NCBI GenBank assembly: GCA_007693745.1
Contig: REDA01000031.1
Coordinates: forward strand, 1-64,000
Origin: Balneolaceae bacterium
GTDB taxonomy: Bacteria > Bacteroidota > Rhodothermia > Balneolales > Balneolaceae
DNA: 64,000 nt
Direction: 5' to 3'
Positions 1 through 64,000 of this stretch are shown here, piece by piece. Below the pieces are notes generated by a model. The model did no database searches. It worked only from the letters and a program-made list of their open reading frames with translations, and was not told the origin of the DNA. A program made the position numbers and the translations under genes. Each line of letters starts with the position of its first letter. The stretch's first letter is position 1.

Positions 1-21
1 CCTCAACCTTAACCTCGCCCC

Positions 22-963
22 TTATTCAACCCTCACGCCTTGCTTGAATTGCATCCCAAATCCTGCAGGATTGGGATCGTATTCAGAGGCGAAGTCGGCA
101 TTGAGTCCTTCTGCGGGTATTCTCTCCTCCAGATTCAGCGCCCAGAAGAACCCCTGAATGGCCAGCCGTCTCATCTCCTCTGCAAAGAAGTCTTCGGGAT
201 GCCCCAGTGTAGTGAAAAAGACACGATTTCCCTCTTCATTCCCGGCATCATAGGTGTGTGTCCAGGCTACCGTATGTGGCTCTCCGAAGATCTCACCATC
301 AGGTTCGGTCCCTTCAACAGACAGGCCGGTGAGCAGCGGAGTGGCATTCGGATGGAGGGATGTGGCGTGATAGAGCCAGCTGCGCGCATGAAAGGGTGCG
401 ATGCCGCGAAGTATGGGGTGACCGGAGCTCTCATCTGAAAGGGTCACCCTCGTTGAGTTTCGGCTTCCGTGATGGCTGATCCAGGGCAGCCCCAGCACCT
501 CCTGAGGCCAGTCGTAGTCGAGATGCTGATTCGGATGCCCATCCCCATATTGAAACGCATGGGTGGAGGTTCTGAATCCGGCAACAGGCCGGCCCGATTC
601 AACATACTCCATCAGATAGAAAAGCTGTTCATCCGGAATATTTCTGAAACGGAGGTAGAGCACCATGAGGTCAGCCTCTCTCAGAATTTCAAGGCCGGGA
701 ATGTTATCCTGCCGGTTGGGATCGATAAATCCATCCGTGATTGCATATACAACAGAGGTCTGAAATCCATACCTTTCGGATAGAATGGAGGCGATCATCG
801 GCATACTTTCCTCCGACCGGTACTCTTCATCACCGGTCACAAATACGATATGCAGGGAATCGGAACCGTTCAGGGTTATATTCTCAAAAGAGCTTTCATG
901 ATCATCAGAGCCGCAGGAGAGCAGGAAGATCAGAAGGGGCAGAATCGTGAATGTGCGTGTCAT
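22..963 (-). CDS. ThuA-domain lipoprotein
   Basis: The protein has a lipoprotein signal ending in the lipobox LLSC (Cys17), so it should be anchored in the envelope. The rest (about residues 35-295) reads as a ThuA-like fold, a class-I glutamine-amidotransferase relative found in sugar-catabolism clusters. The recognisable segments are the strand and turn around LYLRFRNIPDEQ, the GFRTSTHAF segment near residue 135 and the late WTHTYDAG...TLGHPEDF segment. ThuA proteins are linked to trehalose or keto-sugar use, but the reaction is not well established. It lies 43 nt after the dehydrogenase fusion gene on the same strand, so the two are probably co-transcribed. The ATG start places the signal peptide correctly. 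The family call is firm; the substrate is unknown. Confidence 0.85.
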   Translation of the reverse strand: MTRTFTILPLLIFLLSCGSDDHESSFENITLNGSDSLHIVFVTGDEEYRSEESMPMIASILSERYGFQTSVVYAITDGFIDPNRQDNIPGLEILREADLMVLYLRFRNIPDEQLFYLMEYVESGRPVAGFRTSTHAFQYGDGHPNQHLDYDWPQEVLGLPWISHHGSRNSTRVTLSDESSGHPILRGIAPFHARSWLYHATSLHPNATPLLTGLSVEGTEPDGEIFGEPHTVAWTHTYDAGNEEGNRVFFTTLGHPEDFFAEEMRRLAIQGFFWALNLEERIPAEGLNADFASEYDPNPAGFGMQFKQGVRVE

Positions 964-1006
964 AAATCGTTGTCTCTTCAGTTATAATGAAAAATTTAAA
1001 CCCGGA

Positions 1007-3844
1007 TCAGTGAACAACCATCACTCCCCTCATGAGTTCTCCATGACCCGGGAAGGTACAAACATACGGGTATTCTCCCGGCTCATCTGGCGCCGTAAAC
1101 TCGATGAGCTGGCTCTCTTCGTGTCTCAGGAGGCGGGAAGCGAACAGTATATGGGGTGAATCCGGAACAAATCCGAGTGCAAAACCACCGCCACCCATCT
1201 CAATGGCCATCTGATAGACTTCATCTGCCATACCGGGCTCCGTAAGCACCAGATTGTGGGGCATGAAATCGGGGTTATCCACCGTAAGCTGAACTGGCTG
1301 ACCCCGGTTCACATCAAAACGGATCACATCAAACCGCATCTGTTCTATCACAGCGTTAATGGTGATCTGAGCAACTGGCTCTTCTCTCAGATCCAGCTCA
1401 ATACCGGTTCGGTCGAAGGAGTCGGCAGCAGGAGCCCGGGTTATATGACGAAGATGCTCAGCGGCCAATGCCGGATTTCGTTCAAACCAGAACCACTCAG
1501 CAGTGCGGGCTGCTTGTCGGGCATTTGGGTCGGGGGAATTGAGCAAAAGAGAGAGCAGTTCGCGGTTTTGGATATTGTGCTGCTGAAAAACCCAAAGTGC
1601 TTCGGTGAGGGCGTGTGCATCCTCATCTGACTCCGGATCAAAACGGGCAATCCAATCCATCAGAGCGGACCCAACCTCATCACGGCTCCTGCCGCTAAGT
1701 TCAACGCGCGTACGGTGCCGGATGCCGTTATCCGGGTGCAGAAGCAGGTCCAGTAGCTGATCCACCGGTTCACCATAGATCGAAACAGGATCCATTAGCG
1801 GCCTGTCGTCTGCAGTAATCCGGTAGATTCGTCCGTGAATCTTATCTCTCATGGGGTCGCGAAGATTGTGCTGCATATGGCCGATGATCGCGTTGTGCCA
1901 GTCGCTGATATAGAGAGCTCCGTCATTGCCAATCACGCCATGAGTCGGCCGGAAATTGGGGTCATCCGAATAGATCAGGTCGCCGGCTTCAGTCCCCCAG
2001 ACAATACCCTCCTGATTTTCGAGTCTGTATCTTTTAATGCCCAGAAACCCGATCACATTATAGATCAGAAAATTGTCCCGGTATTCATCCGGAAAATGAG
2101 AACTCGAGAGTACCTGATTGCCTGGAACGGGACGAACGGTGTGCTCCAGCAGCGGTCTCTTTTCAAAATGATGTCCGTCGAGATAGACCTGATGTGCCGT
2201 CCCCATCGTGCCGTCGGTAATGAAAAGATTGCCCCAGCGGTCGAAACTGATGCCATGGGGGTTGTAGATATTCTCAACGACGAATTCAAATTCGAAGGTA
2301 CGCGGATTGAAGCGGTAGAGCCCCGATATCTCCGACTCCATCGGCTTTTGCCAGGGGGTTTCCACATTGTTAAGATGAAACACCCCCCGCTGATAGTAGA
2401 TCCAGCCATCCGGACCCAGTACCACATTATTTGCCGTATGATGGGTATCTGCCGAGTCGATAGCTCCCATCAGGCGGGTTACCTTGTCGGCCCGGTCGTC
2501 GCCCGTTGTATCTTCAAGGAAGAGAATATCCGGAGCGGATACCACGATAACGCCGTTATTCCAGAATTCAAATCCGGTGGGATTGTGAATCTCTGCAAAA
2601 ACGGTCATTTTGTCTGCCACTCCGTTGCCCGTTGTATCTTCCAGAATCAGCAGCTTGTCGTTCATCTCTTTCATAGGTTCCCATTTGGGATAGGTAGCCC
2701 ATGCTGCCACCCAGATTCTACCCCTGGAGTCCACCTGCATCTGAACCGGATTCACCAGTTCCGGAAACATCGTTTCGGATGCAAACAAGTTGACAGAAAG
2801 GCCCTCTTCGGGGGTCATGAGTCCAATCGCCTCTTCACCATCCAGATAGTCGGGTTCGTAGGAAAAATTTGTGATTACAGGTTGAGCTGGCGGCACGTTA
2901 CGGTCGTCAGGTTCACTCTTTACACCTCTTGCTGCATCCCAGACGACCCGATCCCTGTTGGCTGTCATGACATCGAGCATGATTAGCTCATGCTGGAGTG
3001 TTTCGCGATTTCCGTGCAGTTCGGCCCGGCTTCCCCACACATCATTGCCGCTGGTTGCCCGGTATCGGTTAAACCAGTGGTAGTTTTTATCCAGTACGGC
3101 AGAACGGACATCAGAAAGACGGTTCATCATTTTGCGTGAGGGCTTTCCAAAAAGCTCCTCTGTGATAACTTCAGCAATAAGCTGATTACCGTGGTCAGTA
3201 AGATGAACACCATTGAGGGTCAGTGGCTTATCACTTTCATTATATAATTTTTGTGAAGTGGTAAAGAGATCCACAAAAGTCAGGTTCATCTCCGCAGCTA
3301 CCTCCGCCATTACTGTCGAATACAAACCGAGCCGTTCATTGTTTTCGGATCCATCGGGTAGATTAGGGTTATTTAGGTTTTCGTGGGCGATCGGAGAGAA
3401 CAGTACGATACGGGGGGATCGAACCGCGTTGTAAGCCTGCCTGCGTGTATGCTCAATCCAGGCGGTTAGATGAGCTCTGAATTCTTCCGGGCGATTGTCG
3501 AACGATTCGTTGTAACCGAAAAATGCGAAGATGACACCGGCTTTGACCTGCCTCAGGTGGTGATCGGAATCTCCAAAATCGGCATGAGCCCTTGGACGGT
3601 GATGGATCTGGTCGCCGGTAAAACCCAGGTTTCGGATCGTGAGCTGATGATCCGGATGCATGATCTGAATATAGGACTCGAGCCATCCGTCGTGCTGCAT
3701 GCGGTCGGCAAGAGAATTACCGACAATGGCGATATGCTCTCCTTTATCGAGATCCAGACGAGGTGACGGAGTGCAGCCTGAATCAAAGAGAAAAAGTACA
3801 AACAGGCATACAGTGCAGATACGAAAATGAATCTTATGGTTCAT
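1007..3844 (-). CDS. Lipoprotein fusing SGNH hydrolase, PVC-type sugar dehydrogenase propeller and cupredoxin
   Basis: I start the gene at the ATG at 3844, because this puts a lipobox (FDSGC, Cys24) at the end of a normal signal peptide; an in-frame extension runs upstream to 3937. The protein is 945 residues with three modules. Residues ~35-265 are an SGNH/GDSL-type hydrolase with GNSLADRM (nucleophile Ser), GYNES and NGVHLTDHG blocks. Residues ~355-720 are a beta-propeller of the membrane-bound (PVC-type) dehydrogenase family, followed by a helical HEAT-like stretch. Residues ~840-945 are a type-1 copper domain with His (MPHN), Cys and His (CTFPGH) and Met (ELMRG) ligands. No CxxCH haem motif is present, so the copper domain may take the place of the usual cytochrome c as electron acceptor (inference). 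It likely oxidises or deacylates a sugar in the periplasm, together with the downstream ThuA protein. Confidence 0.85.
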   Translation of the reverse strand: MNHKIHFRICTVCLFVLFLFDSGCTPSPRLDLDKGEHIAIVGNSLADRMQHDGWLESYIQIMHPDHQLTIRNLGFTGDQIHHRPRAHADFGDSDHHLRQVKAGVIFAFFGYNESFDNRPEEFRAHLTAWIEHTRRQAYNAVRSPRIVLFSPIAHENLNNPNLPDGSENNERLGLYSTVMAEVAAEMNLTFVDLFTTSQKLYNESDKPLTLNGVHLTDHGNQLIAEVITEELFGKPSRKMMNRLSDVRSAVLDKNYHWFNRYRATSGNDVWGSRAELHGNRETLQHELIMLDVMTANRDRVVWDAARGVKSEPDDRNVPPAQPVITNFSYEPDYLDGEEAIGLMTPEEGLSVNLFASETMFPELVNPVQMQVDSRGRIWVAAWATYPKWEPMKEMNDKLLILEDTTGNGVADKMTVFAEIHNPTGFEFWNNGVIVVSAPDILFLEDTTGDDRADKVTRLMGAIDSADTHHTANNVVLGPDGWIYYQRGVFHLNNVETPWQKPMESEISGLYRFNPRTFEFEFVVENIYNPHGISFDRWGNLFITDGTMGTAHQVYLDGHHFEKRPLLEHTVRPVPGNQVLSSSHFPDEYRDNFLIYNVIGFLGIKRYRLENQEGIVWGTEAGDLIYSDDPNFRPTHGVIGNDGALYISDWHNAIIGHMQHNLRDPMRDKIHGRIYRITADDRPLMDPVSIYGEPVDQLLDLLLHPDNGIRHRTRVELSGRSRDEVGSALMDWIARFDPESDEDAHALTEALWVFQQHNIQNRELLSLLLNSPDPNARQAARTAEWFWFERNPALAAEHLRHITRAPAADSFDRTGIELDLREEPVAQITINAVIEQMRFDVIRFDVNRGQPVQLTVDNPDFMPHNLVLTEPGMADEVYQMAIEMGGGGFALGFVPDSPHILFASRLLRHEESQLIEFTAPDEPGEYPYVCTFPGHGELMRGVMVVH

Positions 3845-4219
3845 ACGGGAATGAGTAGTAATCATAGAGTGTTGAAAAAAATTAACGCAGATTAATGATT
3901 CTAATCTGTTGACGCAACACACAACCTGAAAAAGCATGATGATTTGTTCACTTCAAGAAGTTATCTTTTATCTCTTGGAGACTTTGAAAAACTGTTCTTT
4001 TGCCCAATATCTTCGTTGTCGAAACTTTAAAATCCTCACGGTTGGTAAATACGCTGCGGTTTTAAAGTTGCTTCCGCCTTGATCTTGAACAAAACTCCTG
4101 GTTTTTCAAAGCCCCCTCTTTTCATTTGCAGTACTTTGAAAGCGGATGTAAACAGCTGCAGAATGTATAAAAAGAACTTTCTCCCGCATTTAACAGATAT
4201 CGAACGGAATCGAAACTGA
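3845..4219. other. Divergent intergenic region holding repeat copy A
   Basis: This 375-nt gap separates the divergent dehydrogenase-fusion and MFS genes, so both promoters should lie here. A 140-bp dispersed repeat fills its centre. Downstream of the repeat, a TATAAAA stretch near 4167 is the only promoter-like element I see for the MFS gene. I see no coding capacity. Confidence 0.6.
3977..4116 (+). repeat. Dispersed 140-bp TIR repeat, copy A
   Basis: This is one of four full copies of the same element in the window; orientation is set as plus for this copy. The ends are imperfect inverted repeats: GGAGACTTTGAAAAAC at the left and GTTTTTCAAAGCCCCC at the right, which pair at 14 of 16 positions. 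It differs from copy C at about 20 of 139 aligned positions by eye. A candidate 5-bp target duplication, CTCTT, lies at 3972-3976 and 4116-4120, if the last C of the C-run belongs to the flank. Conserved inner blocks include CTGTTCTTTTGCCCAATA and CCGCCTTGATCTTG. Confidence 0.85.
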
Positions 4220-5479
4220 ATGAATAAACCTGCACTGGCTACCGTTTTTCTGGTGGTGATGATCGATCTGCTCGGTTTCGGAATTGTACTCCCTCTGCTT
4301 CCGTTTTATGCGCAGGAATTTGCTGCATCTGCAGTGATGATCGGCCTTCTCTACAGTGTCTATTCCTTCATGCAGCTCATTTTCTCACCGATATGGGGAA
4401 GCTGGTCAGATCGAATCGGCCGTCGCCCCATCATGTTGCTGAGTACATTTGGAGCCGTGATTGCCTATATCATGTTTGGTCTGGCAGAATCCCTATCCAT
4501 CCTCTTCCTCTCCAGAATTGTCGCCGGTACAATGGGTGGAAACATCTCTACGGCACAGGCCTATATCGCAGATGTAACAGACAGTGAGAACAGAGCCAGG
4601 GGTATGGGACTGATTGGCGCCGCCTTTGGAATCGGATTTGTTGTGGGCCCTGCAACGGCTACTGCACTGATTCATCCCTCTTTTCACGAGCTGATTGCTT
4701 CGGCGGGATGGGTGTCCCTTGCAGAGTGGATGGGTGAAAACCGGTTTGCACTACCCGGTTTTTTTGCTGCATTTCTCTCCTTTTGCAGTTTTCTGATGGT
4801 TCTTTTTCTGTTGCCGGAAACGGTGGAGCGTTCAGAAACCAGAGCGCCGGTGTACAGACGTCCAAGTGTATTTTTACCCCGTTTCTGGAGAGAGTTGTCG
4901 AGCCGGAGCACTCTCTCAGCGCGGGGCTATCTGATTCCTCTCATTATCGCTTTTTTTCTGCTTTCATTTGGCGAATCGAGTCTCTACAGTGCCTTTCCTC
5001 TTTTTGCGGAATCGGAAATCGGACTCACTGCAGAGCAGGTGGGAATACAGTTCTTCTACATTGGCGTGATCGCAGTGGTCATACAGGGATTTCTGATCAA
5101 ACCCCTGACCCGCTACTTTAGTGAAGAAAAACTGTTTATGACAGGCAACATCCTGATGGTGATTGGGCTTGCACTGATCCCCTTTGCCGACAGCATGCTC
5201 ACACTGGCTCTCTTTTTGGGCTTAATGGCTGTAGGTAAAAGTCTAAATACGCCCACCATCACAAGCCTGATATCCAAGGAAGCAGGCAGCGATAATGTGG
5301 GTGCTGTGATGGGAGCATCACAAGGCTTGTCAGGTCTGGGGAGAATGATCGGCCCGACCTGGGGAGGAGCCCTCTTTGCGGTCTATTATGTACTTCCTTT
5401 TGTGGCAACGGCGTTGATTGTAGCATCAGCTGTCTGGATAGCGGCGGGTCTGATCATTAAAGAGAGAGACAGAGAGTAG
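4220..5479 (+). CDS. MFS transporter, TetA-like (TCR/Tet family)
   Basis: This is an inner-membrane proton-drug antiporter of the major facilitator superfamily, 419 residues with about 12 hydrophobic segments. The N-terminus (VVMIDLLGFGIVLPLLPFY) is characteristic of the TCR/Tet branch, and the loop between TM2 and TM3 carries motif A (GSWSDRIGRRP, residues 60-70). The segment GAAFGIGFVVGPA in TM5 matches antiporter motif C (a GP dipeptide). Homologues export tetracycline or other drugs, but this sequence alone does not give the substrate. The ATG start lacks a clear Shine-Dalgarno sequence. The gene stands alone, with about 360 nt of non-coding DNA after it. Confidence 0.88.
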   Translation: MNKPALATVFLVVMIDLLGFGIVLPLLPFYAQEFAASAVMIGLLYSVYSFMQLIFSPIWGSWSDRIGRRPIMLLSTFGAVIAYIMFGLAESLSILFLSRIVAGTMGGNISTAQAYIADVTDSENRARGMGLIGAAFGIGFVVGPATATALIHPSFHELIASAGWVSLAEWMGENRFALPGFFAAFLSFCSFLMVLFLLPETVERSETRAPVYRRPSVFLPRFWRELSSRSTLSARGYLIPLIIAFFLLSFGESSLYSAFPLFAESEIGLTAEQVGIQFFYIGVIAVVIQGFLIKPLTRYFSEEKLFMTGNILMVIGLALIPFADSMLTLALFLGLMAVGKSLNTPTITSLISKEAGSDNVGAVMGASQGLSGLGRMIGPTWGGALFAVYYVLPFVATALIVASAVWIAAGLIIKERDRE

Positions 5480-5837
5480 AAGGGCGTTTTACCAACAGGA
5501 CTGTGGATTTAGTGCAATACCGGATTTCGTACTAAGGCTTTATTCCACATCAAAAGAAGTTTCATCAGTATAATACTGCCCAACCGGATCGTCGGGCAGC
5601 CATCCTGAGAAAATTTGACTAAGCGGGAAAACACACAGAGAATTTGATAAACACACTTCAGGATTACTGCACATTTCAGTACTTTATATAGTGATGTCCG
5701 GCCGGTAATGAGTGATTTAAGCCTGTGCAATGCAGATCAGGCGAAGTAGGAAATATTCGAAAAGCAGGGCAGATAGAGATGAAACCGAACACAGTGAACA
5801 AAAGAAAAAGAAAAGAGAACCAAATCAATAGAAAACC
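5480..5837. other. Intergenic region before serA
   Basis: This 358-nt gap contains one small hairpin (CTGCCC at 5576-5581 with GGGCAG at 5594-5599), which is not followed by a T-run and so is a weak terminator candidate for the MFS gene. The last 60 nt before serA are A-rich, as is common for leaders in this phylum. I see nothing else in it. Confidence 0.4.
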
Positions 5838-7040
5838 ATGACTGTTTACCTTGCTGACAAATTACCTGACCATGCAGTTGATGCGCTGAAAAACCTTGGA
5901 CTGGATGTGCAATCAGAACCGCAAACTACCGCAGCTGATCTGGATAAAGGGCTCTCCTCTGCCCAGATTCTCATTGTGAGATCAACCGTTGTATCCGGTT
6001 ACTGTATCAAAAACAGCCCCAATCTGAGTTTGATTATCCGCGCCGGAGCCGGTGTGAACAACATTGATATGGGGGCTGCGAGCAACTTTGGGATCTATGT
6101 GGCAAACTGCCCGGGAAAGAATGCTATTGCAGTGGCAGAATTAACGATGGCCCTGATCCTTGGGCTGGACCGGTTTATCGGTGATAATGTATCCGATTTC
6201 AGGAGTGGAGCCTGGAATAAGGGAGCATTCAGCAAGGCAGAAGGGCTTTATGGTAAAACGCTGGGGATTATCGGGACCGGGAAGATAGGACAGGAGGTGA
6301 TTTCCAGAGCGCAGGCTTTTGGGATGGATGTCGTTGCCTGGTCACGCTCCCTGACTGATGAAATGGCGGAAGAGCTGGAGATTGAACGTGCTGAATCTGT
6401 ACTTGATGTTGCAAAGAAAGCCGATATTCTGAGTGTACACCTTGCGATGAATCCGCATACAAAGGGAATCATATCGAAAGAAATTCTCGCCGCTCTGAAA
6501 AACGGCTCCTTTTTCATCAACACATCCAGGGCAGGCGTGGTGGATGAAGATGCACTGATTGCCGAATTGGAATCGGGACGGCTGAAGGCGGGTCTGGACG
6601 TATTTGGGGATGAGCCGGAGTTTAAACAGGGAGAATTTTCCAGCCGTTTGCAGGGAGTTCCCAATCTGTACATAACACATCACATAGGAGCCAGCACGCA
6701 GCAGGCTCAGAATGCAGTGGCAGATGATGCAGTGGATATTGTGAGAGGATACGTGCAAACCGGAGAGGTCCGAAACTGGATCAACCGGTTACATCAGACA
6801 GAGGCTCCCTGGCAACTGGTAGTGCGCCATTACGATAAGCCGGGTGTAATTGCAAATGTAATGAGTGAATTAAAACATGCGAACATCAATGCTCAGGAGC
6901 TCAGTAATGTGATTTTTGAGGGAGGGGCAACTGCTTGCTGCACGATTCAGATCGACACCGATCCATCGGAGGAGATACTCAAAAGCATCCGCACCCGCCA
7001 GGACGAGGTCATCAGTGCTACGCTGATCGCCCGGAACTAA
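5838..7040 (+). CDS. serA: D-3-phosphoglycerate dehydrogenase
   Basis: The enzyme oxidises 3-phosphoglycerate to 3-phosphohydroxypyruvate with NAD+, the first step of serine synthesis in the cytosol. The order is: N-terminal half of the catalytic domain, NAD-binding Rossmann motif GIIGTGKIGQ (about 142-151), second catalytic half, and a C-terminal ACT domain (about 322-400). Catalytic residues are visible: Arg231 in NTSRAG, Glu259 in DEPEF and His282 in THHIGAST. At 400 residues it resembles the E. coli-length form with ACT rather than the short form. The ACT domain suggests feedback control by serine. The substrate call is by family; another 2-hydroxyacid cannot be excluded. A terminator overlaps its stop codon, so it is probably monocistronic. 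Confidence 0.85.
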   Translation: MTVYLADKLPDHAVDALKNLGLDVQSEPQTTAADLDKGLSSAQILIVRSTVVSGYCIKNSPNLSLIIRAGAGVNNIDMGAASNFGIYVANCPGKNAIAVAELTMALILGLDRFIGDNVSDFRSGAWNKGAFSKAEGLYGKTLGIIGTGKIGQEVISRAQAFGMDVVAWSRSLTDEMAEELEIERAESVLDVAKKADILSVHLAMNPHTKGIISKEILAALKNGSFFINTSRAGVVDEDALIAELESGRLKAGLDVFGDEPEFKQGEFSSRLQGVPNLYITHHIGASTQQAQNAVADDAVDIVRGYVQTGEVRNWINRLHQTEAPWQLVVRHYDKPGVIANVMSELKHANINAQELSNVIFEGGATACCTIQIDTDPSEEILKSIRTRQDEVISATLIARN

Positions 7041-7071
7041 AGGTTTCGGGTTTTGGATTTTTGTTTTTTTT
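7030..7071 (+). terminator. Rho-independent terminator overlapping the serA stop
   Basis: CCCGGAAC (7030-7037) pairs with GGTTTCGGG (7042-7050) in an 8-bp stem with one G-U pair and a 5-nt loop that contains the TAA stop. A T-rich tract (TTTTGGATTTTTGTTTTTTT) follows directly. Confidence 0.7.
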
Positions 7072-7150
7072 GTCGTTATTCTGTCCACGGAAACAATCAA
7101 CCAGGATAGAAGGAAAGGGATACCATTTTATATATCAATTCCTCAACCGT

Positions 7151-7197
7151 CGGCGTCGCTACGCCGCCGCCCCGGGAAACCATCCCCTTCGGCGAAG
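7151..7197. repeat. Two short GC-rich hairpins
   Basis: CGGCGT (7151-7156) pairs with ACGCCG (7161-7166), and CTTC (7187-7190) pairs with GAAG (7194-7197) across GGC. The stretch is much richer in G+C than the flanks and sits in the non-coding gap between serA and the M28 peptidase gene. It may be a REP-like palindromic unit, but only one copy is seen here. Confidence 0.4.
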
Positions 7198-7202
7198 CCG
7201 CC

Positions 7203-7262
7203 CCGACACTTCAGGGAACCTCAATCTCAACCTTGGCCTAAACCTCATCCTTAACTTCAACA
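7203..7262. repeat. Degenerate CCTCAACCTTAAC tract in the leader
   Basis: The leader of the M28 peptidase gene is a chain of imperfect units such as CCTCAA, TCTCAACC, CCTAAACC and CCTTAACTTC up to the start codon. A similar run (CCTCAACCTTAACCTC) opens the window at position 1. It reads as a simple degenerate repeat rather than a coding or binding sequence. Confidence 0.4.
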
Positions 7263-9386
7263 ATGAAAGCAACCCATCTCATCCCGGTGCTCCTTTTTTT
7301 TCTCCTGCCGCAACTCCTCACAGCCCAATCTGAGCTTGAGGGTTTCCGGCAGGATAGGGTAGCTGCACAACTGGAACTGGAGCAGAAACTGATTGAATCG
7401 CACACACCGGAGCAGTATCGAAAGCATCTTTATAATCTGACGCAGCACCCGCACATCGCGGGCACCGAAAACAGCCGTAAGGTGATTGAATACATTTCGA
7501 CAGTAATGGAAGCGGCCGGACTCACGGTTGCGCATTACGATTACGACGCATGGATGCCTGAGCCAGGCTCCGCTTCAATCTCTATCGTCAGACCGGTACG
7601 GTTACCGCTCAATAACAGGGAGTATATCTATGATGAAGATCCATACTCCTCTCATCCGGATCTGACCCACGGCTGGAACGCTTACAGCGGATCAGGTGAA
7701 GTGACAGGAGAAATTGTATATGCAAATTATGGGCGGAAAGAGGATTTTGAACTTCTCAGGGAGATGGGTGTGGACCTGAAGGAGAAGATTGTGATAGCGA
7801 GGTATGGAGGTAATTTCAGAGGGTTTAAGGCGCTGTTTGCAGAAGAGGCGGGTGCTGCCGGACTCATCCTCTATACCGATCCGGCCAATGGTGGGTATAT
7901 GAACGGTTTTGGGTATCCGGAAGGTCGCTTTAATGATGAGAGTGCCGTTCAGCGGGGCTCGCTCCTGACGCTTGATTATTTCGGTGACCCTCTCACTCCA
8001 TTTGAGCCGGCGCTTCCGCTCGACGGAGATGTACAGGTGGAGAGGCTGGATCTTTCCGAGGTGCCGTTTCATACGATTCCGGTGGCACCGATCGGATATG
8101 GGGCCGCCAGGGAGATCTTCGCCAGAATGGAGGGCTCCCGTGCTGTGCCCTCCGGTTGGCAGGGAGGACTCCCCTTTACCTACAGGCTTGAGGGAGGATC
8201 CAATTTGCTGGTCAATGTGACTGTAGATCAGCCGCATGATTTTACACGGATTACGAATGTTGTCGGTACACTGGAGGGTGAATACTATCCTGAAGAGTGG
8301 ATCATCATTGGTTCACACCATGACGCATGGGGATTTGGAGCGGCAGACCCAAACAGCGGTACTGCGATGCTTCTGTCACTTGCTGAGAGTCTGGGAAAAG
8401 CGTACAGAGAGGGATGGCGTCCTGCAAGAAGCATCAAAATTGCCCACTGGGATGCAGAGGAGTTTCTTCTTATCGGTTCCACTGAGTGGGTTGAGCAGCT
8501 GCGGGAAGAGCTCTATTCGAATGCAGTGCTCTATCTCAATGCAGATATGGCAGTAACCGGCCCGGCTTTCCGATCATCGGCATCCCCATCCTTAAAACAA
8601 CCTATTATAGAGGCTTCCAAATCTGTACGGCATCCCGATACCGGAGAAACACTGTATGAAAGCTGGATACGTGAGGGTCAGCAGGAACCCGGTGTTGGAA
8701 ATCTTGGCGGCGGATCGGATCATGTAGGGTTTTACATGCATGCGGGAGTGCCGTCGGCTGGCATATCCATAAGCGGCAGTGTGCCGGTATATCACAGTAA
8801 TTTCGACTCCTTTCACTATTATGAAACTTTTCTGGACAGCACCTTCAGTTACGGACCGGCATTGGCAGGCGTTTATGCTGTGGTGGCCACCCGCTTTGCA
8901 GAGAGTGATCTGCTCCCCTATGACCTGAGCAGGTATGCCAGGGATATTTCGTCACATCTGGAGGCATTGTCTGTCCGGGCACAGGAGAAGGGAATATCTG
9001 TCGGGTACGATGAAGCATTCGGGATGAGTGGCCTCCTCTCACAGGCATTGGAGAGGTCAAGAGCAATTGAAGAAAGCTATGCCGATTTTTTGGCTTCAGC
9101 TCCCGATTCGCAGGGACTGAAGGAGGTCAATGCAAAACTGATTCACCTTGAGAGAAGTTTTTTGAGTACGGATGGCCTGCCCTACAGCCGGTGGCAGCAG
9201 TCCCTCTACTCGGCTACCGATCCCTGGAGCGGGTATGCAACCTGGATGATTCCGGGAGCAAGGTATGTTCTTGAAAGTGAGGGCAGGGAGCAGGAGTTTA
9301 ATCACGAAATAGAGAGATTCAGACAGGCGTTTCTGACCCTGAGTGCGAGGTTTGATGAAATTTATGAAAGGATGAACCAGAGATAA
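7263..9386 (+). CDS. Secreted M28 zinc metallopeptidase, PSMA/glutamate carboxypeptidase II-like
   Basis: The 707-residue protein has a cleavable signal peptide ending near LLTAQ (about residue 22), so it is exported. The order is: M28 N-terminal part, a protease-associated (PA) domain around residues 130-300, the di-zinc M28 peptidase core (about 315-545) and a transferrin-receptor-like dimerisation domain (about 575-700). Zinc ligands are visible: His in GSHHDAWGFG, Asp in AADPNSGT, Glu in DAEEFLLIG, Asp in LNADMAV and His in YHSNFDSF. The family removes C-terminal glutamate or other residues from peptides, so it probably scavenges peptides in the periplasm or outside the cell. The ATG at 7263 directly precedes the signal peptide. 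Confidence 0.9.
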   Translation: MKATHLIPVLLFFLLPQLLTAQSELEGFRQDRVAAQLELEQKLIESHTPEQYRKHLYNLTQHPHIAGTENSRKVIEYISTVMEAAGLTVAHYDYDAWMPEPGSASISIVRPVRLPLNNREYIYDEDPYSSHPDLTHGWNAYSGSGEVTGEIVYANYGRKEDFELLREMGVDLKEKIVIARYGGNFRGFKALFAEEAGAAGLILYTDPANGGYMNGFGYPEGRFNDESAVQRGSLLTLDYFGDPLTPFEPALPLDGDVQVERLDLSEVPFHTIPVAPIGYGAAREIFARMEGSRAVPSGWQGGLPFTYRLEGGSNLLVNVTVDQPHDFTRITNVVGTLEGEYYPEEWIIIGSHHDAWGFGAADPNSGTAMLLSLAESLGKAYREGWRPARSIKIAHWDAEEFLLIGSTEWVEQLREELYSNAVLYLNADMAVTGPAFRSSASPSLKQPIIEASKSVRHPDTGETLYESWIREGQQEPGVGNLGGGSDHVGFYMHAGVPSAGISISGSVPVYHSNFDSFHYYETFLDSTFSYGPALAGVYAVVATRFAESDLLPYDLSRYARDISSHLEALSVRAQEKGISVGYDEAFGMSGLLSQALERSRAIEESYADFLASAPDSQGLKEVNAKLIHLERSFLSTDGLPYSRWQQSLYSATDPWSGYATWMIPGARYVLESEGREQEFNHEIERFRQAFLTLSARFDEIYERMNQR

Positions 9387-9449
9387 AAAAACAAGACACG
9401 AAGCGACCCGGGCAAAGCGATTGATTACCGCTAAGCGCAATCCCAAACC

Positions 9450-10706
9450 TTAAGGTCTTGGATTCTGGAGCCATCGTTCAGGATCTGCCATCTGGCTGCC
9501 TTCCCGTATTAAGAAAAAGAGAGTGGAACCCCTCACGGAGTTCCCGTCTCCCGAGAGGCCGATAATGTCGCCCTTGCGGACTACCTGGTTGCGCCTGACA
9601 AAGATATCACTCAAATTGCCGTAAGCAGTATTGTAGGTACCGTGATTTACAAAGATCACCTCACCATATCCCTGAAGCGGCTGCACTCCGTAAACGAGGC
9701 CGTCACTGACAACCCTTACGCCGGATCTCGGCAGAGCAGAAATATCAACACCGAGATTTCGGGTTCGGGTACCATGCACAGGGTGAACCCTTTCGCCAAA
9801 TCGTTCCGTAATCGTCCCGTTTTCAACAGGCCACAATAACTGTCCGCGCTGACTTCGGAAATCAGCTGAAAAGGCCTCAATTTCTGCATCAGAAAGCATT
9901 ACTTCACGCGTTGCAACGGGACTTCCTGTTGCAGCGGCACGTCGGAGCCTCTCTTCTTCACGAATCAGATTTTCCATCGTTGTTTCCAGATTTTCCCGCT
10001 GTTGCTGCCGTACAGCACGCTGCTGTTCCAGGCTGTTGATATCCGACTGCAATGCGTCCACGAGCTGCCTTTGCTGACGTTCCTGCTGTTCGAGATTGCG
10101 TGTCTCTTCCCTGATCTCAGCGAGTACGCGGATGTTTCTCTCCACAGTCTGCTCAAGATCAGCCCTGGAGAAAGCAAGCTGAGCCTGTGTCTCTTCAATC
10201 TGATCCACCTGAGCCTGAACATGGGTATTGAACCTGCTAAGGTAATAGGAACGAATCAGCAGCTGATTTAAGGAATCTGAGGTCAGAATCAAAGCCAGCT
10301 CGGTGGTTCGCCCATGTTTATAGAGATAGGTCAGAGTCTCCTGGTATTCATGGATCAGCTGATCCAAACGCTCTTGAAGTTCGCTCAGATTCTGCTCAAT
10401 CAGGCCAATTTCCTGCTGCAGATCACGCTGTTCCCTGTTCATTTGGCGGATTCGCTCGCGCCGAAGGGAAACCAGCCGGTTAATTTCTTCATATTGGCGG
10501 TAGAGCTGGTCGTACTCCTGGGAGGTTTCAGTTAGTCTTCGCGTATAATTCTCAATCTGGCGATCCAGCGTCGCAATCTGGGAGCGTGTATTCTGTTGTC
10601 TTTCAGCAATCTGAGCGCGGATTGCATCATATGAAGACTGTCCTCTGACAGAGCCGGCAAAGAGCAGAAAAAGACAACCTGAGAGGATGGCAGAGCGCAT
10701 TATCAT
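9450..10706 (-). CDS. EnvC-like murein hydrolase activator with degenerate LytM domain
   Basis: The protein is periplasmic: a signal peptide ends near VRGQ (residue 23). Residues ~25-260 are almost continuous coiled coil rich in Gln, Glu and Arg. Residues ~300-415 are an M23/LytM domain. In active M23 enzymes zinc is held by HxxxD and HxH; here the first His is replaced (RNLGVD), and the later motifs read HGTYNTAYGNL and STLFFLI, so the HxH pair is absent. Like E. coli EnvC it is probably not a peptidase but an activator of an amidase, acting in septal cell-wall splitting. Its ATG overlaps the TGA of the DUF4292 gene (ATGA), showing translational coupling. A second ATG two codons in is also possible. 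Confidence 0.85.
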   Translation of the reverse strand: MIMRSAILSGCLFLLFAGSVRGQSSYDAIRAQIAERQQNTRSQIATLDRQIENYTRRLTETSQEYDQLYRQYEEINRLVSLRRERIRQMNREQRDLQQEIGLIEQNLSELQERLDQLIHEYQETLTYLYKHGRTTELALILTSDSLNQLLIRSYYLSRFNTHVQAQVDQIEETQAQLAFSRADLEQTVERNIRVLAEIREETRNLEQQERQQRQLVDALQSDINSLEQQRAVRQQQRENLETTMENLIREEERLRRAAATGSPVATREVMLSDAEIEAFSADFRSQRGQLLWPVENGTITERFGERVHPVHGTRTRNLGVDISALPRSGVRVVSDGLVYGVQPLQGYGEVIFVNHGTYNTAYGNLSDIFVRRNQVVRKGDIIGLSGDGNSVRGSTLFFLIREGSQMADPERWLQNPRP

Positions 10707-11470
10707 AATCGTAACAGAGGAACATTTTCGGGAATTGTAAGCTCAAGATCGGGTAATTGGTTGTTTACTTCAAGCCTGCGCACCATCAGAGTGACGCGTG
10801 ATTTTTCGTCACTGCCGGTGACTGTAATTCTGCCGGGAAGAAAAAAGGAGTCATGCAGCGAGTATCCTTCATACTCAATTCGGCTGAAGGGTGCTGCCGG
10901 ATCATTGTTTGCATGTGCAACTGACACCACGGTGCCATTCCGTTTCGAGATGGTTATCAGCGCATCATCGAAGGTGACGGCCTGGAAATAGTATTCATTT
11001 TCAAAGATCTCTGAAAGATCATGGCTGCTTACTGAATAATTAAACAGTTTTAAAAGATTCAGGGAAGCGAGCGAGCCGAGACTGCTTCTGTCACTCCGGT
11101 TCAGGGGTACCTTTTCTGCGATTCTGTCCACTCTGTTATAAATCGTGAGTGAATCGGTATCCAGATAGATCTGACCACCTTCGATTCCGGCACTGTTGCG
11201 AACAAAAATAAGACTCTCCTCCCTGCTGGAGAAAAAACGGACAGAGACACGTTCACTGTTTCCGGGTTCACTGACAATGGCACGACCGTCGCCCTGGATC
11301 GAATGAAGCTGTTCACTATAGTCAGGAACCATCGATACCAACTCTTCAGGAGTGATATCTGACCGGTGGAACGTCATCTCATCAGCCGACAGAGATGAAC
11401 TGCTTCTGCACCCTGATGCAATCAGAAACAGTATGAGCAAAAGCAGGCAGTAAAATGCAAACGATCGCAT
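10703..11470 (-). CDS. DUF4292 lipoprotein
   Basis: The protein has a clear lipoprotein signal ending in IASGC (Cys21). The remaining ~230 residues look like the DUF4292 family, a LolA/LolB-like beta fold known mainly from Bacteroidota, with the segments LHSIQGDGRA, VRFFSSREESL and GQIYLDTDSLTIYNR. The family has no proven reaction; a role in moving lipid or lipoprotein to the outer membrane is inferred from the fold only. It sits between a TPR protein and an EnvC-like protein, and overlaps the latter by 4 nt. This trio is a recurring neighbourhood in this group, which suggests a shared role in envelope building or division. Confidence 0.8.
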   Translation of the reverse strand: MRSFAFYCLLLLILFLIASGCRSSSSLSADEMTFHRSDITPEELVSMVPDYSEQLHSIQGDGRAIVSEPGNSERVSVRFFSSREESLIFVRNSAGIEGGQIYLDTDSLTIYNRVDRIAEKVPLNRSDRSSLGSLASLNLLKLFNYSVSSHDLSEIFENEYYFQAVTFDDALITISKRNGTVVSVAHANNDPAAPFSRIEYEGYSLHDSFFLPGRITVTGSDEKSRVTLMVRRLEVNNQLPDLELTIPENVPLLRL

Positions 11471-11520
11471 AAGGAGTTATTTTAAAGATTGATACTATCT
11501 GATTTGGCGGATTGTTCCGC

Positions 11521-13227
11521 TCAGTTCTCCTGTTCCCAGCGTTCCGGAAGATAGATGCGTTCAGGGTCCGTTTCATAGGCACTCTTCCACCATTTGACTG
11601 CATTATCATCATCTCCCTTTGCCTCATAAATATCACCCAGGTGTTCAAAGACCTCTGCACTGGCGCTTCCTGTTTCAACGGAGCTCAGGACATATTGGTA
11701 GGCTTTATCCAGATTTCCAAGTTTAAAGTGTATCCATCCGATGGTATCCAGGTACGCTGAATTAAAGGGCTCCATTGATACAGCTCTTTCAGCCATAGTG
11801 AGCGCCTGATCCAGTCTCTCTTCCCGGAGAGACAGATAATAGGCATAATTGTTAAGAACCGTATGATTGTCGGGGTTGAGCCGTAGTGCCATCTCCATGG
11901 CATTCATGGTCTCCTCCCAGTTATTCAGCTGCTGGCTCACATCCCCGAGGGTGCCGTAAATGATGGATCTGAATGCCCGCTGGGAAGGGTACTCGGCAGC
12001 TTCCAGCAGCTTTTCCCTGGCTTCTGAATATTGGTTCAACATCATATAAGCCGCTCCCGAAAAAAAGAGGGTCATGCTGTTCCCGGATGCCGATTCCGGA
12101 GCTCTGTCCGACAGTTCAATAACCTGTTCATACTCTTCAAGTGAAAAAAGCAGCTGAATTCGCTGGATCCAGGCGTCATCGTTCCCGGGATCCATACTGG
12201 TCACCGTTTCAAGCAGAGTCAGTGCTTTATCCAGCTCATTCATCATGATGAAATAGTCGGCAGCGAGCAGCTGTGCCGGCATAAATTCGGGCTCTTCTTC
12301 ACTAAATGCCGTGATTACTCTGGATGTCTGCTCCCCAAACAGATCACCCATTTCGCCTCTCCCATTCTGGGAAGCCATGAACCGAACCAGCTCCAGTTTC
12401 TCAGCAGGGGAAATCAGGGGATCTGAAATGATATTCACAAAGGTGTCCCCCAATCTTTCCCACTCTTCGGCGTTGATGTAAATTTCAGCAAGCAGCAGTT
12501 GTGTCCGGATATCCCCGGAACTTCGGTCTGAAGCCTCCTCAAGCATCTCAATCGCCATATCCGGTTCATCCAGTTCGATATAGTATTGAGCAATCAGCTG
12601 TAATGTGCCCACATTGCCGGGATCAGAAGCCCGCATTGCATGGAGTTCATTCAAGGCATTTTCGTAGTCGTTCAGCAGATTGTAGTTCTGAAATTTGCGA
12701 AGATGTAATTCAAAACTGCTGCCCCGGGTATCAATGATACGGTCCAGAACCAAGTTGGATTGCAACAGATTACCGTTTTCGATATAAATTTCAGAGAGTG
12801 TATAGAGGAGGTCCTGATCGGAGGGATATTGTTCGATAAGCTCCTCAAGAAGTTCAACAGCAAGTAATCCACGTCCTGATGCCCTTTGGATATTTACCAA
12901 ATGGATTTTATACCATTTATTACCGGGATCAAGTTCGGAAGCAGTCTGACCGTAGTATGCTGCATTTGAGTAATCCCTGATAGCAAAATAGACATCAGAA
13001 AGGGCGTAATTGATTCCCGGGTCATCAGACAGGATCAGATGGGCTGCGATCAGGTTGTCGAGTGCACGTTCGAAATCCTGATTTTCAAAATCATTCAATC
13101 CCTCCATGAAATAGACCATGGCACGGTTATGATCTCCCTGAGAGGCAGTGTCGGTTTGTGAAAGGATCAGTGACGGTGCCTGAAAACAGAACAGAAGAAT
13201 GAAAGGAATTGATTTTAAATATGTCAT
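11521..13227 (-). CDS. Periplasmic TPR-repeat protein
   Basis: I start the gene at the ATG at 13227, which gives a signal peptide ending near LILSQ; a 24-residue in-frame extension upstream has no such support. The mature protein (about 550 residues) is a string of tetratricopeptide repeats, e.g. DPGINYALSDVYFAIRDYS, DQDLLYTLSEIYIENGNL and NHTVLNNYAYYLSLREERL. The Asn-Asn-Tyr-Ala-Tyr-Tyr-Leu repeat near the C-terminus is common in outer-membrane-associated TPR proteins of this phylum. It is a scaffold without a catalytic motif. It lies 50 nt upstream of the DUF4292 gene and is probably the first gene of that operon. The partner is unknown. Confidence 0.85.
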   Translation of the reverse strand: MTYLKSIPFILLFCFQAPSLILSQTDTASQGDHNRAMVYFMEGLNDFENQDFERALDNLIAAHLILSDDPGINYALSDVYFAIRDYSNAAYYGQTASELDPGNKWYKIHLVNIQRASGRGLLAVELLEELIEQYPSDQDLLYTLSEIYIENGNLLQSNLVLDRIIDTRGSSFELHLRKFQNYNLLNDYENALNELHAMRASDPGNVGTLQLIAQYYIELDEPDMAIEMLEEASDRSSGDIRTQLLLAEIYINAEEWERLGDTFVNIISDPLISPAEKLELVRFMASQNGRGEMGDLFGEQTSRVITAFSEEEPEFMPAQLLAADYFIMMNELDKALTLLETVTSMDPGNDDAWIQRIQLLFSLEEYEQVIELSDRAPESASGNSMTLFFSGAAYMMLNQYSEAREKLLEAAEYPSQRAFRSIIYGTLGDVSQQLNNWEETMNAMEMALRLNPDNHTVLNNYAYYLSLREERLDQALTMAERAVSMEPFNSAYLDTIGWIHFKLGNLDKAYQYVLSSVETGSASAEVFEHLGDIYEAKGDDDNAVKWWKSAYETDPERIYLPERWEQEN

Positions 13228-13480
13228 ATCTGAAGTGAAAATGAATGAAAAACCATAACGACTAAAAAATACGGAAAGTATGATGATGAACCGAAGCAAA
13301 GACGGCGGGAGTAGAGAAAAGGTTTGATCTTCATGAAGGTGTTATCATCAACAAAGGGAGTAAATTTTAATGATCCCTGATAGGACAGGTTTTAAAGTCA
13401 TGAATTCTTCAGGATAATCAATAGGAGAGTATTTAAAATAAAATTATTAGATTTAGTTTCGTTTATAGTTCTGTTGGAAT

Positions 13481-16400
13481 ATGAAATTACGTTTAAATTA
13501 TCTCAGTCTGAAAATGGTAGTGGTCTGTTTTTCAGCTCTGAATATCTCAAAGGGTGCAGAGCTGCAGGCCCGCCAGGTGGTTCTGAATGAGGTGATGTCG
13601 TCCAACAGCCGCACGATTGCTGATGAGGATGGAGACTACCCCGACTGGATCGAGCTCTATAATGCGGGCGGCGAGCCGGTGGCGCTTGGGGGTTACGGCC
13701 TCTCGGACGATCTGGGAAATCCCTTCCGCTGGGTCTTCCCCGACACCACCCTTGCCCCCGGCGGGTACATGCTGGTGTGGGCTTCAAACAAGGAGCGCGC
13801 AGTGCCGGGCGGGCCACTGCACACGAACTTCGCCATCGCCTCATCGGGCGAGCCGGTCCTTCTGACCCGCAGCGACGGGGAACTGGCGGATCTGTTGACA
13901 GCCAGAGAGATCCCGACCGACTGGTCGGCAGGCCGTTATCCAGACGGTACGGGGGAGTGGGTCTATTTTGATGACCCGACCCCCGGAAGTGCCAATATAA
14001 CGGAGCCTGTGCAGGGGCTTCTGGAGCCGTTGGTCTTCTCGCATGAGCCTGGGTTTTACAGGGAGGTGTTTGATCTGGAGATCACCCATCCTGAGGAGGG
14101 GGTGACGATCTACTACACGCTGGACGGTTCGGAGCCGACCCGGGAGTCGGCCGTCTATGAAGGCCCCATTCGGATCCGCGACCGCACCCCCGAACCGAAT
14201 ACGATCTCGATGATACCTACGAACAGAGCTGAAGGAGGCAGAGCATTCAGAGCGCCGCTGAACCCTGTAAGGAAAGGAACTGTAGTGAGATCTTTGGCAG
14301 TGAAATATGGATTCAGGGATACTTCAGATACCCGGTCTTATTTTATTTTCAATAATGAAGCTGACAACCATGCATTGCCGGTAATTTCCCTTACAACGGA
14401 TACAGGAAATTTATTTGACAACAGAATTGGAATCTATGTTCCCGGAGTCAATTATCGTAATAACAGGCTGGATACAGGAAATTATTATCAGAGAGGTCCG
14501 GAGTGGGAAAGGCGGGCGGGAATCGAATTTTTTGATGAGCTTGGGATTCGAAAAGTTTCTCAGGATGTAGGTATCCGGATTCACGGTGGATTAACAAGGT
14601 TTTTCCCACAAAAAAGTTTAAGAGTCTATGCAAGAAGGGAGTATGGTGAAAACAGGATGGAGTACCCCTTGTTTGAAGACGTTCGCTATACAGGATACAA
14701 AAGATTCATTCTAAGAAATTCCGGCAATGATTTTGGCCTGACGATGATGCGTGATGCGGTGGCACAGAAGATGGTTGAGCACTTTAATCTGGATACCCAG
14801 GCTTACAGACCGTCGGTGGTTTACATCAATGGGGAGTATTGGGGAATTCATAACATCAGAGAGAGATATGACAAGTACTATCTGGAGAGAGTGTATGATA
14901 TTGACCCGGATCATATTGATCTGATTACAGGCAATCGAACCGTAGTAGAGGGTGATTTATTTAATTATGGAAACCTACTTCAATTCATAGAAAATCATGA
15001 CTTATCAGATGAGGTTTTCTATCAGTTGTTAGATGAAAAAATCGATATCGATAACTTTATAGATTACAACACAGCACAGGTTTATCTTGTAAATATCGAT
15101 TGGCCGCAAAACAACATCGATTTTTGGAGATCCAGGACCAGTTTTGATATAAATGCCCCAAGAGGTAAGGATGGAAGATGGAGATGGTTACTCTATGATA
15201 TGGACTATTCACTTGGATATATAGCACCTGAAACCGGATTCATCACGGATGAATCTTTTGATATGGTTCAATGGCTAATGAACGATATAAATCCCGTGAA
15301 TGGAGAAGAGTGGCCAGGGAGACTGTTCAGAAAGCTTATCAATAATCAGGAGTTCAAACACCGATTCATCAACCGCTTGGCAGATCATTTAAATACGTCT
15401 TTCAGAGAGGAAAGATTAAAGTCTGTTATTGAAGAATATCAATTGGGGATATCTGCTGAAATGACCCGTCACTCAAGCCGGTGGGGTACTCCCGGCTCCG
15501 TAGAACTATGGGAGTATCATGTTGGCACAATGATGAAATTTGTTGAAAAAAGAGCAGATTATGTACGAACACATCTGATGAATCATTTTAATCTGAATGC
15601 TGAACATCTGCTCAGGGTAAATCCGGGTGATTCAGAGATGGGGACCGTTTACCTGAATTCACTTCCAATGAGAACTGAAACACCTGGTTTTGTGATGCAG
15701 GACCATTGGTGGGAGGGCATCTATTTCACTGGTGTGAATGTACAATTGAGGGCAGAGCCAAATCCAGGGTATCAATTTAAATACTGGTTGCTGAATGGGG
15801 ACACAGAAGTGTCGGCTGATATTTTGATTGATCCCGAAGCGATTCAGATAATTCGTGCTGTTTTCACTCCTTACCTCACGGATGATGTAAACCCATTCAG
15901 TACAGAGGAGTCAGATTATCTTCTCGAAGAATGGAATGAAGATGTTCGCGCCGGCTCTTTCCCGGATCACATGGCCTTTGTTTACATGAATGAAGAGGAC
16001 CCCGGGCTGGATGCTGAGATTGCCGGGGTTACTTTTGGCGCCTATAACCTCACTTCGAGAACCCGTATCAACGGCCTTGGGGAGGATGGGTTTTCATTTA
16101 TCAATACCTCGAATCCGGATGGGAATCCCGGTTACCCCGGCACACGCCTGGGTGGAGCCGTCCTGGTGCTGGATACCCGGGGTTCGGAGAAGATCCATGT
16201 GGGATGGCGGGCCGGTACCATCGAGAGAAACTCCCGGATCTATCGCCTCAGGCTTCAGTACCGAACGGATGGGAGTCAGCCTTTCCGCGATGTACCCGGC
16301 CCCGGCGGATCGCCGGTCGGGTATCAAGCCAGTGAGGTGGACGGCCACACACACTATATGGGACCTGTTGCGCTCCCGGATGATGCGGCCAACCGCGAGC

Positions 16401-17431
16401 GGGTGGAACTGCTCTGGAGGTATTACGATTCGGGAGAGCAGATCGACCCGGAGAGTAACAGGCGTTCGGAGCTCTCTGTTTCGGAGATCTATGTTTCCAG
16501 CCAGGGTATTGTACCTTTAGAATCACCTCACAGGCTCGAAGAGGGATCTTATCATTTTACGAACTGGCCGGCAGATGCCGACTCTTCCTCCTATCCGGCT
16601 TCGATGGCTTTTGTGTTTATGAATGAGAGGGATCCCGGACTACAGGCAGAGCCTCTGGGTTATGTGACGGGCAGATATGACCACGAAACCCGCACGAGGG
16701 TCACAGGTCTGGGTGAGGGAGGATTCTCCTTTGTGAATACCTCCGGCCTGCAGGGCAACCCGGGCCTGCCGGGAAGGCGGCTGGGCGGGGCCATTCTGGC
16801 CTTGAATCTCGAAAGGCAGGGCTCGGCTACAGTAGAGTGGAGCGCCGCCACACTTCAGCCCGGATCCCGTATCTACGGCCTGCGCCTTCAGTATAGAACC
16901 GATCCGGAAGAGCCCTTCCGGGACATCTCCAACGAATTTGGCGAAGCCGTGGAGTATATCCGCCATCCTGAAGCGGGCCACCGCCAGACGATCGGGCCGG
17001 TTCTGCTGCCGCCGGAGACCGACGGCAAACCCTATGTGGAACTCTTCTGGCGCTACTACGACACAGGTGTCAGGGTCACGGAGGAGTCGGGAGAGAGATC
17101 AGAGCTGGCCATCACTGAAATCCGGGTGAGTTCCCTGCCGCTGCTGAGCGGAGAGCCGGGCACTCCGCAACGGTTCCGCCTCTATCAGAACTACCCCAAT
17201 CCATTTTATCCCAACTCCACATTGAGGTATGACCTGCCCGAAGATCAGCAGGTGAGAATCGATCTGTTTACGATCGACGGGAGGCATGTGGGTGTACTGG
17301 AGGAGAAATTTGCCCGGAAAGGGCGCCACAGCGTGCCCCTGAGTCTGCCACACCTGGCAAGTGGCGTCTACATCTACCGTTTTTTATCGGAAGAATTTCA
17401 CGAAACGGGCAAACTGAGTATCATAAAGTAG
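13481..17431 (+). CDS. CotH-kinase T9SS cargo protein with lamin-tail, chitobiase-like and duplicated C-terminal domains
   Basis: The 1316-residue protein begins with a signal peptide (about 1-30). The order is: lamin-tail domain (about 32-150), a CHB_HEX_C-like domain (IYYTLDGSEPT, about 190-245), a CotH-type kinase core (about 300-690, with DWPQNNIDFWR and LLYDMDYSLG carrying the acidic residues), an InlB-like repeat (about 720-800), two tandem copies of one ~190-residue domain (about 820-1010 and 1015-1215), and a T9SS type A sorting domain (YQNYPNPFYPNS, about 1225-1316). CotH proteins are atypical protein kinases that phosphorylate extracellular or spore-coat proteins. This one should be exported through the outer membrane and anchored on the surface. 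Base composition is mosaic: residues ~245-826 are much more AT-rich than either flank. The VTC gene starts 286 nt downstream. Confidence 0.88.
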   Translation: MKLRLNYLSLKMVVVCFSALNISKGAELQARQVVLNEVMSSNSRTIADEDGDYPDWIELYNAGGEPVALGGYGLSDDLGNPFRWVFPDTTLAPGGYMLVWASNKERAVPGGPLHTNFAIASSGEPVLLTRSDGELADLLTAREIPTDWSAGRYPDGTGEWVYFDDPTPGSANITEPVQGLLEPLVFSHEPGFYREVFDLEITHPEEGVTIYYTLDGSEPTRESAVYEGPIRIRDRTPEPNTISMIPTNRAEGGRAFRAPLNPVRKGTVVRSLAVKYGFRDTSDTRSYFIFNNEADNHALPVISLTTDTGNLFDNRIGIYVPGVNYRNNRLDTGNYYQRGPEWERRAGIEFFDELGIRKVSQDVGIRIHGGLTRFFPQKSLRVYARREYGENRMEYPLFEDVRYTGYKRFILRNSGNDFGLTMMRDAVAQKMVEHFNLDTQAYRPSVVYINGEYWGIHNIRERYDKYYLERVYDIDPDHIDLITGNRTVVEGDLFNYGNLLQFIENHDLSDEVFYQLLDEKIDIDNFIDYNTAQVYLVNIDWPQNNIDFWRSRTSFDINAPRGKDGRWRWLLYDMDYSLGYIAPETGFITDESFDMVQWLMNDINPVNGEEWPGRLFRKLINNQEFKHRFINRLADHLNTSFREERLKSVIEEYQLGISAEMTRHSSRWGTPGSVELWEYHVGTMMKFVEKRADYVRTHLMNHFNLNAEHLLRVNPGDSEMGTVYLNSLPMRTETPGFVMQDHWWEGIYFTGVNVQLRAEPNPGYQFKYWLLNGDTEVSADILIDPEAIQIIRAVFTPYLTDDVNPFSTEESDYLLEEWNEDVRAGSFPDHMAFVYMNEEDPGLDAEIAGVTFGAYNLTSRTRINGLGEDGFSFINTSNPDGNPGYPGTRLGGAVLVLDTRGSEKIHVGWRAGTIERNSRIYRLRLQYRTDGSQPFRDVPGPGGSPVGYQASEVDGHTHYMGPVALPDDAANRERVELLWRYYDSGEQIDPESNRRSELSVSEIYVSSQGIVPLESPHRLEEGSYHFTNWPADADSSSYPASMAFVFMNERDPGLQAEPLGYVTGRYDHETRTRVTGLGEGGFSFVNTSGLQGNPGLPGRRLGGAILALNLERQGSATVEWSAATLQPGSRIYGLRLQYRTDPEEPFRDISNEFGEAVEYIRHPEAGHRQTIGPVLLPPETDGKPYVELFWRYYDTGVRVTEESGERSELAITEIRVSSLPLLSGEPGTPQRFRLYQNYPNPFYPNSTLRYDLPEDQQVRIDLFTIDGRHVGVLEEKFARKGRHSVPLSLPHLASGVYIYRFLSEEFHETGKLSIIK

Positions 17432-17717
17432 GTATCTGCCCTCTGTATCACGAACCGGAACCTGAAAGGGTGATTACAACCCAAGTCAACATTATCAGAG
17501 AATGAAAGTCAGAGGAGTATCGCCTGCAAACGAACACCCTGCCAGTACATGTTGGCAGCAGATCCCAAGCGAGGGCATTGAATTGTGCAGGACAAATTGA
17601 ACCTGATTGTTAAATTTATTTAAGTTTTATTATTCATTTCTAATCTTTATCCTGAGTGTTAACCGTTATTCGCCGGGAAAGGCGCTTTAGTTTTTAGTTC
17701 GTAAATATCTGTTTGAG

Positions 17718-18464
17718 ATGGGAGTTGACAGGCTGCAGAAGCAGCGTTTTGAGTACAAGTACCGCATATCTGAAGCGAAAGCCGAACAGATAAGGTTATA
17801 TGTGCAAAACTACCTGGTTTGTGATGAGTATGGCGCCACGCAGCCGAATCTCTCCTATCCGGTGAACAGCCTCTATCTCGACTCACCCGACCTGAAGACT
17901 TTTCAGGATACAATCAACGGGGATCTGAACCGGTTTAAACTGCGGATCCGGTATTATGAATATGAGGACACACCGGTCTATTTCGAGATCAAGCGCCGGC
18001 ATAATAAAGTGATCATGAAAAAAAGAGCACAGGTGCGGCGTGAAGCAGTGAGTCACCTGCTTTCGGGCCGGCTGCCTGATTATGACCATCTCATTGAACG
18101 CAGTGATGAGCAGATGGAAGCGCTGGAGCAGTTCTCTTATTTGCAGGCACTGCTCATTGCCCGGCCTCAGATGCATGTTTCCTATTTCCGTGAGGCGTAT
18201 GAACTGGAGCATTCCAACTCGGTTCGGGTAACCTTCGACAGAGATGTGCGCAGCAATAAAAAACATGACATGAACCTGTTGAAAAAAATACCGGGTGATT
18301 TTCCTGTATTTGGTGATAACGTGATTCTGGAAATCAAATTTACCAATCGGTATCCGCACTGGCTGCAGGAGCTGACACAGCTGTTCCATCTCCGTCAGGA
18401 GTCGGCAGCTAAATATGTGGACAGTGTGGAATCACTAATGTTTAAGAAAATTGAAATGGCTTAA
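17718..18464 (+). CDS. VTC-domain (polyphosphate polymerase domain) protein
   Basis: The 248-residue cytosolic protein is a triphosphate-tunnel (VTC/CYTH-like) domain. The basic tunnel residues expected in polyphosphate polymerases are present: FEYKYRI (11-17), KLRIRYYE (74-81), FEIKRR (89-94), KKRA (101-104) and RVTFDRDV (170-177), and the metal-binding Glu lies in ILEIKF (203-208). In yeast the Vtc4 domain makes polyphosphate from ATP. Bacterial stand-alone members are common but little studied. It has no signal peptide. It is followed after 10 nt by DUF4956 and then HlyD, so it is the first gene of a tight operon. Intact tunnel residues argue for activity with a triphosphate or polyphosphate; the product is unproven. 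Confidence 0.85.
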   Translation: MGVDRLQKQRFEYKYRISEAKAEQIRLYVQNYLVCDEYGATQPNLSYPVNSLYLDSPDLKTFQDTINGDLNRFKLRIRYYEYEDTPVYFEIKRRHNKVIMKKRAQVRREAVSHLLSGRLPDYDHLIERSDEQMEALEQFSYLQALLIARPQMHVSYFREAYELEHSNSVRVTFDRDVRSNKKHDMNLLKKIPGDFPVFGDNVILEIKFTNRYPHWLQELTQLFHLRQESAAKYVDSVESLMFKKIEMA

Positions 18465-18474
18465 CTGAATTAGA

Positions 18475-19161
18475 ATGAACGACTGGCTGCAATTTGGGGA
18501 TGCCTCCCCGATCCCTACGGATATCCCAACTCTTTTTCTGGCACTTTTGCTTGCATTCATGGCCGGACAGCTGTTCGCCTGGATCTATATGTACACCCAC
18601 AGCGGATTGTCCTACTCCAAAAATTTTGTGAGTTCCCTGATCATCATTCCAATTACGGTAGCTTTGGTCATGATGGTACTGGATAATAATCTGGTCACTG
18701 CGTTCAGCCTGCTGGCAGTTTTTGCCATCGTTCGATTCAGAAATATACTTCGGGATACGCTGGACACCGTCTATATTCTTTCCCTGATTGTGGTGGGAAT
18801 GGCTGCCGGTACGCAGAAATTTACTACAGCCATCATCGGGGCATTGATCGCAGCTACGGTTCTGCTGCTGATCTGGTTTACCAATTTCGGCGCACGGCAG
18901 CGCTACGATCTGATTCTGAATTTACGATGGGCAGAGCCTCTGTCGATGCTGGATCGGCTGCAGCCGTTTTTCCGCCGACACGCGCTGAAAACCATTCTGG
19001 CCTCGCAACGCTCTACTGAGAATGATGAAGAGACCTATCTCTCCTACAGACTCAGGCTGCGGGATCCTGACAGGGTGGATCTGCTGTTGCAGGAGATAAA
19101 AGAAATTGAAGGTGTTTCAGGCGTAAGCAGCCTGAAAGCAGAAGATGAGTCGGAGGTATAA
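18475..19161 (+). CDS. DUF4956 integral membrane protein
   Basis: The 228-residue protein has an N-terminal membrane region of about four hydrophobic helices (residues ~15-145, e.g. TLFLALLLAFMAGQLFAWIY and FVSSLIIIPITVALVMMVL), followed by a soluble ~80-residue tail. The conserved-looking loop FAIVRFRNILRDTLDT and the GMAAGTQKF segment match my memory of DUF4956. The family has no assigned activity but often sits beside VTC-domain and CotH genes. The C-terminal tail (KEIEGVSGVSSLKAEDESE) has an ACT-like or MgtC-C-terminal-like look, which I cannot confirm. It may pass or anchor the product of the VTC protein at the membrane (inference). The gene is 10 nt from VTC and 2 nt from HlyD. Confidence 0.8.
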   Translation: MNDWLQFGDASPIPTDIPTLFLALLLAFMAGQLFAWIYMYTHSGLSYSKNFVSSLIIIPITVALVMMVLDNNLVTAFSLLAVFAIVRFRNILRDTLDTVYILSLIVVGMAAGTQKFTTAIIGALIAATVLLLIWFTNFGARQRYDLILNLRWAEPLSMLDRLQPFFRRHALKTILASQRSTENDEETYLSYRLRLRDPDRVDLLLQEIKEIEGVSGVSSLKAEDESEV

Positions 19162-19163
19162 CG

Positions 19164-20249
19164 ATGAGAACCTATGAACCTATACCAATACCCTTCAAGC
19201 AGAAATTAAAAGAATTCCGTACCCGGTTTCTTCCGGTGGTGGTCTTTTTAATTTCGGGTATTGCAGTGTTTTTTCTCTGGAGTGATAAGGTGAGCTCACC
19301 CGGAATGATCGGTAAAGCCGTAGCGGGGCAGGCTGAGATCCGAAGTCCCGGAAGCGGCATTCTGATCAATTTTCATCACCGGCCATTCGAGCGGGTTTTT
19401 GAGGGGCAGCTCATAGGTCAGGTGTTCCCGGGTGACAGTCTCCTGCTCGAAGCCAGAATCATGGAGGCAAGAGCAGAGATCGATCGGATTGAACAATCCC
19501 TGGATGTTGTATCGGGTGAACAGAGAACCCGGATTAACCTTGAAGAGCTTCGAATCGACCTGGTGAGAACCCGGATCAACCTTGCAGAAACTGTACTGCG
19601 GAAAAACCTATCGGAAGCTGAACTAATTCGCTTAAGAGAGCTGCGAAACCGGGAGCTGATCGCCGAACAGGAATTCGAACGTGCTGAGACAGCATTCAAC
19701 CTTCTTCTGCTTCAGGAAGAGGAACTTACATCACTGATTGCCGGACTTGAAGACCGCCTCGATGAACTGGAACGTTTCAGCGGATATGGAACCCGTGCTG
19801 ACAGGGATCCTGTTTTAGCTGCAATCAGGGTGCAGGAGCAAAGGATCGAGGTTCTGAGAGCAGAAATGGCACCCATCCCGGTTTATGCATCGATCAATGG
19901 TATTATCAGCAATGTGACTGCCAACAATGGAGAATATGTAACAGCCGGAACTCCGCTGACCTATATAGACGCACCGGCAGCAGACTATGTGGTTGGATAC
20001 GTCAGGCAACCCATATCCGTAGAACCCTATCAGGGTATGAAGGTTCAGGTTACCACGCGCAGACCGGGAAGAAACAGTTTTATCTCTGAAGTCATCGAAC
20101 TGGGAGGGCAGATGCAGCTTATTGATCCGCAACTGCAGCGCCCGGGTGTTTTCAGCGAAAGCGGAATTCCGGTCAAGGTATCTCTGGCCGAAAGCGGAGA
20201 GATTTCGCTGATTCCGGGTGAGATTGTGGATATCTACTTTGTTCGCTGA
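19164..20249 (+). CDS. HlyD-family membrane-fusion (adaptor) protein
   Basis: The 361-residue protein has a short cytosolic N-terminus, one membrane helix (about 22-40), a split lipoyl/biotinyl domain around residues 60-90 and 240-275, a long coiled-coil hairpin between them (about 95-210) and a beta-barrel domain at the end. HlyD-like adaptors link an inner-membrane exporter to an outer-membrane channel. No ABC ATPase or TolC-like gene is next to it, so its inner-membrane partner may be the adjacent DUF4956 protein, which is an inference from position. A strong Shine-Dalgarno sequence (GGAGG, 19152-19156) lies 7 nt before the ATG, and translation follows the DUF4956 stop by 2 nt. Confidence 0.85.
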   Translation: MRTYEPIPIPFKQKLKEFRTRFLPVVVFLISGIAVFFLWSDKVSSPGMIGKAVAGQAEIRSPGSGILINFHHRPFERVFEGQLIGQVFPGDSLLLEARIMEARAEIDRIEQSLDVVSGEQRTRINLEELRIDLVRTRINLAETVLRKNLSEAELIRLRELRNRELIAEQEFERAETAFNLLLLQEEELTSLIAGLEDRLDELERFSGYGTRADRDPVLAAIRVQEQRIEVLRAEMAPIPVYASINGIISNVTANNGEYVTAGTPLTYIDAPAADYVVGYVRQPISVEPYQGMKVQVTTRRPGRNSFISEVIELGGQMQLIDPQLQRPGVFSESGIPVKVSLAESGEISLIPGEIVDIYFVR

Positions 20250-20415
20250 TGCTGTGACTTATTGGAACACTGTGCAGGACATACATTCATGCGGGCACAC
20301 TCTCAGAGGTTATGGCTATTATGAAATACCAAGTGCAGACCATCGCAAGTTCCGGATCAAACCGGAAAAAGATCGTTGAACTGGAGGCAGGAGTGTGCCG
20401 CAATGCTTCCCTGCT

Positions 20416-21156
20416 CTACCGGACTCCCCCTGCAAAAAAATGATTGAGCTCACGAAATGCTGGAAGCATTCGGGAGCCGTACCAGCTGAACCACTCCCCG
20501 TTTACCAGCCTGATTTCAGAGCTGCGACAGATCGAAGCCACCTCTTCCAGATGCTGTTGTTTGAAAGGATAGGGTTCACTACTCAATAATATGAGATCAG
20601 GCTTCAGCACGGCAAGCTCCGAAAGTGAAGTTTCAGGATAGCGTGTCTTTTCTGCGAAAACATTTCTCAGGCTCCAGTGTTCCATCACGGAATGGATATA
20701 GGTATCCCGCCCCACACTCATCCAGGGTTTTTTCCAGATGAGATATGCAGCGCTCCGCTCCGGAAGTTTCGGGGTGTCCTCCAGCTCTATTCTGATCTCA
20801 CGGATAAGATTAGCTGCATCTCTTTCAGCCCCGCATCGGTTACCGATCCCGTCAATGGCTTGGAATGCGTCTTCTATGGTCTTGATATCGGTAAGCAGCA
20901 GGTCAAATTCCTGTTGAAGCACCTCCACGTCCTCTTTTCGGTTTTCCTCCCTGTTGGCAATAATCAATCCCGGATTCAGGGAACGGATCTTTTCAAGGGA
21001 AGGATTTTTAGTCCCCCCAATAATTTCAGCGGAAGTGACCTTCTCTGCAGGATGAATACAGAAGCGGGTGCGGCCGGAGACCCTGCTGCCTAAACCCAGA
21101 TCATACAGAAGCTCCGTCAGCGAAGGGACCAGGGATAGGATTGTATTTGAGCTCAT
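20416..21156 (-). CDS. BtuF-like helical-backbone metal receptor without signal peptide
   Basis: The 246-residue protein matches the periplasmic-binding fold with a helical backbone used by cobalamin and siderophore receptors: IVPSLTE-like start (LSLVPSLTELLYDLGLG), GRTRFCIHP, GGTKNPSLEKIRSLNPGLIIANREEN and an internal AAYLIWKKPWM. The first residues read directly into the fold with no signal sequence, so as written it would be cytosolic. Such short, signal-less BtuF-like proteins are common in this phylum and stand outside ABC transporter operons; their ligand is not known. No btuC or btuD gene and no cobalamin riboswitch is visible nearby. The gene is convergent with the hlyD gene and has a long empty region upstream. 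Confidence 0.8.
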   Translation of the reverse strand: MSSNTILSLVPSLTELLYDLGLGSRVSGRTRFCIHPAEKVTSAEIIGGTKNPSLEKIRSLNPGLIIANREENRKEDVEVLQQEFDLLLTDIKTIEDAFQAIDGIGNRCGAERDAANLIREIRIELEDTPKLPERSAAYLIWKKPWMSVGRDTYIHSVMEHWSLRNVFAEKTRYPETSLSELAVLKPDLILLSSEPYPFKQQHLEEVASICRSSEIRLVNGEWFSWYGSRMLPAFRELNHFFAGGVR

Positions 21157-21664
21157 AACAGTTCGGGTTTAGTGAGAAATCGCTTTAGTATAAACATTCA
21201 GGGGTGTTGGAGCAAAGTGTTCATCCGTAAACTCACATAGAAGGGAAAAGGAGGCATCAGTGCAGAGGATATTCCGTACCATGATAGGCTCTTACTGCTG
21301 TAACAGGGACTTCATTTTACAATTGTATTCTGCGAGATAATGTATTTGATACCTAAAGACAGGAGATTTGAGCCTGTTTGGGTAAGGGATTATCAGTAAA
21401 TTCCGTTCTCCCATTTGTTTAATTGTACTGCTCTGTGTTCATCAGATGCGATTTAAACGTGTATTTTTAAAAATAATGGGCAATCACCATTTTTAATCAA
21501 ACGTATGTTTGCCGGATTCGTCTTACTATAGTACAGTGTTGCAGTGTGGAACTACTCTGGTTACTGAGCCATAATCTGCTTATGATGATAGCTGAATCTT
21601 CATTGTTGTAAACCGGATTTTTTAGATTCAATCAAGAAAGATTTTCACAAAATATAATACGGAC
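21157..21664. other. Divergent intergenic region, nothing recognised
   Basis: This 508-nt gap between the divergent BtuF-like and RND adaptor genes is AT-rich in its right half. Only a 5-bp hairpin, CATAA (21570-21574) with TTATG (21580-21584), is visible. I see no RNA gene, riboswitch fold, dispersed repeat or coding sequence. Confidence 0.5.
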
Positions 21665-22753
21665 ATGAACAGGCCACTCTTTCCAATGAGAAAACGGATG
21701 ATCACAATCATCACAGGGATCATGCTCACTGCAATCACCGGGTGCGGTGAATCACCGGAACTCCCTGCTTCGGAACCGGTTGTTTCTGTAACGGTTGCCG
21801 GCTCTGAGACCCGTGATCTTACCGATGAGTTTGCAGTCAGCTCCGAAGTGGTCGCCTACCGCCGGGTTTATATCGCTTCCCGTCTATCCGCGCTGGTGGA
21901 GGAGGTAAATGCCGAAGAGGGAGTCTTTGTGCGGGAGGGTGACGTGCTGGCCCGGCTGGATGTAAGACAGCAGCAATCGGATCTCAGCAGAGCAGCTGTT
22001 TTACTTGAGGAGAGCCGGGATAACTACGACAGAACACGCAGGCTATACGAACAGGGAGCAGTCTCGGAAGCTGAATATCTTACGGTGAAACGACTGTACG
22101 AACAGCGCCGGGCAGAAGCGGAACGGCTGGAACTGGTAATTGAATTCGGCACCATTCACGCTCCGATGAATGGCATCATCACAGCCAGGCTTGTGGAGGT
22201 TGGCAACTCGGTATCCGTGAATGAAAGAATGTTTACCCTGGCTGATATGGATCTTCTGGTCGTTCGTCCGGCCGTTTCGGAAATGAATCTGAGAGGGATT
22301 TCAGAAGGTGATGAGGTAAGGGTCACCCTGGATGTCTATCCGGACCAACTGTTTACCGGGAAGGTACGCCGAATTTTTCCGGCTGCGGATCCGCTGACCA
22401 GGCTATTTACTGTGGAAGCAGAGCTGATGTTGAAGGAATCCGATCCCGTGATCAGGACCGGTTATCTGGCGCGTACACTCTTTACAGCTGATGCGCGAAG
22501 GGAGGTGATCACAGTACCTTCAGAAGCTGTTTACCGGCAAAACGAGACGACCACTGTTTTTTTACTGAATGAAGATCAGAACAGGGTTATAAAAAGAACA
22601 GTTGCAACGGGAGTGCAGCGAGATGGTTATGTGGAGATCATTTCAGGTCTGCAAGCCGGTGAAGTGGTAGCTGCAGCAAATCTGGAATCGCTCCGGGACG
22701 GAACTCCTGTTCGGGTAGTCGGGACTTTACGCAGAACCGGTTTCAGGAACTGA
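21665..22753 (+). CDS. RND efflux periplasmic adaptor lipoprotein
   Basis: The 362-residue protein is a membrane-fusion protein of the AcrA/MdtA type. A lipoprotein signal ends in AITGC (Cys27), so it is lipid-anchored in the periplasm; the ATG at 21686 (residue 8) would also leave a good signal. The order is: first lipoyl half (VNAEEGVFVREGDVLARLD, about 80-98), a short alpha-hairpin with heptads (about 105-160), second lipoyl half (GTIHAPMNGIITARLVEVG), beta-barrel and membrane-proximal domain. It connects the permease to an outer-membrane channel. The RND permease follows after 7 nt, which makes a two-gene operon. No TolC-like gene accompanies it, so a channel from elsewhere in the genome must be used. 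Confidence 0.88.
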   Translation: MNRPLFPMRKRMITIITGIMLTAITGCGESPELPASEPVVSVTVAGSETRDLTDEFAVSSEVVAYRRVYIASRLSALVEEVNAEEGVFVREGDVLARLDVRQQQSDLSRAAVLLEESRDNYDRTRRLYEQGAVSEAEYLTVKRLYEQRRAEAERLELVIEFGTIHAPMNGIITARLVEVGNSVSVNERMFTLADMDLLVVRPAVSEMNLRGISEGDEVRVTLDVYPDQLFTGKVRRIFPAADPLTRLFTVEAELMLKESDPVIRTGYLARTLFTADARREVITVPSEAVYRQNETTTVFLLNEDQNRVIKRTVATGVQRDGYVEIISGLQAGEVVAAANLESLRDGTPVRVVGTLRRTGFRN

Positions 22754-22760
22754 GGAATGT

Positions 22761-25700
22761 ATGCAACAGTCAACGGATGATACTCAGCAAAAATCTTTCA
22801 ACACAAACCGGTGGATCTCCTGGTCTGTACGACGCCCCATAGGGGTACTGGCGATTACTTCCGTGGTGTTGGTTACAGGGATTCTTTTTTCGGGCAGACT
22901 TCCAGTGGATCTGATGCCTCAGATCGATTATCCGCATATCCGGGTTGTGGTTAACTACCCGGGAGTTACACCGGAAGTGATTGAGGAGCAGGTGACACGA
23001 CCACTCGAACGGAATCTTTCTGCCACCGAGAATCTCAGGGAAATTCACGGCAGGGCGTCTGAGGGAAGAAGCTACATCGAGATGTACTTCGATTTTGAAA
23101 CGGATATCGACATCGCCCTGCAGGATGCCAGCCGGCAGCTTGAACGGGCCAGAACCGAGCTTCCGGCGGGTACAGATCCGCCCCGTATCATGAAGATGGA
23201 TCCATCCCAAACCCCCGTTTTTGAGCTTGCCATCTCGTCCTCGGTGCGTTCCCCCATTGAAGTGAGAGAATGGGTAGATCAGCGGCTGATGCCACAGCTT
23301 CTTTCCGTTTCAGGTGTAGGTACCGTGGATATCGCGGGTGGAAAGATCAGGGAAATGGATGTGGTAGTGGATCCCGAACGGATGAGAGCATACAACCTCA
23401 CGATGGATCAGCTTTCGGCAGCTCTTGCGGGACGAAATATCGATCAGGCAATCGGGAATGTGACCTCTTCTGAATATGACATCATGGCCCGCACAGAGAC
23501 GAGATACAGCTCGGCCCGGGATATCGCTGATACCAGAATCCGGATAGGAGCGGCTAACGCTACAGTTCCGCTTTCTGATGTGGCAGTTGTGAGTGATTCT
23601 CACAGAGAGCAGCGTCTGTTTGCCTACCTGAACAGAGAGGAATCGGTTCAGATCTCCGTCATGAAACAGCCGCAGGCGAATACAGTGTCTGTCATTGAAG
23701 GCCTTCAGAGACGGATCGTGGAACTCCGGGAATCCGGTTTTATCACACCGGACATGGAGATTGCAATACTGAAAGACGACTCCTTTTTTATCCTCTCTTC
23801 CATACAGTCGGTAGCCCTGGCAGCTATATTGGGAGGCTTTTTAGCCATGCTGATCCTGTTGCTGTTTCTGGGAAGTATACGGCGCTCACTGATTGTGGCA
23901 CTGATGATTCCGACAGCAATTATCGCCAGTTTTATTTTGATGAACGGCTTTGGTCTGACACTCAACATCATGAGTCTCGGCGGACTCGCCCTGGGTGTGG
24001 GTCTGCTGATCGATAACGCTATTGTGATGATTGAAAATATTCATCGCCACCAGAGTGTACAGGGCAAAGAGGCGGCGGTTGCGGCTGAAGAGGGAGCAGA
24101 TGAAGTGTTGTCTGCTGTAGTGGCAGGGACGATGACCAATCTGGCTGCGGTTCTGCCATTCCTGCTGATCACCGGCCTGGCCGCTCTTCTGTTTCGTGAA
24201 CTGATCTTTACAATCGCTTTTGCCGTTATTGCATCGCTCATCGCCGCGGTTACGCTGGTACCGGCTCTCTCCGCAAGATTTGGAGGGAAAGTATTAGCTG
24301 ACGGTTCCGGATTGAATGGCGGTGGCGACCAGCTTTTCGATAAAATCAGAACAGGTTATGAAAAACTGCTCAGGAGTGCGGTTAAAAGAAAGATATTTCT
24401 GATTCTGTTTTCACTGATGCTGCTTGCCGGCTCGGTATGGATGCTGAGAAATGCAGGTACAGAGTTTCTGCCTTCCGTGGATGATGGAAGAGTGACACTG
24501 CGTTTTACCATGCCTGCCGGAACATCGATCGACCCAACCAATGAAGTGGCTGAATTATTGCAGGAAACAATTGAATCGATGCCTTATGTCGAGACCGTTT
24601 ACATGACTGTCGGGGGGTATTTCAGAGGCGGCCAGCTGTCGATACGAGGGGGCATGATCGATATGGTGGTTCAGCTGGTGCCTCGCCGTGAACGAAGAGG
24701 GTATCCGGCAGAACAGTGGGTAACCGACCTGAACCGGCAAATTTCTGCATTGGGATTGCCATTTATACAGAGACGGATCCGGGGACCAAGAATAGAGGGA
24801 CTGCAGACCAGTCTTGTGGAGAGTGATATTGCCATCGGTTTTGTTGGCGATGATCTGAACCGGCTGGAGGAGCTGGCACGATCTGCTCTTTCCCATCTGG
24901 ATCAAATCTCCGGCATCGCCAGCATTCAGGTTGGAAGGGATCAGAAAATTCCTCAGCTCGTCCTGAATGTGGATGAGGAACGCGCCGCTGCCGCGCAGTT
25001 GTCATCCGCAGATATTGCACGGTTTCTTACAGAGGCTGTGGAAGGGGTGGTTCCTACCCGTTATGTTGAGGGAGGATTTGAATATAATGTACGAATCAGA
25101 TATCCCAGAGAGATTACTGGTGATCAATCCGGATTGCGTCAACTGCATATTTCCAATGCTGTGGGACAAAGCGTTCCGCTTGGGAGCCTCGTGAGCTTTG
25201 AAGAAGTGACCGGGCCGGCTCATATCGAACGATTCAATCAGATTCGGGTGGTTTGGCTCAACACCACTGTCAATCTCAATGAGGCAACTATCGGCCAGGC
25301 AGGCGACCAGATACGTACTGCACTTCGGGAATTTGAGATGCCGGACGGCTACAGTATCGTTTATGCCGGGGAACAGGAAGCGATTGAAGAGGCAGGGAGA
25401 TCACTTCAGCTGGCCATCCTGCTGGCCATATTTTTCGTCTTTGTTGTGATGGCTGTTCAATATGAACGCATTTTCAGTCCGCTGGTCATTCTCACATCCC
25501 TCCCCTTTGCCCTGATCGGGGTGGCAGCTTCACTGTGGATCACCGGATTGTCACTCAGCGCCTCTGTGCTGATCGGGATCATCTTCCTTACAGGAATCGT
25601 GGTGAACAATGCAATTCTGCTGGTCGATTTTGCAGAAAAAAATCAAAAAGAGAGAGGAATGACACTCAGTGAAGCCATTCTGGAAGCCGGTTCGGTTCGG

Positions 25701-25928
25701 TTCAGGCCCATTTTGATGACAACACTCACCACAATCTTCGGAATGCTGCCCCTCGCTATCGGGATGGGTGACGGACATGAAATTTTGCAGCCCCTGGCGG
25801 TTACTGTAATTGGCGGAATGATCGCGGGAACAGTGCTGACCCTGTTTCTGATTCCCGGAATATATACACTTCTCGGAGGCTGGCTGGAGTATTTTAAGAA
25901 AACGGATTCAATAAACAGTTTGAAATAA
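22761..25928 (+). CDS. RND efflux permease
   Basis: The 1055-residue protein is a full-length resistance-nodulation-division pump with two repeats of 6 membrane helices plus a large periplasmic loop. Visible features are the first TM after SVRRPIGVLAIT, the periplasmic start VNYPGVTPEVIEEQVTRPLE, and the TM4 proton-relay segment GVGLLIDNAIVMIEN, in which the first acidic residue of the AcrB pair is kept and the second is Asn. The final helices contain GIVVNNAILLVDFA. It trades protons for export of hydrophobic compounds or metals across the envelope with the upstream adaptor. The family is certain; the substrate is not deducible. GAGGA just before the ATG is a plausible ribosome binding site. 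Confidence 0.92.
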   Translation: MQQSTDDTQQKSFNTNRWISWSVRRPIGVLAITSVVLVTGILFSGRLPVDLMPQIDYPHIRVVVNYPGVTPEVIEEQVTRPLERNLSATENLREIHGRASEGRSYIEMYFDFETDIDIALQDASRQLERARTELPAGTDPPRIMKMDPSQTPVFELAISSSVRSPIEVREWVDQRLMPQLLSVSGVGTVDIAGGKIREMDVVVDPERMRAYNLTMDQLSAALAGRNIDQAIGNVTSSEYDIMARTETRYSSARDIADTRIRIGAANATVPLSDVAVVSDSHREQRLFAYLNREESVQISVMKQPQANTVSVIEGLQRRIVELRESGFITPDMEIAILKDDSFFILSSIQSVALAAILGGFLAMLILLLFLGSIRRSLIVALMIPTAIIASFILMNGFGLTLNIMSLGGLALGVGLLIDNAIVMIENIHRHQSVQGKEAAVAAEEGADEVLSAVVAGTMTNLAAVLPFLLITGLAALLFRELIFTIAFAVIASLIAAVTLVPALSARFGGKVLADGSGLNGGGDQLFDKIRTGYEKLLRSAVKRKIFLILFSLMLLAGSVWMLRNAGTEFLPSVDDGRVTLRFTMPAGTSIDPTNEVAELLQETIESMPYVETVYMTVGGYFRGGQLSIRGGMIDMVVQLVPRRERRGYPAEQWVTDLNRQISALGLPFIQRRIRGPRIEGLQTSLVESDIAIGFVGDDLNRLEELARSALSHLDQISGIASIQVGRDQKIPQLVLNVDEERAAAAQLSSADIARFLTEAVEGVVPTRYVEGGFEYNVRIRYPREITGDQSGLRQLHISNAVGQSVPLGSLVSFEEVTGPAHIERFNQIRVVWLNTTVNLNEATIGQAGDQIRTALREFEMPDGYSIVYAGEQEAIEEAGRSLQLAILLAIFFVFVVMAVQYERIFSPLVILTSLPFALIGVAASLWITGLSLSASVLIGIIFLTGIVVNNAILLVDFAEKNQKERGMTLSEAILEAGSVRFRPILMTTLTTIFGMLPLAIGMGDGHEILQPLAVTVIGGMIAGTVLTLFLIPGIYTLLGGWLEYFKKTDSINSLK

Positions 25929-25943
25929 ATCAAAAACCAGAAC

Positions 25944-26083
25944 GGGGACTCGAAAAACCAGGGATTTTTCACAAGATCAAGGCGGAAGCAAATGTAAAAC
26001 CGCAGCCTGTTTGCCAACCGTTAGGATTTTAACGTCGTGACATCGAAGGTAGTTGGCAAAAGAACAGTTTTACAAAGCCCCCC
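25944..26083 (-). repeat. Dispersed 140-bp TIR repeat, copy B
   Basis: This copy is inverted relative to copy A and begins 16 nt after the RND permease stop. Its inner arms form a perfect inverted repeat, TTTGCCAA (26010-26017) and TTGGCAAA (26053-26060). The same arms in copy A pair through a G-U after one bulged base, so base changes seem to preserve pairing. Terminal repeats are GGGGACTCGAAAAACCAG at the left and CTGTTTTACAAAGCCCCCC in the read orientation at the right. No clear target duplication is visible. Confidence 0.85.
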
Positions 26084-26101
26084 GGAAGAAAAAAGACAGA
26101 T

Positions 26102-27748
26102 ATGACAGCAGTAAACCATTTTTCCATCAAACAGTTTCTGAGTATCGCTTTCTGTTTGATGCTCTCCGGATTCTCTGTTCTGACGGCACAACAGAGCTCA
26201 TTTCCCTATTCAGTGGAACTCAGGGAAGTTAGCATTCCGGGGTTGCCGGGTTTTCACTCCTTTGCCTATGGACAGCATGACGGCAAATGGCTGATTGTCG
26301 GCGGGCGAACAGACGGAATTCACGCAAGGCAGCCGTTCGCTTCTTTTCCGCCAAATCATAACAATGAATATCTCTTTGCGATTGACCCTTCCACAGGAGA
26401 GTTCTCTGCAGAGAAACCTGTCGGACTTTCCGTTGGAATCAGAGAGCATCTGCAGTCCACAAATATGAATTTTCAGCAGGTTGGAGATACACTCTACATC
26501 ATCGGTGGGTATGCTTTCAGTGAATCAGCCGGAGATCACATAACATTCCCAAAACTTACTGCGATCGTTGTATCCGAGGCGATACAGCAAATTGAAGAAG
26601 GGAGGCTAACAGATGAAATATTTGGCCATCTTTATGATGAACGGTTCGCAGTAACAGGCGGTCAGCTGGGTTTCATCGACGGGAAACTGATTCTGGTGGG
26701 AGGGCATCGGTTTGATGGACAGTACAACCCGAGAAATATGCCCACCTTCCGGCAGGAATACACCCATGCCATTCAGATTTTCAATATTGAAACCGCCATT
26801 TCAGATCCTCAGATCTCATTCTATGAGAGAGTAGTTGATGAAGAGCATCTGCGCCGCAGAGACTATAATCTTGTCCCCTATCTCTTTCCGGATGGGGAGC
26901 CGGGTTATATGATATCAACAGGAGTATTTCAGCGCGGTGCCGATCTGCCTTTTCTCTACAATGTGGAAGTGGGAAAAGAGGGTTTTTATCGGCCTGTACC
27001 GGAATTTGACCAGCTGTTGAGTCACTATCACAGTCCGAAACTGTCTCTCTACGAGCAGGCGAGCGGAAGATTTCATATGCTCTTTTTTGGCGGCCTGGCG
27101 CAATTCTATTTCCAGGGAGATCAGTTGATACAGGACGACCGGGTCCCGTTTGTGAACACGATCAGCCGGGTGACAAGAGATGCTAATGGGGTTTTTTCTG
27201 AGTATGCGCTTGCGCTTGAGATGCCCGGGCTGAAGGGGACCAGTGCAGAGTTTATTCCAAATCCCGGTATTCCAAAAAATGAGACAGGAGTGATTCTTGA
27301 AAATAGCATTATGGAAAGCAGGTTTTTGGCAGGTCATATTGTCGGAGGTATTGATTCTCCAGTCCGCAATCCATTTGCAACCAATCAGACCCAGGTTACC
27401 AGCGCCAGTTATACAGTGTATGAGGTCTGGCTGGAAAGAGGAGGGTCTGCGGAAATCCCGGTAGATTCACACGGAAATAGCGATACTCAACTCCATCCGA
27501 ACTATCCGAACCCCTTTTCTGAATCAACTACAATCCATTTTACAATAGGGCAGGACAGTCGGGTTCAGCTGGATCTCTTTTCTGTTCAGGGTTCAAAAAT
27601 AGCAACGATTCTCTCAGCTCAAATGAATCAAGGTACTCACCAGCTGCAGTTTGATTCAGGGAATCTCGCCAGTGGACTCTACCTGCTAAGAATGAGTGCC
27701 GAAGGTGTGATTCGAAACCGTGCAATACTACTCAGCAGGGCTGATTAG
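26102..27748 (+). CDS. T9SS-sorted Kelch/propeller-like secreted protein
   Basis: The 548-residue protein has a signal peptide ending near VLTAQ (about 30), a central region of repeated beta-strand units with Kelch-like texture (WLIVGGRTDG, LYIIGGYAFSE, LILVGGHRFDG, MLFFGGLAQFY), and a type IX sorting domain at the C-terminus (about 462-548) with the NYPNPFSESTTIHF motif and the ASGLYLLR motif. It should be secreted across the outer membrane and attached to the surface or released. There is no catalytic motif, so it may bind a ligand or polymer. The start lies 18 nt after repeat copy B. No T9SS core genes are in this window. Confidence 0.85.
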   Translation: MTAVNHFSIKQFLSIAFCLMLSGFSVLTAQQSSFPYSVELREVSIPGLPGFHSFAYGQHDGKWLIVGGRTDGIHARQPFASFPPNHNNEYLFAIDPSTGEFSAEKPVGLSVGIREHLQSTNMNFQQVGDTLYIIGGYAFSESAGDHITFPKLTAIVVSEAIQQIEEGRLTDEIFGHLYDERFAVTGGQLGFIDGKLILVGGHRFDGQYNPRNMPTFRQEYTHAIQIFNIETAISDPQISFYERVVDEEHLRRRDYNLVPYLFPDGEPGYMISTGVFQRGADLPFLYNVEVGKEGFYRPVPEFDQLLSHYHSPKLSLYEQASGRFHMLFFGGLAQFYFQGDQLIQDDRVPFVNTISRVTRDANGVFSEYALALEMPGLKGTSAEFIPNPGIPKNETGVILENSIMESRFLAGHIVGGIDSPVRNPFATNQTQVTSASYTVYEVWLERGGSAEIPVDSHGNSDTQLHPNYPNPFSESTTIHFTIGQDSRVQLDLFSVQGSKIATILSAQMNQGTHQLQFDSGNLASGLYLLRMSAEGVIRNRAILLSRAD

Positions 27749-27914
27749 AGTTCTGCAACGGAACGATGTTGCTTTTGATTCGGATACTTTCATTGAAGTA
27801 TTTAATCCGGCTTAAGAGTACTGAAAACAGAGTTTAAATCCATTGCCCCATCTTGATAATTGCAGTGTGGTTTCGTACAATCGTTTTACAGGGCAATTCA
27901 TTATTTCCTGAAAT

Positions 27915-27951
27915 GGGGGCTTTGAAAAACCAGGAGTTTTTCAAAGTCTCC
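27915..27951 (-). repeat. Deletion derivative (copy E) of the TIR repeat: 16-bp hairpin with 5-bp flanking duplication
   Basis: Read on the minus strand it equals the first 17 nt and the last 20 nt of copy A, with the middle removed between two AAAACT direct repeats. The result is a hairpin of 16 paired bases (27915-27930 with 27936-27951, two of them G-U) and a 5-nt loop. GAAAT stands directly on each side (27910-27914 and 27952-27956), as expected for a 5-bp target duplication. The right GAAAT ends at the base before the ATG of the next gene. Confidence 0.8.
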
Positions 27952-27956
27952 GAAAT

Positions 27957-29003
27957 ATGAGTTACACGAATAGAATGATGAGCAGAACACACTTCCCGGC
28001 AGTTCTGTGTTATTTCCTGGCTTTTCTGGCAGGGTTATTCGGCCTCCCGGTTTACGGGCAGGTTTATCTGCCGCAGACACTTCACACGGCACCTGCATGG
28101 TCTCCCAATGGACATGAAATAGCCTTTGCTGCCTCGTACGGCGGTACATTTGATATCTATACTGTGGACATCTGGACAAGCAGACACCAGAAGGTTTCCA
28201 ATCATCCGGCTAATGATCTCTACCCTTCATGGGCTCCAAACGGCAGGTGGATTTCCTACTATTCGGATCGCCCAAGCCGCTTCGGACCCTTTCCGCCCGA
28301 ACGGGTGCTCTATAAGGTGCGCGGTCTTTATGAGAATTATGCGCGCGACGGGTACAGGCCCTCCTGGTCGGTTGACGGCCGGACGATTGCAGCCCACCTT
28401 CGCAGTGAAAGGGGGAATTATGAAATCTACCTGATGGACCGAAGAGGACGGAACCGAAGGCCGCTTACAGAGAACAGAGCCACAGATGTGCATCCGAAGT
28501 TCTCTCCGGACGGGAGCAGCATCCTGTTCATCTCAGACCGGGATTATCAGCCGGAAATCTATGTGATGGATGCGGATGGCCGGAATCAAACACGTTTAAC
28601 CTGGTCCGATTCCTTTGATCTCGATCCGGTATGGTCACCCGACGGGCAACAGATCCTCTTTATATCGAACCGGGACGGCCCGTTTGATATTTTTGTGATG
28701 GACAGGGATGGAAGTAACCTGATTCGCCTGACCAATTCACCCTCCATAGATATGGCGCCGGTATGGTCACCCGACGGATCTAAAATCCTGTTTTCATCGA
28801 ATCGGAGCGGATATTTCGATCTTTATGTCATGAACCGGGACGGATCATCACTGCAGCGTCTTACATCTGGCGAATATCATGAATATTACGGAAGCTGGTC
28901 GCCCCGTGGCAGCCGTATCGCCTATCTCTCCACCGAGCACGGAGACCCACATCTCTTCCTGATGAATGCAGACGGCTCAAGAAAGAGACAACTTACCCGC
29001 TGA
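27957..29003 (+). CDS. TolB-like PD40 beta-propeller protein
   Basis: The 348-residue protein has a signal peptide (hydrophobic stretch about 12-30 ending at VYGQ) and then 6-7 PD40/WD40-like repeats of the form WSPDGxxIxFxSxRxGxxxIYVMxxDGxxxxRLT, e.g. HPKFSPDGSSILFIS, DPVWSPDGQQILFIS and APVWSPDGSKILFSS. This is the six- or seven-bladed propeller of TolB-type proteins, which act in the periplasm as binding scaffolds. The usual N-terminal alpha/beta domain of E. coli TolB is absent, so it is a stand-alone propeller and not a Tol-Pal component by context. The hairpin of repeat copy E ends 5 nt before the ATG and would overlap the ribosome landing area. Starts at Met6 or Met7 are possible too. 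Confidence 0.82.
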   Translation: MSYTNRMMSRTHFPAVLCYFLAFLAGLFGLPVYGQVYLPQTLHTAPAWSPNGHEIAFAASYGGTFDIYTVDIWTSRHQKVSNHPANDLYPSWAPNGRWISYYSDRPSRFGPFPPERVLYKVRGLYENYARDGYRPSWSVDGRTIAAHLRSERGNYEIYLMDRRGRNRRPLTENRATDVHPKFSPDGSSILFISDRDYQPEIYVMDADGRNQTRLTWSDSFDLDPVWSPDGQQILFISNRDGPFDIFVMDRDGSNLIRLTNSPSIDMAPVWSPDGSKILFSSNRSGYFDLYVMNRDGSSLQRLTSGEYHEYYGSWSPRGSRIAYLSTEHGDPHLFLMNADGSRKRQLTR

Positions 29004-29067
29004 CTGCTGCTTACGCACGGCAACGGGTCAGAGATTGCGACAGGGCTGCAGAGGTTGTTGTTAGGGC

Positions 29068-29646
29068 CTATTCAGAAAGAGTAAGTTCTGCCCTGAAACG
29101 GGGTTCACTGTGTCTTTCCAGGTAATAGACGAATGTTCCTGTTTCCAGATCCATTTCCATCATCCAGACGTTCGTCGTCGCCTCCGGGATCATCTCAGCA
29201 GTGGCTTCATCAGCCGGGAAGAACTGCCGGGTTGCACTTCCCCGCTCATCGGCATAACCGCCGTAACCGGAAAGATTATCCTCTCCAAGCTCTTCAGGCG
29301 TTTTATCTCCAACATGGTCATGATAGAGATGAAGGCCGTTTTCACGCATGGAAAGTACCCAGGTCGCATGCCAGGTGTCAGACTCCCGAAGGAAATCAAC
29401 TTTGATATATTCGTCGGTACAGGTTTTTACGACAGCCCGGAGTTCATTGCCTGTAAGGACGTGTTCACCATCTTCCGGATAGGTGGACTCACCGGCAAAG
29501 GTTTCTCCGCAGAGCGAAAATAGAGTGGCAAAAAACTGCTCCTGTGGTGATTCGGCGGGGAGGGTTGGAGTCAGTTCAGTCGTATCTTCACCTGTACAGG
29601 AGAAAAAGATGAGAAAAGAGAATAAAAGCAGAAGAGAAGGTTTCAT
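29068..29646 (-). CDS. Lipoprotein of unknown function
   Basis: The 192-residue protein has a lipobox (FFSC, Cys17) and then an acidic linker rich in Thr and Glu. The rest is a mixed sequence with many aromatic residues: FSLCGETFAGESTYPEDGEHVLTG (spanning about 42-65), DTWHATWVLSMRENGLHLYHDHVGD and a final FVYYLERHSEPRFRAELTL strand. The pattern suggests a small beta-barrel or lipocalin-like fold, but I do not recognise a family. It is convergent with the TolB-like gene (65 nt between stops) and has its own 300-nt upstream gap. Location: an envelope membrane, with the soluble part in the periplasm or outside. Confidence 0.7.
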   Translation of the reverse strand: MKPSLLLLFSFLIFFSCTGEDTTELTPTLPAESPQEQFFATLFSLCGETFAGESTYPEDGEHVLTGNELRAVVKTCTDEYIKVDFLRESDTWHATWVLSMRENGLHLYHDHVGDKTPEELGEDNLSGYGGYADERGSATRQFFPADEATAEMIPEATTNVWMMEMDLETGTFVYYLERHSEPRFRAELTLSE

Positions 29647-29950
29647 CAGATCGTAGTTTCAGGATTGGAGGATTATTTTAGATATGTGAGCAGAGTCAGG
29701 TTGTCAGCTCTCGTGATAACCGCTCTGCCGCACTGAAGATCAGAAATTATTTGAACAGATGATTTCAAAATTTACAAAGTGATCAACAGTGCTAAAAATG
29801 AGCATTCATTTTCTTAAATCCAAAAAGTGTATCTTTCAACACGCTGCAAACGGGTGTATCACAAGCTCCGATTGAAATTGGCTGTGAAACGAATGGTTGA
29901 ACACTGTTTTCGATTAAGGTAATGGAAATCTGATTCAGTAACGGAAAAAC
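29647..29950. other. Divergent intergenic region
   Basis: This 304-nt gap is AT-rich. TATCTTTC (29830-29837) with TTTTC about 17 nt upstream resembles the Bacteroidota promoter pattern (TTTG, then TAnnTTTG) with mismatches, and would serve the small gene at 29951. Nothing else is seen. Confidence 0.35.
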
Positions 29951-30190
29951 ATGACAGAAGAGAATCAAAACAAGGAAATTGAATCCTATAAGCTCGGTGA
30001 TATTCGCGTTGTGATTACCGAGACAGAAGACCCTGTCCGGCTCAATGTTGAGTGTAATGACGGATCGTACAGATCCTCTTTCAGGGTGCGGCGTTATGAG
30101 TATGAAAACTACAAACGCCACATGAATCAGACCATCACAAAAGCGTACAAAAAGCAGTATGAAACGTCTGATCAAAAAGATGTTTCATAG
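29951..30190 (+). CDS. Small hypothetical protein (79 aa)
   Basis: The protein is charged and soluble, with no signal peptide or membrane helix. The first half alternates in a beta-like way (YKLGDIRVVITETEDPVRLN, about 13-32), and the second half is basic and aromatic (VRRYEYENYKRHM), then helical up to the end. I do not recognise a family. It has an ATG start after an A-rich leader and a coherent codon pattern. It ends 7 nt from the end of queA on the opposite strand, so the two genes converge with almost no space. It could be a nucleic-acid-binding or toxin-antitoxin-size protein, but nothing specific supports that. Confidence 0.55.
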   Translation: MTEENQNKEIESYKLGDIRVVITETEDPVRLNVECNDGSYRSSFRVRRYEYENYKRHMNQTITKAYKKQYETSDQKDVS

Positions 30191-30197
30191 CCGGGTT

Positions 30198-31202
30198 CTA
30201 AAGAATAAGCATGGCATCCCCGAAGGAGTAGAACCGGTATTTTTTCTCAATTGCGTGCTTGTAAAGCCTCTTCACTTCTTCAAATCCTGCAAAAGCTGAA
30301 ATCAGCATTAACAGGGTGCTTTTCGGCAGATGGAAGTTGGTGATCAGATGATCTGCAGCTTTAAACTGGTACCCGGGTGTGATGAAAATATCTGTTTGCC
30401 CGCTGCAGGCAGAAAATAATTTGTCGTCACCGGCAACCGATTCGAGTACCCGCAGGCTGGTTGTGCCCACAGCAGTGATTGAGCGCGCAGCGTTCAGTCC
30501 GGCAGCCTGTTCCGGTGTGATACGATACCATTCGGAGTGCATGGAGTGTTCTTCAATCAGTTCTGTTTTTACCGGTGCAAACGTTCCAAGCCCAACATGG
30601 AGTGTGAGTTCAGCGAATTGAAATCCCTTGTCTCTTATTTTATCCATCAGGCCGGCAGTGAAATGGAGTCCGGCAGTAGGAGCCGCCTTGCTTCCCTCAT
30701 CTTTGGCAAAAAGAGTCTGATACCGGCCCGACAGAGATTCTTCGGTTTCAATGTATGGCGGGAAGGGGGTTCTTCTGAACGGATCGAATAACGGGTGATC
30801 GATTGGTTTGCTGAGCTGAAGAGTTCTCACACCGTCTGGTGCGATGTGAGTGGTTTCAACGGTTATCCCCTCAGCCACGGCTCTTCTGCTTCCTTGCCTG
30901 AATTTTTTCCCGGGCCTGACCATCGCTTCCACACTATGCGGATTGAGGGTTTTTGTGACAAAGATTTCGGTCTTTCCCTGATCGAATAGGAGACGGCACT
31001 TTTCTACTTTGCTATTATTAACGACCAGGCTGGTGCCGGGTGACAGGTAGCGATCTATATTATAGAAATAGTCGTCGGAAATACTCTGATTGGATCGATC
31101 ATACACCAGAAGCCTCGAGTGATCTCTGGGGGTTGCAGGGATCTGCGCGATGAGCTCATCAGGGAGGTGATAGTCGAAATCACTTAGTGTGTAACGTCTC
31201 AC
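30198..31202 (-). CDS. queA: S-adenosylmethionine:tRNA ribosyltransferase-isomerase
   Basis: QueA transfers and rearranges the ribose of SAM onto preQ1 in the wobble position of tRNA (Asp, Asn, His, Tyr) to make epoxyqueuosine. The 334-residue protein shows the family motifs: LSDFDYHLPDELIAQIP at the start, the PPYIE segment (PFPPYIE), the DEGSKAAPTAGLHFT signature and the late ITNFHLPKSTLLMLISAFAG. The start is GTG at 31202, supported by AAGGAG 7 nt upstream; the nearby ATG at 31204 runs at once into a stop. The gap to the dxs stop is 4 nt, so it is the last gene of xseB-dxs-queA. Confidence 0.93.
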   Translation of the reverse strand: MRRYTLSDFDYHLPDELIAQIPATPRDHSRLLVYDRSNQSISDDYFYNIDRYLSPGTSLVVNNSKVEKCRLLFDQGKTEIFVTKTLNPHSVEAMVRPGKKFRQGSRRAVAEGITVETTHIAPDGVRTLQLSKPIDHPLFDPFRRTPFPPYIETEESLSGRYQTLFAKDEGSKAAPTAGLHFTAGLMDKIRDKGFQFAELTLHVGLGTFAPVKTELIEEHSMHSEWYRITPEQAAGLNAARSITAVGTTSLRVLESVAGDDKLFSACSGQTDIFITPGYQFKAADHLITNFHLPKSTLLMLISAFAGFEEVKRLYKHAIEKKYRFYSFGDAMLIL

Positions 31203-31206
31203 ATTT

Positions 31207-33132
31207 TTACTCCTTGACAGACACTCCCAGCGAGTACCGTACCTCTTCGGCTATCCCTGCGGGACCGATTCCTGCTTCATCATGAAGCTGCCGCTGTGTC
31301 CCGTGTTCGATGATGGCATCCGGTACGCCCATGATTTTTACAGGAACGGACGCACCCTTTTCAGCCACATATTCGGCAACAGCAGAACCGAACCCTCCAA
31401 GTTTGGCACCATCTTCAATCGTAATGATCTGATGATAGGAGGAAAGTATGCGGTCGATTAGATCTGTATCCAGTGGCTTGGCGAACCGCATGTCGGCGTG
31501 ACCTATTTGAATTCCCTCCTCTTCAAGAAGAGCTGCGGCTTCCGTCACATATTTTCCAATGGGACCAAAGCTTAGCACAGCAACTTTGTCTCCTTCCTGC
31601 AGCATTACACCCCGGCCAATTTCAACCGGTTCGAATCCTTCTCTGACTACCATACCGGTGGATGCGCCACGCGGATAGCGGATTGCCCAGGAGGCCTCAT
31701 TGTGGATAGAAGCGGTGTAAAGCATGTCGCGTAACTCCTGCTCATTTAACGGAGAGGAGAGGATCATGTTGGGAACCGTCCTGAGAAAAGCAACATCATA
31801 AAGTCCGTGGTGAGTGGGGCCATCTGCCCCTACAAGGCCCGCCCGGTCGATACAGAAGACGACCGGAAGTTTCTGTATGGCAACATCGTGGATTACCTGA
31901 TCGTAGGCACGTTGCAGGAAAGTCGAATAGAGTGCCGCGAAAGGTTTTTTCCCCTGTGTTGCAAGTCCGGCAGCAAACGTTACGGCGTGTTGTTCGGCAA
32001 TACCGACGTCGAACGATCTTTCGGGATATGTCTTCATCATGGGCCAGAGGCTGGAACCACTCGGCATTGCCGGTGTGATGGCCACAATATCTTCGTTCAT
32101 GGCAGCAAGTTCCACCAGGGTATCGCCAAAAACGTCCTGGTATTTTGGTGCGGATGGCTTGCCATTGGACACAGGATTGAGAGATTTACCTGTAATTTTA
32201 TCAAACGGACTGCTTTGTGCATGCCACTTGGTCTGTTCACGTTCGGCAGGTGCAAATCCCTTGCCCTTTACGGTAACAATATGAAGGAGTTTGGGTCCTG
32301 ATACAGCCCTGAGGTCTTCAAGATGCCTTCTGAGAGTATCCACATTGTGGCCGTCAACCGGGCCGTAGTATTTAAATCCAAGTGCATGAAACAGAGCTCC
32401 AGGGGTTATGGCTGCTGTCATCACCCGTTCCAGTCTGGATGCAGCCTTACGCATGGTATCGCCTGCCGACTTAAAATGACCGAGCAGATCGTACACTTCA
32501 TCCCTCATCTTATTGAAGGTTTTGCTGGTGGTGATTTCAGCGAGATACTCTTTGAGTGCTCCTACATTGGGGTCAATGGACATATTATTGTCATTCAGGA
32601 TCACCAAAAGATCTGAATTGAGCGCACCGGCATTGTTCATGGCTTCAAAAGCCATGCCTCCGGTCATGGCACCGTCACCGATAATGGATACAATCTTTTT
32701 GTCACTTTTATCAAGATCTCTGGCAATCGCCATGCCGAGTCCGGCAGAAATGGAAGTGCTTGAGTGGCCTACTCCAAAAGCGTCATATTCACTTTCTGTT
32801 CGTTTAGGAAAACCGGAAAGACCGAGATATTTTCGATTTGTGTGAAACTCCTCTCTTCTGCCGGTGAGAATTTTATGTCCGTATGCCTGATGTCCCACAT
32901 CCCAGATGAGCTGATCTTCGGGAGTGTTGTAAACGTAGTGCAGTGCAACGGTCAGTTCAACCACGCCGAGACTGGCTCCAAAATGGCCGCCATAAACTGA
33001 TACGGTATCAATGATATATTCCCTGAGTTCGTCACAAACCTGCTGTAACTGATCGGCGGAAAGGGATTTCAGATCGGCAGGAGAGTGGATATTTTTAAGA
33101 AGCGGGCCTGCTTCCGGGATGGTTGAATCCAT
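31207..33132 (-). CDS. dxs: 1-deoxy-D-xylulose-5-phosphate synthase
   Basis: Dxs condenses pyruvate and glyceraldehyde 3-phosphate to DXP with thiamine diphosphate, the entry to the MEP isoprenoid pathway and to thiamine and pyridoxal. I take the ATG at 33132 (641 residues), 1 nt after the xseB stop; earlier in-frame starts lie inside xseB. Motifs: HQAYGHKILTGR (about 62-73), the ThDP site GDGAMTGGMAFEAMN...NDNNMSI (about 145-180), GFKYYGPVDGHN, the pyrimidine domain HAVTFAAGLA and ADGPTHHGLYDVAFLR, and a transketolase C-terminal domain. The length agrees with the family. It is co-transcribed with xseB and queA. Confidence 0.94.
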   Translation of the reverse strand: MDSTIPEAGPLLKNIHSPADLKSLSADQLQQVCDELREYIIDTVSVYGGHFGASLGVVELTVALHYVYNTPEDQLIWDVGHQAYGHKILTGRREEFHTNRKYLGLSGFPKRTESEYDAFGVGHSSTSISAGLGMAIARDLDKSDKKIVSIIGDGAMTGGMAFEAMNNAGALNSDLLVILNDNNMSIDPNVGALKEYLAEITTSKTFNKMRDEVYDLLGHFKSAGDTMRKAASRLERVMTAAITPGALFHALGFKYYGPVDGHNVDTLRRHLEDLRAVSGPKLLHIVTVKGKGFAPAEREQTKWHAQSSPFDKITGKSLNPVSNGKPSAPKYQDVFGDTLVELAAMNEDIVAITPAMPSGSSLWPMMKTYPERSFDVGIAEQHAVTFAAGLATQGKKPFAALYSTFLQRAYDQVIHDVAIQKLPVVFCIDRAGLVGADGPTHHGLYDVAFLRTVPNMILSSPLNEQELRDMLYTASIHNEASWAIRYPRGASTGMVVREGFEPVEIGRGVMLQEGDKVAVLSFGPIGKYVTEAAALLEEEGIQIGHADMRFAKPLDTDLIDRILSSYHQIITIEDGAKLGGFGSAVAEYVAEKGASVPVKIMGVPDAIIEHGTQRQLHDEAGIGPAGIAEEVRYSLGVSVKE

Positions 33133-33133
33133 A

Positions 33134-33358
33134 TTATGAGTCGGCTTTGTTATCATCGAGGGTGTCGGAGGTTTCCAGCTTCTCAATCCTTAAAGATGCA
33201 TTTTCAAGGGTTTCCATGCAATATTTAGAGAGTTTGAGTCCTTCTTCATACAATTCTACTGAATTTTCAAGTGAAATCTCCTGATCTCCGAGAGCTTCCA
33301 CAATGGTCTCCAGTTTCTGTAAAGCTTCTTCGAACCCCTGCCGTTCCTTTGATACCAT
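33134..33358 (-). CDS. xseB: Exodeoxyribonuclease VII small subunit
   Basis: The 74-residue protein has the typical XseB shape: FEEALQKLETIVEALGDQEISL followed by a second helix (ENSVELYEEGLKLSKYC) and an acidic tail. The small subunits coat the large XseA subunit and allow the enzyme to cut single-stranded DNA from both ends in repair. The large-subunit gene, often adjacent, is not in this window. It is the first gene of the operon with dxs and queA; a 463-nt region with a long hairpin lies upstream. Confidence 0.9.
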   Translation of the reverse strand: MVSKERQGFEEALQKLETIVEALGDQEISLENSVELYEEGLKLSKYCMETLENASLRIEKLETSDTLDDNKADS

Positions 33359-33415
33359 AATTAATTTTTTATCCGGTAAAAATTTGAATCTGTCCAGGCA
33401 GATGCAGTTTCTTAT

Positions 33416-33461
33416 CTGATCATCTCAAATTGCTGATTATGGTTCATTTTGAGATGATCAG
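33416..33461. repeat. 14-bp perfect inverted repeat (hairpin)
   Basis: CTGATCATCTCAAA (33416-33429) is the exact complement of TTTGAGATGATCAG (33448-33461), with an 18-nt loop. No T-run follows on either strand, so it does not look like a classic terminator. It lies about 60-100 nt upstream of the xseB start. Confidence 0.7.
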
Positions 33462-33779
33462 GTTATCAGCTTTGAATTATCTTAACCTATCCCGAACAGT
33501 GCTATATGATCAGTCATTCATCAGGCTGTACAATCAATAAATCGGTTCCATATCTCTGTAAGATAATTGAATCCACAGTAAAATAAATATGAATATCTGA
33601 ACCGGTTCGATTCAGTAAGAAAGAGATGAATGAAAGCGGGAATGAGTCAATTCCAGGAAATTCGGGGCAATACAGACCCCAATTATTTGAGGGTATTGAA
33701 TCGGTTTATCCAAGCCCCCGGAAAAATCTTCAGAAAAAATGCAAAGGAAAACAAAAAGTCTGTAAGGAATTGAAATAAA

Positions 33780-33796
33780 ACAGATCATTGATCTGT
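33780..33796. promoter_or_regulatory. Palindrome upstream of radC
   Basis: ACAGATCA and TGATCTGT flank a single T, giving a 17-nt perfect palindrome 25 nt before the radC start. Size and position fit a repressor operator, but it could be chance. Confidence 0.35.
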
Positions 33797-33821
33797 AACA
33801 ACAGAATATCAATACCAGGGA

Positions 33822-34535
33822 ATGGAAATAGAAGAATTTAATCTGACAAGATATTCCGGACGCAGTGTTCGTGAAATGCAGGTAGATGAACAGCCAAGGG
33901 AGAAGTTGCTGAAGTATGGGGCTGACTCTCTCTCAGATGCAGAGTTGCTTGCCATTATATTGCGAACCGGAACCAGATCATTAAATGTGATTGAGATGTC
34001 CAGAGCACTGATGCAGCATTTTAAAGGCCTCAGAAATCTTTCCAGGCAGAGCTGGCAGTCTTTAATGGTGATTCCGGGTGTGGCAAAAGTAAAGGCGATT
34101 ACAATGCAGGCCATGTTCGAATTGTCCCGGCGAATGCAGGTTGCTTCATTGGGGGATGAAGTTAAAATTACATCACCGGAACTGGCTGCTGCATATTTTA
34201 TACCATTATTAAGAGATTTAACCCATGAAGAATTTTATGTAGGCTTTTTGAATAATTCAAAAGTGCTGACAGGGTACAAGAAAATCAGTTCCGGAGGCAG
34301 TACCGCAACGATTGTAGAGCCGGCGGAAGTCTTGAGGCAGGCGATTTTGCATCAGGCGAACAGTATCCTGCTGATTCATAACCATCCGTCCGGCCAGCTG
34401 AAGGAGTCTTCGGCAGATCTCCTTCTTACAAGAAGAATATCAGAGTCGGGCCGCCTGCTCGGGATACCTGTAACAGATCATATCATTGTTGCAGGAAATG
34501 ACTTCATCAGCTTTAAATCAAAGCAACTGCTGTAA
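33822..34535 (+). CDS. radC: RadC-family JAMM-motif protein
   Basis: The 237-residue protein has an N-terminal helix-hairpin-helix part (PREKLLKYGADSLSDAELLAIILRTG, spanning residues ~21-46, and VIPGVAKVKA) and a C-terminal MPN/JAMM domain. The metal-binding motif HNHPSGxxxxSxxD is intact (LIHNHPSGQLKESSADLL, near 183-200). RadC is historically linked to DNA repair or recombination, but the biochemical role is not settled; JAMM domains are metalloproteases or isopeptidases. It is full length, with an ATG start. It precedes the sigma-factor gene by 154 nt, which leaves room for a separate promoter. Confidence 0.9.
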   Translation: MEIEEFNLTRYSGRSVREMQVDEQPREKLLKYGADSLSDAELLAIILRTGTRSLNVIEMSRALMQHFKGLRNLSRQSWQSLMVIPGVAKVKAITMQAMFELSRRMQVASLGDEVKITSPELAAAYFIPLLRDLTHEEFYVGFLNNSKVLTGYKKISSGGSTATIVEPAEVLRQAILHQANSILLIHNHPSGQLKESSADLLLTRRISESGRLLGIPVTDHIIVAGNDFISFKSKQLL

Positions 34536-34689
34536 AACTCATTACGGCCGGCGGCGGACTGATCCGTACAGGATTGACTGTAAGAAGGATTTGCAAAGTC
34601 TCCAGTGGCAGGATAATGCGGAAATTAACTTTATAAATGTGAACTGTGGAGTAAATGAAAATGAAAAAGTGATCGAAATGGTGAGATGA

Positions 34690-35232
34690 ATGGACTATTC
34701 AAATTTAGTTAAAGCAATTCAATCGGAAGACAGACGTGAAACGGACAGAATTTGTGCTGAGCTGCATCCAAGGCTAAAGAATTATCTTGTCGCTACCATG
34801 GGCGCTGCTCCGGATCTTGCAGAGGATGCAGTCCAGAATATGTTTGAATATCTAATCCCAAAAATCAGGCGGAATGAAATAACTACACCGTCCGGTCTGC
34901 TAAGCTATATGCAGACGGGAGTGAGGCACAATTATCTGAAGATCATTCGAAAGGAACAACTGAACAGTGGCGAACCCGAGAGCGATATGATCCCCGTCGA
35001 ACCCAATCAGGTATGGGATCTGGTGGACCGGGAAAAGAGGGAATTACTGGCGGGTTGTATAGGTAAACTGAGCAGTCACTACCGTTTGCTCATAGAGTTT
35101 CTGCTTGCACATCCCAACGCTGAATCGGAAGATGTGGCTGAGGAGTTTAACATTTCCGTAACCAACGCATGGGTCAGAAGGCACCGGGCAATTAAACTGT
35201 TGAATTCCTGTGTAGCCAAAAAACTGAAATAA
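34690..35232 (+). CDS. ECF-like RNA polymerase sigma factor
   Basis: The 180-residue protein has the two-part sigma-70 layout. The sigma-2 region spans about residues 10-95 (LHPRLKNYLVATMGAAPDLAEDAVQNMFEYLI, then LLSYMQTGVRHNYLKIIRKEQ), and sigma-4 spans about 120-178 with a helix-turn-helix (AESEDVAEEFNISVTNAWVRRHRAIKLL). The sigma-2 sequence is divergent: the usual DLVQEVFLR is replaced by DLAEDAVQNMFEYL. It should direct RNA polymerase to a small stress or envelope regulon. The gene 191 nt downstream encodes a one-helix membrane protein placed like an anti-sigma factor. The ATG follows directly on an in-frame-neutral AT-rich leader without a clear Shine-Dalgarno sequence. Confidence 0.75.
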   Translation: MDYSNLVKAIQSEDRRETDRICAELHPRLKNYLVATMGAAPDLAEDAVQNMFEYLIPKIRRNEITTPSGLLSYMQTGVRHNYLKIIRKEQLNSGEPESDMIPVEPNQVWDLVDREKRELLAGCIGKLSSHYRLLIEFLLAHPNAESEDVAEEFNISVTNAWVRRHRAIKLLNSCVAKKLK

Positions 35233-35423
35233 CCTGAAAAAATTTTTGTAAGGAATGAGCGGATAGTGGTTCATAAAAGAAGAGAGAAGCAGGTCGGGAA
35301 TTGAATGTACTGTCTCATAATGAAAATTGAGGGTACAGAAAAAACCCGGACTGAATATCAGGTCCTGAAAAAATAACAAAAAAACACTGTTTGTTATGGC
35401 AGACAGCGTTTTCAATATAGATA

Positions 35424-36203
35424 ATGATGACTGAAGACAAAGCTATTGCACTGACAAAAAAAATCGATAGGTACCTTAATGGGAAATTGACGCAGCCGGA
35501 AATTGATGAACTCTGGAGAGAGCTCATTGCGGATTCGTCGTCATATCAGCAATTCGAAACAGAGCTTCATCTCAGAAGTCTGATTCGTGAAAAGGTTCAG
35601 AAACAACCGGAAATAAAGGAGTCGGAGAAAACCAGGGAATACACTGCAACGGTTTGGATATGGCCGGTTGCGGCCCTGCTGCTCATCTCATTATTTCTTT
35701 ATCTGTTTACCCTCTCAAATCCGCCAAAACCCGATCAGCTTGCGATCGGGGTGATTGATTACAGGGATATGCTCAGTGCCGAAATCTTCCGTTCTGATTC
35801 TCAGACAGCCACAGAAACAGATATCCGGATTAATGAGGCGCTTGGTCTTGCCTATGGATCGGCATTCCGGGAATCGGAAGAGATCTATAACCGGCTTCTC
35901 GAAAGCGAACTCTCCCCGGATCAGCAATTGATTATTGAAATGAATCTGGGCATCATTTATTTCAATCTTGGTGAATATGATGATGCGGCCGCCCGGTTTT
36001 ACTCTGTGAGTAAAACAGAACCTGAAAATATTTTCATCCATGAGCAGGCACTCTGGTATCTGGCTCACAGTTACCTGCGTCAAGGGAAAGCGGGAAGGGC
36101 TCGCGACACGGCATTTGATGTGTATCATTTCAACGGCCGCTTTGCTGAAGAAGCACTGAACCTCATCAGAGAACTGGATCGGTTTCTTGTTAAAAAAGAT
36201 TGA
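35424..36203 (+). CDS. Single-pass membrane TPR protein, candidate anti-sigma partner
   Basis: The 259-residue protein has a cytosolic N-terminal part of about 75 residues (RYLNGKLTQPEIDELWREL, typical of the start of zinc-less anti-sigma domains in this phylum), one membrane helix (about 77-98) and a C-terminal region of tetratricopeptide-like repeats (GSAFRESEEIYNRLLES and MNLGIIYFNLGEYDDAAARFY, about 130-255), which would lie in the periplasm. I infer that it holds the upstream sigma factor through its cytosolic end and senses protein partners through the TPR part. The order sigma factor then membrane protein supports this; there is no experimental basis. ATG occurs twice at the start, so the first or second Met may be used. 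Confidence 0.7.
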   Translation: MMTEDKAIALTKKIDRYLNGKLTQPEIDELWRELIADSSSYQQFETELHLRSLIREKVQKQPEIKESEKTREYTATVWIWPVAALLLISLFLYLFTLSNPPKPDQLAIGVIDYRDMLSAEIFRSDSQTATETDIRINEALGLAYGSAFRESEEIYNRLLESELSPDQQLIIEMNLGIIYFNLGEYDDAAARFYSVSKTEPENIFIHEQALWYLAHSYLRQGKAGRARDTAFDVYHFNGRFAEEALNLIRELDRFLVKKD

Positions 36204-36276
36204 GTGGCGCAGCCGCAGAGTGAAAAAGGATCGACAAAAGGAGACGTACCGGATGGATACAGGGCTCCTGCCCCGG

Positions 36277-38523
36277 TCAATGTTTCATGAAAGATCTCGG
36301 AATCGGCTCATTCAGATTCTTGGTGTGATCCATGAAAAATTGCTGTGAGGCCAGTTTTTTATCAGACTTTTTCTTTTTCACTTTCACATAGTTCCCATTC
36401 GGCTTCATCATCCACCGTTGTGTGTTGTCGTGAAGGTAGATCCTCATCATGAAACCCAGATACCGTTTCAGTTCCGGGTTTTCAATGGGTGCCAGTACCT
36501 CTACCCGTGCATCCAGGTTTCTGTGCATCCAGTCTGCGGATCCGATATACCATGCATCTTCTCCTCCTTTATGGAAATAATAACAGCGTGAATGCTCCAG
36601 AAACCTGCCAATCACTGAATGGACGCGGATTTTTTCACTTAAACCCGGTTTTTGGGGAATGAGCCGGCAAACACCCCTGACGATCAGGTCGGTTTCAACA
36701 CCGGCCTGGGAAGCCTCATACAGTTTTTGAATAATCAGAGGGTCTTCAAGGCTGTTCATCTTGGCAATGATTTGCGCTTTACGTCCTTCAAGTGCCTCCT
36801 GAATCTCTCCATCAATCAGTTTTACAATATTGCTGCGAAGATGCCTGGGAGCTACAAAGGTTTTTTGAAATGTCTGCTCCGGTGCATAACCGGTCAGCAG
36901 GTTGAAGACATTCGTGACATCTGTGGCCAGTTCGTCGTCGCAGGTGAACAGACCAAGATCTTCGTACAGCTGCGCAGTATCGGGATGATAATTTCCGGTA
37001 CCGATGTGAACATAGCGCCGCAGTCCGGCAGTTTCCTCCCGGACAACAATCGTCAGCTTGGAGTGAATTTTAAGTCCCGGAATTCCATAGGAAACATGAA
37101 CCCCCGCTTTTTCAAGCTTTTGAGCCCAGGTAATATTCTGTTCTTCATCAAACCGGGCTTTCAGCTCAACAAGTACGGCTACCTGTTTATCATCTTCAGC
37201 CGCTTTAATCAGCGAATGCATCACAGCAGAATCGCTGGAGGTCCTGTAGAGAGTCTGCTTGATGGCAAGTACCTTGGGGTCATTGGCAGCTTCTTCAATA
37301 AAGCGCTGCGTTGACGTTTCAAAACTGTGGTAGGGATGATGGACCAGAAAATCACCATTCTTGATAACCTGAAAAATGTTTGGAGCACTTTCGTCCAGAG
37401 GGTGCCTGAACACCGGGTGCAGTGCCGGTACCCAGCTGTCAGATTTCAAATGAGGGAACCCGCCAAGTTTACACAACTGGGTTACGTCGGCGAGACCGAT
37501 GGGACCCTCCATTTCAAATACATACTGATCTTGGATGTTGAGATTGTTCAGAAGGGATGTGCGAATATCTCTGGGCATATTGCGGTCAATCTCCAGCCGA
37601 ACCACCTCGGCGAACTTCCGCTCTCTCAATTCATCTTCAATCATCTCCAGGAGATCGTCAGCTTCCTCTTCGTTTCGCTCGATATCAGCATTTCGGGTCA
37701 CCCTGAAAATATTTGCACTCAATACCTCCATGCCCGGGAAAAAACGCATCAGTTTCTCAACGATCAGATCTTTTACGGACAACAGAGTAACTGCCTCATC
37801 ACTTTGCTCCAGTTCAATCCAGCGAGGCCGGTTGGTTGGAATTTTTATTCTCGCGAATAGAATTTCACCACTCCTCGGGTTTCGCAGCTTGATTGCAAGG
37901 GAACGGCTTTTGTTGGAGATAAATGGAAACGGATGCGCCTGATCCACAGCAAGAGGGGTAACGATCGGATAAATCTGTTTTTCAAAATAATCATCCGCCC
38001 TCACTTTCAGTTCATCAGAGAGATCATTGTAAGGCGTGATACGGATCCCCTCTATTTCCAGTGCCGGTAAAATTTCTTTTAAAAAACAGTTCCGGTATGC
38101 CTTTATCATTTTCAGGACTTCATGACGAATTTCAGCCAGCTGTTCCTCTGGAGTACGCCCGTCCACAGTCAGCTCCGTAACACCCGCATGCACCTGTCTT
38201 TTCAGACCTCCAACCCGTTTCTGAAAAAATTCGTCGAGGTTGGAGCAGACGATCCCGATAAATTTGGTTCGCTCCAGAAGCGGATTTTTAGGGTTTAGCG
38301 CTTCAGCCAGTACCCTCCAGTTAAACTTCAGCCAGCTTAGCTCATAGTTATCGAAATAGTTTTTCCCAAAGATTTTTAAATCACTGCTGCGAGGGTCCTT
38401 ATTGAGGCCCTTGCTCTTTAATACCTTGTTCTTCAGCGGATTTGGCTTTGGTTTACCTTCCCCGATGTCCAAAAGATTTATGGGTTCGAAACCGGATCCT
38501 GATTTTTTGGTTGATTCAGACAT
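36277..38523 (-). CDS. ppk1: Polyphosphate kinase 1
   Basis: PPK1 reversibly makes inorganic polyphosphate from the gamma-phosphate of ATP. The 748-residue protein has an N-terminal extension of about 50 Lys/Pro/Asn-rich residues, then the PPK N, middle and two C-terminal phospholipase-D-like domains. The two catalytic histidines are recognisable in KIHSKLTIV (the autophosphorylated His of the family) and YVHIGTGNYHPDTAQLYEDLG. The C-terminus is basic (KVKKKKSDKK). It is convergent with the sigma/TPR operon and divergent from ruvB. The VTC-domain gene 18 kb away adds a second polyphosphate-related protein. Confidence 0.94.
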   Translation of the reverse strand: MSESTKKSGSGFEPINLLDIGEGKPKPNPLKNKVLKSKGLNKDPRSSDLKIFGKNYFDNYELSWLKFNWRVLAEALNPKNPLLERTKFIGIVCSNLDEFFQKRVGGLKRQVHAGVTELTVDGRTPEEQLAEIRHEVLKMIKAYRNCFLKEILPALEIEGIRITPYNDLSDELKVRADDYFEKQIYPIVTPLAVDQAHPFPFISNKSRSLAIKLRNPRSGEILFARIKIPTNRPRWIELEQSDEAVTLLSVKDLIVEKLMRFFPGMEVLSANIFRVTRNADIERNEEEADDLLEMIEDELRERKFAEVVRLEIDRNMPRDIRTSLLNNLNIQDQYVFEMEGPIGLADVTQLCKLGGFPHLKSDSWVPALHPVFRHPLDESAPNIFQVIKNGDFLVHHPYHSFETSTQRFIEEAANDPKVLAIKQTLYRTSSDSAVMHSLIKAAEDDKQVAVLVELKARFDEEQNITWAQKLEKAGVHVSYGIPGLKIHSKLTIVVREETAGLRRYVHIGTGNYHPDTAQLYEDLGLFTCDDELATDVTNVFNLLTGYAPEQTFQKTFVAPRHLRSNIVKLIDGEIQEALEGRKAQIIAKMNSLEDPLIIQKLYEASQAGVETDLIVRGVCRLIPQKPGLSEKIRVHSVIGRFLEHSRCYYFHKGGEDAWYIGSADWMHRNLDARVEVLAPIENPELKRYLGFMMRIYLHDNTQRWMMKPNGNYVKVKKKKSDKKLASQQFFMDHTKNLNEPIPRSFMKH

Positions 38524-38875
38524 AAGGTTGAAAATTTAGTTACTTCGGTGCTTTCTCCTGAAAGGGAGTGAATTCGTTTGGAATCGATGTTTCCTGACGC
38601 CTCTTTGAGTAAATTATATCGCAGTGAAAGCAGATTCCGGACATAAATTCAGAGTTGCAATCCTGACAGGTAAAGGTATCAAAGGCGCGGATGATTTGAA
38701 AAAAATCTCTGCCCGGCAGCGATCTGTTGATCTGACGGGAACCTGTTGAGTAAACTTTGTCAACTATTTGTAACTTCTCTTTGAAACGGAACAGTAAAGA
38801 TCTCTATTGCTGCACTGATTCGTAAAGCAGTGAATTGGGTACGGGGGCAGTAGTAAAACCGATTCCATTGTTTCC
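38524..38875. other. Divergent intergenic region ppk1/ruvB, nothing recognised
   Basis: This 352-nt gap should hold the promoters of ppk1 and ruvB. I find no Pho-box-like direct repeat, hairpin terminator or RNA gene; only AT-rich patches such as ACTTTGTCAACTATTTGTAA near 38754-38773. Confidence 0.5.
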
Positions 38876-39937
38876 GTGAGCATCCATCTGAATATCAAAC
38901 AAAAAGATTACGTGCAGAATCCACTTTTAAATGCTGATGAGAAAGACCCTGTTGCGGATGAACATCTTCGCCCCTCCTCTATACAGGAGTTTATCGGGCA
39001 GAAAAAAGTCATCAATAATTTGTCCGTTTTTATCCAGGCAGCGAAAAAAAGAGCGGAAGCTCTCGATCATGTGATTATTTCCGGCCCTCCCGGTCTGGGA
39101 AAAACCACGCTGGCCTATATCATCTCCAGGGAGATGGGGGTACAGATACGGCCCACCACAGGCCCGGTTCTGGAAAAGCCGGGGGATCTTGCCGGCCTCC
39201 TCACCAATCTCGAAAAGGGAGATGTTCTTTTTATTGATGAAATTCACCGGCTCAACCCGGTTGTGGAAGAGTATCTCTACTCAGCCATGGAGGATTACAA
39301 ACTGGATATCGTGATCGATTCCGGGCCCAATGCCCGCAGTGTCCAGATCGATCTTAATGAATTTACCCTTGTCGGGGCGACAACCAGAAAGGGTCTGCTC
39401 ACCGCACCACTGCGTGCCCGCTTTGGAATTGATATGAGGCTGGACTACTACGATTCGGAACTGCTGCAGAGAATCGCCCTTCGGACAGCTCATATTCTCG
39501 GTTTTGGAATCACCGAAACCGGGGCATATGAAATTGCAAGAAGGAGCCGGGGGACTCCGAGGATTGTCAACAAACTGCTGCGCCGGACACGGGATTTTGC
39601 TCAGGTGGATGGGCTGGATACGATCGATGACAAGATAGCAGATAAGGCACTCAATGCGCTGGATGTGGATCGCAACGGGCTGGATGATATGGATGTGCGA
39701 ATCCTCAGAGCGATCATTGAAAACTATAAGGGCGGCCCTGTGGGACTCGGAACGCTCTCTGTTGCTGTGGGGGAAGACAAAGGAACAATTGAGGAGGTGT
39801 ATGAGCCATTTTTAATTAAGGAGGGTTTTATGCAGCGAACCCCCAAGGGAAGGGTTGTCACCATGAAGTCATACGATTACCTGAATGTAAAACCGGAAAA
39901 CAAGGGTGCCGGAAAAGATACTCCCGGCCTTTTTTGA
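38876..39937 (+). CDS. ruvB: Holliday junction branch migration helicase subunit
   Basis: RuvB is the AAA+ motor that, with RuvA, moves Holliday junctions during recombinational repair. The 353-residue protein contains the RuvB signature [15 protein letters not shown], Walker [10 protein letters not shown] (about 67-75), Walker [11 protein letters not shown], sensor [19 protein letters not shown], the arginine-finger region and a winged-helix C-terminus ([28 protein letters not shown], about 283-310). The start is GTG at 38876; no ATG gives the full N-terminus. The metK gene follows after 150 nt. Confidence 0.94.
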
Positions 39938-40039
39938 AAGAGTTGTTTTGTCACCAAAAACAGATGCGGGATTGTGCATCGAATTACAACACAATCATCA
40001 AAAAAGAAGCCAAATGGCCGAAATTATTGTACAAAAATT

Positions 40040-40056
40040 TCCTTAAATTTTAAGGA
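40040..40056. promoter_or_regulatory. Palindrome in the metK leader
   Basis: TCCTTAAA and TTTAAGGA flank a single T, making a 17-nt perfect palindrome 31 nt before the metK start. It could be an operator, or a hairpin in the leader mRNA. The leader does not show the architecture of a SAM riboswitch. Confidence 0.35.
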
Positions 40057-40087
40057 TATAACCGAAACACAATGTTTGAAGACTGAT

Positions 40088-41239
40088 ATGAAAAATCTTT
40101 TTACCTCAGAATCTGTATCGGAAGGGCATCCGGATAAAGTATCCGATCAGATCTCCGATGCAATCCTGGACGCAATGCTTTCACAGGATCCTGAATCAAG
40201 AGTGGCTGTGGAAACCCTCGTTACGACCGGGCTGGCTGTTGTGGCCGGTGAAGTGCGTACCACAGCCTATGTGGACATCCAGGAAACCGTGCGCGAGGTG
40301 ATCCGACGAATCGGATATACCAAAGCATCCTACCGTTTTGATGCAGATTCCTGCGGTGTGGTTTCAGCGATCCATCAGCAGAGTGCAGATATCGCGATGG
40401 GAGTGGACGAAGGCGACAATAAGGCTCAGGGTGCCGGCGATCAGGGTATGATGTTCGGATATGCCACAACCGAAACACCTGCCTTCATGCCGATGACCCT
40501 GCAGTACTCTCACGAGCTTCTGAAGAAACTGGCTCATATCCGTAAAGAGACCGCGCTGATGCCCTATCTGGCTCCCGACAGCAAGAGCCAGGTAACTGTC
40601 GAGTATGATGAAAACAACAAGCCCAAACGTGTGGATACCATCGTAATCTCCACCCAGCATGACGAGGGAGTGGATCAGTCGCAAATCAAGGCCGATATTA
40701 AAAAACACCTGATCTCAGCCGTGATACCGGCCGATCTGATGGACGCAGATACCATTCTGCATGTGAACCCAACCGGAAAGTTTGTGATCGGTGGTCCGCA
40801 CGGAGATACCGGCCTTACCGGCCGCAAGATTATCGTGGATACCTACGGTGGACGCGGAGCGCATGGCGGCGGAGCCTTTTCCGGAAAGGACTCTTCCAAG
40901 GTGGATCGAAGTGCTGCTTACGCAACCCGCCACATTGCCAAAAATGTGGTTGCGGCCGGCCTTGCAGAGGAGTGCCTGGTTCAGGTGGCGTACGCCATTG
41001 GTGTGGCTGATCCCGTTTCCATCAATGTGAATACATACGGTACAGGCAAAGTGAGCGACAAGCAGCTTGCGGAGGCGATCACCCGCGTGTTTGACATGAC
41101 ACCCGCGGCGATTGTATCCCGGTTTAAACTCAAGACTCCCGGATTTCTGGAGACAGCCGCCTATGGCCATTTTGGCCGGGACGAGTTTACATGGGAGAAG
41201 CTCGACTATGTGGATGCCATCGCCAATGCTGTGAAATAG
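40088..41239 (+). CDS. metK: S-adenosylmethionine synthase
   Basis: MetK makes SAM from methionine and ATP in the cytosol. I start at the ATG at 40088 (383 residues), where the family begins with [24 protein letters not shown]; an in-frame upstream extension of 38 residues is not family-like. Motifs: GHPDKVSDQ (Met/Mg site), [12 protein letters not shown] (signature 1, about 114-125), [19 protein letters not shown], and [19 protein letters not shown] (signature 2). The length is normal. It ends with a clear terminator 105 nt downstream. The SAM-using queA gene is 9 kb away. Confidence 0.95.
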
Positions 41240-41565
41240 CCTTTTAAGCATCAGTGGCAGCTTTTCACAGGTTCGGAATCACGGCAACAGACGGATTCTG
41301 ATTGAACCGGTGTTTGGAGACCATTTCATAACCCTGTTAGAGTGAGCCTGTATTCAATTTTTGGATACAGGCTTTTTTTTGTTTTTAAAACGGCCATGAA
41401 ATAGCTATGTTCACCATGCATTTTATTGCATGTTAAACGGAACCCCGCCACTTCATCATTTATCCAGCCAGGAATACTCAGGCCAGCCTGATTGCAGTAT
41501 CGGATTGCCTGGCCGGGAGTGAGTGGAACGATTCCGGAGTAACCAGAACCCAAAATTTCCGAGTG
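41240..41565. other. Intergenic region metK/amidohydrolase with a terminator
   Basis: This 326-nt gap contains the terminator at 41345-41380, after which about 180 nt precede the amidohydrolase start. That second part has no recognisable element and probably carries the promoter of the amidohydrolase pair. Confidence 0.5.
41345..41380 (+). terminator. Rho-independent terminator after metK
   Basis: AGCCTGTAT pairs perfectly with ATACAGGCT, extended inward by weaker pairs, around a T-rich loop, and is followed by eight T residues. It is 105 nt after the metK stop. Confidence 0.85.
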
Positions 41566-42858
41566 ATGAAAAAAAGATTGTTTTTGATGGCTCTGTTTTG
41601 TCTGCTGCCCATCCTGCTGATGGCGCAGGAGAGGCCGCACCTCTTTACGGGAGCAGAGATCATCCCCATTGCAGGGGACCCGATTCCGAATGGTGTACTC
41701 ATTGTACAGAACGGAGTAGTTGTTGCAGTGGGGGCCGCCGGGGAGGTAGAGATTCCCGCCAACGCCATTCCGTTTGATATGAGAGGCAAAGTGATTATGC
41801 CCGGTCTTGTAGATACACACTCACATATTGGAGAGGGAGACGGTGGTGACCGTTCTGCCACACTTCATCCCGACGTGAGAATAATGGATACCATTGACCC
41901 GCGCAGCAGCACATTCCGGAAAGCACTGTCGGGCGGTCTCACATCCGTGAATATCATGCCGGGATCCGGCCATCTGATGAGCGGCCAGACTGTCTATGTG
42001 AAACCGCGGCCGGCCAATACTATCGAAGAGATGCTCATTGTGGTGGATGAACAGACCGGTATTTACGGGGGCCTGAAGATGGCCAACGGAACCAACCCGC
42101 TTCGTGCGGCGGGTTCCCCGGGAACGCGTGCAAAATCGGCTGCCATGGTGCGTGAGCTTTTTGTGCAGGCGCAGGAGTATAAGGCAAAGCTGGATGAAGC
42201 GGATGGAGATCCGGAAAAAATGCCGGCCCGGAATCTGCAGATGGAGGCTCTTGTGGAAGTGCTGGAGGGAAAGAGAATTGTACACCATCACACCCACCGT
42301 CATGATGATATACTTACCGCGATCCGGCTGGCTGACGAATTTGGGTACCGAATGGTGCTGCAGCATGTGAGTGAAGCCTGGAAAGTAGCTGATGAAATTG
42401 CCGCCGCCGGGTATCCGGCATCTATCATCACACTCGATTCGCCGGGCGGAAAACTGGAGGCGATCAATCTGCTCAATATCAACGGGCGGGAACTGGAGGA
42501 GTCGGGGGCACTGTTCGCATTCCATTCCGATGACCCCATTGTCGATTCACGCTTCTTACTCCGTTCAGCCGTGATGGCTGTCAAGGAGGGAATGAGCCGG
42601 GAGATGGCGCTGAAAGCTCTTACACTGAACGGTGCTGCAATGATGGATATCGCTCACCGGGTGGGTTCTCTGGAGCCGGGCAAGGATGCAGATTTCATTA
42701 TCCTCTCCGGAGATCCGTTCAGTATCTACACGCATGTTGAACAGACATGGATCGAGGGCGAAAAGGTCTGGGACCGTGACAACCCGGAAGACCGCATCTA
42801 CGCAACGGGAGGATATGAGATCTTCCGTTCATCCGCACATCACCATCATCACGATTGA
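41566..42858 (+). CDS. Secreted amidohydrolase, imidazolonepropionase-like, metal site intact
   Basis: I take the ATG at 41566 rather than the preceding GTG. The 430-residue protein has a signal peptide ending at LLMAQ and an amidohydrolase-superfamily TIM barrel with the flanking beta-sandwich. Metal-ligand motifs are complete: VDTHSHIG (HxH, near 88-92), HHHTHRHDD, LQHVSEAW and FHSDDP (the catalytic Asp). The SLEPGKDADFIILSGDP segment is typical of the superfamily. It probably hydrolyses a cyclic amide or dipeptide in the periplasm; the substrate is not evident. The C-terminus ends in a natural run of five histidines (HHHHHD). The next gene encodes a paralogue, starting 11 nt after this stop. 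Confidence 0.85.
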   Translation: MKKRLFLMALFCLLPILLMAQERPHLFTGAEIIPIAGDPIPNGVLIVQNGVVVAVGAAGEVEIPANAIPFDMRGKVIMPGLVDTHSHIGEGDGGDRSATLHPDVRIMDTIDPRSSTFRKALSGGLTSVNIMPGSGHLMSGQTVYVKPRPANTIEEMLIVVDEQTGIYGGLKMANGTNPLRAAGSPGTRAKSAAMVRELFVQAQEYKAKLDEADGDPEKMPARNLQMEALVEVLEGKRIVHHHTHRHDDILTAIRLADEFGYRMVLQHVSEAWKVADEIAAAGYPASIITLDSPGGKLEAINLLNINGRELEESGALFAFHSDDPIVDSRFLLRSAVMAVKEGMSREMALKALTLNGAAMMDIAHRVGSLEPGKDADFIILSGDPFSIYTHVEQTWIEGEKVWDRDNPEDRIYATGGYEIFRSSAHHHHHD

Positions 42859-42869
42859 GGGGACTGAAT

Positions 42870-44135
42870 ATGAAAAGAACTGAAAAAACAATGAGGATCA
42901 CTGCATTCAATTTGATGGGAAGAGTAGCCCGTACAGCCGGCATGACACTTACTTTGGTTATAATTTCTCTTTTTCTGAATGCACCGGTCACAACCGCGCA
43001 GATTGCAGTGAAAGGAGAAATCATCTATACCATGGATGGAGATCCGATTCAGAACGGAGTCGTGCTGATTCGTGATGGCAAAATTGAGCGGGTGGGCAGT
43101 GAAAGCCGGGTCCGGATTCCATCCGGATATACCGTGCATGAGGCAAAGGTAGTCACCCCGGGGTTCATCGACGGAAGATCGGTGGTGGGACTGGCGGGAT
43201 ACTACAACCAGCAGCATGATCAGGATCAGCTCGACACTTCCGGTCCGATACAGCCGGAACTCAGGGCACTGGATGCCTACAACGCGAGGGAGTATCTGGT
43301 TGCTTTTCTGAACAGCAAGGGGATCACCACCATCCATACGGGTCATGGCCCCGGTGCGGTGATCAGCGGTCAGACGATGCTGGTGAAAACAGCAGGTTCA
43401 ACCGTGGATGAAGCGCTTCTGGATTCAACAACGGCGATTGCGATTACGCTTGGCTCCGGTGTACGGAACAACTTCAGCTCTCCCGGAACCCGATCCAGGC
43501 TGGTAGCGGTACTCCGGCAGGAACTGATACGCGCAAAGGATTATGCCGAAAAGCGTGCGGCAGGTGAGAATCAGACCCGAAGCCTGAAGATGGAGGTACT
43601 GGCGGATCTGATGGACGGTAAAATATCAGCAATGGTTACCGCCCATACAGCAAGCGACATCATTACAGCCCTTCGGATTCAGAGAGAGTTTGGCTTCAGA
43701 ATGCTTCTCGACGGAGCGGCGGAAGCCTATCTGGTACTGGATGAAATCCGGGAAGCAGGGGTGCCGGTGATTCTGCACCCGCCCATGATCCGTCCCTTTG
43801 GCGAAGCCAAAAATGCCAGCTATGAAACTGCGGCACTGCTGAAAGAGGCCGGAATCCCCTTCACCTTTCAGAGCGGGTTTGAAGGATATGTCCCAAAATC
43901 GCGCGTAGTGCGGTATGAAGCGGCAATTGCGGCAGCCAACGGCCTGGGAATGGAGAATGCACTCTACGCCGCTACACTGGGTGCGGCACAGATTCTGGGA
44001 GTGGAAAACCGAATTGGTTCACTCGAACGAGGAAAAGATGCAGATCTGGTACTCTTTGACGGAGACCCTTTTGAATATCTGACCCTCGTAAATGCCGTGA
44101 TTGTGGACGGGGTGGTGGTTTATCCGGGGGAGTGA
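42870..44135 (+). CDS. Amidohydrolase paralogue lacking metal ligands (probable pseudoenzyme)
   Basis: The ATG at 42870 has GAGGGG about 8 nt upstream and is preferred over a TTG at 42855 inside the previous gene. The 421-residue protein has an exported N-terminus ending near VTTAQ and the same fold as its neighbour (GGEIIYTMDGDPIQNGVVLI-like start, LERGKDADLVLFDGDPFEY near the end). Where the neighbour has VDTHSHIG, this protein has IDGRSVVG, so the HxH pair is gone; the FHSDDP catalytic Asp is also missing (FTFQSGFEG). It is therefore probably inactive by itself and may form a heterodimer with, or regulate, the upstream enzyme. Paired active and degenerate genes of this kind occur in this phylum as far as I recall. 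Confidence 0.82.
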   Translation: MKRTEKTMRITAFNLMGRVARTAGMTLTLVIISLFLNAPVTTAQIAVKGEIIYTMDGDPIQNGVVLIRDGKIERVGSESRVRIPSGYTVHEAKVVTPGFIDGRSVVGLAGYYNQQHDQDQLDTSGPIQPELRALDAYNAREYLVAFLNSKGITTIHTGHGPGAVISGQTMLVKTAGSTVDEALLDSTTAIAITLGSGVRNNFSSPGTRSRLVAVLRQELIRAKDYAEKRAAGENQTRSLKMEVLADLMDGKISAMVTAHTASDIITALRIQREFGFRMLLDGAAEAYLVLDEIREAGVPVILHPPMIRPFGEAKNASYETAALLKEAGIPFTFQSGFEGYVPKSRVVRYEAAIAAANGLGMENALYAATLGAAQILGVENRIGSLERGKDADLVLFDGDPFEYLTLVNAVIVDGVVVYPGE

Positions 44136-44226
44136 AAACAATGGGGTTAAAAAACTGCCACGGATTGCCCTCGGTATCAGTGCATAGAACTTACCCATAG
44201 TTTCCGTATCTTCATGCACACTTTCT

Positions 44227-44257
44227 AAAGCCGTGCTTTTTTAAGCACGGCTTTTTT
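44227..44257 (+). terminator. Rho-independent terminator between amidohydrolases and helicase
   Basis: AAAGCCGTGCTT pairs with AAGCACGGCTTT around a TTTT loop and is followed by a run of T. It closes the amidohydrolase pair 91 nt after the stop and ends 15 nt before the DEAD-box start, so the helicase promoter must overlap or lie upstream of it. Confidence 0.85.
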
Positions 44258-44272
44258 CATTTTATACAATCT

Positions 44273-45541
44273 ATGTCATTTACTACGCTGAACCTGTCAG
44301 ATCCAATCCTCAGATCTTTAAAAGCAGAAGGATACACGAACCCAACTCCCGTTCAGGAACAAGCCATACCGATCGCCCTTTCAGGGAAAGATCTTCTCGG
44401 CTGCGCACAGACCGGAACCGGTAAAACAGCCGCTTTTGCGATCCCGATTCTGGAACGCCTGGCGGTAAACAGAACCACGGATCGAAACCGCAAAATCAGA
44501 AGCCTGATTGTTACACCCACCCGGGAACTTGCCATCCAGATTGATGAAAGTTTTCAGCGTTACGGGCGCTATACAGGCCTGACCACCACAGTTATTTTTG
44601 GGGGAGTAAATCAGAAAAGCCAGATCAAAGAGTTAAAGCAGGGGATCGATATCCTCACGGCCACACCCGGCCGCCTGCTCGACCTGATGAACCAGGGTTT
44701 TATATCCCTTTCAGATATTGAAATTTTTGTACTGGATGAAGCCGACCGGATGCTTGACATGGGCTTTATTCATGATATCAAGAAGCTGTTGAAAGTGCTG
44801 CCGGTAAAACGGCAAACGCTCTTCTTTTCGGCAACCATGCCTCCTGAAATCGTAAAACTATCCTCCACCATTCTTCATAAACCGGTGAGTGTTGAAGTTA
44901 CGCCGGAATCTGCTACGGTGGACAAAATCCGCCAGGGAATCTACTTTGTGGATAAAGGCAACAAGAAGCATCTACTTGTAGAAGTGCTTAGTGAAGAGGA
45001 TAACGGGTCAACGCTCGTCTTTACCCGAACCAAGCACGGAGCCAATCAGGTGGTGAAGATGCTGAACAATAAGAATATTCAGGCGGAGGCTCTTCACGGA
45101 AATAAATCTCAGAGTGCACGTCAGAAAGCCCTCAGTAATTTTAAGGATCAAAGCACCCGTGTACTTGTTGCAACCGACATTGCCGCACGGGGAATTGATG
45201 TGGATGAATTGAAATATGTTATCAATTACGAAATTCCAAATATCCCGGAAACGTACGTGCACAGAATCGGTCGAACGGGTCGTGCCGGGATGTCCGGCAC
45301 CGCTCTTTCATTTGTTGATGCCGGTGAGAAAGCCTATCTGCGCGATATTGAAAAACTGATCCGGCGGAAAATTCCCGTAATCGATGGTCACGATTTCCCG
45401 CTGATTGAGCATGATGCTGAACCCCCGCAACAGGGAAGGCAGTCCAACAGCAACGGGAATAGCGGACACACCTCAAGTCGCAGAAATAGCAGACCCGGAG
45501 TATCAGGCAGGAAGAGAAGCACTCATCGCCACAGGGGATGA
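44273..45541 (+). CDS. DEAD-box RNA helicase, RhlE-like
   Basis: This is an ATP-dependent RNA helicase for RNA folding, ribosome assembly or mRNA decay. The 422-residue protein has both RecA-like domains with the full motif set: Q motif ([10 protein letters not shown]), AQTGTGKT (I), PTREL (Ia), TPGR (Ib), DEAD (II, in [13 protein letters not shown]), SAT (III), STLVFTRTK (IV), [10 protein letters not shown] (V) and [10 protein letters not shown] (VI). A ~45-residue C-terminal tail is rich in Ser, Arg, Asn and Gly and should bind RNA. RhlE-type proteins match best in length and in the core sequence. The mRNA leader contains the terminator hairpin of the previous operon, a possible cold-regulation feature (inference only). 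Confidence 0.9.
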
Positions 45542-45782
45542 TGCCCTTGCCCGCCATGGTGTCAGGTGAGTTTCCAAATCAGAAAACCGTGTTGCAGTGA
45601 GAGGCTGAACAGAGGCCGTGAGCAAGAAGCCGATGAAGCGGTGCTTTGCTGAAAGGATCTCTTTGAAACCAAAAGGTAATCAGCAATAAATTGCCGGAAA
45701 TACCAGGAATCGGAGCCGATTCTGTTTTCAATCATGAGGGGATTGATTATTATTTCATCATCCGATCCATAATCAGATCCCA

Positions 45783-46337
45783 ATGAAAGAACAGGTCCGG
45801 AAAGCTTCTCACCTTTACAACCACGAGCGAAAGGAATTTATCAATGCTGTTCTGGTCCTGTCACCCCGGCAGCAGCAGTTCAGATCTGCTCCTGATGGAT
45901 GGAATGCCCTGCAGATCATGAAGCATCTGATCACAGCCGAAAAACAGTCGATGCTTTTAATTCACAGAACCGTTTCCGGGAAAAAAGAGATCCCCAGGGC
46001 AGGAGCAGGATCTGCTTTGCGGTCATTTATTCTGAAAATAGCCCTCTGGTCACCCATCCGTTTTAAAGCTCCGAAGGTCGCACAGGTATCGGAAGAGGCG
46101 CCTGAACTGACACAGATGGTGAGCGAGTGGGACGCCCTTTTTTCTGAAATCGAAGCTTTTATTGAAGTGCAAAAGGATGAGATTTTGGCAGGAGAACTGT
46201 ATCGGCATCCAAGGGCCGGAGTGATGAATATGAACCAGACCCTGGGTTTTATGCAGACCCATATTCGCCACCATCAAAAACAGCTCATCAGGCTTACATG
46301 TCATCCGGAATTTCCTGAGGCTCTGTCTGAAACGTAG
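45783..46337 (+). CDS. DinB-family protein
   Basis: The 184-residue protein has the four-helix DinB/YfiT fold, whose members are metal-dependent thiol transferases or of unknown function. The metal-binding histidines appear as MKHLITAE (about residue 50) and THIRHHQKQLIRL (about 160). DinB family genes often respond to stress, but the role here is unknown. There is no signal peptide. It stands alone between the helicase and uvrA, with 241 nt before and 275 nt after it. A second, shorter DinB-like gene lies at the window end. Confidence 0.8.
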   Translation: MKEQVRKASHLYNHERKEFINAVLVLSPRQQQFRSAPDGWNALQIMKHLITAEKQSMLLIHRTVSGKKEIPRAGAGSALRSFILKIALWSPIRFKAPKVAQVSEEAPELTQMVSEWDALFSEIEAFIEVQKDEILAGELYRHPRAGVMNMNQTLGFMQTHIRHHQKQLIRLTCHPEFPEALSET

Positions 46338-46612
46338 AGCAAGATTCATGGCCTGCCGGATCTTTTGTGGCATTTCCTGCAAATTTTGAAGAAAGAGGTG
46401 TTGCCCTTCCAGGGATGAAAGCCATAAACTTCCAATGGAAACAGCCCGGTGATGAACCGGCAAATGGAAGTGGCCGGTTCTTCATACGGTACAGTTTGTA
46501 TAAAAAAGAACGATTCATGGATACCCGGAGGTTTACAGTACCATGTATCTGAAACGCAAAGGCTTTCAGTGCGACTTTTCGTATTTTTCAGCAATTGAAA
46601 GGAGTTTATAAT

Positions 46613-49435
46613 ATGCCAAAAACGGACGCAGCCACAACAGAAAAACGATCAGGAACGAACGGTTCCGGGCACAGCAGGCCTATTGTGATCAAGGGAGCCA
46701 GGGTTCACAATCTGAAAAATATCGATGTTGAAATTCCCCGGAACAGGCTTACGGTAGTTACGGGGGTGTCCGGCTCAGGAAAGTCCAGCCTCGCCTTTGA
46801 TACCATTTACGCAGAAGGGCAGCGCCGCTATGTGGAGAGCCTGTCGAGTTATGCCCGGCAGTTCCTGGAGCGCATGGACAAGCCGGATGTGGACTATATG
46901 CATGGAATCTCTCCGGCTATGGCTATTCAGCAGAAAACAACAAGCAGCAATCCCAGATCCACTGTTGGCACCTCTACGGAAATCTACGACTACGTGAGGC
47001 TGCTTTTTGCCCGTATCGGAAAAACCATTTCACCGGTCTCTGGTAAAATGGTTAAAAAAGACCGCCCCGGCTCCGTTATTGAAGAGCTCTATTCCACTCA
47101 TAAGGAGAAAACCAGGTTTTACGTTCTTTTCCCGATAGATCCGGAGAAAGCGGAGGGTCCGGACTCCATGATTCAGCTTCTTTTGGAGAAGGGATTTACC
47201 CGTCTGCTGGATGTGAGGGACGAATCGGTTACGGATCTTACCAGGGATGAAATGAAACCCGGTTCTGTTGACCCTGAATATCACCGGGTGCTGGTGGACC
47301 GTCTGGCCGTCAGGGATGATGATGCAACCAGAAGCCGGATTGCGGAATCGGTAGAAACGGCTTTTCTGGAGGGGTACGGACGTTGCTCTCTCAAGATCAG
47401 AGACGGAGAGGAGATGCTTTTCAGCGAGCGGTTTGAACGAGACGGCATCGAGTTTATGGAACCAACACCACAGATGTTTTCGTTTAACAATCCTTTTGGG
47501 GCATGCGATGCTTGTGAGGGTTTTGGCAGGGTGGCCGGAATTGATGAAGACCTGGTGATTCCCGACCCGGATAAAAGCATACGGGGAGGAGCGGTCGCTC
47601 CGTTCGACTCTCAGAAATTCGGAATCTATCTGCGCGATTTTGTCCGTGTGGCTGCCCGCTATCAGATACCGATTGACGTTCCATACAAAGAGCTATCCCG
47701 GGAAACCCGACGGATTTTGTGGCAGGGGAAGGATGAATATCCGGGGATTAACGGTTTTTTTGAAGAGGTGAAGAGTCAGTTTTACAAGGTACACATGAGG
47801 GTACTTTATGCGCGTTACCGGGGTTACAGTCACTGCCCGGAGTGTGAAGGGTACCGGGTCCGGAGAGATGCGCTTAACGTTTTTGTTGGAGGGCTTCACA
47901 TCGGAGAGGTTTCGGAGATGACCATCGGTCATGCGCGTAAATTTTTTGATGAGCTGAACATCAGCGGGTTTGAGCAGTCCGTTGCGGGACAGATTCTGTA
48001 TGAGATTCGGAAACGCCTGAAGTATCTGGATGAGGTGGGTCTCGACTATCTGACACTGGACCGGCTCACCAATACCCTTAGCGGTGGGGAATCGCAGCGG
48101 ATTAATCTGGCGAACTCCCTTGGAAGCTCCCTCATCGGCAGTCTTTATGTTCTGGATGAACCCACTATCGGCCTGCATCCGAGAGATAATGACAGGTTGA
48201 TCGAAATCCTGAAATCACTCCGCGACATCGGGAACACCGTCCTGGTGGTGGAGCATGATCCGGAAATGATGAAAGCCGCAGACAACATCATTGATATGGG
48301 TCCATTTGCCGGAACCTATGGTGGTGAAGTGGTATTCAGCGGACCCTACTCCGGCCTGCTGAAATCAAATAGCCTGACAGGAAAATATCTGAGCGGGAAA
48401 AAATCGATTCCGGTACCGGAGAAGAGAAGGCAAGGAAGCGGGAAATCAATTTTGCTGCAGGGGGCTTCAGAACATAACCTGAAAAATGTGGATGTGGAAT
48501 TTCCGCTGGGCAGGCTGGTGGTTGTGACAGGGGTGTCCGGTTCCGGAAAATCCACACTGGTACACGATACCCTCTATGCTGCCATACAGAAACAGATCGG
48601 CACATGGAAAGAGAAGGTGGGCAGGCACCGGGATCTGTCCGGAGTTCGCCACGTTGAAGCGGTGGAGATGGTGGATCAAAGTCCGATAGGGCGGTCCACA
48701 CGTTCGAATCCGGCTACCTATACCAAGGCATTTGACGGGATTCGCGACCTGTTTGCCGGATCCAGACAGTCAAAAATTATGGGCTATACTCCGGGCCACT
48801 TCTCCTTCAATGTGCCGGGTGGGCGATGTGAGGCGTGCCAGGGAGAAGGGGTTCAGAAAATTGAGATGCAGTTTATGGCAGATATTGAACTGGTCTGTGA
48901 AGAGTGCGGTGGCACACGGTTCAGAAAAGATATTCTGCAGATTCGCTACAGGGGAAAGAATATCCATGATGTGCTGGAGATGAACATCAGTGATGCTCTC
49001 GATTTTTTTACCGATGAATCCACAATTATTTCCCGTCTTCAGCCAATGGAGGATGTAGGGTTGGGGTATCTGCGGCTGGGACAGAGCGCCACTACGCTGT
49101 CGGGCGGGGAAGCACAGCGCGTGAAGCTGGCTAAATTTTTATCCAGGGTTCATGCCGAAAAAACGCTCTATTTTTTTGATGAACCTACAACGGGTCTTCA
49201 TTTTGAGGATATCGCAAAACTGCTCAAATCTTTCAATGAGCTGGTGAATCAGGGCCACAGTGTGATTATTATCGAACACAACCTCGATGTGATGAAATCG
49301 GCCGACTGGATCATTGATGTGGGTCCGGAGGGCGGGTTTGGAGGGGGTCAGATTGTGGCAGAGGGCACACCGGAAGAGGTGGCTCGGGTGGAGAGGAGCT
49401 ATACAGGGCGGTTTTTGAAGGAGATACTAATATAG
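46613..49435 (+). CDS. uvrA: Excinuclease ABC subunit A
   Basis: UvrA scans DNA for damage and loads UvrB in nucleotide excision repair. The ATG at 46613 has GGAG 8 nt upstream and gives 940 residues, the usual length; an upstream TTG is not needed. There are two ABC halves: Walker [10 protein letters not shown] and GVSGSGKST, signatures [12 protein letters not shown] and [12 protein letters not shown], Walker [14 protein letters not shown] and [13 protein letters not shown]. The second zinc module is complete (CEACQGEG...CEECGG). In the first zinc module the usual first CxxC is absent: [18 protein letters not shown] occurs where E. coli UvrA has its first cysteine pair, followed by [11 protein letters not shown] think this is usual in this phylum. 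Confidence 0.95.
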
Positions 49436-49614
49436 AATTTACAGGTTAGCCGGATTGCTTTCATCAGAGGCGGCTCTTTGTGCACTTGACCTCGTTTTGT
49501 AACTTGTATTTTCTACAACAAATCACCCGGATGAGTGCTGCAGTGACAACTGTCCGGATGAACCGCAGATTCTGCTGCAATACAGAGAAACGATAATTGA
49601 TTGAGCAAATTGAT

Positions 49615-50742
49615 ATGAATGCAATGAAAAATGTGTTATCCCTGTTTCTGGTATTCTCTCTTTCGTGGGTGTTTTACACTCCTTTGGGTGCTCAATCCCT
49701 GCTCGACCGGGTTTCGATAACAGAACGGGCAGATGGAAGAGGTTTTGTTTTAAGGAATCATTTATCGGCTCTGCCCGACTCCTTCAGGGTAGTACAGCCG
49801 GATGCTCAAACCGTTCAGTTTGTTCTTTATGGAATTGAAAAAAGCGCAGCAGGCGTTCAGTTTCATTCCCTTGAATCGTATATACCGGAACTGTTTCAGG
49901 CGGTCAGGGCTTTTGAGGGAGAGCGTTTTTATGGATTGGAACTGATATTCTCCCCCGGACACACCTTCAGAGCCTCTGCCTATCCGGACGTGAACAGGAG
50001 GGATCTTCTGATCGGACTGGAACGTACAACTCAGGAGGGATTAAGTGATCTGATCAGACCGGAGGAACGTATTGAAACGGATGCAGCCGTTGAGGGTGTT
50101 GAACATACGGCCGGGGTCGAACATCCAGAACAAGCGGATCCTCCAGCTCCGGTAATTGCGCAGGAGAGAAGATCGTTTTCGATCGATGCAACCTTTGGAA
50201 TACGGGGCGGTATCACCTCGTCAAATATGTATGGCGCCGGGTACCGGAGAGAGGCACGAAGCGGCACAACCATGGGAATGACCGCAGATCTGGCTTTCCA
50301 GGTCCGGTTGCCGTACGATCTGAGAGCGGGCATTGAAACGGGGATCAGTTTTGCGGAAAAAGGGTTTGAAAATCCCGTCGCCGATAAGTTTATCGTTCGC
50401 TCGATTGAGATCGATTATATTGAGATACCGATTCTGGCAAAGGCCGGATATGGCGGACTCGGGATAGTTACACCGCATGTTGTAGCAGGCCCCTATATCG
50501 GGTTTATGGCAAGTGCGGAAAGGGTTCGTGAAGACGGTTCAAGAGCCGACATGGACGATCAGGTTCGTAATCTCGATTTCGGCTGGATAACGGGCGCGGG
50601 TCTCGATGTCAGAATTGGAGGCGTGATCGCATCCCTGCAGGTGCGCCATTCGTTTGCCCAGACACCGATCTTTACGGATCCGTTGCTGGATGACGGAGAG
50701 AAAAACAGGCAGCTGGCTTTTGTTTTTGGATTCAGATTCTGA
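49615..50742 (+). CDS. Outer-membrane beta-barrel protein (PorT-like)
   Basis: I prefer the ATG at 49615 (375 residues) over a TTG at 49597; Met at 49624 is also possible. A signal peptide ends near PLGAQ. Residues ~30-170 form a soluble beta domain, followed by an acidic, Pro/Glu/Ala-rich linker (about 145-190). Residues ~190-375 are a small barrel with alternating strands (DATFGIRGGITSSNMYGAG, DLAFQVRLPYDLRAGIETGIS, IPILAKAGYGG) ending in Phe (FVFGFRF). This matches the 'outer membrane beta-barrel' (PorT-type) domain. It may be a receptor or an assembly factor; no ligand can be named. Repeat copy C lies after its stop. Confidence 0.75.
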   Translation: MNAMKNVLSLFLVFSLSWVFYTPLGAQSLLDRVSITERADGRGFVLRNHLSALPDSFRVVQPDAQTVQFVLYGIEKSAAGVQFHSLESYIPELFQAVRAFEGERFYGLELIFSPGHTFRASAYPDVNRRDLLIGLERTTQEGLSDLIRPEERIETDAAVEGVEHTAGVEHPEQADPPAPVIAQERRSFSIDATFGIRGGITSSNMYGAGYRREARSGTTMGMTADLAFQVRLPYDLRAGIETGISFAEKGFENPVADKFIVRSIEIDYIEIPILAKAGYGGLGIVTPHVVAGPYIGFMASAERVREDGSRADMDDQVRNLDFGWITGAGLDVRIGGVIASLQVRHSFAQTPIFTDPLLDDGEKNRQLAFVFGFRF

Positions 50743-50774
50743 AAAAAACCGCCGAAGGTATTCTCACATGATTT

Positions 50775-50913
50775 GGGGGCTTTGAAAAACTGTTCTTTAG
50801 CCCAATACCTTCGTTGTCGCAGGGTTAACATCCTAACGGCTGGTAAACAGGCTGCGGTTTTCAATTCGCTTACGCCTTGATCTTGTGCAAAACCCCTGGT
50901 TTTTCAAAGCCCC
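50775..50913 (+). repeat. Dispersed 140-bp TIR repeat, copy C
   Basis: This is the best-preserved copy at its ends: GGGGGCTTTGAAAAACTG at the left and CTGGTTTTTCAAAGCCCC at the right. It has the same orientation as copy A and lies between two convergent genes (barrel protein and SPFH protein), 32 nt after the first stop. Its flanks, GATTT and GCATT, do not give a clean target duplication. Confidence 0.85.
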
Positions 50914-50998
50914 GCATTTCACTTTCGAATGAAACCCTGTATGATCGTTTAGTTCATCCTTGAAAGGGATCTCATTAGAACCTATCCGGAAAGCGTTA

Positions 50999-51940
50999 TT
51001 ACTTTTTGGATTTGCTGTCTGTGAGTTCGCTTATGGAGAGTCCCTCCATCAGATTATCATAGCTTGACAGGTCCTTGGGCAGAATAATTTGATTTTCGTT
51101 ACGGCCAAGGCCTGACAATATGCCAATATACTTCTCCTGGAGCTGAAGTTGCATGGCCTCCTTTCCGCCAGTTTGTGTCAGGGCGTCGGCAATCTCTTCG
51201 ATGGAAGTGGCAGTAGCCTCTGCAATCGACTCAATGGCTTTGGCACGTCCTTCGGCCTCGTTGATTCTGCGCTGCATTTCTGCCTCGGAGATATTGATGA
51301 TTTCGGCTCTCCGCCCTTCGGCATCGTTTACGCGGGACCCTTTGATCCCTTCAGAGCGGGCAATAATTGCACGACGCTCCCGCTCTGCAGTCATCTGCCT
51401 TTCCATGGCCTTCTGTACGGTTCTTGGCGTCACAATATTCTTGATTTCGTAGCGGTGCACTTTGATACCCCAGGACTGCTCCATCTCACTGAGTACCTTC
51501 ACCACTTCCATGCTCATTTTCGCGCGCTCCTCGAACGTTTCATCCAGATCCATCTGGCCTATTACTGAACGTGTGGTGGTTTGAGCCAGCTGTACGGCTG
51601 CATACCGGTAGTTGGTTACCCCGTAACTTGCATTCACAGGATCCATCACACTCATGTAGATCACGCCGTCCACCTCCACCTGGACGTTGTCTTTGGTAAA
51701 ACACTCCTGCGGCTCCACTTCAATGGTCTCTTCGCGAAGATCCTGTTTATACACAACCTTATCCAGAAATGGGATCAGGGCATGAAAACCGGGGCCGAGG
51801 GTGGTGTGGTAATTACCCAGCCGCTCTACGATATGTGCAAACTGATTGGGGACCAGGCGAATGGCCTGAAGGAACTTAAACGTAAGGTAGATGGCAAATG
51901 CTCCGAGTACAACCTGGCTAAAATATTCCAATGACTGCAT
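50999..51940 (-). CDS. SPFH (stomatin/prohibitin) membrane protein, second paralogue
   Basis: The 313-residue protein has an N-terminal membrane segment (about 9-25), a band-7/SPFH domain (about 25-185, e.g. RLGNYHTTLGPGFHALIPFLDKV and ATTRSVIGQMDLDETFEERAKM) and a coiled coil rich in Ala and Glu (GRRAEIINISEAEMQRRINEAEGRAKAI, about 205-232), then a short tail. Stomatin-like proteins form large membrane assemblies and often pair with an NfeD protein. It is 3 nt from the upstream SPFH gene. The two SPFH proteins differ in sequence, so they may make mixed oligomers. Function: membrane-domain organisation or protease control, by family only. Confidence 0.9.
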   Translation of the reverse strand: MQSLEYFSQVVLGAFAIYLTFKFLQAIRLVPNQFAHIVERLGNYHTTLGPGFHALIPFLDKVVYKQDLREETIEVEPQECFTKDNVQVEVDGVIYMSVMDPVNASYGVTNYRYAAVQLAQTTTRSVIGQMDLDETFEERAKMSMEVVKVLSEMEQSWGIKVHRYEIKNIVTPRTVQKAMERQMTAERERRAIIARSEGIKGSRVNDAEGRRAEIINISEAEMQRRINEAEGRAKAIESIAEATATSIEEIADALTQTGGKEAMQLQLQEKYIGILSGLGRNENQIILPKDLSSYDNLMEGLSISELTDSKSKK

Positions 51941-51943
51941 AAT

Positions 51944-52894
51944 TTAATTCCCCCCTTTTGATTTGGTTGCGGCTTTCGTTCCTGTACCGGTCGTATGGCT
52001 GCTGATTTTACCCACCCCTTCAAAGAAGGTTTTAAGATTTGCGGTTTCCACCGGCAGAACAGAAACCTGAGACTTTTGAATGATCTTACCAAATTCATCG
52101 ATGTACTGTTCGACGAGCTTGGTTTTGACGGCAATCTCTCCGCCGGGCCTGGAGATGGCTTCTGCCACCCGCCTGATTCCCCTGGCCGTAGAGCGGGCAA
52201 CAAGTTCAATTTCCGCAGCGCGGCCCTTTGCTTCATTAATCTGGCGCTGGCCCTGCGCTTCCGATATCAATACCTGGCTCTGTTGTTCTCCAATAGACTC
52301 ATTGATTCTGGCTTGACGGTGCCCCTCTGAATTGGTGATGTCAGCCCGTTTTTCCCTTTCAGCCTCCATCTGTTTCTCCATAGTGTCCACGATCTCCCGT
52401 GAGGGGCTGATGTTTCTAATTTCATAACGGAGCACCTTTATTCCCCAGGGATCGGCCGCCTTGTCAATTTCCCGGACAATATTTTCGTTCATCTGCTCAC
52501 GTTCAGAGAAGGTGTCGTCCAGCGTAAGCTTGCCTACTTCACTCCGCATGGTCGTCTGTGCAAGATTTACCGCCGCCGCCTTGTAGTTGGAGATGCCGTA
52601 ACTTGCTTTGTAGGACTCCATTACCTTCAGATAGACCAGCCCGTCAACCGCTACTTCAATATTGTCTTTCGTGATACAGGTCTGGCTGGGAACATCGATC
52701 ACCTGTTCGCGCATCTCCTGGTGATAAGCTGCCCTGTCAACAAAAGGGATCATAAAGTGAAAACCGGGCTTCAGGGTTTTCTTGTACTTGCCAAGTCTTT
52801 CCTGAATCACCTCTTCACGCATTTCCACGATAATGAACAGACGAGTGAAAATTACATAAAGCAGGATAACAATAAGTAGTAGTGCTGTCCACAT
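51944..52894 (-). CDS. SPFH (stomatin/prohibitin) membrane protein, first paralogue
   Basis: The 316-residue protein shares its architecture with the downstream gene product: one N-terminal helix (about 3-20), an SPFH domain (IQERLGKYKKTLKPGFHFMIPFVDRAAY, then AQTTMRSEVGKLTLDDTFSEREQM), a coiled coil (SEAQGQRQINEAKGRAAEIELVA) and a C-terminal tail rich in Thr, Gly and Lys (GTGTKAATKSKGGN). It probably arose by tandem duplication. The NfeD gene lies 238 nt upstream on the same strand, and the second SPFH gene follows after 3 nt. The set is likely one membrane complex. Confidence 0.9.
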   Translation of the reverse strand: MWTALLLIVILLYVIFTRLFIIVEMREEVIQERLGKYKKTLKPGFHFMIPFVDRAAYHQEMREQVIDVPSQTCITKDNIEVAVDGLVYLKVMESYKASYGISNYKAAAVNLAQTTMRSEVGKLTLDDTFSEREQMNENIVREIDKAADPWGIKVLRYEIRNISPSREIVDTMEKQMEAEREKRADITNSEGHRQARINESIGEQQSQVLISEAQGQRQINEAKGRAAEIELVARSTARGIRRVAEAISRPGGEIAVKTKLVEQYIDEFGKIIQKSQVSVLPVETANLKTFFEGVGKISSHTTGTGTKAATKSKGGN

Positions 52895-53132
52895 AGAAGT
52901 AGTTGTCTTGTTGATTTAAAAACGGGTATAAAGAGGTACCCGTTGAATCTGAAAACAGATCCTGTGAAGTTAAGAACAGAAATTTGAAAGAGCCTTACAA
53001 AAAAAATTGTTATTCAGGGGCTTTGTGTAATTTTTATTTTTCCCTTTGGCAAAATGGATAAACTCAAAGACATCAGAAAAGCTGTGATTTATCATTTACT
53101 GGTGCCTTGATTCCAGGCACTATCCCATCTCT

Positions 53133-53633
53133 TCAAGACCCCTTGTTCTTCAGTTTTGGTTTTTCTTTTTCCTGGGTATCAGCATAGGTAGGTTCAACGA
53201 TCCAGGTTGTATTCTCGCGATAGCTGATTCTTGCCGTTTCTCCGGGTTTTATCGTCCCCTCCATGGTTCTGGCCTGCCACGTGATGCCCTGAAACCGAAC
53301 GCGTCCGCTGTTGTCGTGCTCCGTTACAGTTTCCACTACTTCCACAATCTTATCAATCGCTTCATAATCCTCATCTGCAAATTTGAACGAACGTTCCCCT
53401 TTCAAATATTTTTTAATGAAAGGGCGTATTGCAATCGTGAGTGCAACGGATGAAAAGAGCCAGACAAAAATGGCAGTAAACGGATCACTGAGAAACCCCA
53501 GCCAGCGAAGGAGCCCCACCCCAAAGCCACTGATCCCAAGAAACAGTGCAACCCCGCCGGGCAGCACGGTTTCAAGAATCATGAGGATTATGCCTCCCGC
53601 AATGAAAATCCAGGTGATTGTTTCGCTGTCCAA
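53133..53633 (-). CDS. NfeD-family membrane protein
   Basis: The 166-residue protein has two to four hydrophobic helices in its first 75 residues (ITWIFIAGGIILMILETVLPGG and AIFVWLFSSVALTIAIRPF) and a C-terminal OB-fold-like domain (GRVRFQGITWQARTMEGTIKPGETARISY). This is the short NfeD1b form without the ClpP-like protease domain. NfeD proteins work with SPFH proteins, two of which follow on the same strand after 238 nt. No ATG is in the right place; TTG at 53633 is taken as start, but the frame stays open upstream, so the start is uncertain. Confidence 0.85.
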   Translation of the reverse strand: MDSETITWIFIAGGIILMILETVLPGGVALFLGISGFGVGLLRWLGFLSDPFTAIFVWLFSSVALTIAIRPFIKKYLKGERSFKFADEDYEAIDKIVEVVETVTEHDNSGRVRFQGITWQARTMEGTIKPGETARISYRENTTWIVEPTYADTQEKEKPKLKNKGS

Positions 53634-53765
53634 AATGATCTTTAGATTTCTGTAGTTCAGAAGTAAAAATAAACAGATTCAGCAGAAATAAAAGGAATTT
53701 TATTCTTGTTATTTCAGGAGTTGATCAGATCATCGGATAAGTAAATCCTGAGGTGATAGTATGGC

Positions 53766-56700
53766 CTAAAGAGCGTTTTGCCTTAGAGCTTTTAAAACCG
53801 TTTTTCTTCGTTTTTTAGAGATTCCGATTGCAACGGAGGGCACTACAAAAAGGGTAAGGATCGCCGCGAAAAAGAGTCCTCCGATCACCGATCTGGCCAG
53901 CGGGCTCCAGGTTTCAGAGCCGGCACCCAGTTCCAGAGCGAGTGGTATCATGGAGCAGATTGTCGTCATGGCGGTGAGCAGAATCGGTCGCATCCTTCGT
54001 TTACAGGCCATGAGAAAATTTTGGAGATAATCACTCTCTTCCGTTTTACCACGGGTGCTTTGGTGGATAAAATCGACCAGAACAATACCGTTATTTACAA
54101 CAATACCGATCAGAATAACGATACCGATATACGCAGGAACGCTCAGTGAAGTGCCGGTGATGGTCAAAAATACGAGGGAGCCAAAAAACGCGAGCGGTAC
54201 CGAGAACATCACGATAAAGGGATCCCGGAGGTTTTCAAACAGCGAAGCCATGACCATATAGGTGAGAATCAGGGCAAAAAGGATCGCGATTATGATTTCT
54301 CCACCGCTTTCCTGCTGTGCCCAAACGGAGCCTGAAAATTCATAACGGTACCCGTCCGGCAGAATGATCTCATTATCCAGCAGATCCTGTATCCGCTGCT
54401 GATACTCCTCCATATCTCCCCTTACCAGCACAGATACGTCCAGGAGTGTTTCCCGGTCGCGCCGGGTGATATTATTGAGACCTTCCTGGGAACGGAATTC
54501 GCCAAGCCCGAAAACAGGGATTCTCTGTTCACCTACCTGAGCCAGTTCCAGGGCAAAAAGATCGTCTCTGTTTTCGAACTGATCGCGCACATTTTGAACC
54601 TGTATGGCAATTTCACGGCCCTCCTCCCGGAAAAAACCGGCACGGGTGCCCCGCGCCTGGGTTCCCAATTCGGAAGCGATGGAGGAAGAGGCGATGCCGG
54701 TGCGGCTGATACGGTTTCGGTCGAGATCAAAGACCAGCTCCGGGGTAGGCCGCGATCGGGGGTTGTTTACCGAGATCACCATCGGGTCGTCAATCAGTGC
54801 TTCTTCCATTTTAAGGGTAAGTGTCTGCAGAACTTCCACGTCAGGGCCAATCAGGCTGATACGGATTCCGCGACCGCTCCATCCGCGTCCGGTCGGGATT
54901 CCTCCGCTTCCGCCCAGATTGGCGATATCGATATTGATATCCGGTTCCCTCAGAAGCTCCTGAAGTCTGGAGGCGATCTCAGTAGTGGTTTCTTCCCTCT
55001 GATTTTCCCGAACCAGTGTCACACTCAGTGTTCCGGCGTTACTCAGGGTACTGCGTCCCCGCCGGCCAATATTGGTGATCACGGTTTCCACGGCAGGCTC
55101 CTCAAGCAGCCGTCCTGTATATTCACGCAGGGTGGAGGCGGTTGTAGCCAGTTTGCTGCCGGCCGGCAGCTCCACACGAAGATCGAACTGTCCCTCATCG
55201 GTTTCCGGGAAGAAATCTTTTTCAATATTGTTGAAAATCTGAAATGCACCAAACAAAATTCCGGCAACGGCAAGAGCGATGATGTATTTCCTGGATAGAA
55301 TCCATTCCAGAACTTTTATGTAATTATTTTCAAGCGATTTAATAAGGCCAAACGTAAAGCTCCGCTTCTGAAACTGATCGCGGTCAAGGAGCAGGGACGC
55401 CAGAACGGGTATCAGTATAATGGAGGCGAAGAAAGAGAATCCAATGGCTATAGAGATGGTCAGCGCAAGATCGCGGGCAACGGTGCCGGCAAATCCGGAG
55501 AGTCCAAGAATGGGAATAAACACAGCAATCGTAGTGAGAGTTGAACCCAGCAGGGCCCCTCCCACTTCATTGGTTCCGTCGAGAGCCGCCTGAAATCTGG
55601 ATTTCCCTTTTTCCAGCTGATTCGCAATACTTTCGGAAACCACAATCGAGTTGTCGACCAGTAACCCGATGGCGAGTGCCAGACCGGTGATGGAGATAAT
55701 ATTCAGGGTAATATCCAGAGCATACATTGCTGTAAAGGTGGCTGTTAACGAGACCGGAATACTCATGGCTACCACAAAGGCGATTCTCCAGCCCCCCATG
55801 AAGAGCAGCAGTATCACAATGACAACGACCAGAGCGATCAGGGCAGACTGAGCCAGGTTTGAAATAGAATTTTCGATAAACTCTCCCTCATTGCTGAGTA
55901 CCTGCATGGTGACACTGGTGGGGAGGTTTGGTAAAAACTCCTGCATTGTGGCCACGATCTGGTGGGTCACATCCAAAGTGTTGGCATCCGACTGCTTTTG
56001 AATCTCTACAGTTACACTGTTTCGCCCGTTGATCTCAACGATATTTCGGATCTCTTCATAATCGTCCCGCACCACAGCGATGTCACGAACCCTGACGGGC
56101 ACATCATTCTGAATTGAAACGACTGTCTGGGAAATCTCTTCAATATCGCGATACATCGACTGGGCTCTGACACTGTAGCTGATCCTGTCTGCCACGAGGC
56201 TTCCGATTGGCTGCTGCACATTGTTGCCCCGAATGGCATTCACCACATCGGAGGGCATGATACTGTGTCTTGCCATAGCGGCAGGCAGAAGATCCACGTA
56301 GATATTTCGGGTAAGTCCTCCCCTGGTTTCGGCCGAAGCAACACCGGGTATCCGTTCAAAACGCGGCTCGATAAACTCTGTAGAAAGGGTTCGGAGCTCA
56401 TCCAGACCCAGAACATCCGACTCGACACTCACCCGCATAACCGGTGCGCGGTCGGGATCGAACTGGAAGATGAAGGGTTCATTAGCCTCCGAAGGGAGAA
56501 TTGGCCGGATTCGTTCAACAGCTTCCCTCACTTTCTGCTCAGTCACCATAATACTCGTTCCCGGTTTGAGCCTGAGAATCATGAACGCTCCTCCCTGCCT
56601 TACATTGGAATCGAGGGATTCGACACCTTCCACACCCATCACCACACCTTCGATCGGCTCTACAACCAGCCGTAGCATATCGTCAGGAGCTACGTTTGCA

Positions 56701-56861
56701 TAGTTTACGGAAATCCCCATCACGGGAATATCAAAACTGGGATAGAGAGTCACCTTCAGGTTGGTAAGGGAGAAAATTCCAAAACCGATCACAAGCAGAG
56801 ACATCATGATCGCTGTGACGGGCCTTTTCAGGATTTTCTCGGTGATGGTAATTTTTTTCAT
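53766..56861 (-). CDS. RND efflux permease, second of a two-permease operon
   Basis: The 1031-residue protein is a complete RND pump: the first helix after EKILKRPVTAIMMS, porter-domain start VNYANVAPDDMLRLVVEPIE, proton-relay helix LAIGLLVDNSIVVSESI, and last-half helix VVNNGIVLVDFIHQS. It differs from its upstream neighbour (1092 aa) in sequence and is shorter by about 60 residues between TM6 and TM7. It follows the other permease after 42 nt and would form, with one shared adaptor, a heteromeric pump as in MdtABC or MuxABC systems (family analogy). The last residues are basic (KKRRKTVLKALRQN). The substrate is unknown. Confidence 0.92.
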   Translation of the reverse strand: MKKITITEKILKRPVTAIMMSLLVIGFGIFSLTNLKVTLYPSFDIPVMGISVNYANVAPDDMLRLVVEPIEGVVMGVEGVESLDSNVRQGGAFMILRLKPGTSIMVTEQKVREAVERIRPILPSEANEPFIFQFDPDRAPVMRVSVESDVLGLDELRTLSTEFIEPRFERIPGVASAETRGGLTRNIYVDLLPAAMARHSIMPSDVVNAIRGNNVQQPIGSLVADRISYSVRAQSMYRDIEEISQTVVSIQNDVPVRVRDIAVVRDDYEEIRNIVEINGRNSVTVEIQKQSDANTLDVTHQIVATMQEFLPNLPTSVTMQVLSNEGEFIENSISNLAQSALIALVVVIVILLLFMGGWRIAFVVAMSIPVSLTATFTAMYALDITLNIISITGLALAIGLLVDNSIVVSESIANQLEKGKSRFQAALDGTNEVGGALLGSTLTTIAVFIPILGLSGFAGTVARDLALTISIAIGFSFFASIILIPVLASLLLDRDQFQKRSFTFGLIKSLENNYIKVLEWILSRKYIIALAVAGILFGAFQIFNNIEKDFFPETDEGQFDLRVELPAGSKLATTASTLREYTGRLLEEPAVETVITNIGRRGRSTLSNAGTLSVTLVRENQREETTTEIASRLQELLREPDINIDIANLGGSGGIPTGRGWSGRGIRISLIGPDVEVLQTLTLKMEEALIDDPMVISVNNPRSRPTPELVFDLDRNRISRTGIASSSIASELGTQARGTRAGFFREEGREIAIQVQNVRDQFENRDDLFALELAQVGEQRIPVFGLGEFRSQEGLNNITRRDRETLLDVSVLVRGDMEEYQQRIQDLLDNEIILPDGYRYEFSGSVWAQQESGGEIIIAILFALILTYMVMASLFENLRDPFIVMFSVPLAFFGSLVFLTITGTSLSVPAYIGIVILIGIVVNNGIVLVDFIHQSTRGKTEESDYLQNFLMACKRRMRPILLTAMTTICSMIPLALELGAGSETWSPLARSVIGGLFFAAILTLFVVPSVAIGISKKRRKTVLKALRQNAL

Positions 56862-56903
56862 ACTGCTTCGGGTTTAGATATTGAAGGCTGAGTCAATTTC
56901 GGG

Positions 56904-59900
56904 TTACTCTTCCACACTGAGCGGATCTTCTTTGTGCACGGAATCAAATCCGATTCTTTCTACAAAAGCATTTACAACATAGTACATACTGGGAACGGCA
57001 AAGAGCATCAGCAGTGTGGACATAAAGAGTCCGCCGATGACTGCACGAGCCATCGGGCTCCAGGTCTCTGCTCCGGCGCCCAGCTGCAGCGCCAGGGGTA
57101 CCATCGCAAGGATGGTGGTGAGTGCCGTCATCAGTATCGGCCGCAATCTTCTGCCGGCGCCATCCACAATTGCCTCGAACCGCTCCTGTCCGCGGGATTG
57201 CAGGATCTTTATGTAATCAATCATCACAATTCCGTTATTCACCACGATGCCTGTCAAGAGCACCAGACCAACCATGGCGGTTACACTCACCGGGGTGGAG
57301 GTAAACCAGAGCATCATCAGCACACCGGTAAGTGCCAGCGGAATGGTAACAATAATGATAAAAGGTTCCGCCAGGCTCTCAAACTGAGAAGCCATCACCA
57401 TATAGGTGAGGATTCCGGCGATCAGGAATGCAATGAGAAGAAAACGGAACGATTCACGCTGTTCTTCAGCAGAACCTCCGAGCTCGTAACGGTATCCTTC
57501 CGGCCAGGCCATGGATGCCAGGGCGTTGTTGGCAAGGTCAGTCGCAGATCTCAGATCCAGGGAGCCCAGATCTGCCTCCACCTCCACCATGCGCTCCTGA
57601 TTCACTCGTAAAATATTGGATGGCCCCATGTAACGGTCGATGCGCGCGAGGTTGTTCAGCGGCATCCATTCTCCTGAAGGGGTACGAATCTGAAGATCCT
57701 GGAGGGATGTGGATTGAGATCTGTCGATGGGATCCACTTCCACAAGCACTTCAAATTCAAGACCCTGATCCACGAATGTAGTGGCCACGGAGCCCTGTAC
57801 GGAGTTGCTCAGCGCGGAAGCTACCTGAGCGGTGGTCATGCCGACACGGGCAATGCGCTCCCGGTCCATCTCTACCCGGAGTTCGGGACGCCCCTGATCG
57901 GCCGAGCTGAAGACACTGACAATGCCCTCGATCTCCCGCAGGTTTTGCATCGCAGTTTCTGCGAGTATTCGCTTAACCTCCTGGTCAAACCCGTAGATCT
58001 GTACAATCAGGCCTGTTTCGCCGTCCGGACTCAGCGGATCCTCCTGTACTTCACGGATATTGGCTCCGGGAACATTCTGGAGCTGTTCGAGAAGGGCAGC
58101 TGTGATCTCCATCTGGCTCCTGGATCGTTCGGTAACAGGAACAAGTTCAATCCGGATACGCCCCTGATTTCCGCCGGGATTGTCAGCTCCCTCTATTCCG
58201 ATTTTATCACCATAATCAGAGACCAGTAAACGTAATTCCGGAACATTGGCACGCACGATCTCTTCAGCCTGAATAATGGTTCGTTCCAGTTCAACCAGGC
58301 TTACTCCGGGCTCACGCTGTATGTCGACGATGATAAAATTTTCGTCCACTTTCGGGAAAAACTCACCGCCGAGCAGATAGAAGATCGGCAGGGAGGCGAA
58401 GAGCAGTCCAAATGCTGCGGCGATGACCCACGGGCTCTTTCTCAGAGTTTTTCTGAGCAGGTTTTTATATGCATTTTCGGTGGAGTCGAACGCTCTTCCC
58501 AGCCAGGGCCCGAGTTTTTCGGCAAAGGCAACGTTCATTTTTGAGACGATCCATGCCCAGATTTTCAGAATTGGCCAGGCCACAAAATAGAGAAGAAAAA
58601 GGGGCAGGGAAACAAGACGAGTAAAAACGTTCTGACGCCGCCAGATAAGTAATTTATGCAACAGATTACGGGCAGGGTCTTTTTTGTCGGATGTAACCAG
58701 CTCCGCTTCGAACAGCCGGGAACTCAGAACCGGAATAAGTGTGATCGCGATGAGTACCGAGACAATCAGGGCGAAAGAAATTGTCAGGGCCATATCTCTG
58801 AAGAGCAGTCCGGCGATACCGGGCACAAACAGGATTGGAAGAAATACGACAAGCGTGGTAAGTGTGGAAACAATGACAGGGGCGGCCACTTCCCGAGCTC
58901 CCGATATGGCAGATTCCTTGCTTCCATGGCCGTCTTCCTTGAACCGGAAAATATTTTCCAGAACCACTACGGCATTGTCCACCACGAGCCCAACCGCCAG
59001 GGTCAGCCCCGAGAGAGAGATGATATTCAGGCTTACGTTGGCAAAATCCATGATGCTGAAGGTGGCAATAATGGATATGGGGATGGTAATGGCTACGATC
59101 AGTGCAGAGCGCCCGCTGCGCAGAAACAGAAGCAGCATGATGATCACCAGTACAACAGCCTGCAGGCCGGTAGTGACCAGATTTCGAATCGACATTGTAA
59201 TAAAGTCGGCCCGGTTTGTGAGTACATCCAGACTTACATCAGAGGGAAGTATAGCCCGGATGTCATCCAGTGTTTCAACCACTCCCCCGGCAGCACTTAC
59301 AATGTTACTGTCGCTGGTCTTATAGACATTCATGATCACCCCGTCATTTCCCTGTACACGGACATTGCCTATTGGCTGGGCAATTCCGTCTTCTACCCGG
59401 GCCACATCTTTCAGATAGACCGGATTTCCATCCTCAGTGACAGATACAATGCTGTTACGGATCTGATCGATATTGCGAAAATCGCCAATTGTCCGGAGTG
59501 AGAAGACCGTTTCCCCTTCAATCAGCTCACCGGCGGGAACCTGCACATTCTCCTGCCGGAGGCGGTTGGAGATGGTTGCGATGTCGAGATTGTAGGTTCG
59601 CATCTGGGCATTACTGAGCCGAACGTTTATCTGTCTGTCAAACCCACCTGCGGTTTCAGCAGAGGCGATTCCCTGAATTCTTTCAATCCGCTGCTCAATT
59701 TGCCGGGTGGCAAGGGTACGCAGTTCCCGGGGGCTTCGGGTAGAAGAGGTGAGCGCGAGAACCAGAACCGGTTCATCATTGGGATCGTAAGAGAAGACAA
59801 TAGGCTGGTCCACATCGTCAGGTAATCCGCGGCGGATCATATCGAGCCGTTTCCTGACCTCTGTCTCAGCCACAAAGAGGTCCGTTCCCCAGTTAAAATT

Positions 59901-60182
59901 CAGTTTTACAACCGAAGCTCCCTGGCTTGATAACGAACGAACCCTTCTCACTCCGGAGATGCTCCCTACCTGCTCCTCGATTTGACGTGTGATGAGCGCT
60001 TCAATGTCTTCGGGGGCTACCCCTTCGTATGTACTGAAGACGGTGATGGTTGGAAATGAGACATCCGGATAGAGATTAAGCCGGAGATTACTCAGCCCGA
60101 AAAGGCCGAATCCGATCAGCATGATACTGATCATCATAAATGTGATGGGTCTGTTAACTGCTAATTTAGGGAGATTATTCAT
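56904..60182 (-). CDS. RND efflux permease with an inserted hydrophobic linker, first of two
   Basis: The 1092-residue protein has normal RND architecture: LPKLAVNRPITFMM at the N-terminus, porter-domain motif FSTYEGVAPEDIEALITRQIE, proton-relay helix LAVGLVVDNAVVVLENI, and terminal TVTAMVGLVLLTGIVVNNGIVMIDYIK. Unusual is a ~65-residue insertion (about 500-565) between TM6 and TM7 that contains a hydrophobic aromatic stretch (RLVSLPLFLLYFVAWPILKIWAW, about residues 519-541), absent from the other two permeases in the window. The insertion could add a membrane-bound helix on the cytosolic side. It is 11 nt after the adaptor gene and 42 nt before the second permease. Confidence 0.92.
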   Translation of the reverse strand: MNNLPKLAVNRPITFMMISIMLIGFGLFGLSNLRLNLYPDVSFPTITVFSTYEGVAPEDIEALITRQIEEQVGSISGVRRVRSLSSQGASVVKLNFNWGTDLFVAETEVRKRLDMIRRGLPDDVDQPIVFSYDPNDEPVLVLALTSSTRSPRELRTLATRQIEQRIERIQGIASAETAGGFDRQINVRLSNAQMRTYNLDIATISNRLRQENVQVPAGELIEGETVFSLRTIGDFRNIDQIRNSIVSVTEDGNPVYLKDVARVEDGIAQPIGNVRVQGNDGVIMNVYKTSDSNIVSAAGGVVETLDDIRAILPSDVSLDVLTNRADFITMSIRNLVTTGLQAVVLVIIMLLLFLRSGRSALIVAITIPISIIATFSIMDFANVSLNIISLSGLTLAVGLVVDNAVVVLENIFRFKEDGHGSKESAISGAREVAAPVIVSTLTTLVVFLPILFVPGIAGLLFRDMALTISFALIVSVLIAITLIPVLSSRLFEAELVTSDKKDPARNLLHKLLIWRRQNVFTRLVSLPLFLLYFVAWPILKIWAWIVSKMNVAFAEKLGPWLGRAFDSTENAYKNLLRKTLRKSPWVIAAAFGLLFASLPIFYLLGGEFFPKVDENFIIVDIQREPGVSLVELERTIIQAEEIVRANVPELRLLVSDYGDKIGIEGADNPGGNQGRIRIELVPVTERSRSQMEITAALLEQLQNVPGANIREVQEDPLSPDGETGLIVQIYGFDQEVKRILAETAMQNLREIEGIVSVFSSADQGRPELRVEMDRERIARVGMTTAQVASALSNSVQGSVATTFVDQGLEFEVLVEVDPIDRSQSTSLQDLQIRTPSGEWMPLNNLARIDRYMGPSNILRVNQERMVEVEADLGSLDLRSATDLANNALASMAWPEGYRYELGGSAEEQRESFRFLLIAFLIAGILTYMVMASQFESLAEPFIIIVTIPLALTGVLMMLWFTSTPVSVTAMVGLVLLTGIVVNNGIVMIDYIKILQSRGQERFEAIVDGAGRRLRPILMTALTTILAMVPLALQLGAGAETWSPMARAVIGGLFMSTLLMLFAVPSMYYVVNAFVERIGFDSVHKEDPLSVEE

Positions 60183-60193
60183 AGTGGTTTCCC

Positions 60194-61573
60194 TTAATTA
60201 TTTCCGGACGGCCTGCCCTGACCCTGTCTCTGCCCGCCACCCTGCTGCATCCGGTCTCTGAGAGCCTGTCTCTGCTCGGGTGAAAGATTGTTCATGTATT
60301 CAGCCCGCTGTTCCGGTGTCATATTTCGTATCTGTTCCGGTGTCATCGTAGTGCCCGCTGCGCCCTGTTCAGGTGAGGCACTCTCTGCTGATTGTTCAGG
60401 CCGCACAGGCGGTTCACTGCCTGCAACCCGGATGCGCGAACCGTTTTCAAGGGTTCTCTGACCGGTTACAATTAAACCATCACCGGCGGATAAACCCTCC
60501 AGAACCTGTATACGGTCGCCCTGTTCAATACCCAGTACAAGATCTCTGCGTGCAGCCGTTGTATCGCCCTGGCTGACAAAAGCGGAGTAGCTTCGCTCCA
60601 GTTCGATTGTCCCGGTTTCGGGTTCAATGTAGGTATCCACTTTTTCAACCATTGCAGAGCGCGGAATCACCACTACATTCTCTCTGGTTTCAAGATTGAT
60701 GTTAGACTGTACCAGAGCGCCCTGAAATACAGAACCGGCCGCCTCAACAAGCGTGATGACAATCTCTCCGAGTCCGGTGACGGGATTTAACTGCGGACTT
60801 TTTCTGGAGACGATGCCTGCAGCGATTTCACTCCCTCTGGTTGAGAGGGAAATGGAGACGGTCTGACCGATCTGCACTCGTTCCCAATCCTGCAGAGGCA
60901 GGAATACGCGCGTTTCAAAACCGATCATATTGGCAACTTCAAAAATCGGCTGCCCTGTAGAAGCAATGTCGCCTTCGGCAACGAGCCGGTTGAGGATCAC
61001 GCCGTTTACAGGTGACCTGACCAGGGTATTTGCCAGGTTTTCCCGGCTTTGGGTGAGTGCTGCCAATGCGGATTCATACTGAGCCCGGCTGTTGAGGAAA
61101 CTGGTGCGGAAATCGTCAAATTCGGCGCGGCTGATCAATTGACGTTCAAAAAGCTCCTGCTGGCGATCAAGCTGGGTACTGTCTCTTGCCAGGGACGCTT
61201 CGGCCTGTCGTATCTGTGCCTGTGCCTGTTCTACAGCGTCCCTGAACGGAACATCGTAGATTTCTGCAATTACCTGGCCACGGGAAACCTCATCACCGAG
61301 ATCCACCAGGATACGGGTAATACGGTTGGAGACTTGCGGAGTAATGGATACAACATCTTGTGCCCTGATGGTTCCGAAAGCCCTGACCTGTTCGGATATC
61401 GTGCCAGTCTGCACCGGAACAACCTCAACGCTGGTAGCAGGCCGTGCGCCAAAACCACCAAACCCTCCGGCAGCAGGAGCGCTGCTTTGGGAATTTCCAC
61501 CACAACCGGAAAAGAGAAAAAGAGTAGATAAAAGGAGTGAATAGTTTAGTATTGATTTCAAAGATGTTTCCAT
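60194..61573 (-). CDS. RND periplasmic adaptor lipoprotein with a Gln-rich repeat tail
   Basis: I take the ATG at 61573, which gives a lipoprotein signal ending in LFSGC (Cys23), and 459 residues. After a Gly/Ala/Ser-rich linker come the adaptor domains: lipoyl half (NRITRILVDLGDEVSRGQVIAEIYD), coiled-coil hairpin (about 105-170), second lipoyl half (NTLVRSPVNGVILNRLVAEGD), beta-barrel and membrane-proximal domain. The last ~70 residues are low-complexity and repeat TPEQ/SPEQ units (MTPEQIRNMTPEQRAEYMNN, then NLSPEQRQAL), ending in a Gly/Gln/Arg-rich stretch. It is the first gene of the adaptor-permease-permease operon; the outer-membrane channel is not encoded nearby. The tail may contact peptidoglycan or the permeases (inference). 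Confidence 0.88.
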   Translation of the reverse strand: METSLKSILNYSLLLSTLFLFSGCGGNSQSSAPAAGGFGGFGARPATSVEVVPVQTGTISEQVRAFGTIRAQDVVSITPQVSNRITRILVDLGDEVSRGQVIAEIYDVPFRDAVEQAQAQIRQAEASLARDSTQLDRQQELFERQLISRAEFDDFRTSFLNSRAQYESALAALTQSRENLANTLVRSPVNGVILNRLVAEGDIASTGQPIFEVANMIGFETRVFLPLQDWERVQIGQTVSISLSTRGSEIAAGIVSRKSPQLNPVTGLGEIVITLVEAAGSVFQGALVQSNINLETRENVVVIPRSAMVEKVDTYIEPETGTIELERSYSAFVSQGDTTAARRDLVLGIEQGDRIQVLEGLSAGDGLIVTGQRTLENGSRIRVAGSEPPVRPEQSAESASPEQGAAGTTMTPEQIRNMTPEQRAEYMNNLSPEQRQALRDRMQQGGGQRQGQGRPSGNN

Positions 61574-61901
61574 GGTTTTTAGTTTCGGGTTTCTCCCAGG
61601 GGCATTAAATGTAATCAGTTCCTGCTCAATGGCATACGCTATGAACAATATTTAACTGAAATAAATCCCGTTTTTAAAATTTATTACAAGCCAGGTTCTG
61701 CCGGCCTGTTCAGTTAGACGGAAGCAGTCTGAGAAAGTTTGCAATGGGTATTTAAAAAGATGTAAACAGGAAAAGACGTCATTGCACAGCAGGTGTTTTA
61801 ACCTGCCATCTCCTGAAGTTCAGAGAAAAGCGTGAAGACTGGATAGCGACGTGAACCGCTACAGCTAGATGAAGTGAGTCTGGCGGTTTGTAAACAGCAG
61901 C
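61574..61901. other. Intergenic region upstream of the RND operon
   Basis: This 328-nt gap should hold the promoter of the adaptor-permease-permease operon, read leftward. The only structure seen is a weak hairpin around CCAGGTTCTGCCGGCCTG (61691-61708). There is no palindrome resembling a TetR-type operator and no repeat copy. Confidence 0.45.
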
Positions 61902-62366
61902 TCAGAGAATAGTTTCAAGTTTTCGGCAGATTGATTCGCAAAGTGAGGTTAGTTCAGGGCTTATCGCATTCTTCGTATGGGAATCGATATCCAGTTCACC
62001 GAAAAGTGCTCCCTTTTTTAAGATCGGAACCACAATTTCAGACTCCACATGAATACTGCAGGCAAGATAGTTGTCGGCGCTTTTCACATCCTGAACGACA
62101 AACGTTTCGAGTGTTTCAGCTGCCTGCCCGCAGATACCGGTGCCGAAAGGAATACGGGTATGGTCGGTTGGTTCACCAACATAAGGACCCAAAATGAGCA
62201 TTTTTTCATCATTCGGATCGGCGAGGTAGAAACCGGTCCAGTCAAATACCTCAACTTCCTGATCAAGCAGAACACAAATTTGAGTGAGGATATCATTAAG
62301 AGGGAGATTGCTTTCAATGATTTCAAAAGCATGTTTACGGATGGAGTGAAGGTCTGTTTTACTCAT
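61902..62366 (-). CDS. GAF-domain free methionine-(R)-sulfoxide reductase
   Basis: The 154-residue protein is a single GAF domain of the fRMsr type, which reduces free methionine-(R)-sulfoxide with thioredoxin. It matches the family by DWTGFYLADPNDEKMLILGPYVG, IPFGTGICGQAAET, VVQDVKSADNYLACSIHVESEIVVPI and a final GELDIDSH. The two expected cysteines are present, one in GICG and one in LACS, the latter at the catalytic position as I recall the family. The other cysteine seen in some homologues is not there. The gene is in a minor stress-response role next to repeat copy D, with no operon partner. Confidence 0.83.
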   Translation of the reverse strand: MSKTDLHSIRKHAFEIIESNLPLNDILTQICVLLDQEVEVFDWTGFYLADPNDEKMLILGPYVGEPTDHTRIPFGTGICGQAAETLETFVVQDVKSADNYLACSIHVESEIVVPILKKGALFGELDIDSHTKNAISPELTSLCESICRKLETIL

Positions 62367-62722
62367 GTTTCATGTTTAATTCGCTGGTTTGTCTGGAAAA
62401 TAGGGAATTTTCCGATTCCAGTTATAAAGTCTCTGTTGGCAGATGATCAAGGTGACATTAAAAAACTGTTCATTTGCCCAATAGTATCGTTATCGCAGAA
62501 TAAAGCCTCACGGTTCGCATGCAGGCTGCGGTTTAAAATATTCATCCGCCTTGATCTTGTGCAAAACCCCTGCTTTTTCAACCCCACCGGAAATAATTAA
62601 TCTATATTAGTAACAATAGGATACAATTTCATAAGAGTGAAAATGAGAGATAAGGAGAAAGGCATCTTTTTTAGGGGAATTCCTCATTTTATTTGTTGTA
62701 ATCATCAATATCTTTCCTTTGT
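62367..62722. other. Divergent intergenic region holding repeat copy D
   Basis: This 356-nt gap between the fRMsr and marC genes contains repeat copy D (62451-62585) and about 135 nt of AT-rich DNA before marC. I see no other element. Confidence 0.5.
62451..62585 (+). repeat. Dispersed TIR repeat, copy D (most diverged)
   Basis: Orientation is as in copies A and C. The left end is worn (GGTGACATTAAAAAACTG, about 14 of 18 matches to the copy A end), the right end is shortened by two bases (CTTTTTCAACCCC), and the interior keeps the blocks TTTGCCCAATA, AGGCTGCGGTTT and CCGCCTTGATCTTGTGCAAA. It lies upstream of both neighbouring genes. Confidence 0.8.
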
Positions 62723-63403
62723 ATGGCAGAATTGATAATTGAAACCATTCCGGAGCATACAGTTACCATGATCGGGGTGGCTGGATTGCTGTTTGCAAGC
62801 TTTACTTCGCTTTTCTCGGTTGTGAATCCGCTGGCAGCGATGCCAATTTTTTTGTCCTTAACTGAGAAATACGGGGAAAGAGAAAGGGTGCAAACAGCAA
62901 AAAAAGCAGGGATCTACATGCTTGGTGTGCTGCTTACCTTTTTACTCATCGGAACGTTCATTCTCAGTTTTTTTGGAATTTCACTTGCCGGAATCCGGAT
63001 TGCGGGAGGGCTCATTATTATGAGGGCGGCCTACTCGATGCTGAATCCGGAGCGGGGCGGCAGAAAACTGACAGATGAGGATGAAGCTGCCGCCCGCGAA
63101 AAAGAGGATATTTCCTTTAGCCCGCTGGCACTGCCGCTTCTTTCAGGTCCGGGGAGCATTGCTGTGGTGATCGGGTTTGCGACTCAGGCAGAAGGGGTTA
63201 CGGATTATATTATCAACGGTATTTCTGTGATACTGGTTGTTCTCGTTACCTATGTCATACTCCGCCTCGCACCGATATCTGCAAAGTATATCGGTCCGGC
63301 GGGACTCAATGTAATGACCCGTTTAATGGGATTCATTGCCCTGGCTATCAGTGTGCAGTTTATACTTAGCGGTATTTCACGTTATTTTGGACTAACCATA
63401 TAA
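62723..63403 (+). CDS. MarC-family integral membrane protein
   Basis: The 226-residue protein has about six membrane helices, with the family segments LFSVVNPLAAMPIFLSLTEKY, the TM4 core FGISLAGIRIAGGLIIMRAAY (about residues 84-104), the cytosolic loop EDISFSPLALPLLSGPGSIAVVIGFA, and ISVQFILSGIS near the end. MarC (NAAT) proteins were once thought to be antibiotic-resistance factors, later linked to amino-acid export; the function is not established. The ATG lies 12 nt after a pyrimidine-rich stretch, without a strong Shine-Dalgarno sequence. The DinB-like gene follows after 11 nt, so both may be one transcript. Confidence 0.9.
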   Translation: MAELIIETIPEHTVTMIGVAGLLFASFTSLFSVVNPLAAMPIFLSLTEKYGERERVQTAKKAGIYMLGVLLTFLLIGTFILSFFGISLAGIRIAGGLIIMRAAYSMLNPERGGRKLTDEDEAAAREKEDISFSPLALPLLSGPGSIAVVIGFATQAEGVTDYIINGISVILVVLVTYVILRLAPISAKYIGPAGLNVMTRLMGFIALAISVQFILSGISRYFGLTI

Positions 63404-63414
63404 TCATAAACAAC

Positions 63415-63906
63415 ATGGACGAAAGACAAAAACTTCAGCAGCTCTTTAAATTTGACCTATGGTGTACGCGAAAGCTTGCAGACCAGCTGATCGAGCACGA
63501 CTCCTTCAAAGAGAGAGAGGCGTGTGTCGCCTTCCTCTCTCATATCATCAATACCCAAAAAATCTGGTTCAGCCGCGCAGTGGAAGTATCGGCAGATCAT
63601 GATCTTGATTTCTGGGAAGAGTATGATGTGAGTGAACTCAAAATGAAGGCAAAAAAAGCGGCACAGATGTGGATCGACCTTATTGGTGACCATGATGTGA
63701 ACCTCGACTCCATCATCTTTTATCAGAACAGCAAAGGAGCAGAATTTCAGAATGCACTCTGGCAAATCTGCAATCACCTGGTTATCCATGGCCAGCATCA
63801 CCGTGCACAGATTTCACTGTTGCTGAGAAGATGTGACATCGAGCCGCCTCAAATCGACTTCATCAATTATGCGCGAATGGATAAAGTGCAAAAAATGCTG
63901 ATCTGA
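63415..63906 (+). CDS. DinB-family protein (second)
   Basis: The 163-residue protein is a DinB-type four-helix bundle: LFKFDLWCTRKLADQLIEHDSF at the start, FLSHIINTQKIWFSR in the middle and the metal-binding ICNHLVIHGQHHRAQISLLLR at the end. The three histidine positions expected for the metal are present (SHII, NHLVIHGQHH). It is shorter than, and diverged from, the DinB gene at 45.8 kb. It starts 11 nt after marC. The ATG is unambiguous; the function is unknown, as for most of the family. Confidence 0.85.
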   Translation: MDERQKLQQLFKFDLWCTRKLADQLIEHDSFKEREACVAFLSHIINTQKIWFSRAVEVSADHDLDFWEEYDVSELKMKAKKAAQMWIDLIGDHDVNLDSIIFYQNSKGAEFQNALWQICNHLVIHGQHHRAQISLLLRRCDIEPPQIDFINYARMDKVQKMLI

Positions 63907-63927
63907 TCCGGGCTTTTTGATTCTGAT

Positions 63928-64000
63928 TCACGGCTTGGTTTTTCCGGCAGCCATCAGGCTGAGATGAAATTTTGCGTCGGGAATCGGGTGGGTTTGGCGG
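63928..64000 (-). CDS. Possible C-terminal end of a gene running off the window
   Basis: On the minus strand a frame enters from the right edge and ends at a TGA (63928-63930) with the sequence HPIPDAKFHLSLMAAGKTKP. This has a protein-like look and would be convergent with the DinB gene, 21 nt away. Only 23 codons are seen, so this is weak. Confidence 0.3.
   Translation of the reverse strand, partial: RQTHPIPDAKFHLSLMAAGKTKP

Follow-up and report, generated by a model that had tools for sequence, protein, structure and literature searches.

We found that a VTC-domain protein, a DUF4956 membrane protein and a HlyD-type adaptor, encoded in a tight operon in a Balneolaceae genome, may be one version of an exporter which crosses the cell envelope and serves CotH-family kinases located outside the cytoplasm. 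To the full explanation, including the feeding of polyphosphate into the exporter, we assign a probability of about 0.45. Because these genes travel with surface kinases across many bacterial groups, the kinases may depend on them for something required outside the cell, which could be phosphate chains.

The locus and its four proteins

The window is the whole stretch of DNA that was analysed, 64,000 nucleotides of contig REDA01000031.1. A preliminary description, made from the sequence alone, had reported four genes here, and open reading frames and profile searches bore out their positions, their domains and the two short gaps between the last three:

13481-17431, + strand: CotH-family kinase, 1316 aa (open reading frame, Pfam and NCBIfam profiles)
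17718-18464, + strand: VTC-domain protein, 248 aa (open reading frame, Pfam)
18475-19161, + strand: DUF4956 protein, 228 aa (open reading frame, Pfam)
19164-20249, + strand: HlyD-type periplasmic adaptor, 361 aa (open reading frame, Pfam)

The gaps are 10 nt between VTC and DUF4956, 2 nt between DUF4956 and HlyD, and 286 nt between CotH and VTC. The CotH gene therefore lies upstream of the VTC-DUF4956-HlyD operon on the same strand, not within it. A scan of the operon for promoters and terminators gave signal at chance level. As had been described, no ABC ATPase gene adjoins HlyD, and the gene downstream (20416-21156) is on the opposite strand. Pel genes (pelDEADAFG) were absent beside the operon, which is flanked by genes for a TPR protein, Peripla_BP_2, HlyD and an RND pump; the separate HlyD and RND pair is at 21665-25928. 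Past the RND pump genes, at 26102-27748 (+ strand), a second protein combines a T9SS sorting domain with a weak match to Kelch. The nearest fetched record to this locus is a Balneolaceae MAG with 82% identity in DUF4956.

The CotH protein matched PF08757 over its full length (4e-53, Pfam). It has a signal-peptide-like N-terminus, an LTD domain (residues 30-140), a CHB_HEX_C domain (190-245), a CotH domain (365-695) and a C-terminal sorting domain (1238-1312). The CotH domain carries the acidic motifs NxDxxxN (538) and DxDxxL (573), among which we take the catalytic aspartate to lie. The sorting domain scored 27.4 bits against TIGR04183 (cut-off 23) and 24.2 against Pfam's T9SS sorting model, below the cut-off of 27. 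With SprA also encoded in the genome, the TIGR04183 match supports the earlier prediction that this CotH protein is exported by the T9SS. The genome has three CotH genes, two of them located away from the operon.

The VTC protein matched PF09359 with 135 bits (3.9e-39, cut-off 23), and the family profile recovered yeast Vtc4 at 2.6e-22. Its tunnel residues had been called intact, which stands for ten Vtc4 residues (K200, R264, R266, K281, K294, Y359, R361, E426, K428 and K458) but not for K455 and S457, which have no match. Substitution of R264, R266 and E426 inactivates yeast Vtc4 (PMC9911596). The window protein is a lone soluble VTC domain lacking both SPX and a transmembrane part, and is thus not a eukaryotic-type VTC complex.

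The DUF4956 protein matched its Pfam family with 37.9 bits (1.9e-9, cut-off 30.6). Its model (pLDDT 82.5) has five predicted helices followed by a C-terminal ACT/ferredoxin-like domain at about residues 142-225. At the end of helix 3 is an RFR motif (residues 87-89), which loop charge suggests faces the cytoplasm; RFR or RYR was present in 142/142 DUF4956 proteins. A fold search matched only the ACT/ferredoxin domain; the membrane helices were barely probed by it and matched no solved structure. A short DUF4956 variant of about 186 aa occurs without VTC or HlyD in L087, L088 and L093, and those genomes also lack CotH.

The HlyD protein has one N-terminal hydrophobic segment, a match to HlyD_3 in its C-terminal region (3.2e-9, Pfam) and a coiled coil in which one stretch, RLRELRNRELIAEQEFE, looks like a TolC-docking tip. 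Only 30 of 97 HlyD proteins fitted a strict regular expression for such a tip, so we left the motif out as family evidence.

Conserved linkage and co-occurrence with CotH

We placed 142 DUF4956 proteins in loci drawn from a 198-genome phylum survey and from GTDB contigs, some of these loci being near-duplicates. The next gene after VTC was DUF4956 in 101 loci, at a median gap of 1 nt; HlyD came directly after DUF4956 in 62 and VTC directly after HlyD in 27, both at a median gap of 3 nt. In all, about 140 loci repeat these gene pairs, with median gaps of 1-3 nt, and HlyD is abutted by DUF4956 or VTC in nearly 90 fetched loci from many phyla. The order VTC-DUF4956-HlyD is found in Balneolaceae, Verrucomicrobiota and Planctomycetota, and the order HlyD-VTC-DUF4956 in Ignavibacteria and other Bacteroidota. 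The four-gene neighbourhood first noted in the window is conserved in relatives, and the joint-system idea of the preliminary description withstands the linkage check set out with it. The monoderm comparison covers few loci and was not counted as evidence. Some gene runs hold further genes: a small membrane protein of about 200 aa lies between CotH and VTC in three loci (L165:3486-4094, L161:7585-8160 and L143:7639-8250), its L165 copy having no Pfam match, and Arylsulfotransferase-like (ASST) proteins occur in two VTC/DUF4956/CotH runs (L146:2386-4794 and L062:11463-13160).

Across the 198 genomes of the phylum survey, VTC was found in 37, DUF4956 in 59 and CotH in 81. All 37 genomes with VTC had both DUF4956 and CotH, compared with CotH in 81/198 overall (Fisher P = 8e-18 for VTC with CotH and 6e-24 for DUF4956 with CotH, relatedness being ignored). 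We also surveyed 92 genomes of the window's family, taking the main counts from the 67 with completeness of at least 90%. DUF4956 and CotH were both present in 33 of these and both absent in 32, with two discordant genomes (agreement in 65/67), and none of 20,000 within-genus shuffles reached the observed agreement. The T9SS is present in 88/92 family genomes, so the agreement does not reflect co-loss of the secretion system. Nor does it reflect physical linkage in the VTC-less genomes inspected, because CotH is encoded there on a different contig or at a distance of hundreds of kb. We conclude that the conserved unit is almost certainly tied to CotH in function.

VTC itself proved dispensable to the unit. 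VTC was present in 15 of the 34 family genomes with DUF4956 (at least 90% complete) and missing from 19, and a first survey had found 15 family genomes carrying DUF4956 without VTC. VTC as the core of the system is ruled out by these relatives, which keep the DUF4956-HlyD operon; every genome with VTC had DUF4956, both in the phylum survey (37/37) and in the family survey (22/22). DUF4956 and CotH, rather than VTC, are the partners that stay constant. With VTC missing from 19/34 genomes, the cargo cannot simply be the VTC product everywhere, and the earlier proposal that it is does not hold as a general claim.

A candidate export route and its cargo

Five OEP proteins are encoded in the window's genome, none adjoining the operon. 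TolC-family genes lie 3' of HlyD in Planctomycetota, Verrucomicrobiota, Fibrobacter, Spirochaetia and Delongbacteria. The order DUF4956-HlyD-OMF-VTC is found in Fibrobacter (L151), Spirochaetia (L152) and Delongbacteria (L147, which also has CotH). L051 shows this order too, its TolC-family gene having a Pfam OEP match, an OEP gene (Pfam) directly follows HlyD in L117, L118, L119, L124, L129, L132 and L134, and L167 has the order HlyD-VTC-DUF4956-OEP. On a Hymenobacter plasmid, a HlyD-like gene and DUF4956 are followed by a gene annotated as TolC family. In the VTC-less relatives within Balneolaceae, the operon consists of DUF4956, HlyD and a 410-aa protein (15 family members), whose model (pLDDT 82.7) aligns along its length with TolC and OprM (Foldseek 1.7e-9, TM 0.65); this protein had no Pfam match, and a sequence search against the PDB yielded no TolC. 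A TolC-like gene also accompanies CotH-DUF4956-HlyD in L086, which has no VTC. In Bacteroidia loci a DUF2490 gene stands where TolC would be; its weaker matches point to an outer-membrane barrel.

No ABC, RND or MFS pump genes were seen in the DUF4956-HlyD(-TolC) gene runs inspected. Given the TolC genes in the operons and no such pump, DUF4956 seems to take the inner-membrane role in a tripartite exporter, and we consider it probable that DUF4956, HlyD and TolC form one. The idea that DUF4956 and HlyD make up an export route, put forward in the preliminary description, is strengthened by the TolC-family genes in the same operons and by the genome-wide tie to CotH.

Outer-membrane modules also go with the compartment of CotH. 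HlyD, DUF2490 or Porin_O_P was present in 22/25 diderm loci whose CotH is secreted (through the T9SS, as a lipoprotein or by a signal peptide) and in 1/8 loci with an inner-membrane-anchored CotH (Fisher P = 2e-4), where the CotH proteins adjoining DUF4956 were sorted by eye from their N- and C-termini, not blind, and lineage is confounded with class. This pattern of outer-membrane modules fits a product that has to reach the place where CotH works.

In the mechanism that we propose, DUF4956 would act as the inner-membrane translocator, and HlyD would link it across the periplasm to a TolC-type channel, whose gene lies in the operon in relatives and elsewhere in the window's genome. VTC, where present, would sit at the inner face of DUF4956, making polyphosphate from ATP and passing it through, as yeast VTC does by way of a membrane domain of its own. 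Once at the cell surface, this phosphate compound would serve the T9SS-exported CotH, which might use it as phosphoryl donor or might attach or bind it as a polymer.

Conservation of the ten tunnel residues makes polyphosphate a credible cargo; where VTC is present, we judge the chances that it is the cargo to be evenly balanced. The two lines of evidence suggesting that VTC makes polyphosphate and that the product acts with CotH are this conservation and a set of phosphate-linked neighbours, which are single cases rather than a counted enrichment. Porin_O_P (phosphate-selective porin O/P) genes lie directly 3' of DUF4956 in two unrelated lineages (L165:5563-6657 and L092:7137-8168). In a Campylobacterales MAG, the gene directly after VTC-DUF4956 encodes an inorganic pyrophosphatase domain preceded by an apparent leader peptide (L133:2807-3457). 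L158 has a histidine acid phosphatase and L089 a metallophosphatase. That CotH uses the exported compound as its donor is a tentative suggestion that we consider rather unlikely to be correct, and we are equally doubtful of the broader proposal that DUF4956-HlyD-TolC is a new class of tripartite exporter supplying surface kinases with a phosphoryl donor, polyphosphate where VTC is present. At a distance of about 16 kb, the window also encodes PPK1 (PP_kinase domain, 36277-38523, - strand), with which storage polyphosphate needs no VTC. This organism thus has two unrelated polyphosphate-type polymerases, PPK1 and the VTC protein.

Several points count against the exporter-polyphosphate explanation: about half of the family's DUF4956 genomes lack VTC, DUF4956 resembles MgtC, the window has no adjacent TolC gene, and no effect was reported for deletion of the VTC gene in Streptococcus intermedius (PMC12345266). 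The exporter could be real and serve CotH while carrying a nucleotide, small peptide or glycan as CotH donor or substrate, with VTC an accessory that makes or turns over triphosphate. We regard this as possible, if somewhat unlikely. VTC-less systems such as L086 retain DUF4956-HlyD-TolC and CotH, and Gram-positive sets adjoin exopolysaccharide synthases (PMC7112168) or glycosyltransferases, the latter on a Planococcus plasmid with the order VTC-DUF4956-CotH. However, VTC never occurs without DUF4956 and keeps the residues of a polymerase tunnel, and PPK1, present in the VTC-less genomes of the family, is a possible source of polyphosphate, though nearly universal there.

DUF4956 might instead be a MgtC-like regulator with an ACT sensor that controls VTC or phosphate metabolism, while HlyD uses a pump encoded elsewhere. 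The window protein scored 25.7 bits against the MgtC/SapB profile PRK09977 (NCBIfam, cut-off 214), the Pfam MgtC profile PF02308 matched relatives, scoring 29.3 on one of them (cut-off 31.4), and the C-terminal domain is ACT-like; the authors of PMC12345266 read their homologue in the same way. A regulator would, however, leave the co-occurrence with unlinked extracellular kinases unexplained, and it sits poorly with operons from many phyla in which DUF4956 adjoins HlyD and TolC genes and no further gene for an inner-membrane pump was seen, so we consider it improbable. Finally, the window CotH lies 286 nt off and may have its own promoter, and two of three CotH genes are elsewhere, but recurrence in about 140 loci and co-occurrence within genera rule out a chance neighbourhood and come close to refuting the idea that these are neighbours without joint function, VTC being a cytoplasmic triphosphatase or storage enzyme, HlyD a general efflux component and CotH nearby by chance.

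We know of no dedicated bacterial polyphosphate exporter and of no established phosphate source for extracellular CotH kinases. If correct, an exporter of a phosphoryl donor would answer how a kinase outside the cell obtains phosphate. Both questions become testable with a conserved operon in which a polyphosphate-polymerase domain is joined to a route across the envelope and which, even inside single genera, co-occurs with surface kinases. DUF4956, so far named only as a domain of unknown function, gains a concrete predicted role.

Comparison with known systems

The trio of CotH, VTC and DUF4956 has already been published, as cotH-PPP-DUF4956(-DUF4832), among the accessory genes of Gram-positive Pel loci (PMC7112168, PMC12345266). 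VTC genes are also listed beside CotH in C. perfringens NELoc-2 (PMC2879425), where neighbours annotated "tubulin/FtsZ" are probably DUF4956, judging from size and membrane location. In S. intermedius, deletion of the DUF4956 or CotH gene altered aggregation and Pel level (PMC12345266). The same study states that the trio was not found outside Pel loci (PMC12345266); our surveys contradict this, as the trio is common there. Beyond the Pel papers, we found no paper on a DUF4956 exporter, on DUF4956 with HlyD or TolC, or on a link between CotH and polyphosphate, in a search that mostly did not extend to subscription journals. As far as we found, the exporter and its wide distribution are thus apparently unpublished. 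The window shares the trio with the Pel accessory set; unlike that set, which has a monoderm host and no reported HlyD or TolC, it has HlyD, a T9SS-substrate CotH and no Pel genes.

DUF4956 and MgtC/SapB proteins share a helical membrane part followed by an ACT-like domain, together with a weak profile match, but DUF4956 proteins score under the family cut-offs. MgtC regulates phosphate uptake and ATP synthase and is not known to act as a channel, and we know of no association of MgtC with HlyD, TolC, VTC or CotH genes.

Like type I secretion, MacAB, EmrAB and AcrAB, the system pairs a HlyD-family adaptor with a TolC-type outer-membrane channel. It differs from them in that DUF4956 occupies the position of the pump, no ABC, MFS or RND gene being seen. 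As DUF4956 is the sole inner-membrane candidate in the operon, the system resembles a known exporter class but cannot be filed under one.

With the yeast VTC complex (Vtc4/Vtc3/Vtc1), the window VTC shares the polymerase domain, R264, R266 and E426 being kept, and in yeast synthesis is proposed to be coupled to translocation via a basic membrane channel (PMC9911596). Unlike in yeast, the membrane partner here is a distinct protein, DUF4956, and the presumed destination is the cell surface rather than the vacuole.
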